A stretch of 48,071 nt of DNA from Rudaea sp. (GTDB taxonomy: Bacteria > Pseudomonadota > Gammaproteobacteria > Xanthomonadales > Rhodanobacteraceae). Each line of letters begins with the position of its first letter. The stretch's first letter is position 1. The notes under the pieces are model-generated. The model was given only the letters and a program-made list of their open reading frames with translations, searched no databases and was not told the origin of the DNA. Both the position numbers and the translations under genes were made by a program. Of this stretch, positions 1 to 48,071 are shown in pieces. The stretch covers positions 1 through 48,071 of the forward strand of contig JANWJJ010000020.1 of NCBI GenBank assembly GCA_025451955.1, read 5' to 3'.

Positions 1-642
1 GCCCGCCTTGAAGGCCGCGATCTGGGTTCGGCCATGCAACAGGTACAATCCACGGTGCTGGCGCTGCATCCGCCGGCGTCGGTGCAGATCGAGTACGGCG
101 GTCTGTATCGGCAACAACAGACCTCGTTCCGCGATTTGGCCGTAGTATTCACCGGTGCCTTGCTGATGATCGTCGCCTTGCTCATGTTCCTGTACGAAAA
201 CATCGCTGTGGTCGCGAGCATCCTGGTGGCGACATTCTGTTCGCTCGCCGGCGTATTCGCGGGACTGTGGCTGACAAACACGGAACTCGACCTGTCCTCG
301 ATCATGGGCATGACCATGATTCTTGGCATCGTCACCGAGATCGCGATTTTCTACTTTGCCGAAATCGATTTCGCGCGCGTACCCGATCTCGCCGCGCTGA
401 TTCGCGCCGGCACCATGCGCATGCGACCCATCGTGATGACCTCGCTGATTGCGATCCTGGCCCTGCTGCCGCTGGCGCTGGGCATCGGCAGCGGCGCGTC
501 GATGGAACAGCCGCTGGCGATTGCCATCGTCGCCGGCCTGATCGCCGCGGTGCCGATCGTGCTGATCCTGATGCCTGCGGTATACATTTTGCTTTCGCCG
601 CATCTGCGCCGCGAGCCGCAAGCGACAGCGGAACCAGCATGA
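1..642 (+). CDS. RND efflux transporter inner-membrane permease, C-terminal part (5' end outside window)
   Basis: The reading frame is open from base 1, so the gene begins upstream; 213 codons of the C-terminus are present. It reads as the second half of an AcrB/CzcA-type proton-driven pump: a periplasmic stretch ending in IEYGG, then about five hydrophobic helices (from FTGALLMIVALLMFLYENI to AAVPIVLILMPAVYILL). The segment GMTMILGIVTEIAIFYFAE corresponds to the conserved TM10-TM11 region of RND pumps, and the RMRPIVMTSL loop is also typical. The family drives export from the inner membrane or periplasm through a TolC-like channel with an adaptor protein. The stop overlaps the next gene's ATG (ATGA), indicating translational coupling to the outer membrane factor. 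The substrate cannot be told from this part. Confidence 0.88.
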   Translation, partial: ARLEGRDLGSAMQQVQSTVLALHPPASVQIEYGGLYRQQQTSFRDLAVVFTGALLMIVALLMFLYENIAVVASILVATFCSLAGVFAGLWLTNTELDLSSIMGMTMILGIVTEIAIFYFAEIDFARVPDLAALIRAGTMRMRPIVMTSLIAILALLPLALGIGSGASMEQPLAIAIVAGLIAAVPIVLILMPAVYILLSPHLRREPQATAEPA

Positions 643-2036
643 TCCGTGTCAGGGGAAAACTGGTGGGATGCGGTGCGCTGGCGAGCCTGCTGCTGGCCGC
701 GTGCTCGCCGATCACGTCGATCCCGCCATTGCGCAAGGATGTTCCGCTAAGCTGGCGCAACGCGCCGGTTGATTCGGCGAAACTGGGTCCGGCGCCGGAT
801 CTGGATTCGTGGTGGCATGGTTTCCACGACGCGCAACTGGATCGTCTGATCGAACGCGCGCTGGCGCAAAACCTGACCTTGCAACAAGCGCAATTGCGCC
901 TGCGCTCGGCGCGCGCAATGCAGCATCGTTCCGGCACGCAGTTTCGGCCTGAACTGAGTTTCCACACGTTCTCGCAACCGGATCCGGCGGCGACGACGAG
1001 CTATTACGAAATCGGCTTCGATGCGCAATGGGAATTCGGTTTTTTCGGTCGCGGCTTGGGCAATGCCCGCGTGGCCGCCGCCGATCTGCGCGCCGCGGCC
1101 ACCGACATCGACGCCGCACGCGTGAGCGTCGTCGCCGAAGTCGCGCGCAGTTACGCCGACTTGCGCGCCGCGCAGACACGCGCGGCGATACTCGACCATA
1201 TCGTCGAACTGCGCCAGCGCAGCCTTGATCTGGACAAGGTGCGCCTGCGTCTGCATCTGACCGCCGCCGCCGAGGTCGACAAGCTCGAAGCCGATCTCGC
1301 GCAGGCGCAAGCCGACGCTGCCGAATCGGCGCAACCCATCGTCGCGGCACAGCAGACGCTGGCGGTGCTGCTGGCCGAAACCGGACCCGATGCGAGCCTG
1401 CTCGCGCGCGGCCCACAGCCGATCGCACCGGACACGGCGTTTGCGCAGACGCCCGCCGACCTGCTGCGCACGCGCCCGGAAATCCGCGCCGCGGAACTGA
1501 ATGTGCTGCGCGCCGCCGGCGAGCTGGGCATCGCCAAGGCCGATCTGTATCCGAAACTCGCACTCGGCGGCACCCTGATTTCGTCCACGCGCGTGGTCGG
1601 CGACATCGACCGGCCGAACAAGGCGATTCCGTCGGCCGGGCCCATGATCGACATTCCGCTGTTCGACTGGGGCGCGCGCCGCGATGTGGTCCGCGCGCGC
1701 GGCGCCAACTTGAAAGCCACCGTGCTGGCGTACCGCCAAGCCGTGCTTGAAGGTGTTGCCGAAGCCGAAACCGCGCTGGCGCAATGGCATAGTCAACGCC
1801 AGCGCCTTGTCGCGGCGGACACGCTGCTGGCAACCTCCGAACATGCCATCGAGCGCACGCGCAAATTGCAGCGCATCGGTCTGGCCGATGCGGCCGACAG
1901 CGCCGCAGCCGACACCGCCGCCGCGCAGGCGCAGTTGCAACACACGCTGGTCGAACACGATGCCGCGCTGGCGTATATCGCGGTGTACAAATCCTTCGGC
2001 GGCACGCTGCCGCCGCTGCGGATGGATGCGCACTGA
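639..2036 (+). CDS. TolC/NodT-family outer membrane efflux lipoprotein
   Basis: 465 residues. The ATG at 639 overlaps the RND stop codon and gives a lipoprotein signal, MIRVRGKLVGCGALASLLLAAC, with the lipobox cysteine at residue 22. The open frame runs further upstream inside the RND gene, but that part is a shadow. The mature protein carries the two-fold OEP repeat expected of the family: WWHGFHDAQLDRLIERALAQN in the first half and RPEIRAAELNVLRAAGELGIAKADLYPKLAL in the second, with long heptad-rich helices between. Members form trimeric outer membrane channels for tripartite pumps. Being wedged between an RND pump and an ABC exporter, it could serve either or both. It ends in TGATG, overlapping the permease start by one base. 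Confidence 0.92.
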   Translation: MIRVRGKLVGCGALASLLLAACSPITSIPPLRKDVPLSWRNAPVDSAKLGPAPDLDSWWHGFHDAQLDRLIERALAQNLTLQQAQLRLRSARAMQHRSGTQFRPELSFHTFSQPDPAATTSYYEIGFDAQWEFGFFGRGLGNARVAAADLRAAATDIDAARVSVVAEVARSYADLRAAQTRAAILDHIVELRQRSLDLDKVRLRLHLTAAAEVDKLEADLAQAQADAAESAQPIVAAQQTLAVLLAETGPDASLLARGPQPIAPDTAFAQTPADLLRTRPEIRAAELNVLRAAGELGIAKADLYPKLALGGTLISSTRVVGDIDRPNKAIPSAGPMIDIPLFDWGARRDVVRARGANLKATVLAYRQAVLEGVAEAETALAQWHSQRQRLVAADTLLATSEHAIERTRKLQRIGLADAADSAAADTAAAQAQLQHTLVEHDAALAYIAVYKSFGGTLPPLRMDAH

Positions 2037-3169
2037 TGGTCGCGCTGGCGCGCAAAACGCTGTTTTACGAGTGGCGCAAATTCCTGCCCGCCGCGCTGGC
2101 GGTGGCGTTTTCCGGATTGCTGCTGCTGATGCAGGCGGCGCTGATGTTCGGCATATTCGACAGCGCCAGTGTCTACGTCAACACCTCGACGGCGGACTTG
2201 TGGGCGGGCTATCCCGGCACACAGACGATCGAACTCGGACGGCCGATTCCGCGTGATACGGAAATGTCGCTGCGCATGGATCCCGACGTCGTGCGAGTCG
2301 AGCCGTTCCACTGGATCGACGGCGACTGGCGCGGCCCGGCCGATCGCGGCAGCGTGTCGGTGTTCATTTCCGGCATCGACGCCAGCGCCGACGGTTTGAT
2401 GTTTGCGCAGGCAATACCGGCGGAGATGCGGCGCAAACTGTTCGAACCCGACAGCGTGATCGTCGACCAGGCCGATCTGCCGAAGCTGGGACTGGCCATC
2501 GGCGGCAGCGCCATACTCAACGGCCATCGGGTCAAGATCGTGGCGGCGTGCTCGGGTTTGCGTGCGCTCGGCGGCGTCAATATCGTCACCTCGCTGGCGA
2601 CCGCGCGACGGCTGAATTCCGATTCGACCGATCGCGACAAGGTGGCCTATTACGTGGTCAAGCTGCGGCCCGGCGCGAATCCTGATCAAGTGCGCGACCG
2701 CATCGAAAAAGCCTGGCCGGGGCGACGTTTCACAGTCTGGACGAAAGCCGAATTCGCGCACACCGCGGCCACCTACTGGATGTTCGAAACCGGCGCCGGT
2801 CTGGGCTTTGTGTTTTTCACCTTCGTCGTGTTCATCGTCGGCACCGTCATCACCAGTCAGACCCTGGTCGCGGCGGTCGCCAGCCATGTGCGCGAATACG
2901 CCATGCTCAACGCGCTCGGCGCCGGCCGCGGCGCCTTGCGCCGGGTGGTGCTGGAACAGGCGCTGTGGGTGGGTGGCATCGGCGTCATCGTCGGCGCGAT
3001 CGTCAGCGCGCTGCTGATGCTGCTGGCGCGCAGCCAGAGCGTGCCGACCGCCTTCGACGCCACCGCCGCCAGCGCCTGCGTCGTGCTGGTACTGACGATC
3101 GCCCTGGTATCCGGCGTGATGGCGGTGCGCGCCTTGAGCCACCTCGAACCCGCGAATCTGTTGAGATAG
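2036..3169 (+). CDS. DevC-like ABC exporter permease (FtsX/MacB fold)
   Basis: 377 residues. An N-terminal transmembrane helix (FLPAALAVAFSGLLLLMQAAL, about residues 17-37) is followed by a large periplasmic domain of about 220 residues, then three helices near the C-terminus (about 255-280, 305-330, 345-365). This 1+3 arrangement with a large extracytoplasmic domain is that of the MacB/FtsX superfamily. The N-terminal residues MVALARKTLFYEWRKF and the gene order resemble DevC of the cyanobacterial DevBCA exporter. The sequence SHVREYAMLNALGAGRGALRRVVLEQA is the coupling region that contacts the ATPase in this family. It overlaps the upstream gene by one base; the ATPase starts two bases after its stop. 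Confidence 0.85.
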   Translation: MVALARKTLFYEWRKFLPAALAVAFSGLLLLMQAALMFGIFDSASVYVNTSTADLWAGYPGTQTIELGRPIPRDTEMSLRMDPDVVRVEPFHWIDGDWRGPADRGSVSVFISGIDASADGLMFAQAIPAEMRRKLFEPDSVIVDQADLPKLGLAIGGSAILNGHRVKIVAACSGLRALGGVNIVTSLATARRLNSDSTDRDKVAYYVVKLRPGANPDQVRDRIEKAWPGRRFTVWTKAEFAHTAATYWMFETGAGLGFVFFTFVVFIVGTVITSQTLVAAVASHVREYAMLNALGAGRGALRRVVLEQALWVGGIGVIVGAIVSALLMLLARSQSVPTAFDATAASACVVLVLTIALVSGVMAVRALSHLEPANLLR

Positions 3170-3171
3170 CC

Positions 3172-3912
3172 GTGGCAACGACACACGCTCTCGCGGCCGA
3201 CGGCATTGCCAAGGCTTACAGCACCGGAAAAATCCAGACCCGTGTGCTGGACGGACTTTCCATCGCGCTGGAAGAACGCGAGTTGGCCCTGGTACTGGGG
3301 CCGTCGGGTTCCGGTAAAAGTACACTTTTGGCAATTTTGAGCGGCCTGTTGCGACCGGATCGCGGCCATGTCGTCGCACTCGGCGAGGAATTGGGCAAGA
3401 TGTCGCCGCCGCAACTCGAACGCTTCCGTCTGCATCACACCGGTTTCGTGTTCCAGGGCTTCAATCTGTTTCCGGCGTTGACTGCGGTCGAGCAAGTCAT
3501 GCTGCCGCTGGGCTACATGGGCATCGATACACGCAATGCGCAGAATCGTGCGCTGGCCGCGTTGGAAGAAGTCGGCCTGGGATCGCGCGTGCACCTGCGT
3601 CCGCTGGAAATGTCCGGCGGCGAAAAGCAGCGCGTGGCGATTGCGCGTGCGCTGGCGAAGAAACCGCAGTTACTTTTTGCCGACGAGCCGACCAGCGCAC
3701 TCGACAGCGTCAATGGCAAGATCGTGATCGACTCCTTGCACCGCATCGCGCGCGTATTCGGCGCCACCGTGGTCTGCGTCAGCCACGATCATCGCCTGGC
3801 CGCCAGCGCCGATCGCGTCATCACCATTGCCGATGGTTTGATCCTGTCGGATATAGTGCGCAGCAACGATGCCCTTCCGCCTTCCGTAACGCTTCCGGAA
3901 TTATCGACATGA
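3172..3912 (+). CDS. DevA/LolD-type ABC transporter ATPase
   Basis: 246 residues from the GTG at 3172, two bases after the permease stop; the frame opens further upstream but only inside the permease gene. Walker A is GPSGSGKS (residues 43-50), the Q-loop lies in VFQGFNLFPALT, the signature is MSGGEKQRVAIARAL, Walker B is LLFADEPTSALD and the H-loop is SHD. These are hallmarks of the MacB/LolD/DevA subgroup, which energises mechanotransmission-type exporters rather than importers. The stop overlaps the adaptor gene start (ATGA), so permease, ATPase and adaptor form one translational unit. I infer a single exporter complex with its neighbours; the substrate is unknown. Confidence 0.93.
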   Translation: MATTHALAADGIAKAYSTGKIQTRVLDGLSIALEERELALVLGPSGSGKSTLLAILSGLLRPDRGHVVALGEELGKMSPPQLERFRLHHTGFVFQGFNLFPALTAVEQVMLPLGYMGIDTRNAQNRALAALEEVGLGSRVHLRPLEMSGGEKQRVAIARALAKKPQLLFADEPTSALDSVNGKIVIDSLHRIARVFGATVVCVSHDHRLAASADRVITIADGLILSDIVRSNDALPPSVTLPELST

Positions 3913-4808
3913 TTCGCACCCATCATTACCTATCCGCGACCGTGTGCCTCACCGCCTTCGCGCTATGCGCCTGCACGAGCAAACCGCCCGATCGCACGTC
4001 GGCAGCGGCAGCGACGCCAGGCTACGTTGCGATGGCGCGCGGCGAAGTGAATGTGGAAGGCGGACTGATCCGTATCGCCGCGCCGCGCGATGGCGTGCTC
4101 GCGCAAGTCCACGGCGAGCCCGGCAGCACGGTCAAGGCCGGCGATATCCTGGCCGCGCTCGACCTGCATTCGACCGAACTCGCCGCAGGCGCCGCGCAAG
4201 CCGAACTGGACCAGGCCAACGCGCACACGGCCGCGCTGCGCGCACGCGTCGCCGGGTTGCAGCAACGCGCCGACCGCGCCCGCGAAGCCGCGCAAGCCGG
4301 TGCGGCCAGCGGGCAATCCGCCGACGATGCCACGCAGGCGCTGGCCGAATTGAAGGCGGAAATCGGCGAATCCGCCGCCAACGCCGAGGCGGCGCAGCAG
4401 CGATTGAAACAGGCGCGGCACGAAGTGGAAATCCGCACCCTGCGCGCGCCCGCGGACGCGCGCGTGGTCGCGCGCGACGCGCACGTCGGCGACGTCGTTT
4501 CGCCGCAATCCTCAACGCCGCTGTTCACCTTGCTACCAGATGCACCGCGCATCGTGCGTGCGGAATTGAACGAAGCGTTCGTGAACAAGGTCACGCCGGG
4601 CATGCACGCCGACGTGATCGCGGATGTCGGCAGCGACAAAGTATACCCGGCTGTCGTCACCCGCATCGGCGATATTTTCGGCCACAGCAAGCTGGTCGAA
4701 GACTCACAGGAAGCTTCCGACACACGCGACGTCGAATGCATCCTCAAGCTCGATAGCAACGAGTTGCGCGTCGGTCAGCGGGTGCAGGTGCGGTTCAAGA
4801 CACGGTGA
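3909..4808 (+). CDS. DevB/HlyD-like periplasmic adaptor lipoprotein
   Basis: 299 residues. An N-terminal signal ends in the lipobox-like LCAC (cysteine 22), so the adaptor is probably an inner-membrane lipoprotein. Next come a biotinyl-lipoyl half (about residues 50-85, GVLAQVHGEPGSTVKAGDILAALDLHSTE), a coiled-coil hairpin rich in Ala, Gln and Glu (about 90-175), the second lipoyl half (TLRAPADARVVARDAHVGDVV) and a beta-barrel domain (DAPRIVRAELNEAFVNKVTPG). This is the membrane fusion protein layout linking an inner-membrane pump to a TolC-like channel. It is the last gene of the efflux operon; a 10-bp perfect palindrome follows 22 bp after the stop. Confidence 0.88.
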   Translation: MIRTHHYLSATVCLTAFALCACTSKPPDRTSAAAATPGYVAMARGEVNVEGGLIRIAAPRDGVLAQVHGEPGSTVKAGDILAALDLHSTELAAGAAQAELDQANAHTAALRARVAGLQQRADRAREAAQAGAASGQSADDATQALAELKAEIGESAANAEAAQQRLKQARHEVEIRTLRAPADARVVARDAHVGDVVSPQSSTPLFTLLPDAPRIVRAELNEAFVNKVTPGMHADVIADVGSDKVYPAVVTRIGDIFGHSKLVEDSQEASDTRDVECILKLDSNELRVGQRVQVRFKTR

Positions 4809-4830
4809 GGCGGCAAGGCAACCCTCCGCC

Positions 4831-4859
4831 GTCATTCCGGTAGTCCCTGCCGGAATGAC
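4831..4859. repeat. Short REP-like palindrome, possible terminator
   Basis: GTCATTCCGG (4831-4840) and its exact reverse complement CCGGAATGAC (4850-4859) flank a 9-base loop. The arm sequence is the core of the repeat family also seen at 9251, 16827 and 37841. It lies between two convergent genes, where a stem-loop could end transcription from both sides, although there is no T-run. Confidence 0.75.
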
Positions 4860-4884
4860 AAGCTGTTTAGTCTGTCGGGCTGGT

Positions 4885-5676
4885 CTATTTCCCCGCAAAC
4901 GCCTCGTCGAAAAAGCTGTGCATCAAGGCAAATGCACGATGCGCGACTTTCGCGTCGTACTGGCAGCCGTGCACGGAATTGTCCGCGGTGGGAATGGCGA
5001 AGCAATGCACCGCGCCGCCGTAATTGATGAACTGCCAATCGACCTTGGCGTCGCGCATTTCCTTCTCGAAACCGAGGATCGCCGATTCCGGCGTGAAGCT
5101 GTCGTCGGCGCCGTTCATCGCCAGCACCTTGGCCTTGATGTTTTTCGCCAACGCCGGATCGTCGGTGGTCAAGTTGCCGTGGAAGGTGGCCACACCAGCG
5201 ATGTCGGCGCCGGTGCGCGCCAGATCCAGCGCCACCGCGCCGCCAAAACAAAAACCAATTGCGCCCCAATGCTTGCCCTCGAGCGGCGCCTTGCCAGCCT
5301 GCGCCTTGAGTTGCGCCAGCGCGGCGACAACGCGCGCGCGCAAATCGCTGCGATGCTTGTACATGTTGCCCGAGGCCGCGCCGGCTTCTTCCGGCGTCTT
5401 CGGCCGCACCGCCGTGCCGTAGACATCGGTCACCAGGATCACGTAATCCTTGCCGGCGATTTGTTTCGCCAGCGCGATCTGGTTGGCGTTCATACCCATC
5501 CAGTCCGGCGCCATCACCAGGCCGGGGCGCGGCGTCACCACCGAATCGTCGTACACAAGTACACTTTGCATTTTTGCGTCGCCGACGGCGTAGTCGATGT
5601 TGCGCACGATCATTGCGGCATGCGCCGATACGGCACCGAAGACGAACAGCAGGCCAGTTGCGAGCAAGCGTTTCAT
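4885..5676 (-). CDS. Secreted dienelactone hydrolase-family protein
   Basis: 263 residues, starting MKRLLATGLLFVFGAVSAHA with a clear cleavable signal peptide, so it acts in the periplasm or outside. The remainder is an alpha/beta-hydrolase of the dienelactone hydrolase family, with nucleophile Cys143 in GFCFGG, acid Asp191 or Asp192 in GADDSF and base His224 in GAVHCF. A Cys nucleophile rather than Ser is normal for this family. The natural substrate is not predictable; many exported members are uncharacterised. The start is supported by a strong GAGGAGG ribosome site just upstream. It is divergent from the cytochrome c' gene across about 125 bp and appears monocistronic. Confidence 0.87.
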   Translation of the reverse strand: MKRLLATGLLFVFGAVSAHAAMIVRNIDYAVGDAKMQSVLVYDDSVVTPRPGLVMAPDWMGMNANQIALAKQIAGKDYVILVTDVYGTAVRPKTPEEAGAASGNMYKHRSDLRARVVAALAQLKAQAGKAPLEGKHWGAIGFCFGGAVALDLARTGADIAGVATFHGNLTTDDPALAKNIKAKVLAMNGADDSFTPESAILGFEKEMRDAKVDWQFINYGGAVHCFAIPTADNSVHGCQYDAKVAHRAFALMHSFFDEAFAGK

Positions 5677-5802
5677 GGCGGAACCTCCTCAGCGGAAAAT
5701 GCAATGATACTGCGCGATGCCCGGTCTGTACGCGCAGTCCTTGTGCCCGCCTGCCGCCGGGGCTGTTAGACTTGCACCATTGTCCAACCGTCGGAGCCCA
5801 CC

Positions 5803-6264
5803 ATGAAAGCCGCGCCAAAATTCACACTGCTCGCCGTCACCCTGATCGCTGCCGGCATCTGCGCCGAAGCGATCGCGCAACCCAAGCCCGAAGACGTGAT
5901 CGAATACCGTCAGGCGGCGATGACCATGATCGGCTGGAATTTCGGTGCGCTCGCCGCGATGGTCAAGGGCAAGACGGCGTGGGATGCGAAGGAATTTTCA
6001 CTACGTGCCGAACGCCTGCATACACTCGCGCCGCAGGCACTCGAAGGATTCGCCAAAGGTTCGGACAAGGGCGCGCAGACCGACGCCAAGGCCGACATCT
6101 GGACCCACCCGGAAGATTTTCGCAGCAAGTACGACGACCTGGTGACGCAAACCTCGGCGCTCAGCGAAATCGCAAAAACCGGCGACGAAGCCAAGATGAA
6201 GGAACAGTTCAAGAAAACCGGCGCGGCGTGCAAGGCCTGCCATGAGAAGTACAAGGCGGATTAA
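5803..6264 (+). CDS. Cytochrome c' (class II c-type cytochrome)
   Basis: 153 residues. A signal peptide (about residues 1-26, ending IAQ) exports it to the periplasm. The rest is a four-helix protein with a single haem site CKACH at residues 143-147, close to the C-terminus as in class II cytochromes. The segment VIEYRQAAMTMIGWNFGALAAMVKG matches the first helix of the cytochrome c' family. Members bind NO or CO or carry electrons. GGAG lies just upstream of the ATG. Its stop codon overlaps the stop of the convergent cytochrome b561 gene (6261-6264, TTAA). The pairing with a b561 suggests a small redox module, but that is inference. Confidence 0.9.
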   Translation: MKAAPKFTLLAVTLIAAGICAEAIAQPKPEDVIEYRQAAMTMIGWNFGALAAMVKGKTAWDAKEFSLRAERLHTLAPQALEGFAKGSDKGAQTDAKADIWTHPEDFRSKYDDLVTQTSALSEIAKTGDEAKMKEQFKKTGAACKACHEKYKAD

Positions 6265-6938
6265 CCGGCCCACCACAGCAAGATCGCCACTGCCGCCGCC
6301 ACGATTATTAGCAACGCCAGCGCGCGGCGTGAGTCGACAAAAAACAGGGGCCGCGCGCCGGCCGCTTGTTTGCGTCCGCTGAGCATCGGCAAAATCAGGT
6401 TTTCGTGCTTGAGCAGCAGATACAGCAGCACGGCCACGACGTGCAAACCGATCAGCGCCAGCAGCACGTTTTGGTTCCAGTGATGCACGCGCGTCATCCA
6501 TTTCACGGTGGCATGCGAGACATGTGCAACGAGCGGGCCATCACTATCGATATCGTCGCTGGCGAACAGTCCGCTGACCGCCTGAATTGCGACGCACAGC
6601 AACAACGCCAGCACCGACCAACCGCCCAATGCGTTGTGACCGATGCCACGTTGTGGATTTGTGGATAATTGCGATTTCACGTAGCGCAAGGCCGCTCGCG
6701 GGCCGCGCACGAAATCACTGAAGCGGCTGGTCTGCGAACCGAAGAATCCCCACAGCACGCGAAACACGATCAACGCCAGGGTCGCATAACCGAACCACGC
6801 GTGCCAGCGCATGTCGAGCATGCCGTATTCCCCGGTAGCGTACTGCAGCGCGATGAGCACCACTAGAATCCAGTGGAACGCGCGCGTGGGAAAATCCCAG
6901 ACGCGCACCGTTGCCGCATTGTTCGATGACGTATTCAT
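6261..6938 (-). CDS. Cytochrome b561-family membrane protein
   Basis: 225 residues with four main helices (RAFHWILVVLIALQYATGE, HAWFGYATLALIVFRVLWGFF, GGWSVLALLLCVAIQAVSGLF, HHWNQNVLLALIGLHVVAVLLYLL) and a further C-terminal anchor (ALALLIIVAAAVAILLWWAG). Histidines in the first, second and last core helices (WDFPTRAFHW, RWHAWFGY, IGLHVVAVLLY) are the expected haem b ligands. The family moves electrons between periplasmic cytochromes c and the quinone pool or other partners. The start overlaps the murD2 stop by four bases (ATGA), so it is the third gene of a murL-murD2-b561 transcript despite the unrelated role. Confidence 0.88.
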   Translation of the reverse strand: MNTSSNNAATVRVWDFPTRAFHWILVVLIALQYATGEYGMLDMRWHAWFGYATLALIVFRVLWGFFGSQTSRFSDFVRGPRAALRYVKSQLSTNPQRGIGHNALGGWSVLALLLCVAIQAVSGLFASDDIDSDGPLVAHVSHATVKWMTRVHHWNQNVLLALIGLHVVAVLLYLLLKHENLILPMLSGRKQAAGARPLFFVDSRRALALLIIVAAAVAILLWWAG

Positions 6939-8302
6939 GTGATGCCGAGTCCTTCGATCTGCGCTATCGCCGCCGGATCGAATCCGGCCAGGCGCGCGAA
7001 TTCGCGACCGCGCTCGGCGTAGTCCTTGAACTGGTCAAAACTCGGCGCGCCGGGAGACAGCAAAATCACCGGGTGCGCACTCGCCAGCGTGCGCGCGCGC
7101 ACCACAGCATCGGCAAGCGACGTGGCGGATTCCAGCACGAAACCCGGCGATTCCATGTGGCCCAGCGCCGCCGCAATTTTTGCGCCATTCGCGCCCATCG
7201 TCACGATTCCACGCGGCGGATGGGCCGCAACATAATCCACAAATACGCTCCAGTCCACGCCGCGATCGAATCCGCCGATCAGCACTACGACCGGGCGACC
7301 ATGCAGGCTGCGCAGCGCCTCGATCGTCGCATACGGTGTGGTGGAAATGCTGTCGTTGATGTATTCCAGACCGTCGCAGACGCCGAGCGATTGCAGCCGA
7401 TGCGGCAACGGCCTGAATGTGGCGATGTGGGTCGCGGCGGTGGCGGCGTCCTCGCCCGCTGCCTCGATAGCCGCCAGCGCGGCGCAGACATTCTGTGCAT
7501 TGTGATGTCCGGGCAAGGGCAGCGCCGCCAGTGGCAGGATGGATTGTTCGCCGTTCCAGATCGCGTCGCCGCGTACGTGCCAGCCATCGAATCCGCCGAA
7601 GGTCCGGCGCGAGGGATGCGCCGCTGTCGCGGCCAGCAATTCCGGTTGCGCATTCACGATCAGACATTGCGCATGCGCGGCAATCGCCAACTTGTCGGCG
7701 GCGTAGCGTTCACGCGTGCCATGCCAATCCAGATGTTCTTCGTACAAGTTATTGATGAGCGCAACCGCCGGTGAACCCGCAAAATCCTGCGTCTGGAAAC
7801 TCGACAGCTCGATCACCCACCAATCCGGCTTGCGCGATGGCTCGAGCAGATTCAGCAGAGGCAGGCCGATGTTGCCAGCCAGCGCAATGCGCAAGCCGTT
7901 TTGCCGCAGCAAATACGCGATCAAGGCCGTCACCGTGCTTTTGCCCTTGGTACCGGTGACGCAAATCGTGTGCGCATCGGGATGTTCGGCGAACCACAGT
8001 GCCGTGCCGGAAGTGAAATGCACGCCGGCCGCGACGGCTTCCGGCACCGGCGAATGGTACGGACTGATACCAGGCGATTTGATCACGACGTCGAATTGCG
8101 CGAGCACGGCAGCATCGGGCGGTAGCGTGACGACGCGAAGCATCGCATCGACTTCAGAAATTGAACGTGCCTCATCCTCGCTGCAAAACAGGGTCCATGC
8201 GTGATCCGGGAAACGCTGCCGCAATGCGGACAATGCGGCCCGACCCTCGCGGCCATAGCCCCACACCGCGACGCGCTTGCCGGCGAGATCGTCAAGCCGC
8301 AT
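6935..8302 (-). CDS. murD2: UDP-MurNAc-L-Ala--L-Glu ligase (MurD2)
   Basis: 455 residues, a Mur ligase with three domains: an N-terminal Rossmann domain (GKRVAVWGYGREG, residues 8-20), a central ATPase with P-loop GTKGKST (117-123), ELSSFQTQ and NLYEEHLDWHG, and a C-terminal domain (LPHRLQSLG, YINDSISTTP, IGGFDRGVDW). Ordinary MurD adds D-Glu. In Xanthomonas a divergent paralogue, MurD2, adds L-Glu, which MurL then epimerises. I assign MurD2 because the gene directly follows a murL homologue, overlapping it by 11 bases, and not in a dcw cluster. A conventional MurD is possible on sequence alone but unlikely in this context. Cytoplasmic, peptidoglycan precursor synthesis. Confidence 0.85.
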   Translation of the reverse strand: MRLDDLAGKRVAVWGYGREGRAALSALRQRFPDHAWTLFCSEDEARSISEVDAMLRVVTLPPDAAVLAQFDVVIKSPGISPYHSPVPEAVAAGVHFTSGTALWFAEHPDAHTICVTGTKGKSTVTALIAYLLRQNGLRIALAGNIGLPLLNLLEPSRKPDWWVIELSSFQTQDFAGSPAVALINNLYEEHLDWHGTRERYAADKLAIAAHAQCLIVNAQPELLAATAAHPSRRTFGGFDGWHVRGDAIWNGEQSILPLAALPLPGHHNAQNVCAALAAIEAAGEDAATAATHIATFRPLPHRLQSLGVCDGLEYINDSISTTPYATIEALRSLHGRPVVVLIGGFDRGVDWSVFVDYVAAHPPRGIVTMGANGAKIAAALGHMESPGFVLESATSLADAVVRARTLASAHPVILLSPGAPSFDQFKDYAERGREFARLAGFDPAAIAQIEGLGIT

Positions 8303-9698
8303 CGAGCAGACCTTGCAGACGCGGCGGGAGGAAATGCTCCGGCGACGGCGCCAGCAATGGTTCCAGCGCCAGTCCCGCGGGATTGAGTTGCGGCAGGATT
8401 TCCTCGGCGAAACGCGCGATCAGCGCATCCTCACGCCATTCCGGGCGTTGCGATAATGTATACATCGCCGCACGTGATTCGCCGCCTTCGCCGACGCACT
8501 CAAACGGCTTGTGCTCGCGGTATTCGAGCAAGGCATCAAAGCCCGACGCCAGCGTCGCGTCGTCAAGCAGGTTGCGGCCAAAGATGCCCAGCAGCCGCGG
8601 CTTGGCCACGAACGGAGCCAGGGCAAGAAACACAAAATGGCATTTCGGACACTGCCCGCACCAGCGATCCGCCGGACGTTCGCCGCGGATGCGGAAATTG
8701 CGGTTGCAACTGGAAAACACGTCGTCGTAGCGGGTTTGCCGCGCGAACGCCCGCGTGACCGCGAGTTCCGACCACGGCCGCAGCAGCGAAAAATAATCCA
8801 TATCCGCGGCGATATGCGATTTTGTATACTCACGCAGACCCCGCTCGAAATCCAGGCTTTTGCTCCACTGGTGATTCACCGGCTGACCGTCGTACTCGAG
8901 CGTTGCCGCCGATGCCGATGCCTCGTTGGAAAACGCGATCGCGTCGTAGCCGTAGAGGATCGCCGCGCACAACAGAATCGCCGAGTTGATCGCAGTCACC
9001 GGGATATGACCATTCCACGCGCCCAGGCGGTTGTACTCGAACAACTCCGGAGCAAGGCGACGCTTGAGGTTGAGCATCGGCAAGCCCGTACGCTGCGCGC
9101 AAGCCGCGATCAGCGCGGAATCGCCGACCCAGACCGCAGTCATCGGCTCGCGTATACTTTTCAACATTTCCACACTGACCAGCGAATCCTTGCCGCCGCC
9201 GATCGGGACGAGGGTGCGGCGCGGTAACCAGAGCACTTCTGGTTTTTGCCCGTCACCCCGGCGAAGGCCGGGGTCCAGTTCTTTCTTTTCAGAGTGAAGA
9301 ACTGGATTCCCGCCTTCGCGAGAATGACGAGCGAATGAAATCCGTCCACGCAAATCCAGCTTGTTCTGGTACGCGAATTCCGCGAGGCCATGCAGGTAGA
9401 TTTGATCGAGGAATTCCGCCGTCGCCACGTCCAACGGCACGCCTTCCACCACGATCCGTGGCGGCACTCCCGCCTTGTAATAACTTACGCCGGCGATCAA
9501 GTGCAGCAATCTCAGCGCGGCGGAGAAAGCGGGTTTTCGTTCCTCCGGCAACGTCGGCGCGTCGGGAAAACCGATGCGCTCAATCAGATCAGGGCCATCG
9601 TCAAAGGCGTAGACAAGTTCAGCCTCGCCGGTGGCGTAACCGCAGCGCACGAAGCGGAAAGATTGCGCCTGGCGCGGATTGGCGAGCGTAGAAGCCAT
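8292..9698 (-). CDS. murL: UDP-MurNAc-L-Ala-L-Glu epimerase (MurL), with repeat-derived insertion
   Basis: 468 residues from the ATG at 9698. It converts the terminal L-Glu of UDP-MurNAc-L-Ala-L-Glu to D-Glu in an ATP-dependent reaction, replacing glutamate racemase MurI in Xanthomonas-type bacteria. A GGGKDS motif (residues 167-172), resembling a PP-loop, precedes a C-terminal half with clustered cysteines (FSSCNRNFR, RWCGQCPKCHF). Two things are odd. Residues of about 124-150 (RHSREGGNP...LDPGLRRGD) are the translation of a dispersed palindromic repeat inserted in frame. The start codon lies in the terminal inverted repeat of a MITE-like element; a longer frame opens with GTG at 9812 but only by reading through that element. 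Ribosome site weak. It overlaps murD2 by 11 bases. Confidence 0.85.
   Translation of the reverse strand: MASTLANPRQAQSFRFVRCGYATGEAELVYAFDDGPDLIERIGFPDAPTLPEERKPAFSAALRLLHLIAGVSYYKAGVPPRIVVEGVPLDVATAEFLDQIYLHGLAEFAYQNKLDLRGRISFARHSREGGNPVLHSEKKELDPGLRRGDGQKPEVLWLPRRTLVPIGGGKDSLVSVEMLKSIREPMTAVWVGDSALIAACAQRTGLPMLNLKRRLAPELFEYNRLGAWNGHIPVTAINSAILLCAAILYGYDAIAFSNEASASAATLEYDGQPVNHQWSKSLDFERGLREYTKSHIAADMDYFSLLRPWSELAVTRAFARQTRYDDVFSSCNRNFRIRGERPADRWCGQCPKCHFVFLALAPFVAKPRLLGIFGRNLLDDATLASGFDALLEYREHKPFECVGEGGESRAAMYTLSQRPEWREDALIARFAEEILPQLNPAGLALEPLLAPSPEHFLPPRLQGLLDAA
9251..9329. repeat. Dispersed palindromic repeat inside murL
   Basis: Two 32-base arms (9251-9282 and 9298-9329, about 25 of 32 positions complementary) flank a 15-base loop. 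Each arm contains the GTCA-CCGGCGAAGGCCGG-TCCAG type core shared with the copies at 4831, 16827 and 37841. Read on the minus strand it is open and in frame with murL, giving the RHSREGGNP and LDPGLRRGD peptides that are typical translated remnants of this repeat type. Confidence 0.85.
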
Positions 9699-9833
9699 CT
9701 CAAAAACGTCGCGAGCGAAGGCAGGTTGCGCGCAGTCGGAGCGCAGGAACCGGAGTGTACACGTCAGTACATGAGGATTCCGAGCACCGCCTACGCGCAA
9801 GATGCCGAGCACAGTAGTTTCTGAGATGGCTTC
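9691..9833. mobile_element. 143-bp MITE-like imperfect palindrome between lysC-lysA and murL
   Basis: The ends are GAAGCCATCTCAAAAAC (9691-9707) and its near-exact inverse (9817-9833, one mismatch). The interior is also quasi-palindromic: GGAACCGGAGTGTACACG on one side answers the inverse of TACATGAGGATTCC on the other, so the whole element could fold into one long hairpin. There is no transposase. Its size, full-length dyad and intergenic position resemble ERIC-type or MITE repeats. The right end stops three bases before the lysC-lysA stop codon, and the left end contains the murL start codon. Confidence 0.72.
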
Positions 9834-9836
9834 TGC

Positions 9837-12437
9837 TCACAACACCACCTCATCGGCCGGATCGCGCAGATTGTAATGCGAGGCCATCGCCGCGCCGTAG
9901 GCGCCGGTTTGCGCGATCAGCAGCACGTCGCCTTCCTGCGCCGGCGGCAGGCGGCGGTTGCTGCCGAGCACATCGCCGGATTCGCAGATCGGGCCGACAA
10001 TTTGTACAAGTTCACTTGTGGATTCGTCCAGACGGGTCAGATTGACGATCTCGTGCCAGGCCTCGTACAACGCCGGGCGGATCAGCGAATTCATGCCGGC
10101 GTCGCAGCCGACATAGCGCACCTCGCCCTTGCGCTTGACTTGAGTCACGCGCGCCAGCAGTACGCCGGCATCGGCGACGAGATAACGGCCCGGTTCGGCC
10201 CACAACTCGAATTGCGGATACGCGGTTTTCACTTCCGCCAGCACCGGGCCGAGCGCGGACAGATCCAGCGGTGTCTCGTCGCCACGCGCCGGCACGCCAA
10301 GGCCGCCGCCAATATTGAGCAGGCGCACGCTGCCGATGCGTTCGCCAAGGCTGGCAAGCTGCACGTAGACATCTTTCCAATGCGCGATGTCCAGAATTCC
10401 CGAACCCAAATGCGCGTGCAGTCCGACGATGCGCGCGCCATGCGCGGCAGCGAGGCGTCGGAATTCCGCCAGCTCATCGAGTGCCAGACCGAATTTCGAT
10501 TGCGCGCCGCCGGTCTTGACCTTGTCGTGATGGCCACGGCCTGTGCCGAGATCCAGGCGCAGGATCAGATCGCGGCCGGAGAACACGTGGCCCCAGTACG
10601 CTAGCGGGTGCAGATTGTCGACGGTGACGTTCGCGCCACGCGCGAAGGCGGCGGCATATTCCTCGCGCGGCGCGAAGTTCGGCGTGAACAGCAAGGCCGA
10701 TTCCGGAGCCGCTTCGCCGGCGCGCGCAAGTTCGCCGGGCGAAACGCATTCCAGACCGAAACCCTGCGCCGCGATCTCGCGCAGGATCGCCGGATGTGCA
10801 TTCGCCTTGATCGCGTAGAACCAGCGATCCACACACGCAATCGCGGCGCGCAGCGCCTGTGCCTGTGCACGCACGCAAGACAGGTCGTAGACGTAACGCG
10901 GCGTGTGCTCGCGCGCCAGATCGAGCAGCACGGCACGGCGCTCGCGCCACCATGGCACAGGCGCCGCGGTTTGTCGTAATGTATACAATTCGCGCCAGCT
11001 CGGGCCAAACACGGCGGCGTCCTCGACGCGCATCGCCTCGGCCTTGGTCAGCAGCGCGTGCAGTCGCGGCACAAGATCGGCAGCGACATCTTCATCGACG
11101 ACAAAGGTCAGGTTGAGATTGTTCGACGACTGCGAAATCAAATGCACGCGCAAGCTGCCGAATTCCGCGAGCACGCCCGACAGTTTGTGCAGCATGCCAC
11201 GCATGCCGCGGCCAACCAGGGTGATCGCCGCACACGGTGCGATGACTTTCACCCGGCAGACTTTTGCCAGATCCGCACACAACGCGGACAGCACATCGGT
11301 GTCTACCAGATTCTCGCCGGGATCCAGCGACACGGTGACATTGGTTTCGGCCGAACCGATCAAGTCGATCGACAGGCCGTGACGCTTGAAATGTTCGAAC
11401 ACGTCGGCGAGGAATCCGACTTGCTGCCACATGCCGATCGATTCCATCGCAATCAGGACGATGCCGCGGCGAGAACTCACGGCCTTGATGCTGGGCGCGG
11501 CATCGGCCACGGTGCCGGCGATCTGGGTGCCGGCCAGGTGCGGATAATTGGTGTCCTTGATCGCCAGCGGCACGCGCGCTTCGCGCAGCGGATTGATGCA
11601 ACGCGGATGCAGCACTTTCGCGCCGGTCGTCGCGATTTCCTGCGCTTCCTCGTAGTCGAGTCGCGCCAGCAGGCGCGCGTTTGGCACCTGATGCGGATTG
11701 GCGCTGAACATGCCGGCGACATCGGTCCAGATTTCCACTTTTTCCGCTTTCAGCAGCGCGCCGAAATAACTCGCCGAGGTATCCGAGCCGCCGCGGCCAA
11801 GCACCACGGTTTCCCCATCCATATTGCTGGCGATGAAACCCTGGGTGATGAATACTTCGCCAAGTGCGGCCAGCCGGGCGCCGAGCGCGGCATCCACCAG
11901 CACCGGCACCGACGCCGACAGATAGCGGCTCCACGCATTTTGATTCGGCAAGGCCTGCGCCGACAGATGTTCGCGCGCATCCAGCCAGCGCGCCGTCAGG
12001 CCGCCGGCATTGAGATAGGCCACGCCGAGCGTACTCGACATCAATTCGCCGAGCGCGAGAATCTCCGCTTGCCAGCTCAAGTCGCGCGGCGCGCGGCGCG
12101 GGTCGTCGAGCAACTGATCCAGTCGTTGCAACCAGCCATCAATGCCGTTGCGGCGACCAAGCTCCAACTCGGCGAACATCGCCTGATGGCGCGCGGCTAT
12201 CGCCTGCGCGATCGCGGCGCAAGGCGCGCGGTCGGCACTGGCTTCGCAGATTGCCTTGAGCTGATCGGTGATTCCCGACAAGGCCGAAACCACGATGAGC
12301 ACACGTCGGCCACGGCCGCGCCAGTCGCTGGCGATGGCGGCGATCTTGTCCCAACGTGCTCGCGTCGACACGCTGGTGCCGCCGAACTTGAGCACGATCC
12401 AGTTCGCAGCGGATGCGGCTGCCGGGGTGGGACTCAC
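9837..12437 (-). CDS. Bifunctional aspartate kinase / diaminopimelate decarboxylase
   Basis: 866 residues, a natural fusion catalysing the first and last steps of lysine synthesis. The N-terminal half is aspartokinase (KFGGTSV at residues 17-23, then GRGGSDTSA) with C-terminal ACT regulatory domains (MWQQVGFLADVFEHFKRHGLSIDLI). The C-terminal half, from about residue 510, is DAP decarboxylase: PLP lysine Lys544 in FYAIKANAHP, glycine-rich NIGGGLGVPA, EPGRYLVADAG and substrate motif GPICESGDVLG. Translation starts at GTG 12437 preceded by AAGGA. The fusion is characteristic of Xanthomonadales. The fused gene controls both meso-DAP for peptidoglycan and lysine, which fits the murL-murD2 genes downstream on the same strand. 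Confidence 0.96.
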   Translation of the reverse strand: MSPTPAAASAANWIVLKFGGTSVSTRARWDKIAAIASDWRGRGRRVLIVVSALSGITDQLKAICEASADRAPCAAIAQAIAARHQAMFAELELGRRNGIDGWLQRLDQLLDDPRRAPRDLSWQAEILALGELMSSTLGVAYLNAGGLTARWLDAREHLSAQALPNQNAWSRYLSASVPVLVDAALGARLAALGEVFITQGFIASNMDGETVVLGRGGSDTSASYFGALLKAEKVEIWTDVAGMFSANPHQVPNARLLARLDYEEAQEIATTGAKVLHPRCINPLREARVPLAIKDTNYPHLAGTQIAGTVADAAPSIKAVSSRRGIVLIAMESIGMWQQVGFLADVFEHFKRHGLSIDLIGSAETNVTVSLDPGENLVDTDVLSALCADLAKVCRVKVIAPCAAITLVGRGMRGMLHKLSGVLAEFGSLRVHLISQSSNNLNLTFVVDEDVAADLVPRLHALLTKAEAMRVEDAAVFGPSWRELYTLRQTAAPVPWWRERRAVLLDLAREHTPRYVYDLSCVRAQAQALRAAIACVDRWFYAIKANAHPAILREIAAQGFGLECVSPGELARAGEAAPESALLFTPNFAPREEYAAAFARGANVTVDNLHPLAYWGHVFSGRDLILRLDLGTGRGHHDKVKTGGAQSKFGLALDELAEFRRLAAAHGARIVGLHAHLGSGILDIAHWKDVYVQLASLGERIGSVRLLNIGGGLGVPARGDETPLDLSALGPVLAEVKTAYPQFELWAEPGRYLVADAGVLLARVTQVKRKGEVRYVGCDAGMNSLIRPALYEAWHEIVNLTRLDESTSELVQIVGPICESGDVLGSNRRLPPAQEGDVLLIAQTGAYGAAMASHYNLRDPADEVVL

Positions 12438-12631
12438 GCAATTTCCTTCGCGGTTGATATTGGGCGCCGACAGCGGCGCTGCATGCCGCGCACATTACAG
12501 TGCGCCGGCATGGCAATACTAAGGCGAAACGCGGGCGTGGCACAGATGCGGCGTCTGGCGCCACCCGCACGGCTCGACATCGCGCATCGAGTCCGCCATG
12601 CTCGGCACCGGCCAATCCAGTGGAATCGCGC

Positions 12632-13975
12632 GTGACTTCCGAACCCGTCACCTACGCACGCCGCCTCGGCGTGTGGGATGCGAGCATGGTCGTGGTCGGC
12701 GGCGTGATCGGCTCCGGCATTTTCCTCACGCCCGCCGCGATCGCGCAGCAGACATCCTCGGCCGCCGAACAACTGTTGGCCTGGGCTATCGGCGGCGGCA
12801 TCGCCCTGATCGGCGCGCTGTGCTACGCCGAACTCGGCGCGCGCCGCCCCGCCGCGGGCGGCGGCTACGTCTATCTGCGCGAAGCCTTCGGCTTGGTTGT
12901 CGCCTTCGTCTACGGCTGGAACCTGCTCACGGTGAATCATTCCGGCGCGATCGCCTTCGTCGCCACGGTGTTCGCGCAATATGCCGCCGCCGCGTTCAAC
13001 GTGAAACTGGACTATCCGCAGGCCTGGGCCGTCGGCACGATTGTTTTTCTGACCGGCATCAACTGGTTCGGCATTCGCGCCGGTTCGCTGACGCAGAATG
13101 TCCTGACTGTGCTCAAGCTGCTGGCCATCAGCGCGCTGATCGCGGTGGGACTGGCCGCGCGCGGCGCACCCGAGCCAACCACACCGCCGCCGCCGATGAA
13201 CCCGATCGCGCTGGTCGGCGCCCTGATGCCGGTGCTGTTCTCGTATGGCGGCTGGTATTACATCAACGACATCGCCGGTGAAATCCGCGAGCCGCAGCGC
13301 AATCTGCCGCGCGCCCTGATCTTCGGCATGCTGCTGGTCGCCGCCTGCTACCTGCTCGCGAACGCCGCTTATCTGGCCGTACTCGGCCATGCCGGACTCG
13401 CCGCGAGCCAGGCGCCGGCGGCGGACTTGATGCGGCATGTGCTCGGCGAACCCGGCGCGCGCCTGATCGCCGCGGGCATCGCCATTTCCACATTGGGATT
13501 TTGCAACATTTCCATCATCGGCGCGGCGCGCGTGTTCCAGGTGATGGGTGCCGACGGCGTGTTCTTCCGTTCCGCCGGTCGTCTGCATCCGCGCTGGCGT
13601 TCGCCGAACGTCGCGCTCGCCCTGCTCGCCGTGTGGTCATGCGGACTGGCCCTGTCGCAGCATGTCAGCGAGTTGTTGAACTACTCCACCGTCGGCGACT
13701 GGATCGGCATGGCGGCCGTTATCGCCACCTTGTTCTGGTATCACCGCAAGCAAGCCGGCGAGCCTGTGTCGTTCCGCGTGCCCTTGTACCCGCTGCTGCC
13801 GATCGTGTTCCTGCTGATCGTGCTCTGGGTCGTGTCGGCAACAGTCTGGCAAAGTCCGCACGATGCGGGGATGGGTGTATTGATCACACTGGCGGGCTTG
13901 CCGGTGTATTGGTTCTGGCGCTGGCGCACGCGCGCGGCGGATCGATCTCGCAGCACGAGCGGAATTTCGCCGTAA
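12632..13975 (+). CDS. APC-superfamily amino acid permease
   Basis: 447 residues from GTG 12632; another in-frame GTG at 12620 is possible. About twelve hydrophobic helices are visible, and the N-terminal WDASMVVVGGVIGSGIFLTP is the TM1 signature of the amino acid-polyamine-organocation superfamily, with the unwound GxIGSGIF substrate-binding segment. The motif INDIAGEIREPQRNLPRALIFG corresponds to the conserved intracellular loop after TM6. Such proteins import amino acids or exchange them across the inner membrane. It is divergent from lysC-lysA across about 195 bp, so lysine or a precursor is a tempting substrate, but nothing in the sequence shows this. Confidence 0.88.
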   Translation: MTSEPVTYARRLGVWDASMVVVGGVIGSGIFLTPAAIAQQTSSAAEQLLAWAIGGGIALIGALCYAELGARRPAAGGGYVYLREAFGLVVAFVYGWNLLTVNHSGAIAFVATVFAQYAAAAFNVKLDYPQAWAVGTIVFLTGINWFGIRAGSLTQNVLTVLKLLAISALIAVGLAARGAPEPTTPPPPMNPIALVGALMPVLFSYGGWYYINDIAGEIREPQRNLPRALIFGMLLVAACYLLANAAYLAVLGHAGLAASQAPAADLMRHVLGEPGARLIAAGIAISTLGFCNISIIGAARVFQVMGADGVFFRSAGRLHPRWRSPNVALALLAVWSCGLALSQHVSELLNYSTVGDWIGMAAVIATLFWYHRKQAGEPVSFRVPLYPLLPIVFLLIVLWVVSATVWQSPHDAGMGVLITLAGLPVYWFWRWRTRAADRSRSTSGISP

Positions 13976-14019
13976 ATGCGAAAATGAAGTGCGAAAATGA
14001 TTAAGAACACGAGTCCGCC

Positions 14020-14553
14020 ATGCCCGACAAACCGATTCGCCACAGCCTGCCAACACCGGTTCCGGCCGTTGCCGCCAGCGCAGCGGAAAAAACCGTGCCC
14101 TTGCGCATCAATGGCAAAGCGTATTTCCATGACGGCGATCCGGACATGCCGTTGCTGTGGTATCTGCGCGATGTGCTGCGGCTGACCGGCACCAAGTACG
14201 CCTGCGGTATCGGCGCGTGCGGCGCGTGCACCGTGTTGATCGACGACAAGGCCCAGCAAGCGTGCATGATTCCGGTCAAGAGCGTAGCCCATCGTCGCAT
14301 CACCACGATCGAAGGCCTGGCCGGCGGCACGTTGCATCCGCTGCAACAAGCCTGGATCGCCGAAGATGCCGTGCAATGCGGCTACTGCCAGACCGGCCAG
14401 ATCATGGCGGCGGCCGACTTGCTCAAACGCAATCCGCGCCCGAGCGATGCGGACATCGACAAGATTTCCAATCTGTGCCGCTGCGGCAGTTATCCGCGTA
14501 TCCGCGCCGCGATCAAACGCGCCGCCGCGGCAACGCAGGCGCCGCACAAATGA
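14020..14553 (+). CDS. Molybdenum hydroxylase small [2Fe-2S] subunit (IorA-like)
   Basis: 177 residues. The N-terminal plant-ferredoxin fold binds one [2Fe-2S] cluster through CGIGACGAC and a following cysteine (Cys62, 67, 70, 82). The C-terminal helical domain binds the second with CGYC and CRC (Cys120, 123, 153, 155). This is the small subunit of the xanthine oxidase family in its two-subunit isoquinoline 1-oxidoreductase form, lacking a separate FAD subunit. It carries electrons from the molybdenum site of the partner. Its stop overlaps the ATG of the large subunit (ATGA), the usual arrangement. About 20 extra residues precede the ferredoxin domain. Confidence 0.93.
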   Translation: MPDKPIRHSLPTPVPAVAASAAEKTVPLRINGKAYFHDGDPDMPLLWYLRDVLRLTGTKYACGIGACGACTVLIDDKAQQACMIPVKSVAHRRITTIEGLAGGTLHPLQQAWIAEDAVQCGYCQTGQIMAAADLLKRNPRPSDADIDKISNLCRCGSYPRIRAAIKRAAAATQAPHK

Positions 14554-16808
14554 GCCAGGGTTCGAACAGCCCGGGTTCGATCAGTCCGCGAATTTCGCGG
14601 CGCGGTTTTCTCATCGTCGGCGCGACCGCTGCCGGCGCCCTGCTGGTCGGCTGGCGCGCAGGCCATGCGCAGGCGACCTTGCCGTATCTGGGCGCACGCA
14701 TCGAACCGCAGGATCTTGGTGACTTCGTCAAGATCGATGCGAATGGCAGTGTGATCATCGGCGCGCGCGGTTGCGAGGTCGGCCAGGGTGTGAAGACCTC
14801 GTTGCCGATGCTGATCGCCGAAGAACTCGACGTCGACTGGAGCCGCGTGCGCGTCGAACAATTGCCTTACGGTTACGTGGAAGGCGACAGCGGCGCGTCG
14901 GACAAGTACGGGAAACAAGGCGCCGATGGCGACGTGAGCGTGGCCGCCTGGCAGGACTTGCGCCAGGCCGGAGCGGTTGCGCGCTGGCTGCTGGTGCAAG
15001 CCGCGGCGCAACAATGGAGTCTCGCTGCCGACAAACTGCATGCGGAATCCGGCAACGTGATCGCGCCGGATGGACGCAAACTCGGCTACGGTGCCCTGGT
15101 CGCCGCGGCCGCCGCGCTCGATCCACCGCAGGATCCGCTGCCGCTCAAGCTGCCAGCGCAATTTCGCATCGTCGGCCAGCCGACGCCCTGCGTCGATGCG
15201 CACGACATCGTTACCGGCCAGGCAGAATTCGGCAGCGATGCCTACCTCGCCAAGGCCCTGGTCGCGGTGATGCTGCGCTGCCCGCATCTGGATGGAACCC
15301 TGGGCAAACTCGACGACACCGCGGCGCGCAAGGTTGCCGGCGTGCGCGATGTGATCGTGATTCCGAGACCGAAGTCCGGCGCCGCCTTCGACGGCGCGCT
15401 CGCCACCGGCGTCGCGGTGCTCGCGGACGACACCTGGGCTGCGCTCAAGGGCCGCGAAAAATTGAAACTCGAATGGAAAGCCGGACCCTGGGCCAGCGAG
15501 TCGAGTGCCGCTCTCGTGACCCAGGCCAATGACCTGCTCGACAAGAATCAAAACGGCGTCGCAGTGCGCAACGACGGCGACTTCGCGCTGGCACGCAAGC
15601 AGGCGCACAGCACAGTCGATGCGCGTTACGAATTGCCATTCCTGGCCCACGCGACGCTGGAACCGCCGAACGCGCTGATCGATGTGGAAAAAGATCGAGT
15701 GCTGTTGATCGCCAGCCTGCACGATCCCGATGGCGCCTCGCGCATCCTGCACGACATTACCGGCGTGGCGCGCGACAAGATCGAAATCCGCCTGCCGCGC
15801 GCTGGCGGCGATTTCGGCCGGCGTCTGAAAAACGATTTTGTCGCCGAGGCCGCGCTGATCGCCAAGTCAGCCGGCAAACCGGTAAAGCTGTTGTGGACGC
15901 GCGCGGATGATCTGCAACACGATTTCTACCGGCCGTTCGGCGTGCACGCGCTCAGCGCCACGCTCGATCGCAAGAAGAAGCTCACCGGCTGGTCGCACCG
16001 ATGTGCCGCGACGCCGCGCAACTATCGTGACACGGCACTGCAAACGCAGCCGGTTTTCAGCAGCTGCATGCAAGCCGATGCGATACCTGCGGGCCTTGTC
16101 GCCAATCTCGAACAGACATTTTTCGCGCTGACATCGGGCATGCCGCGCGGCGATTGGCGTGGATCGGGCGATGCCTTTCACGCCTTCGCCAGCGAAAGTT
16201 TCATCGATGAAATCGCGGTCGCAACGAAACTCGACGCAGTGAAACTGCGCCTGGAACTGCTCGGCGCGCCGCGCCTGCTGCATCCGGGGCTGGATACCGG
16301 CCGCCTCGCAGCCGTACTCACACTGGCAGCGGACACGATCGGCTGGAAGGACAAACACCGCAATGGCCACGGCCTCGGCATCGCCTGCCATGCCGGCGCG
16401 GGCGCCTACGCCGCACACGCCTTCGAAGTTTCGGTGCGGGGCAACGCACTGGCGATCCATCGTGCCGTCTGCGCGGTCGATGTCGGCCGCACCGTCAACC
16501 CGCTGAATGTGCAGGCGCAGGTCATGGGCGGCACACTCGATGCGGTTTCCAGCGCCTTGCATCTGGCGATCACGCTCAAGGGTGGCGAAGTCCAGCAACG
16601 CAATTTTGCGGATTACGCACCGATGCGCATGGCCGAATCGCCGCAAAGTGTAGAAGTCCACATTGTGGAATCCGGCACCGATCCCGTCGACTTTGCCGAT
16701 GCCGGCGTCGCCAGTGCGGCCCCGGCACTGGCGAACGCGATCTATGCCGCCACCACCGTGCGCGTGCGCAAACTGCCGTTGTTGCCGGAATTGTTGCGGC
16801 TGATTTAG
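14550..16808 (+). CDS. Molybdopterin-dependent oxidoreductase large subunit (IorB-like), atypical active site
   Basis: 752 residues starting at the ATG overlapping the small-subunit stop. A Tat signal (SRRGFLIVGATAAGALLVGW, residues 18-37) sends the folded, cofactor-loaded complex across the membrane. Family motifs are present: GCEVGQGVKTSLPMLIAEELDV, GGDFGRRLKNDFVAEA, KLLWTRADDLQHDFYRP, CAVDVGRTVNP, NFADYAPMRMAESP and APALANAIYAAT. The conserved GVGEPG segment carrying the catalytic glutamate reads FADAGV here, placing Asp717 where Glu is expected. It may therefore have altered or little hydroxylase activity, or the alignment may be off by a few residues. Substrate unknown; aromatic N-heterocycles and aldehydes are typical of relatives. 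Confidence 0.88.
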   Translation: MSQGSNSPGSISPRISRRGFLIVGATAAGALLVGWRAGHAQATLPYLGARIEPQDLGDFVKIDANGSVIIGARGCEVGQGVKTSLPMLIAEELDVDWSRVRVEQLPYGYVEGDSGASDKYGKQGADGDVSVAAWQDLRQAGAVARWLLVQAAAQQWSLAADKLHAESGNVIAPDGRKLGYGALVAAAAALDPPQDPLPLKLPAQFRIVGQPTPCVDAHDIVTGQAEFGSDAYLAKALVAVMLRCPHLDGTLGKLDDTAARKVAGVRDVIVIPRPKSGAAFDGALATGVAVLADDTWAALKGREKLKLEWKAGPWASESSAALVTQANDLLDKNQNGVAVRNDGDFALARKQAHSTVDARYELPFLAHATLEPPNALIDVEKDRVLLIASLHDPDGASRILHDITGVARDKIEIRLPRAGGDFGRRLKNDFVAEAALIAKSAGKPVKLLWTRADDLQHDFYRPFGVHALSATLDRKKKLTGWSHRCAATPRNYRDTALQTQPVFSSCMQADAIPAGLVANLEQTFFALTSGMPRGDWRGSGDAFHAFASESFIDEIAVATKLDAVKLRLELLGAPRLLHPGLDTGRLAAVLTLAADTIGWKDKHRNGHGLGIACHAGAGAYAAHAFEVSVRGNALAIHRAVCAVDVGRTVNPLNVQAQVMGGTLDAVSSALHLAITLKGGEVQQRNFADYAPMRMAESPQSVEVHIVESGTDPVDFADAGVASAAPALANAIYAATTVRVRKLPLLPELLRLI

Positions 16809-16826
16809 GGAACCTCCGCACATGCC

Positions 16827-16906
16827 GTCATTCCGGCGAAAGCCGGAATCCATCTTGATCTTCAAGGCTAAAAGTCAAACTGGAATCCGGCTTTCGCCGG
16901 AATGAC
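16827..16906. repeat. REP-like palindromic repeat, full-length copy
   Basis: Two 26-base arms, 16827-16852 and 16881-16906, complementary at 25 of 26 positions, separated by 28 bases. The arm core is GTCATTCCGGCGAAAGCC. Each arm is itself partly palindromic. It lies 18 bp after the hydroxylase stop and 34 bp before the convergent gene's stop, so it could act as a transcript end or RNA-stabilising structure. It is the best conserved of four copies in the window. Confidence 0.88.
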
Positions 16907-16940
16907 GAGCTGCGGGGTTGTGCAGCCATACTTTAGACGT

Positions 16941-17648
16941 TCAGTAGTCGCAGGCTTGTTCCTCAATCGCGCGTTTGGCGGCGGCGAGTTCGCGCGCCGT
17001 ATCGACTTCCTGCGCCGCGCCCACGTTCGCCAGCGGATCGAGCGGATTGCCCATTATCAGTTGTGCCATGCGCGCGCCTCTCCCCGCCTGATTTCCGGCT
17101 TCCTCGGGCGTTGGCCCATTGTCGAATTTGCTGCGTCGACAGTGAATCATGTTGTGTCCGCGCGCGAGCAGTTTGCGGCCGCGTGCCAAGCCTGCTTCGC
17201 GCGGCGTGACGGCGCTTGCCGCTGGCGGCAAGCGTATTGATCCATCCTGGTTGAAAATCCGTGGCATCGTGCTGGCTTGGTCGGGAGTCAATGCCGGAGC
17301 GGCCGGCGCGAAGTCGCTGCTCGCTGCGATACTCGTGCCGATTCGTGCCGGAGTATTTGCCCGCGTCAGCAACGGCGGCGGCACAGGCATTGGCGGTGGC
17401 AATTCGGGATTCAGCAAAATCACCTGCACCACCGATTCGTCGTCGCGTGCCGGTGTTTGCATCGCCTCGCGCAATTCGATCAGCAAACCCAGGTGCAGCA
17501 ACAGCGGCAGGATCAGGGCGGCGGCGTACCAGCGCCAGTATCGCGGCGGTGGCGGGCGTTCGAGTTCGGTCAGCGCGCGCTGGCGGATAGCCTCGCTCCA
17601 TGCCGCAGCGTCCACGGTTGTCGCCGGCGTTTCGTCGTCCATATGCAT
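16941..17648 (-). CDS. Hypothetical single-pass membrane protein, TonB-like layout
   Basis: 235 residues if started at ATG 17648; the open frame extends 37 codons further but those are basic and low in similarity to coding N-termini. About 35 cytoplasmic residues precede one transmembrane helix (YAAALILPLLLHLGLLIEL) and a proline-rich periplasmic linker (LNPELPPPMPVPPPLL). A C-terminal domain with CRRSKFDNGPTPEEAGNQAGRG and two cysteines, one three residues from the end, completes it. The order helix, Pro-rich, small domain recalls TonB and related energy-transducing or envelope proteins, but no TonB C-terminal YP motif is seen. No function assigned. No neighbour suggests a role; the gene is divergent from the EF-G-like gene. 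Confidence 0.65.
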   Translation of the reverse strand: MHMDDETPATTVDAAAWSEAIRQRALTELERPPPPRYWRWYAAALILPLLLHLGLLIELREAMQTPARDDESVVQVILLNPELPPPMPVPPPLLTRANTPARIGTSIAASSDFAPAAPALTPDQASTMPRIFNQDGSIRLPPAASAVTPREAGLARGRKLLARGHNMIHCRRSKFDNGPTPEEAGNQAGRGARMAQLIMGNPLDPLANVGAAQEVDTARELAAAKRAIEEQACDY

Positions 17649-17787
17649 GGCGCGCGAGCGTAGCCAGCCGCAGGTAAATGTCCGGTTAACCCGCAATGCA
17701 GCCGCGCTGCCGCAGCGCCGCTTGACCGCGCGCGGCGAAAGGAGAAGGCTAGGCCCCATTGAAATGTGTGCCCAAGGATGGGCGCTT

Positions 17788-17806
17788 CTTGATCTTCGCG
17801 ATCAAG
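17788..17806. other. Small hairpin upstream of the EF-G-like gene
   Basis: CTTGATC and GATCAAG form a perfect 7-bp stem around TTCGC, 42 bp before the start codon of the EF-G-like gene. It could be a leader structure. The rest of the 17649-17847 intergenic stretch shows only the AGGAG ribosome site at 17835-17839. Confidence 0.4.
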
Positions 17807-17847
17807 GAAGATCGCAAAAATAAATACATCTTTTAGGAGAAACCGAC

Positions 17848-19890
17848 ATGGCCTACACCACGCAAGGCATCCGAAACATCGCGCTCGTCGGTCACTCGGC
17901 CGCGGGCAAGACCACGCTGTTCGAGGCCCTGCTGCATACGGGCGGCGTGATCGGTGCTCCCGGCTCCGTCGAGCGCGGCACCACGGTTTCCGATTACGAA
18001 CCGATGGAGAAGGAACGCAAGCAATCGCTCAACACCGTGATCGCGTCGATCGACCAAGGCGACTGCCATATCAATCTGATCGACACACCCGGCGCCGCGG
18101 ATTTCCGTGGACCGACCCTGACCGCGCTCGCCGCGGTGGAAACCTGCGCGATCGTGGTCAATGCGCATAACGGCATCGAGTACGGCACCCAGCGCATGAT
18201 GCATCACGCCAAGGCACGCGGCCTGGCGCGCATCCTCGTGGTCAACAAGATCGACGGCGGCAACTGCCGCGCCCTGGTCGAGCAATTGCGTGAGGAATTC
18301 GGCGCCGAATGTCTGCCGATCAACCTGCCCGCGCAAGGCGGCAAGACCGTGGTCGATTGCTTCTTCAAACCCGAAGGCGTGGCCGATTTTTCCAGCGTCG
18401 CTGAAGCGCACCAACGCATCATCGACCAAGTGGTCGAGATCAACGAAACCGTGATGGATCGATTTCTCGACAAGGGCGAAAAAGGATTGTCCGGCGCGGA
18501 ATTACACGATGCCTTTGAGCAATGTCTGCGCGAAGGTCACTTGGTGCCGGTGTGTTTCGTCTCCGCGCGCACTGGCGCGGGAGTGAAGGAACTTTTGCAC
18601 TTTGTGGAAAAGTTGCTACCGAATCCGCTGGAAGGCAATCCGCCGCCCTTCGTCAAGGGCAGCGGCGCAAATGCGACGCCGATCCAGGCGCAGCCGGATC
18701 CGAAACTGCACGTCGTCGCCGACGTGTTCAAGATCGTCAACGATCCCTTCGTCGGCAAGCTGTCTGTGTTCCGCGTCTATCAGGGCACGCTGAAAAAGGA
18801 TTCGCAACTATTCATCGGCGACGGCAAGAAACCGTTCAAGGTCGGCCATCTGTTCAAGCTCCGCGGCAAGGAGCACCTCGAGATCGACCAGGCGATTCCG
18901 GGCGACATCGCCGCCATCGCCAAGGTCGAGGAAATCCATTTCGACGCCGTGCTGCACGATTCGCACGATGAAGACGAGATTCACCTGAAGCCGCTGGATT
19001 TCCCGCAGCCTATGTTTGGTCTGGCGGTCGAACCCGCGCACAAGGGTCAGGAGCAGAAACTCGCGACGTCGCTGCACAAACTTGCCGAGGAAGATCCCTG
19101 CTTCCGTTACGAGCACAACAAGGAGTTGAACGAATCCGTGGTGCGCGGACTATCCGACTTGCATCTGAAGCTGATGCTCGAACGCATGAAGGAACGCTAC
19201 GGCGTCGAGGTGAAAACGCGGCCACCGCGGATCGCCTACCGCGAAACCGTGGCAGCGAAAGCCGAAGGTCATCATCGCCACAAAAAGCAAACTGGTGGCG
19301 CCGGGCAATTCGGCGAAGTGTTCCTGCGCATCGAGCCGCTGCCGCGCGGCGGCGGTTTCGAGTTCGAGGACGCGATCAAGGGCGGCACGATCCCGAACCA
19401 GTTTCTGCCGGCGATCGAAAAAGGCGTGCGCCAGGTACTTGATCACGGCGCCGTCGCCGGCTATCAATTGCAGGACGTGCGGGTAATTGTATACGACGGC
19501 AAATATCATCCGGTCGACTCCAAGGAAGTCGCCTTCGTCAGCGCCGGCAAGAAAGCCTTTCTCGATGCCATTGCCAAGGCCAAACCACAGGTGCTCGAAC
19601 CGATCGTGAACATGGATGTGTTCGTGCCGGATGCCTTCATGGGCGACGTCACCGGAGGCCTGGCCGGCAAACGCGCGCGCATCCACGGCACCGATTCGCT
19701 GCGTGGCGGCGAACTCGTGATCAAGGCGCAGGTGCCGCTCGCCGAAGTCACCGATTACCAGACCGAGCTCAAGGCCATGACCGGCGGCAAGGGCCGCTAC
19801 GCCATCGAGTTCAGCCACTACGATGCAGTGCCGGCGCAGGTGCAGAAGCAGTTGGTGGATGCGTACAAGCCGAAGGTGGAGGAGGAGTAG
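17848..19890 (+). CDS. Elongation factor G-like translational GTPase
   Basis: 680 residues. The GTPase domain has G1 GHSAAGKT (residues 15-22), where true EF-G reads GHVDHGKT, then G3 DTPG and G4 NKID. Domain II (HVVADVFKIVNDPFVGKLSVFRVYQG), domain III, domain IV (KKQTGGAGQFGEVFLRIEPLP, YHPVDSKEVAFVSAGKKAF) and domain V (LAGKRARIHGTDSLRGGELVIKAQVPL) follow in EF-G order. The divergent G1 and the absence of neighbouring rpsL, rpsG or tuf mark the second, EF-G-like family found beside the housekeeping fusA in many bacteria; its cellular role is not settled. AGGAG precedes the ATG by eight bases. The gene stands alone. Confidence 0.9.
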   Translation: MAYTTQGIRNIALVGHSAAGKTTLFEALLHTGGVIGAPGSVERGTTVSDYEPMEKERKQSLNTVIASIDQGDCHINLIDTPGAADFRGPTLTALAAVETCAIVVNAHNGIEYGTQRMMHHAKARGLARILVVNKIDGGNCRALVEQLREEFGAECLPINLPAQGGKTVVDCFFKPEGVADFSSVAEAHQRIIDQVVEINETVMDRFLDKGEKGLSGAELHDAFEQCLREGHLVPVCFVSARTGAGVKELLHFVEKLLPNPLEGNPPPFVKGSGANATPIQAQPDPKLHVVADVFKIVNDPFVGKLSVFRVYQGTLKKDSQLFIGDGKKPFKVGHLFKLRGKEHLEIDQAIPGDIAAIAKVEEIHFDAVLHDSHDEDEIHLKPLDFPQPMFGLAVEPAHKGQEQKLATSLHKLAEEDPCFRYEHNKELNESVVRGLSDLHLKLMLERMKERYGVEVKTRPPRIAYRETVAAKAEGHHRHKKQTGGAGQFGEVFLRIEPLPRGGGFEFEDAIKGGTIPNQFLPAIEKGVRQVLDHGAVAGYQLQDVRVIVYDGKYHPVDSKEVAFVSAGKKAFLDAIAKAKPQVLEPIVNMDVFVPDAFMGDVTGGLAGKRARIHGTDSLRGGELVIKAQVPLAEVTDYQTELKAMTGGKGRYAIEFSHYDAVPAQVQKQLVDAYKPKVEEE

Positions 19891-19891
19891 G

Positions 19892-19992
19892 AGTAGCAAC
19901 GGGCGGAGCGCAACCACTGCCGTAAGTGGCGTGACACGCATCGCGCAAAGTGGACCTTCCCCGACGCATCGGTCTCGGGCCCACTTGCTACT
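19892..19992. other. Structured intergenic stretch bounded by inverted repeats
   Basis: AGTAGCAA (19892-19899) and its exact inverse TTGCTACT (19985-19992) bound the stretch. Inside, CCACT/AGTGG form a hairpin (19914-19929), and AAGTGG near 19949 pairs with CCACTT at 19981-19986. No gene, promoter or T-run is obvious. It may be a transcript end for the EF-G-like gene or a leader of the next. Confidence 0.4.
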
Positions 19993-20037
19993 TCGGGCAG
20001 ATTCGTATTGCGGGTCTGCTAGGTGAAGGAGACAGCG

Positions 20038-20646
20038 ATGAACGCGCCAAAATATTTGCGAACGATTTGTTGCAGTCTTGTACTCGCACTGCAATCGTTT
20101 TCGGTGTTTGCACAACAGAATTCAGCTGCTGTAAAAGCCAATCCGCAGCTGCCCATGGCTGTCCACAACGGCCAGCACGATTTCGATTTCGAGATAGGCA
20201 CCTGGAAAACCCACCTGAAGCGCCTCGTGCACCCGTTGACCGGGTCCACGACATGGATCGAGCTTGATGGAACTTCCATCATCCGCAAAGTCTGGAACGG
20301 TCGCGCAAATCTGGTGGAACTGGAAGTCGACGGCCCATCGGGACACGTCGAAGGCCTGTCTCTGCGTCTGTACAACCCGCAATCGCGCCAGTGGAGCCTG
20401 AATTTTGCGAACAGTAGCGACGGCACCATGAGCGTGCCCACGATCGGCGAATTCAGGAATGGCCGCGGCGAGTTTTTCGATCAGGAGACGCTCAACGGCC
20501 GGGCCATTTATGTGCGCAATGTGTTCGCCGACATCACGCCGGATTCGTACCGTTTCGAACAGGCGTTCTCGAACGACGGTGGCAAGACCTGGGAAGTGAA
20601 CTGGATCGCGATCGATACACGGGCGAAAGACGAATCCAGCAAGTAG
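20038..20646 (+). CDS. Secreted hypothetical protein, DUF1579-like
   Basis: 202 residues. The ATG at 20038 follows AAGGAG by six bases and gives a clean signal peptide ending SVFAQ; a GTG at 20023 is in frame but less likely. The mature protein starts its conserved region with QHDFDFEIGTWKTHLKRL and continues with alternating beta strands (STTWIELDGTSIIRKVWNG, VEGLSLRLYNPQSRQWSLNFAN), looking like a small beta-barrel. The HDFDFxIGxW opening is common in uncharacterised exported proteins similar to DUF1579. Periplasmic or secreted. No catalytic motif is apparent and neighbours give no hint. Confidence 0.72.
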   Translation: MNAPKYLRTICCSLVLALQSFSVFAQQNSAAVKANPQLPMAVHNGQHDFDFEIGTWKTHLKRLVHPLTGSTTWIELDGTSIIRKVWNGRANLVELEVDGPSGHVEGLSLRLYNPQSRQWSLNFANSSDGTMSVPTIGEFRNGRGEFFDQETLNGRAIYVRNVFADITPDSYRFEQAFSNDGGKTWEVNWIAIDTRAKDESSK

Positions 20647-20696
20647 CCCGGGAGATTCGGAAGATGGAACGTACCTTCCGGCATCTGTCCTGCCGA

Positions 20697-21146
20697 TCAC
20701 CCGGCAGCTAGCGATTCCGCGAGCTTGTCGAACGAACCGCTCCAGCCGTTGTTGTGACTGTCGCGGCGTTCGGCGCTGGCAAAACCCGTGTGCACCATCG
20801 TCATCTCGGTGCCCTTGCCCACCGCCTTGAACGTCAGCGTAACCAGAGTCTCCTGCGTCTCATGCGCCCACATCCAGCTGAATACCAGGCGCGAGGGGCG
20901 CACGACTTCTTTGTAGGCGCCACTGACCTTGGGATCCATCTTGTCCGGCGTGTGCATGGTGATGGCATAGGCGCCGCCGACGTGGGCATCCAGCTTCGTT
21001 GCTTCGGCCTGGACGCCACGCGGGCCGATCCATCGCGAGATCACAGTCGGATCGAGCCAGGCATCGAACACGCGTTCAGGCGGCGCGTCGAAATGGCGCG
21101 TGAGGGTCAGGGTGGTATCAGCGGCGTTTTGGTTCGCGGTCGACAT
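20697..21146 (-). CDS. SRPBCC (AHSA1-like) domain protein
   Basis: 149 residues forming one START-like helix-grip domain: LTRHFDAPPERVFDAWLDPTVISRWIGP at the N-terminus, the GGAY turn, then VFSWMWAHETQETLVTLTFKAVGKGTEMTMVHTGF and the C-terminal helix NNGWSGSFDKLAESLA. This is the activator-of-Hsp90-ATPase-homologue-1-like branch, whose bacterial members usually have no known ligand. It overlaps the upstream regulator gene by 29 bases, so the two are made from one transcript. ArsR-SRPBCC pairs of this kind are widespread. Confidence 0.88.
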   Translation of the reverse strand: MSTANQNAADTTLTLTRHFDAPPERVFDAWLDPTVISRWIGPRGVQAEATKLDAHVGGAYAITMHTPDKMDPKVSGAYKEVVRPSRLVFSWMWAHETQETLVTLTFKAVGKGTEMTMVHTGFASAERRDSHNNGWSGSFDKLAESLAAG

Positions 21147-21480
21147 GGGGTTTCCTCGGTTTGCTTGGCTTCTTCAGATGATCGTCCAGGCGATCGAAAC
21201 TTTCGCTCCAGAAGCGCGCATGGAAATCGAGCCATTCGCGCGCAGCCTGCAACGCTTGCGGATTGAGTCGGCAGCGGCGGAACTGGCCATCGCGCTCGCG
21301 CACGATCAGCGCGGCACGCTCAAGTACGTTGAGGTGGCGCGTAATCGCCGGTGCCGAGATCGCGAACGGCTTGGCAAGTTCGTTGACCATCGCCTCGCCC
21401 GCCGCGAGGCGCGCAAGGATGGCGCGCCGGGTCGGGTCGGCGAGCGCGGCGAAGGTGCGGTCTAGTCGTCTCATACTCAT
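21118..21480 (-). CDS. ArsR-family winged-helix transcriptional regulator
   Basis: 120 residues with the ArsR fold: FAALADPTRRAILARLAAGEAMVNELAKPF, recognition helix ISAPAITRHLNVLERAALI, and wing VRERDGQFRRCRLN. No metal-binding CxC is present, so it probably senses something other than a metal. A second ATG two codons in (21474) is an alternative start; no ribosome site is visible at either. It is the first gene of a two-gene unit with the SRPBCC protein. An inverted repeat immediately upstream is a plausible operator for autoregulation. Confidence 0.87.
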   Translation of the reverse strand: MSMRRLDRTFAALADPTRRAILARLAAGEAMVNELAKPFAISAPAITRHLNVLERAALIVRERDGQFRRCRLNPQALQAAREWLDFHARFWSESFDRLDDHLKKPSKPRKPHVDREPKRR

Positions 21481-21484
21481 TTAA

Positions 21485-21519
21485 CTTGTATGTTAATTGT
21501 TTATCCGGTTAAATACAAG
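21485..21519. promoter_or_regulatory. Inverted repeat, candidate ArsR operator
   Basis: CTTGTATGTTAA (21485-21496) faces TTAAATACAAG (21509-21519), an inverted repeat broken by one extra base. A shorter TTAAC/GTTAA dyad (21481-21496) is nested at its left. It is the AT-rich spot directly upstream of the ArsR gene start, where such regulators usually bind their own promoter. Confidence 0.45.
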
Positions 21520-21629
21520 CGGCAAACATCCAGGGTGCCGCGGGGCCGGAGTTTTCCGCACTGCCGCAAGGATTTTCGGCCAAGAAGCGTACACTGCGCC
21601 GGCGACAACCTGCCTCCGGGAGAAACCTC

Positions 21630-22193
21630 ATGATGATCTCGCTTGCTCAGCTCTGGCTGCCGATTCTGCTTTCCGCCGTCTTCGTTTTCTTCGCCAGCAG
21701 CATCCTAAACATGCTGCTCAAATTCTGGCATGCGCCGGATTACCACGGATTTTCCAACGAGGACGAAGTCCGCGCCGCGATCCGCAAAAGCAACGCCGGC
21801 GCCGGCATGTACATGCTGCCGATGTGTACGCCCGAGGCGATGAAACAACCCGAGACGCAGGAGAAATTCAAGCAGGGCCCCGTCGGCACGGTTGCCCTGC
21901 GCCTGCCCGGTTCGATGAACATGGGCGCTTCGCTCGGACAGTGGTTCGTGTTTTGTCTTCTGGTGTCGTTCTTCTGCGCGCTGCTCGTCACCCATGCCGT
22001 GCCTCACGCTGCGCCGTTCGAGCGTGTGTTTCATATGGCCGGAATCGCGGCGCTGATGGGCTTTGCGTTCGGGCCGCTGCCGAATGCGATCTGGTGGGGA
22101 CATCCGTGGTCGGTCACGCTCAAGCATGTGATCGACGGCGTGATCTACGCGTTGATCACCGGCGCCACGTTCGCCTGGCTGTGGCCGGCATGA
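21630..22193 (+). CDS. Hypothetical integral membrane protein
   Basis: 187 residues with four predicted helices: residues 6-30 (LWLPILLSAVFVFFASSILNML), about 103-125 (LGQWFVFCLLVSFFCALLVTH), about 133-152 and 163-186. The loop between the first two is about 70 residues (FWHAPDYHGFSNEDEVRAAIRKS). GGGAGA sits seven bases before the first ATG. I do not recognise a function. Its stop overlaps the start of the amidohydrolase gene (ATGATG), so the two are probably co-translated. No enzyme motif seen. Confidence 0.72.
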   Translation: MMISLAQLWLPILLSAVFVFFASSILNMLLKFWHAPDYHGFSNEDEVRAAIRKSNAGAGMYMLPMCTPEAMKQPETQEKFKQGPVGTVALRLPGSMNMGASLGQWFVFCLLVSFFCALLVTHAVPHAAPFERVFHMAGIAALMGFAFGPLPNAIWWGHPWSVTLKHVIDGVIYALITGATFAWLWPA

Positions 22194-23650
22194 TGCTCTG
22201 CAAGACTGGCCTGCTGCTGGCGCTCATCTGCGCCAGCGCACTGGCGCAGACCCCGTCCGCCGAAGTACACAAATTCATCGCCTACGACGATGCCGTTATC
22301 GCGCTCACTCACGTACGAGTGATCGACGGCACCGGTGCTGCCGCGCAGGAAAACCGCACGGTCGTTTTGCGCAATGGAAAAATCGCATCGGTGACGGACG
22401 GCGCAACACCACCGCCAGATGGCGCGCGCGTGATCAATCTTGCCGGCCACAGCGTGATTCCCGGCCTCGTCGGCATGCACGATCACCTGATGTACACGGC
22501 TTCGATCAATCTCGACGAGAACGACAAGATTCCGCCACCCGGATTCCTCGTCACCGAGCTGGCATTCTCGGCACCACGCCTGTATCTGGCATCCGGTGTC
22601 ACCACCATGCGCACCACCGGCAGCGTCGAGCCGTACACGGACTTGAACATCCGCCGTTTGATTGACGCCGGCAAGATGCCCGGCCCGCATATCGACGTGA
22701 CCAGCCCCTACCTCGAAGGCAAGGACAGTTTCTTCCCGCAGATGACAGCGTTGACTACGCCGGAGCAGGCGCGCAAGACCGTCGCGTTCTGGGCCGGTCA
22801 AGGCGTGACTTCGTTCAAGGCTTATATGGATATCTCTGCGGCCGTGCTCGGCGCAGCGATCAAGCAAGCGCATCACGAAGGCATGAAGATCACCGGTCAT
22901 TTGTGTTCCGTGGACTATCCGGAAGCGGTGAAGCTGGGCATTGACAATCTTGAACACGGCCCGGTGTATACCGATTCGGAATTCGTGCCCGGGCGCAAAC
23001 CCGACGTCTGCCCGCAGATTCCGGCCATTGTCGCGTCGTGGCTCGATCGCCCGATCGATGGCAAACCGGTGCAGAATCTGATCCGCGACCTGGTCGAGCA
23101 TCACGTCGCCGTGACTTCCACGTTGCCGGTGTTCGAGGCGTCGATCACGACGCGTCCGGTGGTGTCGCAACGGCAGACACGGATGATGTCCGCCGAATCC
23201 TTGCGCAGCTATCTGAGCGCGCGCAACAACGCGGCAACTTCGCCGGCTCGCGCAGAAAAAGGCGAAGCCGCGTTGAAAAAAGAAATGGCCTTCGAGCGCG
23301 CATTTGTGCATGCCGGCGGCCTCTTGCTCGCCGGACCGGACCCGACCGGAAACGGCGGTGTGCTGCCGGGCTTCGGCGATCAGCGCGAAGTCGAGCTGCT
23401 GGTCGAAGCCGGCTTCACGCCACTGCAAGCCATCCACATCGCCACCGAAAATGGCGCGCGATTCGAACGCCGGCTCGATCGCATCGGTACGATCGAAACC
23501 GGAAAGAATGCCGACTTGGTCGTGCTCAAGGGCGATCCGAGTCAGCACATCGACGACATCGAAAATGTCGAACTGGTATTCAAGGATGGCGTTGCTTACG
23601 ATCCAGCGAAGTTGATCGATTCCGTACGCGGAATGGTCGGGATTCGCTAG
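22190..23650 (+). CDS. Secreted amidohydrolase-family metalloenzyme
   Basis: 486 residues. ATG 22190 overlaps the previous stop and opens a signal peptide (MMLCKTGLLLALICASALAQ). The enzyme has the imidazolonepropionase/prolidase-like amidohydrolase layout: small beta domain (VIDGTGAAAQENRTVVLRNGKIA), metal site HDHLM after VIPGLVG, Lys in GVTSFKAYM, His in ITGHLC, EHGP and Asp in LAGPDPTGNGG, then NADLVVLKGDP closing the beta domain. These are the expected divalent-metal ligands. Members hydrolyse amide or related bonds in peptides, cyclic imides or xenobiotics; the substrate here is unknown. The signal peptide places it in the periplasm. Confidence 0.87.
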   Translation: MMLCKTGLLLALICASALAQTPSAEVHKFIAYDDAVIALTHVRVIDGTGAAAQENRTVVLRNGKIASVTDGATPPPDGARVINLAGHSVIPGLVGMHDHLMYTASINLDENDKIPPPGFLVTELAFSAPRLYLASGVTTMRTTGSVEPYTDLNIRRLIDAGKMPGPHIDVTSPYLEGKDSFFPQMTALTTPEQARKTVAFWAGQGVTSFKAYMDISAAVLGAAIKQAHHEGMKITGHLCSVDYPEAVKLGIDNLEHGPVYTDSEFVPGRKPDVCPQIPAIVASWLDRPIDGKPVQNLIRDLVEHHVAVTSTLPVFEASITTRPVVSQRQTRMMSAESLRSYLSARNNAATSPARAEKGEAALKKEMAFERAFVHAGGLLLAGPDPTGNGGVLPGFGDQREVELLVEAGFTPLQAIHIATENGARFERRLDRIGTIETGKNADLVVLKGDPSQHIDDIENVELVFKDGVAYDPAKLIDSVRGMVGIR

Positions 23651-23655
23651 GATTC

Positions 23656-23697
23656 GTTCGACCGAATTCGTTCAACCGGACCTGTTCAACCGGCCGG
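23656..23697. repeat. Three 14-bp imperfect tandem repeats
   Basis: The units GTTCGACCGAATTC, GTTCAACCGGACCT and GTTCAACCGGCCGG follow one another exactly. The last overlaps the 3' end and stop codon of the convergent isocitrate dehydrogenase gene. It fills the gap between the two stop codons. Confidence 0.6.
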
Positions 23698-24705
23698 CTG
23701 CCGCACGCGCTCAATCAGCGCATCCACGAAGCTTTCGGTGCTGCCACTGCCGCCGAGATCGGGTGTCGTGCGATCCTTCGCCGCCAGCGTGGCGCGGATC
23801 GCTACGCGCAAGCGTTGCGCCTGATCCGGCTGACCGAGGTGATCGAGCATCTGGCAGGCCGCAAGTAACAAGGCGCAGGGATTGGCGATGCCCTTGCCCG
23901 CGATATCCGGCGCCGAGCCGTGCACGGCTTCGAAGATTGCCGCATCAGTGCCGATGTTCGCGCCGGGCGCCAAGCCCAAACCGCCGACAAGTCCCGCGCA
24001 CAAATCGGAAATGATGTCGCCGAACAGATTGGTGGTGACGATCACGTCGAACTGTTCGGGCTTCATCACCAGTTGCATGCAGGTGTTGTCCACGATCATT
24101 TCGTTAAACGCGATCTGCGGATACTGCGTGGCGATTTCGCGCGCGACATCGAGAAACAAACCCGACGCGGTCTTGATGATGTTGGCCTTGTGTACCGCGG
24201 TGATTTTCTTGCGCCCAGTGCGCACCGCCAGATCGAAAGCGTAGCGCACGATGCGGCTGGCGCCACGGCGGGTGTTGCGGATCATCGAGATGGCCGTCTC
24301 GCCATCGGCCGACAAGGACTGGCCTTCACTCAGATATGCGCCTTCGGTATTTTCGCGCACGGTGACGATGTCGATGTTGTCGTAACGCGATTTCGTATTC
24401 GGAAACGTGATCGCGGGTCGCACATTGGCGTAAAGATCGAAACGCTTGCGCAGTTCGACATTGATCGAGGCGAAACCGCCGCCGACCGGCGTGGTCAGCG
24501 GGCTTTTCAGCGCGATGCGATGCTTGCCGATGCTGTCGAGCGTCGCCGCGGGCAGCAGCTCGCCGCACTTTTCCAGCGCCGACACGCCGGCCTCGACGAA
24601 GTCATAACTCAGACCGACGTCGAGCGCATCGAGGACGCGCAAGGTGGCGTGCATGATCTCGGGGCCGATGCCGTCGCCACGGATCACCGCAATCGTCTTG
24701 CTCAT
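23686..24705 (-). CDS. NAD-dependent isocitrate dehydrogenase-type enzyme
   Basis: 339 residues from the ATG at 24705, which has GGAG nine bases upstream; an open extension to 24738 lacks a ribosome site. It belongs to the isocitrate/isopropylmalate dehydrogenase family: IRGDGIGPEIMHATLRVLDA, SPLTTPVGGGFASINVELRKRFDLYANVRP, RENTEGAYLSEGQ, KANIIKTASGLF, NLFGDIISDLCAGLVGGLGLAPGA, HGSAPDIAGKGIANP. SINVELRKxxDLYANVRP and the short length match the NAD-linked isocitrate dehydrogenases rather than LeuB. It would oxidise isocitrate to 2-oxoglutarate in the TCA cycle. LeuB or homoisocitrate dehydrogenase are the alternatives. Single gene. Confidence 0.87.
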   Translation of the reverse strand: MSKTIAVIRGDGIGPEIMHATLRVLDALDVGLSYDFVEAGVSALEKCGELLPAATLDSIGKHRIALKSPLTTPVGGGFASINVELRKRFDLYANVRPAITFPNTKSRYDNIDIVTVRENTEGAYLSEGQSLSADGETAISMIRNTRRGASRIVRYAFDLAVRTGRKKITAVHKANIIKTASGLFLDVAREIATQYPQIAFNEMIVDNTCMQLVMKPEQFDVIVTTNLFGDIISDLCAGLVGGLGLAPGANIGTDAAIFEAVHGSAPDIAGKGIANPCALLLAACQMLDHLGQPDQAQRLRVAIRATLAAKDRTTPDLGGSGSTESFVDALIERVRQPAG

Positions 24706-24829
24706 CGAAACTCCAGATTTAGATAGATACCGACTCAATACGGAATGATTTAATGCAAAATAAACGAACCCGTTATTATCCTGTATGCTTCCAGCACGGA
24801 CAAGGAACCGGATTCACGCGCACCACGAA
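24706..24829. promoter_or_regulatory. AT-rich divergent promoter region
   Basis: This 124-bp gap separates divergent genes and is clearly more AT-rich than its surroundings. TATTAT at 24774-24779 is a plausible -10 for the rightward gene, but no good -35 element is at the right distance. No certain promoter can be placed for the leftward gene. Confidence 0.3.
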
Positions 24830-25945
24830 ATGGATACCGGAATTTTCCGCCTACCAATTCACCGCTGGCTTGCTCTCGCCGTACTGGCGCTGGCCGCGTG
24901 CGCCTCTGCCCAGGCGGCTGGCAACGCTGCCGTGCCCTACGCAATTCGCCTGCAACAGGCCAGTGCGGCCGTCGCCGGCTGGACCCTGGCGATCGACGGC
25001 GAGTGGGCGACGCAATGCCCACCGGCGCTTGAAAGCGTGGGCCTGGATGGCAACGACCTGCGCATCGATGCGCGCTCGGCATTGGGATTATGCGCACGCC
25101 AGGCGACGCCTTACTCCATCGAAGTCAATCCGACCTTGGCGCTGAACCGGCCAAATCTGACGCCGGGGATTTATCACGTGAGTTTCTATGCCGCCGACGG
25201 CGCCCAGGCGCGGCCGAAACTGCGCGCGTTCGCACTCGTCGATCGCAGCTTGCCGGATGCTGCGTCGATCACACCGGAAACCGGATTCTGGTGGAGCACC
25301 CAATCCGGCACGGCGGAAACCGACCGCAGCATTCTCAGCCTGGAATTGCAGAACGGCCAGCTCAGCGTCGCCCTGCTCAGCTACGACACGGCCGGTCAGC
25401 CGACTTGGTATTTCGGTGCGGGACCATTCGCCGGCCGCACCGCGCATGTGCCGCTGCTGCGTCTGGCTGGCGGCAGCGATCCGTTCTCGCCGGTGGCCAC
25501 AAACCTGCATGGCGAACCTGCGCTGACGCTTGACCTGCAGTTTGCCTCAAGCGCCCACGCGGCGGCCTGGCTCGGTCGCAGCGAAGGCAGCGTCGACGAT
25601 TCCAGTCTGCGCTTGCAGCCGATGGATCTGGTGCGACTGCCACTGGCTGAATCCGCCGACGGCGGCGCCTGGCAGGGCGATTGGGTCTTGGTCAAAGACG
25701 CTGGCGGCACGCCGCAACGCTTGCGCCTGGATCGTTTCCAGACACTCGACGCAAATCATTTCCAGCTTGACGACAGCGCCAACGGTTTCAGCCTGGCCTG
25801 TACGCGCGACGCCACGCGACCCGACCTGCCACCGTCGTCGTGTTCACTACATCAAGCCGACGGCAGTGAATCCGCAGTTTTCGATTCCGTGGCCATCGCG
25901 CGCATGGATGGCGTGGCGGTACACCTGCTGCGAATTTCGCCTTAA
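24830..25945 (+). CDS. Putative lipoprotein with PTWY-type beta domain
   Basis: 371 residues. ATG 24830 opens a signal sequence with a LAAC lipobox (Cys24); cleavage at AQA-29 by the general signal peptidase is the alternative. After an N-terminal domain with two cysteines, the motif ETGFWWSTQSG...LSLELQNGQLSVALLSYDT, then AGQPTWYFGAGPF, appears. I recognise this WW...YDxxGxPTWY pattern from many exported proteins of Xanthomonadales, where it often occurs in several copies; here there is one clear copy and a weaker later one (GGAWQGDWVLVKDAGGTPQRL). No function known. Its stop overlaps the stop of the convergent AhpD-like gene (25942-25945, TTAA). Confidence 0.7.
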   Translation: MDTGIFRLPIHRWLALAVLALAACASAQAAGNAAVPYAIRLQQASAAVAGWTLAIDGEWATQCPPALESVGLDGNDLRIDARSALGLCARQATPYSIEVNPTLALNRPNLTPGIYHVSFYAADGAQARPKLRAFALVDRSLPDAASITPETGFWWSTQSGTAETDRSILSLELQNGQLSVALLSYDTAGQPTWYFGAGPFAGRTAHVPLLRLAGGSDPFSPVATNLHGEPALTLDLQFASSAHAAAWLGRSEGSVDDSSLRLQPMDLVRLPLAESADGGAWQGDWVLVKDAGGTPQRLRLDRFQTLDANHFQLDDSANGFSLACTRDATRPDLPPSSCSLHQADGSESAVFDSVAIARMDGVAVHLLRISP

Positions 25946-26301
25946 GCCGCAGGCGATTCGCGTTCGAGCGTATCCAGAAAATCCACCGCACGGCGCAAAT
26001 GCGGAATCACGATTGAGCCGCCGACCACCAATCCGACGCTGAATACCTCGAAGAACTCGTCGCGATTCACGCCGGCATTGCGACACTCGGCGATGTGATA
26101 GCTGATGCAATCGTCGCAACGCAACACCAGGGAAGCGACGAGGCCAAGCATCTCCTTGGTCTTCGCCGGCAGTGCGCCGTCCTTGTAGGTCTGTGTGTCG
26201 AGCGCGAAAAAACGCCGCACAACCTGATTGTCTTCGCCCAGGATGCGCGCGTTCATGCGCTGGCGGAACTCGGCGAACTCGCTGACCCGATCGCCGCTCA
26301 T
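25942..26301 (-). CDS. Carboxymuconolactone decarboxylase / AhpD-like protein
   Basis: 119 residues from ATG 26301, which overlaps the glutaredoxin stop (ATGA); the frame runs much further upstream but antisense-like in composition. All-helical AhpD-like domain: ALPAKTKEMLGLVASLVLRCDDCISYHIAECRNAGVNRDEFFEVF. CDDC with a following histidine (Cys62, Cys65, His69) is the redox centre of the alkylhydroperoxidase AhpD family. It likely acts as a cytoplasmic thiol-disulphide or peroxide-handling protein. Coupling to glutaredoxin fits a thiol-redox job. True carboxymuconolactone decarboxylase activity is unlikely given the CxxC. Confidence 0.86.
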   Translation of the reverse strand: MSGDRVSEFAEFRQRMNARILGEDNQVVRRFFALDTQTYKDGALPAKTKEMLGLVASLVLRCDDCISYHIAECRNAGVNRDEFFEVFSVGLVVGGSIVIPHLRRAVDFLDTLERESPAA

Positions 26302-26558
26302 GCCGGATGGCCGATCAGTTTCGTCAGTTCGCCGCTGCGCTCGGCCGCGACCAGATCGTCGTAGCCGCCGACGTGATGATCGTCGATGAAAATCTGCGGC
26401 ACCGTGCGCCGCTGCGCGCGTTTGAGCATCTCGTCGCGCCGCGCGGCGTCGATGTCGACGCGAATCTCGGCGTAATCCAGGCCCTTGCTCTTGAGCAGGT
26501 TTTTCGCTGCCACGCAGTAGGCGCAATTCGCACCGGTATAAATTTCGACTTTGGCCAT
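26298..26558 (-). CDS. grxC: Glutaredoxin 3
   Basis: 86 residues, the usual size for bacterial Grx3. A thioredoxin-fold with dithiol site CAYC (Cys12, Cys15) near the N-terminus, TVPQIFID containing the cis-proline, and HVGGYDDLVAAERSGELTKLI for glutathione binding. It reduces protein disulphides and mixed disulphides with glutathione in the cytoplasm. The start ATG at 26558 has AGGA upstream. First gene of a two-gene redox unit with the AhpD-like protein; divergent from bepA across about 190 bp that shows no other feature. Confidence 0.93.
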   Translation of the reverse strand: MAKVEIYTGANCAYCVAAKNLLKSKGLDYAEIRVDIDAARRDEMLKRAQRRTVPQIFIDDHHVGGYDDLVAAERSGELTKLIGHPA

Positions 26559-26751
26559 GTTTCGCTGTCCTGTACGGGTATCGCCGCGATATATGGTGCG
26601 TCGCCGCGCCGGCACAAGTCCAGTCCGGGGCGAATGCTGCCCTTGTCCGCTCGGGTTAACCGCGGCTGAGCGCCGGTTTCCGACCGGTGGCCGCGAACCA
26701 AACTCTGCGCTATGGTGTCCCATGACAATGACCGTTTCGTCCGGTATTCCG

Positions 26752-28473
26752 ATGGTGCGCATCAACTCCGCTGTTTTCCTGTTCGGCCTGGCCTGCACCC
26801 TGCTCGCCGGCACACCGGCGCGTGCGGTGGATACGCAACTGCCGAGCATGGGCAGTTCGGCGGGTGCCATCGCGTCGCCGGAGGAACAGCGCCAATACGG
26901 ATTCTACGTGCTGCACGAGTTGCGCAATCAGGGTCAGGTACTCGACGACGCCTTGCTCAGCGATTACATCAACACCCTGGGTTACAAGCTCGTCGCCTAC
27001 AGTCCGCAGCCGGATCAAGCATTCACGTTCTTCGTGGTGCGCGATCCCTCGATCAATGCCTTTGCCCTGCCCGGCGGCTTCGTCGGCGTCAACGCCGGCC
27101 TGATAACGACCACGACGAACGAGAACGAACTCGCCGCTGTTCTCGCGCACGAGATTTCGCACATCACCCAGCAGCACCTGGTGCGCGCGGTCGAGGCCGA
27201 GCAGAAATATGCGCCCTTGATGATACTGGCGATGGTCGGAGCCATCGTCGCCTCCGCGCATCAAAGTCCCTACAGCACGAGCAATTCCGACATCGGCGCG
27301 ATCGCCACCGCGCAAGGTCTGGTCGAACAGATGCAGATCAACTTCACCCGCGCCGACGAAACCGAGGCCGACCGCGTCGGCATCCAGACCCTGGCCAAGG
27401 CCAATTTCGATCCGGATGCGATGGCGGAATTCTTCGAACGCATGCAGCGTGCATTGCGTCCCGGCTTCGACGAAAACGACGTGCCCGCGCTGTTGATGGA
27501 TCACCCGGTCACGCTCGAACGCATCAGCGAAGCCAAGGCGCGCGCCGAGGCGGTGAAGAAGGAAGAACAGCAACGTCGCGCCATGCTCAGCACCGACGCG
27601 GCCAAGACACCCGGGGCAGTGCATCTGCTGCTGCCGGCATCGCTCAAACAGGCATCCGGCGCGGCACTTGCCGAATCGGCGCGCCCGGCCGAGAGCCGCG
27701 AACAGCAACGCGCTCGCGCGGAAGCCTATTACGAGCTGATGCGCGAACGCGCCCGTGTGCTGGCGTCGGATCAATCAACCAAGACAGCCGCCTATTACGC
27801 CGACAATCTGCGCAACGATCCCGCGTTCAATACGCTGTCGAATCGCTATGGTTATGCGCTCGCGCTGGTGCGCGCCGGCGACGCGAAAAAGGGCCGCGAG
27901 GTAGCGGAAAAACTCGCAGCCGAACAGCCGCGCAATCTCGTCCTGCAACTGGCCGCCGGCAATGCGGAGCTGATGTCCGGCACACGCGACGCGGCCCTGC
28001 AACGCTATGCGCGACTGGAACCGGACTATCCGGACAACCGTGCCCTGGTGCTGGCGCATGCCGAAGCGTTGTTGTACGACAACGACAAGGCCAGCGCCAA
28101 GCACGCCCAGGATCTGCTGCGGCCGCAACTGTCCCGCGACGACGAAGATCCACAGTTGCAGGTTACCTTCGCCCGCGCCTGCGAACTCGCCGGCGATCCA
28201 GTGCGCGCTGGCGAGGCGCATGCCACCGCCGCTTACCTGAATGGCCGCGCCGAGGATGCGCTGAACCAGTTGAAACAGATCGCCAAACGCAGCGATCTGA
28301 ATTACTACCAGCGCACTCGCGTCGAAGCGCTGATCGCGCAGATGACGCCCCTCGTGCTCGATCTGCGCCGGCACAAAATCAAGCCCGAGGATCAGGGCAA
28401 GTTCGCGCCGGCGCAATCCGCGAACCCGCCATCCATCGAATTGTCATTGCATCGTAACAATCTGCCGCTGTAA
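26752..28473 (+). CDS. bepA: Periplasmic M48 metallopeptidase with TPR domain (BepA-like)
   Basis: 573 residues if started at ATG 26752, which gives the cleanest signal peptide (MVRINSAVFLFGLACTLLAGTPARA); ATGs at 26722 and 26728 are in frame and cannot be excluded, and no ribosome site decides it. The zinc site HEISH begins at residue 133, and the third ligand is in ETEADRVG. The C-terminal half is alpha-helical with TPR-like repeats (RYGYALALVRAGDAKKGREVAEKLAAEQP, RALVLAHAEALLYDNDKASAKHAQDLL). BepA is a periplasmic chaperone-protease that assists and polices outer membrane protein and LptD assembly. Its stop codon lies inside the Pho box of phoB. Confidence 0.88.
   Translation: MVRINSAVFLFGLACTLLAGTPARAVDTQLPSMGSSAGAIASPEEQRQYGFYVLHELRNQGQVLDDALLSDYINTLGYKLVAYSPQPDQAFTFFVVRDPSINAFALPGGFVGVNAGLITTTTNENELAAVLAHEISHITQQHLVRAVEAEQKYAPLMILAMVGAIVASAHQSPYSTSNSDIGAIATAQGLVEQMQINFTRADETEADRVGIQTLAKANFDPDAMAEFFERMQRALRPGFDENDVPALLMDHPVTLERISEAKARAEAVKKEEQQRRAMLSTDAAKTPGAVHLLLPASLKQASGAALAESARPAESREQQRARAEAYYELMRERARVLASDQSTKTAAYYADNLRNDPAFNTLSNRYGYALALVRAGDAKKGREVAEKLAAEQPRNLVLQLAAGNAELMSGTRDAALQRYARLEPDYPDNRALVLAHAEALLYDNDKASAKHAQDLLRPQLSRDDEDPQLQVTFARACELAGDPVRAGEAHATAAYLNGRAEDALNQLKQIAKRSDLNYYQRTRVEALIAQMTPLVLDLRRHKIKPEDQGKFAPAQSANPPSIELSLHRNNLPL
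28441..28458 (+). promoter_or_regulatory. Possible second, weaker Pho box
   Basis: TTGTCAT-TGCA-TCGTAAC has the 7-4-7 spacing of a PhoB site; the first heptamer is near consensus, the second is poor. It is inside the last codons of bepA, upstream of the strong site. Confidence 0.3.
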
Positions 28474-28486
28474 TAACGCTGTCACA
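28468..28486 (+). promoter_or_regulatory. Pho box upstream of phoB
   Basis: CTGTAAT-AACG-CTGTCAC, two heptamers eleven bases apart, agrees with the PhoB consensus CTGTCAT-AWAW-CTGTCAY at nearly every position. It ends 29 bp before the phoB GTG and contains the bepA stop codon (28471-28473). The position fits autoactivation of phoBR under phosphate limitation. Confidence 0.75.
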
Positions 28487-28515
28487 GTGCGCCGACGGCG
28501 CGGAACGGACGCAAC

Positions 28516-29211
28516 GTGCAGAAACATATCCTGATCGTAGAAGACGAACCCGCCATCCGCGACATGGTCGCGTTTGCGCTGCGCAAGGCCGACATGGAAC
28601 CGGCCCATGCCGCCGACGCACGCAGTGCGCAAAGCATGATCGCCGAGCGCGTGCCCGACCTGATCCTGCTTGACTGGATGCTGCCCGGCATGAGCGGACT
28701 GGATCTGGCGCGGCGTCTGCGCCGCGACGATCTCACTCGCGCCATACCGATCATCATGCTCACCGCGCGCGGCGAGGAAACCGACCGCGTCGGCGGCCTC
28801 GATGCCGGCGTGGACGATTACGTGGTGAAACCCTTTTCGCCGCGCGAATTGATCGCGCGCATCAATGCCGTGATCCGGCGCAGCCGCGGCAGCGACACCG
28901 AAGGCTCCATCGCCATCGGCCCGTTGAAGATCGACAGTGCCGCACACCGCGTTTATGCCGGCGATCAAAGCGTGTCGATCGGCCCGACCGAATACCGCCT
29001 TCTGCATTTTTTCATGACCCATCCGGAGCGCGTCTACGCGCGCAGCCAGTTGCTCGATTACGTCTGGGGCGGCAGCGTGTATGTCGAGGAACGCACGGTC
29101 GATGTGCACATCCGGCGCCTGCGCCAGACCCTCGAACCGTATGCCTGCGATGGCCTGTTGCAAACCGTGCGCGGCGCCGGTTATCGCTTCTCCGCGACGC
29201 CGGCCGCGTGA
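28516..29211 (+). CDS. phoB: Phosphate regulon response regulator PhoB
   Basis: 231 residues starting at GTG 28516, 42 bp after the bepA stop. Receiver domain with acidic pocket VEDE (residues 8-11), phosphoacceptor Asp53 in LLDWMLPG, Thr in MLTARGEE and Lys in VVKPFSPRE. The C-terminal OmpR-type winged helix has TEYRLLHFFMTHPERVYARSQLLDYVWG and VDVHIRRLRQTLEP. Length and motifs fit PhoB, which binds Pho boxes as a dimer and recruits sigma 70 RNA polymerase when phosphate is scarce. Paired with phoR 70 bp downstream, and preceded by its own Pho box. Confidence 0.95.
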   Translation: MQKHILIVEDEPAIRDMVAFALRKADMEPAHAADARSAQSMIAERVPDLILLDWMLPGMSGLDLARRLRRDDLTRAIPIIMLTARGEETDRVGGLDAGVDDYVVKPFSPRELIARINAVIRRSRGSDTEGSIAIGPLKIDSAAHRVYAGDQSVSIGPTEYRLLHFFMTHPERVYARSQLLDYVWGGSVYVEERTVDVHIRRLRQTLEPYACDGLLQTVRGAGYRFSATPAA

Positions 29212-29281
29212 ATCGCCGCACCCGCAATCCAGCCGCTGCAAACCCGATTGCCTGCGTTGCGGTTTGGTGAGAAAGTGACCG

Positions 29282-30604
29282 ATGCGTTTTGATTTCCTGC
29301 AAAGCCACGCTTGGCAAGTGTCGCTCGGACGCTTCGTGATCCTGCTCGCGAGCGCGTTCGGCGTCGGTCTGATCTGGCATGTGCAATTGTATACCGTGCT
29401 TGCCGCGCTGTTCGGATACTCGCTGTGGTCGCTGGTCAGCCTGTACCAGATCCAGTCCTGGCTGCATTCGCGGCAACGCCGTCCGCCGCCGGAAGATCGC
29501 GGCGTCTGGTCGGATATTTCTGCACATGTATACACCAGACTGCGTACCGAGCGCTCGCGCAAGCGTCGCCTGATTGCCTTATTGCGTGCGTTCCGCGAAG
29601 GCGCCGCCGCCCTGCCCGACGGCGTGATCGTGCTCACCCGCGGCCGCAGCATCGTCTGGTTCAACGAAGCGGCCGCGGCCCTGCTCGGACTATCCGCGCC
29701 ACGCGATCGGCGTGCGCATATCGATGCCTTTCTGCCGGCGCCTGCACGGGAATGGATTACCCGGGAACCGGCGCAGGAGCCGCTGCGCGATGCCGCTTCG
29801 GCACGCGATGCGAGCCAGCATCTATCGTTCCGGCTGATCCCGTATTCGCACGAGCACATGCTGCTGGTGGTGCGCGACGTGACGCCGCTGGCGCGACTCG
29901 AGCAGGTGCGTCGCGATTTCGTCGCCAATGTTTCGCACGAGTTGCGCACGCCGCTGACGGTATTGCATGGCTATCTGGAAATGCTCGAGCCCGAAACCGC
30001 GCCGCAGCTCGCACCAATCATCGCCGATCTGCGCGGTCAATCGCGGCGCATGACCCAGATCGTCGAGGATCTGCTGACGCTATCGCGACTCGAGGCGCAG
30101 CAACAACCGGCGGACGAACGCGTGCCGATGCGGGCGCTGCTGGCGACGCTCAAGCGCGAGGCCGACGGGCTGTCGCAAAGCCGCCATCACATCAGTCTGG
30201 TGCGCACCTGTGAGCAGGATCTGCTCGGTTCGATCGATTATCTGCACAGCGCGTTCTCGAACTTGATCTCCAACGCGGTGCGCTACACGCCTGCCGGCGG
30301 CAGCATCGAGATTTCCTGGATGCCGATGCCCGGCAATGGCGCACGCTTTGCCGTGACCGACACCGGCGTCGGCATTCCGGCCGAGCATCTGCCGCGCATC
30401 AGCGAACGCTTCTACCGCGTCTCGACCAGTCGCTCGCGCGAAACCGGCGGCACCGGATTGGGCCTGTCGATCGTCAAACACGTGCTGCAGCGGCATCAGG
30501 CCCGACTCGAAATCGAGAGCAAAGCCGGCGTTGGCAGCAAGTTCTGCGGCGTGTTCGCAAGCGAGCGCCTGCTGCCGCCGCCGGGCCTGGATGAAACATC
30601 CTGA
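29282..30604 (+). CDS. phoR: Phosphate regulon sensor histidine kinase PhoR
   Basis: 440 residues. Two short N-terminal helices (residues 17-50) anchor it, with no large periplasmic domain, as in PhoR. A PAS region follows (ALPDGVIVLTRGRSIVWFNEAAAALLGL). The kinase core has phosphoacceptor His219 in NVSHELRTPLTVLHGY, N-box NLISNAVRYTPAGG, G1 DTGVGIP and G2 GGTGLGLSIVKHVL. PhoR phosphorylates PhoB and reads phosphate status through the Pst transporter and PhoU, which are not in the window. Ppk follows within 90 bp on the same strand, so one transcript through ppk and ppx is possible. Confidence 0.94.
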   Translation: MRFDFLQSHAWQVSLGRFVILLASAFGVGLIWHVQLYTVLAALFGYSLWSLVSLYQIQSWLHSRQRRPPPEDRGVWSDISAHVYTRLRTERSRKRRLIALLRAFREGAAALPDGVIVLTRGRSIVWFNEAAAALLGLSAPRDRRAHIDAFLPAPAREWITREPAQEPLRDAASARDASQHLSFRLIPYSHEHMLLVVRDVTPLARLEQVRRDFVANVSHELRTPLTVLHGYLEMLEPETAPQLAPIIADLRGQSRRMTQIVEDLLTLSRLEAQQQPADERVPMRALLATLKREADGLSQSRHHISLVRTCEQDLLGSIDYLHSAFSNLISNAVRYTPAGGSIEISWMPMPGNGARFAVTDTGVGIPAEHLPRISERFYRVSTSRSRETGGTGLGLSIVKHVLQRHQARLEIESKAGVGSKFCGVFASERLLPPPGLDETS

Positions 30605-30694
30605 GCGCGCGTGCGCCGTTTCGCTATGATGCAATCCGGCATCCATCGCGGCGCGGCCTTTGCGCACCGGTAAAGCACCCAGCGCTGCATACAA

Positions 30695-32767
30695 ATGACG
30701 ACCGCACCTGATCTGAAAAATCCGCAGCTCTACCTCAACCGCGAGCTGGCCCAGCTCGAATTCAATTTCCGCGTGCTCGCGCTGGCGCAGGATCCGGTCA
30801 CGCCGCTGCTGGAACGGCTGCGTTTCATGTGTATCTGCAATTCCAACCTCGATGAATTCTTCGAGGTGCAGGTGGCAATCCTGCGCCATCATGTCGCGTT
30901 CGGCGACGCGGTGCCGGGTGCCGACGGCCTGTCGCCGGGCGAGGTGCTCAGCCGCATCCGCAAGCGCGCACTGGAACTGGTGCGTGCGCAATACACGCTG
31001 TGGAACGACATCCTGCTGCCGGAACTCGAACGCGAAGGTATCAATTTTGTTTCGCGCGAGCGCTGGACGGTGAAACAGCAACGCTGGCTGCAAGGCTATT
31101 TCCAGAACGAGGTGCTGCCGGTGCTGTCGCCGCTCGGCCTCGATCCCGCGCATCCGTTTCCGCGCATTCTCAACAAGAGCCTGAACCTGATCGTCGCATT
31201 GCGCGGCCGCGATGCGTTCGGCCGCGAAGGCGACATGGCCCTGGTGCGCGCGCCGCGCTCGCTGCCGCGCATCGTGCGCCTGCCGCCGGAAGTCGGCACG
31301 CGCCCTTACGAGTTTGTTTTCCTGTCGAGCATCCTGCTGCAATTCGTCGACGAGTTGTTTCCCGGCATGCGGGTCAAAGGCGCATACCAGTTTCGCGTGA
31401 CTCGCAACAGCGAATTGTCCGTCGACGAGGAAGATGTCGAAAACCTCGCCCACGCCCTGCGCGACGAGTTGCGCGGACGCGGCTACGCCAAACCGGTACG
31501 GCTGGAGATCGCCGAGAGCTGCCCGAAAGCCGTCGCCGGATTCCTGATGCACAATTTCGAGCTTGGCGACAGCGAAATCTATCGCTGCGCCGGGCCGGTC
31601 AACGTGCATCGCGTGATTGCCATCTACGATCTGGTCGAGCGCCCCGACCTGAAGTTCCCGAAGTATACTCCGCGCCTCGCCGCGGCCGTCGCCGCCGAAC
31701 GCAATCTGTTCGAAGCCATCGCCGAACGCGATATCCTGCTGCATCATCCGTTCGAATCGTTCAGCGCGGTGACCGAACTGGTGAAGCAGGCCAGCCTCGA
31801 TCCGGACGTACTCGCGATCAAGCAGACGCTCTATCGCACCGGGCCGGATTCGCCGCTGGTGACCCTGTTGATCGACGCCGCGCGTGCCGGCAAGGACGTG
31901 ACCGTGGTCGTCGAACTGCGCGCGCGCTTCGATGAAGAGCGCAACATCGAATTCGCCAACCGCCTGCAGGAAGCCGGCGTGCAGGTCGTGTACGGCGTGG
32001 TCGGCTACAAGACCCACGCCAAAATGCTGCTGATCGTGCGCCGCGAGCAGGGGTTGCTTCGCCGCTATGTGCACTTGTCCACCGGCAACTACCATCACGT
32101 CACCTCGCGCCTGTACACCGATTTCGGTCTGATGACGGCCGACGCCGACATCGGCAGCGACACGCACAAGTTGTTCCAGCAGATTTCCGGACTCGGCCCG
32201 GTGATCCAGCTCAGGCGCCTGCTGCAATCGCCGTTCACCCTGCACAAGCGCGTGATGCAGATGATCGAGCGCGAGATCGCGCACGCGCAGGTGGGCAAAC
32301 CTGCACGCATCATCGCCAAGATCAATGCCTTGAACGAAGCCAGCGTGGTGGAACTTTTGTACAAAGCCTCGCGCGCCGGCGTGCAGATCGACCTGATCGT
32401 GCGCGGCGCCTGCACGCTCAAGCCCGGCATGCCCGGCGTATCCGAAAACATCCGCGTGCGCTCGATCGTCGGCCGCTTCCTCGAACACAGCCGCGTCTAC
32501 TGGTTTGCCAACGCCGGCACGCCGGAGATTTTCTGTTCCAGTGCCGACTGGATGGAACGCAACCTGCTGCGCCGGATTGAAGTATGTTTTCCGATTCTCG
32601 ATCCGGAACTCGCCCAGCGCGTCCACGACGAAGCGCTGGACAATTACCTGGCCGACAACCTGCACGCGTGGATCCTGCACGCCGATGGCCGCTACGAACG
32701 CGCGACGCCGGGCGAAGTCATGCCGCATTCCGCACAAACCGCGCTGCTGGCAAAGCTCTGCCAATGA
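30695..32767 (+). CDS. ppk: Polyphosphate kinase 1
   Basis: 690 residues, the usual Ppk1 length. Four domains in order: an N-terminal helical domain (LYLNRELAQLEFNFRVLALA), head domain, and two PLD-like catalytic domains. The autophosphorylated histidine is His441 in YKTHAKMLLIVRRE, and the second conserved one His598 in LEHSRVYWF. LSTGNYHHVTSRLYTDFG and SSADWMERNLLRRIEVCFPI are strongly conserved. It makes polyphosphate reversibly from ATP. Ppx follows after 52 bp. A TATGAT at 30625-30630 in the upstream gap could be a -10, but its -35 is poor, so read-through from phoBR is as likely. Confidence 0.96.
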   Translation: MTTAPDLKNPQLYLNRELAQLEFNFRVLALAQDPVTPLLERLRFMCICNSNLDEFFEVQVAILRHHVAFGDAVPGADGLSPGEVLSRIRKRALELVRAQYTLWNDILLPELEREGINFVSRERWTVKQQRWLQGYFQNEVLPVLSPLGLDPAHPFPRILNKSLNLIVALRGRDAFGREGDMALVRAPRSLPRIVRLPPEVGTRPYEFVFLSSILLQFVDELFPGMRVKGAYQFRVTRNSELSVDEEDVENLAHALRDELRGRGYAKPVRLEIAESCPKAVAGFLMHNFELGDSEIYRCAGPVNVHRVIAIYDLVERPDLKFPKYTPRLAAAVAAERNLFEAIAERDILLHHPFESFSAVTELVKQASLDPDVLAIKQTLYRTGPDSPLVTLLIDAARAGKDVTVVVELRARFDEERNIEFANRLQEAGVQVVYGVVGYKTHAKMLLIVRREQGLLRRYVHLSTGNYHHVTSRLYTDFGLMTADADIGSDTHKLFQQISGLGPVIQLRRLLQSPFTLHKRVMQMIEREIAHAQVGKPARIIAKINALNEASVVELLYKASRAGVQIDLIVRGACTLKPGMPGVSENIRVRSIVGRFLEHSRVYWFANAGTPEIFCSSADWMERNLLRRIEVCFPILDPELAQRVHDEALDNYLADNLHAWILHADGRYERATPGEVMPHSAQTALLAKLCQ

Positions 32768-32819
32768 GTGCCGCCGGCATGCTTACGCACCAGGTCGCAG
32801 CCGTGCCACAATCGGCACC

Positions 32820-34355
32820 ATGAGCGACACCGATCACTCTCGCATCCGCGACGGCGAACTGCTGGCCGCCGTGGATATCGGCTCCAACAGTTTTCACCTG
32901 GTGGTCGCGCGCTACGAGCATGGCGAACTGCGCGTGATCGACCGGCTGCGCGACAGCGTGCGCCTGGCCGCAGGCTTGCGACCGGATGGCAGTCTCGACG
33001 AATCGCGTTACGAGCGCGCACTGGCCTGCCTGGCCAAGTTTGGCCAGCGCTTGCGCGTGCTGCCGCACGAACGTGTGCGTGCGGTGGCGACCAATACCGT
33101 ACGCCAGCTCAGTTCGCCGGCGACCTTCCTCGGTCCGGCCGAAGCCGCGCTCGGCCATCCGATCGAAGTCGTGTCTGGGCGCGAAGAAGCGCGTCTGATC
33201 TATCTTGGCGTCGCTCACGGCGTACCCGACTCACCGCAGCGGCGGTTGGTGATCGACATCGGCGGCGGCAGCACCGAATTCATCATCGGCCAGCACTTCG
33301 AGGCGCTGGAAAAGGAAAGCCTGCAAGTTGGCTGCGTCGCCAGCACCCTGCGGTTCTTTGGCGACGGCAAACTCAGCTCCAAACGCTGGAAGCAGGCGCA
33401 GACCGAGATCGCCGTGGAATTGCAGCAGTTCGCGGCGGATTACCGCAGCCACGGCTGGGGCGAAGCCATCGGTGCGTCCGGCACGATCCGGGCCATCGGC
33501 AGCGTGGTGCAGGCCACCGGATGGTGCGATGTGCAGATCACCCGCAGCGCACTCGAACGGTTGCGCGATGCGCTGCTGACTTGTGGAAATGTGGACAATA
33601 TTCGCTTGCCGGGTCTGGCCGAAGAACGTATCAGCGTCTTTGCCGGCGGCGTGGCGATCCTCGAAGCCAGCTTCGCCGCGCTTGATCTGAAGCAGATGCG
33701 CGTCTGCGAAACCTCGATGCGCGAGGGCGTGCTCTACGACATGATCGGGCGCGCCGAACAACGCGATCCGCGCGCCGCCAGCATTACCGCGCTGGCGCAA
33801 CGCTACGCGGTGGATCGCGATCACGCCGGGCGCGTCGAAGTCACCGCCTTGTCGCTGTTCGACCTGGTCGCCCGCGACTGGCAGCTAGGTCATGCCGAAC
33901 GCGATTGGCTGTCGTGGGCGGCGCGCATCCACGAAATCGGCCTGGCCATCGCGCACAGCCAGCATCATGTTCACGGCGCGTATATTGCGGAAAATTCCGA
34001 TCTCGCCGGCTTTGCCCGCCACGAGCAACAGGTACTCGCGGCAGTCTTGCGCAATCACCGCCGCAAACCCAACGACGCCGTACTGCGCGCCCTGCCCGAA
34101 CGCCTGCGGCTGTCCGCTGCGCGCGTCACCGCCCTGTTGCGTCTGGCCGTGCTGCTGCAACGCGGCCGCGCTGCCGATCCGCCGCCCGCGCTGGAACTGC
34201 ACGCCGAAGACAAGTCGCTGCAATTGAAGTTGCCACGCGCCTGGCTCGACGCGCACCCGCTGACGCGCGCCGATCTCGATCAGGAACGCGACTATCTAAA
34301 ACAGTTCGAGATCAAGCTGCAAGTGCGCGATAGCGAGAAGCTGGCCGCCGCCTGA
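32820..34355 (+). CDS. ppx: Exopolyphosphatase (Ppx/GppA family)
   Basis: 511 residues from ATG 32820; the open frame upstream lies within ppk. ASKHA-fold phosphatase: AAVDIGSNSFHLVVARYE, RAVATNTVRQLSSP, VSGREEARLIYLGV, VIDIGGGSTEFIIG and GEAIGASGTIRAIG, followed by the HD-like C-terminal domain (RIHEIGLAIAHSQHHVHGAYIAENSDLAGF) found in long Ppx enzymes. It removes terminal phosphate from polyphosphate; GppA activity on pppGpp is the alternative, but the adjacency to ppk favours Ppx. A small hairpin, GTGCC/GGCAC (32803-32818), sits immediately before the start codon and could limit translation. Confidence 0.94.
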   Translation: MSDTDHSRIRDGELLAAVDIGSNSFHLVVARYEHGELRVIDRLRDSVRLAAGLRPDGSLDESRYERALACLAKFGQRLRVLPHERVRAVATNTVRQLSSPATFLGPAEAALGHPIEVVSGREEARLIYLGVAHGVPDSPQRRLVIDIGGGSTEFIIGQHFEALEKESLQVGCVASTLRFFGDGKLSSKRWKQAQTEIAVELQQFAADYRSHGWGEAIGASGTIRAIGSVVQATGWCDVQITRSALERLRDALLTCGNVDNIRLPGLAEERISVFAGGVAILEASFAALDLKQMRVCETSMREGVLYDMIGRAEQRDPRAASITALAQRYAVDRDHAGRVEVTALSLFDLVARDWQLGHAERDWLSWAARIHEIGLAIAHSQHHVHGAYIAENSDLAGFARHEQQVLAAVLRNHRRKPNDAVLRALPERLRLSAARVTALLRLAVLLQRGRAADPPPALELHAEDKSLQLKLPRAWLDAHPLTRADLDQERDYLKQFEIKLQVRDSEKLAAA

Positions 34356-34410
34356 TCGCCGACGGCGGACCGCACGCAGCGGTTCTGCCGAACGGGTTCT
34401 GGCACGACGC

Positions 34411-35370
34411 TCAGGGGCGCCGCGCCAGCTCCGGATTGTCGCGCGCCACTGGCATCAGATCCTTCTTCGAGACGCCGAGCCAGAGCAGGATCGGGTTGGC
34501 GAAGAAAATCGACGACAACGTACCGATGACGATGCCGATGATCATGGTCAGGGCGAAACCGTGCACCACCGGGCCGCCAAAGAAGTACAAGGCGATCATC
34601 GTGATCGCGGTGAACAACGCAGTGATGATCGTACGCGACAGGGTGGAATTGATCGCGCGGTTGAGGATGTCCACCGGTTCGGCCTTGCGCGTGGAGCGGA
34701 ACAGTTCGCGCACGCGATCGAACACGACGACCTTGTCGTTGATCGAGTAGCCGACCACGGCCAGCACCGAAGCCAGCACGGTGATGTCGAACTCACGCTG
34801 AGTCAGCGCAAAAAATCCGACCGTGAGCAGGGTGTCGTGGATTTCACTGGCGATCGCGGCGATGGCGAAGCGCCACTCGAAGCGGATGCCGATGTAGATC
34901 ATGATGCCGAGGATGACGAAGATCACCGCCACCGCACCGTCGCTCTTCAATTCCTCGCCGACCTGCGGGCCGACGAAATCGGTGCGCGTCTTGTGCGCAT
35001 CGGAACGCTTGGCCAGCAGCGCCTTGAGCACATCGTCGGCGACCTGATCGTTTTTCTTCTTGGCGTCGCCGCTGGCAGCCTTGTCGTCGCGCGCCTGCAA
35101 GCGGATCGACACTTCACGTGCGCCACCAATGCTCTGCACGATAGCGTGATCGTAACCGGCCGCGTCCAGCGCAGTACGCACTTCGCCGGTATCGACCGGC
35201 TGATCGTACTTGACCTCGACCAGCACGCCGCCGGTGAAATCCAGGCCGTAATTCAGGCCGCGGGTGAGAATGGCGCCGATCGAAAGCACCACCAGCAGCG
35301 TGGAAATCACGATGCTGATATTGCGAAAGCGCAGGAAGTCGATTTTGCTGTTCGGGTTGAAAATTTCCAT
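34411..35370 (-). CDS. secF: Protein translocase subunit SecF
   Basis: 319 residues. Six helices: one near residues 20-40 (ISIVISTLLVVLSIGAILTRG), a periplasmic P1-like domain carrying LDFTGGVLVEVKYDQP and an unusually Lys/Asp-rich insert (DDKAASGDAKKKNDQ), then five helices including HDTLLTVGFFALTQREFDITVLASVLAVVGYSINDKVVVFDRVRE, the proton-channel region shared with SecD. SecDF uses the proton motive force to pull exported proteins through SecYEG on the periplasmic side. GGAG precedes the ATG; the gene starts two bases after the secD stop and closes the queA-tgt-yajC-secD-secF cluster. Confidence 0.96.
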   Translation of the reverse strand: MEIFNPNSKIDFLRFRNISIVISTLLVVLSIGAILTRGLNYGLDFTGGVLVEVKYDQPVDTGEVRTALDAAGYDHAIVQSIGGAREVSIRLQARDDKAASGDAKKKNDQVADDVLKALLAKRSDAHKTRTDFVGPQVGEELKSDGAVAVIFVILGIMIYIGIRFEWRFAIAAIASEIHDTLLTVGFFALTQREFDITVLASVLAVVGYSINDKVVVFDRVRELFRSTRKAEPVDILNRAINSTLSRTIITALFTAITMIALYFFGGPVVHGFALTMIIGIVIGTLSSIFFANPILLWLGVSKKDLMPVARDNPELARRP

Positions 35371-35372
35371 GA

Positions 35373-37304
35373 TCAGTGCGCTCCTCGCGCATGGCCGCCG
35401 CCGACCGCCAGGCCCTTGAGCTTGCGGCCGTGATAAATCAGGTTGACCAGGGCGTGGGTGACCGTCACCGAGGTAAACATCGAAGTCAGAATGCCGACCG
35501 CCAGGGTCACGGCAAAGCCCTTGATCGGGCCGGAACCGAAGGCAAACAAACCAAACGCGGCCAGCAAGTGAGTGACGTTGGCATCGAGAATCGTCGCCCA
35601 GGCTTTTTCGTAACCGGCGCGTATCGACGCCAGAGGCGTCAATCCGTTGCGCAATTCCTCACGTATTCGTTCGCAGATCAGCACGTTCGCGTCGATCGCC
35701 ATGCCCAGGGTCAACACGATACCGGCGATGCCCGGCATGGTCAGGGTGGCTTGCATCAGCGACAACACCGCAATCAGCATGATGAGGTTCAGCACCAGGG
35801 CGATGTCGGCAATCAGGCCGAACACGTGGTAGTACAGTGCCGCGCAAATCAGCACCAGCGCCAGGCCGAGCATCACCGCGCGCTCGCCCTTCTGGATATT
35901 GTCCTGACCCAGACTCGGGCCGATCACGCGCTCCTCGACAATGTCGGCCGGCGCGGCCAGTGAACCGGCGCGCAGCAGCAACGACAGTTCGCTGGCGGTC
36001 TTCATGCTTTCCAGGCCGGTGGTCTGGAAGCGCTTGGAAAAGACGCCCTGCACGGTGGCGTCGTTGATCACCTGTTCGGTAACCTTGTTGCTGCGCACTT
36101 CCTTGCCGTCGACGATCCTGGTCACCGGCGTACTTTCGATATAGACCACGGCCATGCGATGGCCAACATTGTTGGTGGTGAAATCGAGCATGCGCTTGCC
36201 GCCGACCGCATTCAGGGTCACCGACACCGAAGGCGTGCCAGTTTGCTGATCGAGCATGGCAGTGGCGTCGATGACTTCGTCGCCGCCGACAATGATTTTC
36301 TTCTTCAGCACGATCGGCATGGGTTTGCCGTCGGGACCCAGACGCTGGGTGTAGTACAGACGCGATTCCGGCGGTACGCTGCCGGATTTCGCCGCATCGA
36401 CCGGATTGGTGCCCTCATCCACCGCGTGATATTCCAGGGTCGCGGCGGCGCCGAGAATCTTCTTCGCTTCGGCGGTATCCTGCACGCCAGGCAATTCGAC
36501 CACGATGCGATTAGCGCCCTGTTGCTGAATCAGCGGCTCGGCCACGCCAAGCTGGTTGACGCGATTGCGGAACGTGGTCAGATTGCTCTGCACGATCTGC
36601 TTGGACTGCGCCACCAGCGCGGCTTCGCGGATCTTCGCCACCAACGCGAAACTATTCGCCGTGCTGACGCCGTCGGTAATTTCCAGTGGCGGTTGCTCGC
36701 CGAGTTTTTCCGGCTGGTTCACTTCCTTGTCGATGACCTTGCCCGCTTGCGTGCGATCGGCATCCGAGCGCAGCACGAGAACGATCCCTTGTGCACTGGC
36801 ATTGACCGATTCATAGCGCACCTTGGCCTCGCGCAACGAGGTGCGGATATCGTCGACATAGCGCTGCTGCATTTTGTTCAGCGCGGCCTGCTGGTCGATT
36901 TCCATCAGGAAGTGCACGCCGCCCTGCAAATCCAGACCCAGCGGCATGCGGTTGGCGCCGATCGCGCGCAACCAGCCGGGCACGGTCGAGGCCAGATTCA
37001 GCGCGACGACATACTGATCGCCCAACTCCGCCTTGATCACGTCGGACGCGGCCAACTGCACGTCGGTGTTGGCAAAGCGCACGAGCATGCGGTCGCCGTT
37101 GATCTCGACGTCCTTGAAATCCATCTTCTTGGTTTGCAGGATGCCGAGGACTTTTTCCTTCAACGCTGCATCGACGGTCGCGCCGCGATTGGCGGAAATC
37201 TGCACCGCCGGCTGCTGCGGAAACAGAATCGGCAGCGCGTAGAGAATGCCCAGCAGTACCACCACCGCCACCAACGCGTATTTCCACTTCGGAAAATCGT
37301 TCAT
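35373..37304 (-). CDS. secD: Protein translocase subunit SecD
   Basis: 643 residues, slightly longer than the 615 of Escherichia coli. An N-terminal helix (WKYALVAVVVLLGILYALPILF), a long periplasmic region with LGLDLQGGVHFLMEID and RVNQLGVAEPLIQQQGANRIVVELPGVQD, then five C-terminal helices with the essential channel motif in TLGMAIDANVLICERIREELRNG. It forms the SecDF motor with the downstream product. The gap to yajC is 81 bp; a GATCGG/CCGATC hairpin (37360-37375) with an AAAA loop lies in it. It overlaps nothing and is two bases from secF. Confidence 0.97.
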   Translation of the reverse strand: MNDFPKWKYALVAVVVLLGILYALPILFPQQPAVQISANRGATVDAALKEKVLGILQTKKMDFKDVEINGDRMLVRFANTDVQLAASDVIKAELGDQYVVALNLASTVPGWLRAIGANRMPLGLDLQGGVHFLMEIDQQAALNKMQQRYVDDIRTSLREAKVRYESVNASAQGIVLVLRSDADRTQAGKVIDKEVNQPEKLGEQPPLEITDGVSTANSFALVAKIREAALVAQSKQIVQSNLTTFRNRVNQLGVAEPLIQQQGANRIVVELPGVQDTAEAKKILGAAATLEYHAVDEGTNPVDAAKSGSVPPESRLYYTQRLGPDGKPMPIVLKKKIIVGGDEVIDATAMLDQQTGTPSVSVTLNAVGGKRMLDFTTNNVGHRMAVVYIESTPVTRIVDGKEVRSNKVTEQVINDATVQGVFSKRFQTTGLESMKTASELSLLLRAGSLAAPADIVEERVIGPSLGQDNIQKGERAVMLGLALVLICAALYYHVFGLIADIALVLNLIMLIAVLSLMQATLTMPGIAGIVLTLGMAIDANVLICERIREELRNGLTPLASIRAGYEKAWATILDANVTHLLAAFGLFAFGSGPIKGFAVTLAVGILTSMFTSVTVTHALVNLIYHGRKLKGLAVGGGHARGAH

Positions 37305-37385
37305 ATCGTCACTCGTGCACCGCGCGTGGGGCGCGGTGGTTGTTTATGGTTGTGCGGATGATCGGAAAACCGATCGGCCCATCTA

Positions 37386-37727
37386 TCAAACGGATTTCAG
37401 CGTGCCCTTGGGCAGCACCATCGAGATCGCGGATTTCTGCAACTTGATTTTGACGTTCGGCGCAATTTCAAGGGTGATGAACGAATCGCCCATCTCGTCG
37501 ATACGCCCGGCCACACCGCCGTTGGTCACCACTTCGTCGCCGCGGGCCAGCGCCGCGATCATCGCCTTGAGTTCCTTCTGCCGCTTGGATTGCGAGCGGA
37601 ACATGAAGAACATCATCGCCACCATGATGACGATGAAAATGATCGGCGAACCCAGCAAGCCGCCGATACCCGGCGCCACCGGCTCACCCGCCGCCTGCGC
37701 ATAGGCGTTGGAAATCAGAAAATCCAT
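37386..37727 (-). CDS. yajC: Preprotein translocase accessory subunit YajC
   Basis: 113 residues, the normal size. One transmembrane helix near the N-terminus (GLLGSPIIFIVIMVAMMFFMF), then FRSQSKRQKELKAMIAALARGDEVVTNGGVAGRIDEMGDSFITLEIAPNVKIKLQKSAI, the small beta domain diagnostic for the family. It associates with SecDF in the inner membrane. AGGAG lies ahead of the ATG. The gap to tgt is 221 bp and holds a REP-like repeat, an interruption of what is usually a tight operon. Confidence 0.95.
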   Translation of the reverse strand: MDFLISNAYAQAAGEPVAPGIGGLLGSPIIFIVIMVAMMFFMFRSQSKRQKELKAMIAALARGDEVVTNGGVAGRIDEMGDSFITLEIAPNVKIKLQKSAISMVLPKGTLKSV

Positions 37728-37840
37728 GCGTACTCCTGTCGGAATGACGGCGATCGGGCCTGGCGAAACGGCCTGCCGTCAAAAAAGGCGTTGGATTATG
37801 CCATGGAGAGGCAAGGCGCGCACCCTTTCGCACAATGCTC

Positions 37841-37945
37841 GTCATTCCGGCAGGGACTGCCGGAATCCAGTCCACAGGGACGTGCCTATCGATCTGGCCA
37901 ATCCATCCGTGGTTTCTGGATGCCGGCAATCCCTGCCGGCATGAC
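37841..37945. repeat. REP-like palindromic repeat between tgt and yajC
   Basis: Two arms of about 31 bases (37841-37871 and 37915-37945) are largely complementary; each holds its own small dyad around CCGGCAGGGA. The left arm begins GTCATTCCGGCAGGGACTGC. It starts three bases from the tgt stop codon. It is a variant (CAGGGA instead of CGAAAG in the arm centre) of the family seen at 16827. Confidence 0.82.
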
Positions 37946-37948
37946 GGC

Positions 37949-40131
<2,183 letters not shown>

Positions 40132-40171
40132 CGCGCAATTGTACGCGGTGCGCCGGATCGGCGCGCCGAAA

Positions 40172-40774
40172 TCAGAGCCAACCTTTTTGTCTAGCGAGCC
40201 TGTAAGCCTCGATCCGATTCCCCACGCCGAGCTTGCCGATGGCCTCGGACAGATAATTGCGCACCGTGCCTTGCGACAAATGCAATTGCCCGGCGATGTC
40301 ACCCGCCGACATTCCCTCGCCGGCCAGGCGCAGCACCTGGCGTTCGCGGTCGTTGAGCGGATCGTCGCCAGACCAGGCTTCGAGCGCGAGTTGTGGATCA
40401 ATCGCGCGGCCGCCGCGATGCACCTTGCGCAGTGCCTCGGCAAGTTGTTCGGCCGGCGCATCCTTGAGCAAATAACCGCCAACGCCGGCGTCCAGCGCAC
40501 GCCGCAGGAATCCCGGACGCGCGAATGTGGTGAGAATGATCACCTTGCACTCGACGCCGCGCTCGCGGATGCGTTGCGCGAGTTCCAGTCCGGTGAGCTT
40601 GGGCATTTCGATATCGGTGACGACGACGTCGGGACAGTCCTTTTGGATCATCGACCACGCCTCTTCGCCATCGGCGGCGCAGCCGATCACATCCAGATCG
40701 GATTCGAGCTTGAGCAGGGCCGACAGCGCACCGCGCACCATCGCCTGATCCTCGGCAAGCAGGACACGAATCAT
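40172..40774 (-). CDS. NarL/DesR-type response regulator
   Basis: 200 residues. Receiver domain with acidic residues AEDQ (residues 7-10), phosphoacceptor Asp54 in VTDIEMPKLTG, and Lys in YLLKDAPAEQL. The C-terminal LuxR-type helix-turn-helix is LNDRERQVLRLAGEGMSAGDIAGQLHLSQGTVRNYLSEAIGKLG. It follows its kinase with a 46-bp gap. It is similar in layout to DesR, which in Bacillus controls membrane lipid desaturation; here the partner genes encode an ABC exporter, so control of that exporter is the simplest inference. Confidence 0.92.
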   Translation of the reverse strand: MIRVLLAEDQAMVRGALSALLKLESDLDVIGCAADGEEAWSMIQKDCPDVVVTDIEMPKLTGLELAQRIRERGVECKVIILTTFARPGFLRRALDAGVGGYLLKDAPAEQLAEALRKVHRGGRAIDPQLALEAWSGDDPLNDRERQVLRLAGEGMSAGDIAGQLHLSQGTVRNYLSEAIGKLGVGNRIEAYRLARQKGWL

Positions 40775-40820
40775 CGGCGGATCGTCATCGGCAGTCGCGG
40801 GCGTTGCATAGATGCCGAGT

Positions 40821-41993
40821 TTACGCGGACTGCAAGGTCGGCGATGTAGTTGCGGAGACTTGCGCCGCCTGCGGCAGCGGCAGACTCACGCTCAACACGG
40901 TGCCGCGACCGCGCTCGGAATCGATGCGCAATTCCGCACCGATGCCGGCGAGGCGTTCGCGCATACCGGACAAACCATTGCCGGGAACGATGGCGCTGCC
41001 GCGACCATTGTCTTCGATACGCAGCATGAGTTGGTTAGCCTGCGCCTGCAATGTGATGTGCGCGCTGGTCGCCCGCGCGTGACGCTGGATGTTCGTCACC
41101 GCCTCGCGCACGGTCATCGCCAGCGCCGTTTCTATCTCGACCGGCAAGGCGACGTCGGCAAGTTCGTAACTCAGACGCACGCTGTTGGATTCCAGCAGCA
41201 GTCTCGCCGACGCCAGTTCGGCGGCGAATCCTGCCGCGCGGATACCCGTCACCGCACGGCGCACCTGCGCCAGCGCATCGCGCGCAACACGCTCGACATC
41301 GGCCATTTCGCGTTTTGCCGCCGCGACATCGCGATCGAATAATTTATTCGCCAGTTCCGACTTGATCGTGATCAGCGACAAGGTGTGGCCAAGCAGATCG
41401 TGCAGGTCGCGACCGATGCGTTCGCGCTCGGCAAGCGCAGCGAGGCGGCGGACTTCGTCGTTGCTCAAGCGCAGTTCGGCATTCTTCTGCGCACTGATCC
41501 CCCAAGCCAGATTGCCGCCGCCAACGGACAGCGCCACCATCGTCATCGCCACCGTGGCCACCCACGGCCAGCCCTGAAAGTGGCTGCATAGAACGAAGCC
41601 GGCGATCACGAGCAGGATGCACGCGATGCTCTGCCGCGGCGTACCGACGAACGCACAGAACGCGCAGGCGTAAATTCCGTAACAGGCGCCGCCACTGTGA
41701 TTCCACGGCATCACCGCATAGCCGAGCAGGGCCACGGCAAAACCGAAATAGCCGATGTAACGCCGCGAGCGTGTGTACGCTTGCAGGTACAGATACAGAA
41801 ATACCGGAAGACTGATTGCGGTAGCGATTACCCATTCGCGATCCACCGGGCCGCCGAGCAGCAAGTCGGAAAAGATCCAGAACCCCCACGCGAGATTGAA
41901 CAGCGGGGCGTAGCGCATCTTTCCGTCTTTGCTGTCGCTGCACGCAACCGCATCGGGCGCGGGTTGAAAGTAGCGTTCGAGCATGGTCGGCAT
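40821..41993 (-). CDS. DesK-type membrane sensor histidine kinase
   Basis: 390 residues. Five or so N-terminal helices (about residues 33-165) form the sensor, with no extracellular domain, as in DesK. The HisKA_3 box RERIGRDLHDLLGHTLSLITIKSE carries the phosphoacceptor His198, and the ATPase has REAVTNIQRHARATSAHI and RIEDNGRG then GNGLSGMRERL. Such kinases often sense membrane thickness or lipid-perturbing compounds. An alternative start is ATG 41984. It lies 32 bp after the permease stop, within a four-gene unit: ATPase, permease, kinase, regulator. Confidence 0.92.
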   Translation of the reverse strand: MPTMLERYFQPAPDAVACSDSKDGKMRYAPLFNLAWGFWIFSDLLLGGPVDREWVIATAISLPVFLYLYLQAYTRSRRYIGYFGFAVALLGYAVMPWNHSGGACYGIYACAFCAFVGTPRQSIACILLVIAGFVLCSHFQGWPWVATVAMTMVALSVGGGNLAWGISAQKNAELRLSNDEVRRLAALAERERIGRDLHDLLGHTLSLITIKSELANKLFDRDVAAAKREMADVERVARDALAQVRRAVTGIRAAGFAAELASARLLLESNSVRLSYELADVALPVEIETALAMTVREAVTNIQRHARATSAHITLQAQANQLMLRIEDNGRGSAIVPGNGLSGMRERLAGIGAELRIDSERGRGTVLSVSLPLPQAAQVSATTSPTLQSA

Positions 41994-42025
41994 TATCGCT
42001 CAGTCCGAAGTCAGAGACACTTCGA

Positions 42026-42805
42026 TTACGCCGCCCGCGCCAGCCAGCGCCGCGCGATACCAAAACAGATCGCAGTGAATCCGGCGAGCCACGCCAAATG
42101 TGATCCGATGCCGATTGCCGGCACCTGACCAACGCTCATCAGCGCCAACTGGCCCAGATGCCAAGCCGGCCACAACGGCGCGATCTGCGACAGGAAATGC
42201 GGCAGCACGCTCAGCGGCATCCACAATCCGGACAGGAACGACATCGGCAGATAAATCAGATTGACAAAAGCCGGCGCGGCGGCCGCATTGGCACGCGCTC
42301 CGATCATCAGTCCGAGTGCGCACATCGGCAACGCGCCAGCGACGGCGATGACCCCGAGTGACAGCCATTGCGAAACGTGCAGTCGCACGCCAGCCAATCC
42401 GGATGCCATCGCCGCCAGCGTGAAGTAGATGATCGCCGCAAACAGCATCGCCATGACCAGTTTGGCCAGCAGATAAGCGCCCGGCGGCATCGGCGCGACG
42501 CGCTTGAGCGCGAGCCAGCCGCGTTCGCGTTCGATCGCCACACCGACGCCGAAACCGAACAGGCTCGGCGCCATCACTCCGAACACGCTATAACTGGCGA
42601 ATAGATAACGTGCCGCTTCGACACTGCCGTGATTCGAAATCAATCCGAACAGCAAATAGAATAGCGGCGGAAACAGCAACGACGGCACCGCGAACGCCGG
42701 TGTGCGCAACACGCGCAGGAATTCATATTTCGATTCGAGTGCGTAGGCCGGCAACGTGCTGCGTCCGGACAATGGAATCGTGGCGGAATCGACAATGGCG
42801 TTCAT
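42026..42805 (-). CDS. ABC-2 type transporter permease
   Basis: 259 residues. After a cytoplasmic N-terminus (LESKYEFLRVLRTPAFAVPSLLFPPLFYLLFG) there are six helices typical of ABC-2 exporters, including VMAPSLFGFGVGVAIERERGWLALKRVAPMPPGAYLLAKLVMAML, the family's conserved cytoplasmic loop. With the upstream ATPase it likely forms an exporter for a drug, lipid or peptide. It overlaps the ATPase stop by a single base. The kinase-regulator pair immediately downstream suggests that the pump is inducible. Confidence 0.9.
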   Translation of the reverse strand: MNAIVDSATIPLSGRSTLPAYALESKYEFLRVLRTPAFAVPSLLFPPLFYLLFGLISNHGSVEAARYLFASYSVFGVMAPSLFGFGVGVAIERERGWLALKRVAPMPPGAYLLAKLVMAMLFAAIIYFTLAAMASGLAGVRLHVSQWLSLGVIAVAGALPMCALGLMIGARANAAAAPAFVNLIYLPMSFLSGLWMPLSVLPHFLSQIAPLWPAWHLGQLALMSVGQVPAIGIGSHLAWLAGFTAICFGIARRWLARAA

Positions 42806-43716
42806 CAGGCGGCCTCTTTGGTAATCTCGACAAACGCTTCGGCCAGGCCGGCGCGTTGAACTTCGAGCTCGCTCAAACTCGTATCCTCGAACAGCAACTG
42901 GCGGACGACAGCCTCGGCGGCATCGGTGACGATCTCGATGCGTTCGCCATCTCGCGTCACGCTGCGCACTTCAGGCCAGCGCGAAATCGCTTCCGACGCA
43001 AGCATCGACAGGCAACGGATGCGCCGCTGCGACACCCGCGCGCGAATCGCACTGACGCTGCCCTCGGCGACGATGCGTCCATGCGCGAGCACGCTGACGC
43101 GATCGGCCAGCGCTTCGGCTTCTTCCAGATAATGTGTGGTCAACACGATGGCGCAACCTTCACTCACGAGCTGGCGTATCGTTTTCCACAATGTTACGCG
43201 CGCATCGACATCCAGCCCGGTGGTGGGTTCGTCGAGAAACAGAATCTCAGGTTTACCCGCAATCGCCAGCGCGAACTGCACGCGCCGCTGCTGACCGCCG
43301 GACAATTTGCCGTAGCGCTTGTTAAGCAGATTGCCGACGCCGGCCAGGGCGACGGTGTCGGCCACCGTACGCGGCTGCCGATTTGCATCCGACGCGTAAT
43401 AGCTGCGGAACAACGTAATCAATTCGCCGACACTGAGCGTTTCCGGTACTCCGGTGGTTTGCAGCATCGCACCGATGCGACGACGTGAGGCGAGCGACTG
43501 CGGCGGCGCATCGAATAAAGTCGCGCTGCCGGCATCGGCGCGCAGCAAGCCGAGCAAGAGCGAGATCGCGGTGGTCTTGCCGGCGCCGTTCGGGCCGAGC
43601 AGGGCCAGCACTTCGCCACGGCGCACATCGAGATTCACGTTATCGAGCGCACACAGCTTGCCGTAGTGTTTGCTTGCGCCATCGAGCCTGGCCATGACCT
43701 TGGTTTTGTCGCTCAT
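42805..43716 (-). CDS. ABC exporter ATPase (drug-resistance type)
   Basis: 303 residues from ATG 43716, preceded by AGGAGA. Walker A GPNGAGKT (residues 41-48), Q-loop region AMLQTTGVPETLSVGELI, signature LSGGQQRR, Walker B ILFLDEPTTGLD, H-loop TTHYLEEAEALADRV. The C-terminal extension of about 80 residues is typical of DrrA/NatA-type ATPases that pair with ABC-2 permeases. It is the first gene of the exporter/two-component unit and diverges from the aminotransferase gene across a 263-bp gap that holds one promoter candidate. Confidence 0.93.
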   Translation of the reverse strand: MSDKTKVMARLDGASKHYGKLCALDNVNLDVRRGEVLALLGPNGAGKTTAISLLLGLLRADAGSATLFDAPPQSLASRRRIGAMLQTTGVPETLSVGELITLFRSYYASDANRQPRTVADTVALAGVGNLLNKRYGKLSGGQQRRVQFALAIAGKPEILFLDEPTTGLDVDARVTLWKTIRQLVSEGCAIVLTTHYLEEAEALADRVSVLAHGRIVAEGSVSAIRARVSQRRIRCLSMLASEAISRWPEVRSVTRDGERIEIVTDAAEAVVRQLLFEDTSLSELEVQRAGLAEAFVEITKEAA

Positions 43717-43870
43717 CGTTGCCGTCTCCTGCATTGCGCAGCAAGATTAGGCACAAACCAAACGACGCTACAGTCGCGACCATCACGACTTCGGCATGAC
43801 GAATGTCAGGCGGCCAAGTGGTACCTTGAAGACGCGGTTGAAGCGGCTCCTTCGGCATACCGCCTTGACG

Positions 43871-43879
43871 TGCTAAAAT
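43871..43879 (+). promoter_or_regulatory. Extended -10 promoter element, candidate
   Basis: TGCTAAAAT matches the extended -10 motif TGNTATAAT in all but one position. It lies about 100 bp before the aminotransferase start codon. The -35 position (43851-43856, TTCGGC) is poor, as is common for extended -10 promoters. Nothing else is distinct in 43717-43979. Confidence 0.4.
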
Positions 43880-43979
43880 GGCCGGTAAATCAAGCATTTC
43901 GCCGGTGCCATTTCGTTTTCGTCATGAAATCGGGCACGCGTGGGCAGAATGCGCATTGTGCATTTGTGGAGGATTCCCC

Positions 43980-45485
43980 ATGTCGATCATCACCCAACTC
44001 AACGAACTGCGCAGCTGCGCCGGCACGGTACGCACCCACGGCCTGCCGGATGCGGTCATCGAACGTCTGGCGCCGCACTATCCGGAACTGGGCGAAGCGG
44101 TCGATGAGGCGCTGGCGCTGCATCGGCAATTGCGCGTGGAATTCCCCGAACTGCTCAAGCTCGACGAGAACGAACAACTGGCGCAGGTACAGGCCGACTT
44201 CGTCAATTTCTACGCTGACGACGCGGTCAATCCTTATGTCGCACTCGCCGCACGCGGATCGTGGGTTGTCACGCTCAAGGGCGCGGTGGTGCATGATTCC
44301 GGCGGCTACGGCATGCTCGGTTTTGGTCATGCGCCCAAGTCGGTGATCGCGGCCATGGCGAAACCGCAGGTAATGGCCAACGTGATGACGCCGAGCGTGA
44401 GCCAGATGCGCTTCACGCGCGCGCTCAAGGCCAATATCGGCCAGGCGCGCGGTGGTTCTCCGTTCACCAAATTCCTGTGTCTGAATTCCGGCTCCGAAGC
44501 CGTGTCGCTGGCTTGCCGCATCGCCGACGTCAACGCCAAGCTGATGACCGATGCGGGCGGCAAGTATGCCGACCGCACGATCAAACGCCTGGCGGTCAAG
44601 GGCGCGTTTCACGGTCGCACCGAGCGGCCGGCGGTGTATTCGGATTCCTCGCGCAAGGCCTATGCGCAGAATCTGGCCAGCTTCCGCGACGAGCACAGCC
44701 TGTTGACGGTGGAACCCTACAACGTCGAGCAATTGCGTCAGGTGTTTGCCGACGCCGACAAGAACGGCTGGTTCATCGAAGCCATGTTCCTTGAACCCGT
44801 GATGGGCGAAGGCGATCCTGGCCGCGCCGCAACGCCGGAGTTCTACGCCGCCGCGCGCGAACTCACCCGCAGCCACGGCTCGCTGTTCCTGGTCGATTCG
44901 ATCCAGGCCGGTCTGCGTGCGCATGGTGTGTTGTCGATCATCGATTATCCCGGCTTCGAGAAACTCGATCCGCCGGACATGGAAACCTATTCCAAGGCAC
45001 TCAACGCCGGCCAGTATCCGCTGTCGGTGCTCGCGGTGACTGCGAAGACTGCCGCCTTGTATAAAAAGGGCATCTACGGCAATACGATGACAACGAATCC
45101 GCGCGCGCTGGATGTCGCCTGCACTGTGCTGGCACTGTTCACGCCCGAACTGCGCTCCAACATCCGCAACCGCGGCGTGGAATTTCTCGACAAGTTGAAC
45201 AAGCTCAAGCACGAACTGCCCGGCCTGATCACCAAGGTTCAGGGCACCGGTCTACTGTTCTCGTGCGAGCTGTCGCCCGAGTTCAAATGCTACGGCGCCG
45301 ACAGCACCGAGGAATGGATGCGCGAACACGGCATCGGTGTGATCCACGGCGGCGTGAATTCCCTGCGCTTCACTCCGCACTTCGGCATTACCACCGCAGA
45401 AATCGACCTGATGATTGACGGCGTGAAGCAGGCGCTGCTGCGTGGGCCGCGCGTGGCGCAGGAACCCAAGGCGGCGGCGGCCTGA
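43980..45485 (+). CDS. Class III PLP-dependent aminotransferase
   Basis: 501 residues; ATG 43980 has GGAGG seven bases upstream. A large N-terminal segment of about 85 residues precedes the aminotransferase fold: DSGGYGMLGFGHAPKSVIAAMAKPQVMANVMTP, FLCLNSGSEAVSLACRI, KGAFHGRTERPA, LFLVDSIQAGLRAHG and the PLP lysine Lys339 in YSKALNAGQYPLSVLAV. GSEA and FHGRT bind the cofactor. The usual DE pair before the PLP lysine reads DS (VDSIQAG), a variant. Candidates include lysine 6-aminotransferase-like and related omega-aminotransferases; I cannot choose. Next gene psiF is about 160 bp downstream and separately translated. Confidence 0.85.
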   Translation: MSIITQLNELRSCAGTVRTHGLPDAVIERLAPHYPELGEAVDEALALHRQLRVEFPELLKLDENEQLAQVQADFVNFYADDAVNPYVALAARGSWVVTLKGAVVHDSGGYGMLGFGHAPKSVIAAMAKPQVMANVMTPSVSQMRFTRALKANIGQARGGSPFTKFLCLNSGSEAVSLACRIADVNAKLMTDAGGKYADRTIKRLAVKGAFHGRTERPAVYSDSSRKAYAQNLASFRDEHSLLTVEPYNVEQLRQVFADADKNGWFIEAMFLEPVMGEGDPGRAATPEFYAAARELTRSHGSLFLVDSIQAGLRAHGVLSIIDYPGFEKLDPPDMETYSKALNAGQYPLSVLAVTAKTAALYKKGIYGNTMTTNPRALDVACTVLALFTPELRSNIRNRGVEFLDKLNKLKHELPGLITKVQGTGLLFSCELSPEFKCYGADSTEEWMREHGIGVIHGGVNSLRFTPHFGITTAEIDLMIDGVKQALLRGPRVAQEPKAAAA

Positions 45486-45641
45486 AGCAAAATCCGCGCT
45501 GAACCGACACGTCTGATCGAACAATTCCTACAGCGCCGATTCAGCACGCTGGCATCATTGTGCACCGCAGCTACGCCACGCAACCGCGCCGGCGTAGACT
45601 GCGTATCCCCGCTTGGGGCCCACCAGCACAAGGAGATCACC

Positions 45642-46043
45642 ATGAAGTTTGCCGCACCCGCTGCGCTCGCGCTCGCCCTGGCTTTTGCCGGCTCGGCCTT
45701 CGCCGCCGAAACTGCTCCGGCCAAGACGCTGACGCCGCAACAGTCGAAGATGAGCACCTGCTCCAAGGACGCGCACGCGAAAAGCCTGAAGGGCGATGCC
45801 TACAAGGCATTCATGAGTACCTGCCTCAAGGGCAGCAGCACTGCTGCTGCGCCTGCCGCAGCCCCTGCGGCTGCCGTTGCCGCAGCACCAGCCAAACCCG
45901 CTGCCAGCGCCAAGGAAACGCAGCAGGAAAAAATGAAAGCCTGCAACGCCGACGCCAAGACCAAGGCGCTGAAAGGTGCAGCGCGTAAATCGTTCATGAG
46001 TACCTGTCTGAAAGCCGATAACACGGCACCTGCCGCGCACTGA
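45642..46043 (+). CDS. psiF: PsiF-repeat periplasmic protein
   Basis: 133 residues; AAGGAG lies six bases before ATG 45642, and the frame upstream is not coding. A signal peptide (MKFAAPAALALALAFAGSAFA) precedes two copies of the PsiF motif, MSTCSKDAHAKSLKGDAYKAFMSTCLK and MKACNADAKTKALKGAARKSFMSTCLK, joined by an Ala/Pro linker. Each copy has two cysteines, likely forming disulphides. PsiF in Escherichia coli is a phosphate-starvation-induced member of the Pho regulon of unknown function. No Pho box is visible in the 156 bp upstream, unlike in front of phoB. A strong terminator follows. Confidence 0.9.
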   Translation: MKFAAPAALALALAFAGSAFAAETAPAKTLTPQQSKMSTCSKDAHAKSLKGDAYKAFMSTCLKGSSTAAAPAAAPAAAVAAAPAKPAASAKETQQEKMKACNADAKTKALKGAARKSFMSTCLKADNTAPAAH

Positions 46044-46067
46044 GCGTCTGTTCCACCGGCGTAAACG

Positions 46068-46095
46068 AAAACCGGGCCACGAGGCCCGGTTTTTT
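46068..46095. terminator. Strong bidirectional intrinsic terminator
   Basis: ACCGGGCC (46071-46078), loop ACGA, GGCCCGGT (46083-46090), then TTTTTG; the opposite strand has the A-rich run on the other side (AAACGAAA), so it works for psiF on the plus strand and, less well, for the convergent peptidase gene. It is the clearest terminator in the window. Confidence 0.9.
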
Positions 46096-46113
46096 GTTGG
46101 CGGAGGAATCGTT

Positions 46114-47067
46114 TCAACGAAACCGATCCGTCGCCTCGATCAATTCGTGCGTATTGCCTGCTTCGAACGCCGAATGGCCGGCGTCGGCGACGATGCGCAG
46201 ATCGGCCTGCGGCCAGGCGCGGTGCAGATCCCATGCACTGCGGATCGGACAGACCACATCGTAGCGGCCTTGCACGATCACGCCGGGTATATTTTTCAAC
46301 TTGTGTACGTTGTGCAACAAATGATCGTCGCGCTCGAAAAAACCGCGGTTGACGAAGTAATGGCATTCGATGCGGGCGAAGGCGAGCGCAAATTCGTCGC
46401 TGCCGGTTGACGCGATGTAGTCCGCATTCGGATGCAGGTAACTGGTACTGCCCTCCCACACCGACCAGGCCTTGGCCGCGGCAATACGCACCGCCGGATC
46501 GGGACTGGTCAGACGACGGTGATACGCGCCGATCAGGTCGCCGCGTTCGCCAACCGGAATGTGTTGCAGATACGCTTCCCAGGCATCGGGAAAGATCGCA
46601 TCGCAACCTTTCTGGTAGAACCATTCCAGTTCCCAGCGCCGCAGCATGAAGATGCCGCGCAAGACGAGTTCGGTGACTCGATCGGGATGCGTTTCCGCAT
46701 ACGCCAATGCCAGCGTCGAGCCCCACGAACCACCGAATACTTGCCAGCGTTCGATGCGCAGATGCTCGCGCAGGCGTTCGATGTCGGCGACCAGATCCCA
46801 AGTCGTGTTGTCGGTCAATTCCGCATGCGGTGTCGAGCGACCGCTGCTGCGCTGGTCGAACAGCACGATGCGGTAATGCCCGGGATCGAAGAAGCGCCGG
46901 CTGTTCGCGTTGCAGCCCGCACCCGGGCCACCGTGCAGAAATACCGCCGGTTTGCCATGCGGATTGCCACATTGCTCGTAGTACAGCGTGTGCAGCGGCG
47001 AAACGCGCAGGCGCTCCGAATCGTAGGGCTCGATTTCCGGATACAAGCCGCGGCGTGAGTCGCTCAT
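46114..47067 (-). CDS. pip: Proline iminopeptidase
   Basis: 317 residues from ATG 47067 with GAGG upstream; the open extension to 47172 runs through the tRNA remnant and is rejected. An alpha/beta-hydrolase of family S33: HGGPGAGC (oxyanion region, residues 45-52), DQRSSGRSTPHA, nucleophile Ser114 in GGSWGSTLA, acid Asp in GRYDVVCP and base His in DAGHSAFE. It removes N-terminal proline from peptides, in the cytoplasm. Length and motifs match the Xanthomonas-type enzyme. The gene is convergent to psiF. Confidence 0.94.
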   Translation of the reverse strand: MSDSRRGLYPEIEPYDSERLRVSPLHTLYYEQCGNPHGKPAVFLHGGPGAGCNANSRRFFDPGHYRIVLFDQRSSGRSTPHAELTDNTTWDLVADIERLREHLRIERWQVFGGSWGSTLALAYAETHPDRVTELVLRGIFMLRRWELEWFYQKGCDAIFPDAWEAYLQHIPVGERGDLIGAYHRRLTSPDPAVRIAAAKAWSVWEGSTSYLHPNADYIASTGSDEFALAFARIECHYFVNRGFFERDDHLLHNVHKLKNIPGVIVQGRYDVVCPIRSAWDLHRAWPQADLRIVADAGHSAFEAGNTHELIEATDRFR

Positions 47068-47125
47068 CGTCGCCTCGCTAAACGATCCGCCGCGCGCGGC
47101 GCCGGTGAACGCTGAAAACCGCCAA

Positions 47126-47153
47126 TGGTCGGGGCGACAGGAATTGAACCTGC
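47126..47153 (-). pseudogene. 3' remnant of a tRNA, probably tRNA-Pro
   Basis: Read on the minus strand: T arm GCAGG-TTCAATT-CCTGT, acceptor strand CGCCCCG, discriminator A and encoded CCA. This is the 3' end of a tRNA-Pro. The matching 5' acceptor strand (CGGGGCG) and D arm are absent where they should lie (about 47196-47202), and the variable region is degraded (a run of seven Gs). It is therefore a fragment, as left by integration into a tRNA gene. Confidence 0.7.
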
Positions 47154-47220
47154 GCCCCCCCACAGAGCGCAATGCTTCGACGACATCAGGCGATGCCGGC
47201 GCACGCCTCGTAGTCCCTGA

Positions 47221-47598
47221 TCAGGCGGCAGCGTCTTTGAGCTTCTTCAGCGGACGCACCTTTACTCGGACCGAAGCCGGTTTGGCTGCGAACCATTGTT
47301 CCTGCTTGGTGAACGGGTTGACGCCCTTGCGCTTGGGCTTGGCCGGAATACTGGCGACCGTGATCTTCAGCAGGCCGGGCAGGATAAATGTGCGGGCGCC
47401 ATTCTTGTTGACCGAACCGACCACGGCACCTTCCAGCGCGGCGAGTACAGCGCGAACGTCCTTGGTCATCACACCACATGCGTCCGTGATGTATTCGACC
47501 AATCCGGACTTGCCGAGGACCTGCTTGATCGGCTTGCTTGTGACCGGCTTCGAGGCGGATTTCGGTGCAGCTTTCTTTGCGACTTTCTTGGTAGCCAT
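47221..47598 (-). CDS. HU-like DNA-binding protein with lysine-rich N-terminus
   Basis: 125 residues from ATG 47598 (GGGAAGAA upstream); ATG 47610 is an alternative. About 30 lysine- and alanine-rich residues (MATKKVAKKAAPKSASKPVT) precede an HU/IHF fold: LVEYITDACGVMTKDVRAVLAALEGAVVGSVNKNGARTFILPGLLKITVASIPAKPKRKG, the NP at the arm tip in VNPFTKQ, and FAAKPASVRVKVRPLKKLKDAA at the end. HU proteins bend DNA and organise the nucleoid. The extension resembles eukaryote-like histone H1-type tails found in several bacterial HU variants. It lies between the tRNA remnant and the integrase fragment, on the opposite strand to the latter. Confidence 0.87.
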   Translation of the reverse strand: MATKKVAKKAAPKSASKPVTSKPIKQVLGKSGLVEYITDACGVMTKDVRAVLAALEGAVVGSVNKNGARTFILPGLLKITVASIPAKPKRKGVNPFTKQEQWFAAKPASVRVKVRPLKKLKDAAA

Positions 47599-47817
47599 GA
47601 TTCTTCCCATGTTGGTATTTGATTAGACGCATCGCAATGAACCATGCGTCAACGTGACTGTACGGCACACGGGAGATGTCGCCAAGCACAAATTTTCCCG
47701 ATCGCGCACCATGGCAATGTTTACCGCCGAACGTCGACTCCGTTACTCAGTGCCACAAACTCAACTTGAATCGCCCTGTCGGGTTGGGTCGAGTGCCGGA
47801 GGCAGTGCGAACTACGC

Positions 47818-47939
47818 CGAACTGCACGCCTTCGGACGGCTGGCACCTGCCCTGCGCGTGCCGACGAAGAAGGAGCGGGCCGAATGCGATGCCCTCGACA
47901 AGGAGCGGGCGTTACTCGAACGGGAGTACGAGGACGAAA
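47818..47939 (+). pseudogene. Charged-helix coding fragment of unknown origin
   Basis: One frame reads FGRLAPALRVPTKKERAECDALDKERALLEREYEDE, a Glu/Lys/Arg-rich helix that looks like real coding sequence but has no start or end of its own. The style resembles the helical linkers of plasmid-type ParB/KorB proteins, but I cannot confirm that. It stops being plausible at about 47938, where an integrase-like frame begins in another phase. The stretch 47599-47817 shows no other gene. Confidence 0.35.
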
Positions 47940-48053
47940 GCGCAGGTGCAGGAGCTGATGACGCACACCAGCGAGAGCATGACCGAGCATTATTTGCAAG
48001 GTCATGATGCCCCTTGGACAGACGTGTGCACCGGTATCAAGCTGACACGATAG
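47940..48053 (+). pseudogene. C-terminal fragment of a tyrosine recombinase (phage-type integrase)
   Basis: AQVQELMTHTSESMTEHYLQG followed by HDAPWTDVCTGIKLTR and a stop. The histidine of LMTH and the tyrosine of TEHY are the last two catalytic positions of the integrase family. Only about 37 codons remain; the rest of the catalytic domain is absent upstream in any frame. It is a decayed or truncated integrase. Confidence 0.7.
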
Positions 48054-48071
48054 GGAGGAAATAGGGAGGAA
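48050..48071. repeat. Two 11-bp tandem copies at window end
   Basis: ATAGGGAGGAA occurs twice without a gap (48050-48060 and 48061-48071), starting at the integrase stop codon. The window ends here, so more copies may follow. Confidence 0.6.

Follow-up and report, generated by a model that had tools for sequence, protein, structure and literature searches.

Palindromic repeats of several families in the MurL linker, and the pairing of CGTC and CTC-like repeats with small nuclease genes

Introduction

The closest described counterparts of the repeat analyzed here are the CGTC palindromic repeats (REPs) surveyed in 2013 (Di Nocera, De Gregorio, Rocco 2013, PMC3733652). According to the sections of that survey consulted, a CGTC REP carries a CGTC tag at one end and a CCA tail at the other, with A-T pairs at the first two stem positions and, in CGTC-1, an 8-bp stem and a 4-nt loop, and the repeats occur predominantly as head-to-head dimers. 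They are reported there from five phyla, without a dedicated transposase, in hosts that include Azospirillum lipoferum, Sinorhizobium meliloti and Novosphingobium aromaticivorans; a CCTC tag variant is described, and Rickettsia RPE-4 and RPE-6 are equated with CGTC repeats. Many intragenic copies are listed, encoding 20–30 residues, with linkers suggested as tolerated sites; recB carries a repeat at approximately the same site in two Xanthomonas species.

The repeat that we describe shares with these REPs the CGTC tag, 8-bp stem, 4-nt loop, CCA tail, dimeric arrangement and intragenic location of some copies. Compared with the same sections of the 2013 survey, our data differ in two respects: a single linker of a single protein has been occupied by several unrelated repeat families across many lineages, and a GIY-YIG nuclease gene accompanies, as partner, a family said to have no dedicated transposase. 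An inverted REP pair, a nuclease gene flanked by repeats and non-autonomous dispersed copies are also features of the REP/RAYT (TnpA-REP) systems and REPINs, but the partners found here are GIY-YIG and DUF559 (PD-(D/E)XK, Vsr-like) proteins rather than an HUH transposase, and the genome in question yielded no RAYT. Like our repeat, the Rickettsia palindromic elements are translated in frame within genes; unlike the host studied here, their hosts are alphaproteobacterial, and the likeness noted here is drawn from their description. Finally, a nuclease-like DUF559 protein, as in our loci, has been described in Caulobacter, where VsrA is needed for a DNA damage response and linked to mismatch repair at methylated sites (PMC12907096, consulted in part); the words "palindrom" and "inverted repeat" are absent from the text of that paper.

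A CGTC repeat dimer is translated within MurL

The window, that is, the whole 48,071-nt stretch of Rudaea sp. DNA analyzed (contig C20 of a 2.55-Mb assembly in 154 contigs, 81% complete), carries murL on the minus strand at 8292–9698, and the product scores 746 bits against the MurL model NF041275 of NCBIfam (cut-off 700). Within this gene, at 9251–9329 on the minus strand, lies a 79-nt CGTC-tagged REP dimer that encodes residues 124–150 (RHSREGGNPVLHSEKKELDPGLRRGD) and extends one base into the following codon. On the murL strand, the element reads CGTC-ATTCTCGC-GAAG-GCGGGAAT-CCAG ... CTGG-ACCCCGGC-CTTC-GCCGGGGT-GACG. The first REP in gene direction (9302–9329), with a CGTC tag, 8-nt stem arms, a 4-nt loop and a CCAG tail, is translated as RHSREGGNP, and a spacer (9279–9301) separates it from the second, inverted REP (9251–9278), translated as LDPGLRRGD. 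Both REPs have the CGTC tag at one end and the CCA tail at the other, with the tags pointing outward and the tails inward, and the 8-bp stem and 4-nt loop match CGTC-1 in length; the leading stem pairs of the ACCCCGGC arm are A-T followed by C-G, and the other arm contains a T.G pair. As single-stranded DNA, the element folds at -26 kcal/mol (z -7.2, with none of 200 shuffles equally good). An earlier note on this DNA had proposed a palindromic repeat translated within murL, and the 79-nt dimer with its strong hairpin bears this out. Taken alone, the in-frame repeat adds one more example to the intragenic REPs described in 2013.

The repeat lies upstream of the GGGKDS motif (residues 167–172; 9183–9200, minus strand), which is invariant in the 46-sequence alignment from which an AlphaFold model of MurL was built. 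Mean pLDDT of this model is 91, but falls to 67, 41 and 52 in the three successive blocks of ten across residues 121–150 and stays below 50 at 128–141. The low-confidence stretch runs between a helix (106–111) and the strand preceding GGGKDS, and in the model the linker leads from the N-terminal part into a PP-loop-like domain, at its strand and P-loop. The nearest structures are the PP-loop enzymes QatC and QueC, matched weakly (Foldseek E ~4e-4 to 5e-4); Pfam gave no match to MurL, and a sequence search of solved structures returned neither MurL nor a relative. The model supports the placement of the repeat in a predicted disordered, tolerated linker, in agreement with the suggestion that a loop just before GGGKDS accommodates it.

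In the MurLs from the closest genomes (L011–L015, 75–80% identity), the residues of the insert are absent, as the earlier note had predicted for relatives. The linker from EFAY to GGGKDS spans 66 aa here and 45–46 aa in congeners, a net gain of 20–21 residues, and since 79 nt do not divide evenly into codons, the insertion must have been accompanied by a local loss of ~16–19 nt. The length of the element excludes a plain in-frame insertion, so that of the in-frame insertion originally proposed there stands only that the frame was kept open. Because the flanking linker has diverged, the exact empty site is unreadable, and alignment of nine sets of loci with and without inserts gave neither a clean target-site duplication nor a clean empty site. 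Four of the six reading frames are open through the window's element, so an open frame alone does not account for the frame chosen.

Three further copies had been named in the window, at 4831, 16827 and 37841, and all exist: a single hairpin at 4834–4863 (minus strand) with a TGTC tag variant and a loop other than that of the murL copy, a second full CGTC dimer at 16826–16908 (plus strand), and a single CGTC hairpin at 37837–37866 (plus strand) with the same loop as the 4834–4863 copy. Their description as untranslated fits the copy at 16826, across which no frame is open, but those at 4834 and 37837 lie in open frames. A blastn search of the source genome with the repeat (E<=0.001) produced 33 match rows, which include places matched on both strands and which we count as 25 places besides murL, and the CGTC pattern was found 18 times forward and 15 times in reverse; the repeat is therefore multicopy and dispersed, as had been claimed. 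Rfam had no match in the window. Other copies in this genome are spanned, with at least 50 codons on each side, by 13 open frames, among which Pfam recognized a single domain, in L192, starting after the repeat copy; as Pfam has no MurL model, the check can say no more than that it turned up no second clear case. A 679-aa frame of genome G004 listed with the peptide (locus L327) gave no match in a motif search. On contigs C21 and C50 of genome G012, CGTC half elements are arrayed at intervals of 57 and 114 bases.

Several repeat families occupy the MurL linker

We examined the linker in 30 loci of relatives, 80 of 375 loci from named genomes and 63 further murL stretches of the order. Among 90 distinct aligned MurLs, runs of 5 or more inserted residues were confined to positions 123–159. 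Linker length in 136 distinct MurLs was 44–51 residues in 109 and 52–91 in the other 27, the insert carriers. The earlier note had called protein-coding capture of such repeats known but rare in core enzymes; known it is, from the intragenic REPs of the consulted sections of PMC3733652, but its rarity calls for qualification, given the many copies listed there and the frequency in the MurL linker of our sample (27 of 136). On a quick tree built without the linker (136 rows), insert presence changes 21 times, a count that does not tell gains from losses and has L104 scored as base (no insert); with L104 scored as insert, the number is 22, of which 13 are forced by starred branches. The 13 MurLs without the N-side anchor and 4 wrongly anchored ones that were left out of the tree show no insert by eye.

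Eleven of the 27 inserts are unclassified, and the rest come from at least three repeat families. CGTC inserts account for four (L009, L016, L101 and L106; 4 changes), which by our reading share one frame. Nine are CCCTCTCCC-type ("CTC") inserts (8 changes) with the core CCCTCTCCCCTCCGGGGAGAGGGTCGGGGTGAGGGG, translated as PSPLRGEGRGEG; eight were found by profile, and L059 was added by core match. A third family, represented by L023 (copy at 1870–1955) and L116, shares 35 nt at 89% identity and lies in opposite orientations in two lineages (2 changes). Classes were assigned first by eye and then checked: L059 and L140 match the CTC core, the match of L056 is too weak, and neither L056 nor L105 was counted as CTC. 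The L105 insert has no CTC core match, but is 95–98% identical over 41–48 nt to repeats flanking three DUF559 loci. In the family f2 MurL of L140, the linker holds a CTC doublet that is absent in L143 and L159 of the same genus, whose genomes also lack matches to DUF559 and to the CTC pattern.

Several of these inserts belong to repeats with further copies in the respective genomes, counted here in match rows, of which a single place can give two, one per strand. The CTC repeats have 6–78 match rows in 11/11 genomes, and the third family has 34 rows in the genome of L023 and, with the L023 query, 26 in that of L116; the CGTC inserts of L101 and L016 have 64 and 16 rows in their own genomes. 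The unclassified L010 insert has only 3 rows including itself, the two further ones being weak. The MurL linker is thus a recurrent landing place for several repeat families across lineages.

CGTC repeats flank small GIY-YIG genes

In genomes searched with the count pattern CATTCCNGCN(3-5)GCNGGAAT, five of the six examined pairs of CGTC repeats spaced 319–351 nt enclose a gene of ~100 codons for a GIY-YIG protein, with the domain PF01541 detected in all four proteins scanned (E 2e-15 to 2e-13). No GIY-YIG gene was present in the fetched pairs with other spacings (L300, L301, L302, L306, L324, L326), nor in L323 (the 319-nt pair), L322 or L303–L305 (genome of L101). Because these first pairs had been chosen by spacing, a second sample independent of spacing was taken from plasmid records: tblastn of one GIY-YIG protein gave 34 records, of which 15 were analyzed; those set aside were near-copies, a partial match (H34) and two records from Neisseria gonorrhoeae. 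Repeats on both sides of the gene (E<1e-5) were found at 11 of the 15 loci compared with 1 of 30 shifted windows (Fisher 1.4e-6), tagged CGTC in nine (for example, CGTCATCCTCGGGCTTGACCCGAGGATCCA) and CCTC in two, both from Sinorhizobium. Two other loci, L307 and L312, were negative in this two-sided comparison; there, CGTC or CCTC repeats are confined to the downstream flank. In Azospirillum lipoferum 4B (L310, 1483–1776), a GIY-YIG gene with CGTC repeats lies between sufB and sufC.

CGTC-type repeats are, then, physically paired with small GIY-YIG nuclease genes. No GIY-YIG gene was seen in the examined stretches around the CGTC copies of the window's own, 81% complete genome, so the partner proposed for the window's copy comes from other genomes.

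Two other candidate partners were considered and set aside. With the CGTC model, only one match was obtained in 30 DUF559 loci, far from the gene. The RAYT model NF047646 had no match in the window's 81% complete assembly, which speaks against a RAYT-mobilized REPIN in this genome, and across genomes RAYT presence is no predictor of CTC counts (p 0.66) or of CGTC counts (p 0.50 over the 99 genomes, 1.0 within family f1).

CTC repeats flank DUF559 genes

Upstream of murL, many Dyella and Rhodanobacter loci carry the CTC repeat twice, ~60 and ~480 nt from the start of the gene. In L049, the interval between these repeats holds a small broken gene, a DUF559 gene with one stop (2516–2971), and DUF559 genes, stop-broken in some loci, likewise lie between CTC repeats directly upstream of murL in L198, L199, L203, L212, L213 and L219. 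The PF04480 domain was identified in the L199 protein at E 3e-43, and a search with that model found DUF559 in 52/99 relatives and in 160/397 genomes sampled from the phylum. DUF559 resembles the endonuclease-like protein 3hrl (E 4e-26) and has weak matches to Vsr (E 0.005) and to the mobile intron protein 3r3p (E 0.22).

To quantify the association, we searched 350 nt on each side of a gene for matching inverted sequence (E<1e-5), with shifted windows as the control. Among DUF559 loci of the order, 30 of 47 were positive, compared with 0 of 94 shifted windows; leaving out the units adjacent to murL, probably orthologs of one another, gives 23/39 (p 1e-15). The phylum sample gave 12/28 versus 1/56, windows elsewhere in murL loci 0/383, and the RAYT positive control, 20 loci picked among high-scoring ones, 12/18 versus 0/36; L200, L205, L280 and the RAYT loci L264 and L271 were too short for the flank window and were left out. 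The test was not passed by 17/47 DUF559 loci of the order and 16/28 of the phylum. Same-strand matches occurred as well (14/28, 4/19 and 11/28; RAYT 10/18), as arises when each repeat is itself palindromic, so the test demonstrates paired repeats, and their inverted order is read from the tags. The repeats vary among loci and track the nuclease (Mantel r 0.39, p 0.0002, 35 loci, six murL-adjacent loci left out), as shared descent of the unit would also produce. CTC-like repeats are thus physically paired with DUF559 nuclease genes. Two peculiar arrangements were observed among these loci: three DUF559 genes in tandem, spaced exactly 501 bases, on contig C3 of genome G043 (275814–277118), and DUF559 frames that enter the downstream repeat (L285, L288, L291, L295, L199), such that the C-terminus (for example, RTLTPTPLPEGEGL) appears to be repeat-encoded.

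Discussion

Our favored explanation, which we hold with considerable confidence, is that a CGTC-tagged REP dimer was inserted into a permissive interdomain linker of murL. A dimer would have landed in the linker and a small local deletion would have kept the frame; the insert would survive owing to the disordered, permissive nature of the linker and to a RHSREGGNP...LDPGLRRGD frame that is open and hydrophilic. In other lineages, the same linker would have taken up CGTC, CTC and further repeat families.

How the repeats spread is a separate question, and here our proposal has roughly an even chance of being correct: the nucleases would act on and spread the repeats that flank their genes, GIY-YIG in the case of the CGTC repeats and the Vsr-like DUF559 in the case of the CTC-like repeats, by cutting and copying at palindromes. 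The MurL copy would then be a non-autonomous descendant of such nuclease-spread repeats. Homing endonucleases include GIY-YIG and Vsr-like folds, which fits a cut-and-copy route. Stated generally, bacterial palindromic repeats may have at least three kinds of partner nuclease, RAYT (HUH; GTAG repeats), GIY-YIG (CGTC) and Vsr-like DUF559 (CCCTCTCCC-like), each encoded between inverted copies of the repeats that it cuts or nicks and spreads, with some copies ending up translated, as in MurL; we consider this generalization about as likely to be right as wrong.

The strongest competitor, less probable in our judgment but a serious one, reverses the order of events: like homing endonucleases, the nucleases would settle in repeat pairs already present, as in a safe site, and the repeats would move by other means (RAYT, replication slippage, gene conversion). 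The many GIY-YIG and DUF559 genes located between two copies of one repeat are what invasion of dimers would give. If repeats came first, however, repeat-rich genomes without the nuclease should be common, and the counts point the other way. With the CTC pattern CCTCTCCCN(1-12)GGGAGAGG and DUF559 called at E<1e-10 in 99 genomes, at least 5 CTC repeats occur in 36 of 46 genomes with DUF559 and 6 of 53 without (p 8e-12), and outside the window's genus in 30 of 38 versus 1 of 45 (p 4e-14), comparisons that account for kinship only within genera and use thresholds (5 for CTC, 8 for CGTC) set after the counts were seen. In genera with both DUF559 states, CTC counts go up with DUF559 in 8 and down in 1, the window's own, where the count does not follow DUF559: five genomes of this genus have 12–39 CTC repeats and no detected DUF559, as a repeats-first order would allow, and none was found in the 81% complete genome of the window itself. 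The failure of RAYT presence to predict either repeat also speaks against this alternative. For the CGTC repeats, pairing by counts is not clean, as these counts also rise moderately with DUF559 (Spearman 0.41, p 3e-5, in 99 genomes; 0.38, p 0.003, in family f1), the contrast at a cut-off of 8 giving Fisher 0.02 in all 99 and 0.29 in f1.

Somewhat more doubtful is the idea of a genuine insertion hotspot at the MurL linker, where a DNA feature or an upstream DUF559 unit feeds repeats in and tolerance is only part of the cause. The CTC repeats upstream of murL in Dyella and Rhodanobacter, around a DUF559 gene in several loci, would provide such a source, and the linker copy of L022 is identical over the 36-nt core to a copy 65 nt upstream, although 36 identical nt in a genome-common repeat are weak evidence of local origin. 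The window, moreover, has a CGTC insert and no upstream DUF559 unit, and across MurLs the insertion points differ by several residues and the families differ. That the insert was selected for a function in MurL, in regulation or partner binding, could be read into the repeated occupation of one linker, but is highly improbable given that family, length and sequence vary, that 109 of 136 MurLs have no insert and that the model shows no structure there.

We found neither the linker as a repeated landing place nor the two nuclease families as REP partners in the open-licence literature to which our search was confined: among the papers listed, neither GIY-YIG nor DUF559 is brought together with REPs in a title or the opening of an abstract, the bacterial REP papers checked for the word GIY-YIG contain zero occurrences, and a term search of the 2025 RepRanger paper (PMC12306157) found neither name.

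Under the reading that we favor, insertion of mobile repeats into a permissive linker, these observations have consequences for both the repeats and the enzyme. The GIY-YIG pairing provides a testable candidate partner for the CGTC REPs, left without a dedicated transposase in the consulted sections of the 2013 survey (PMC3733652), and DUF559, a Pfam family of unknown function, gains a role to test. In the conserved enzyme MurL, mobile palindromes appear as a source from which new protein sequence has repeatedly arisen, and the inserts constitute a natural series for measuring linker tolerance.
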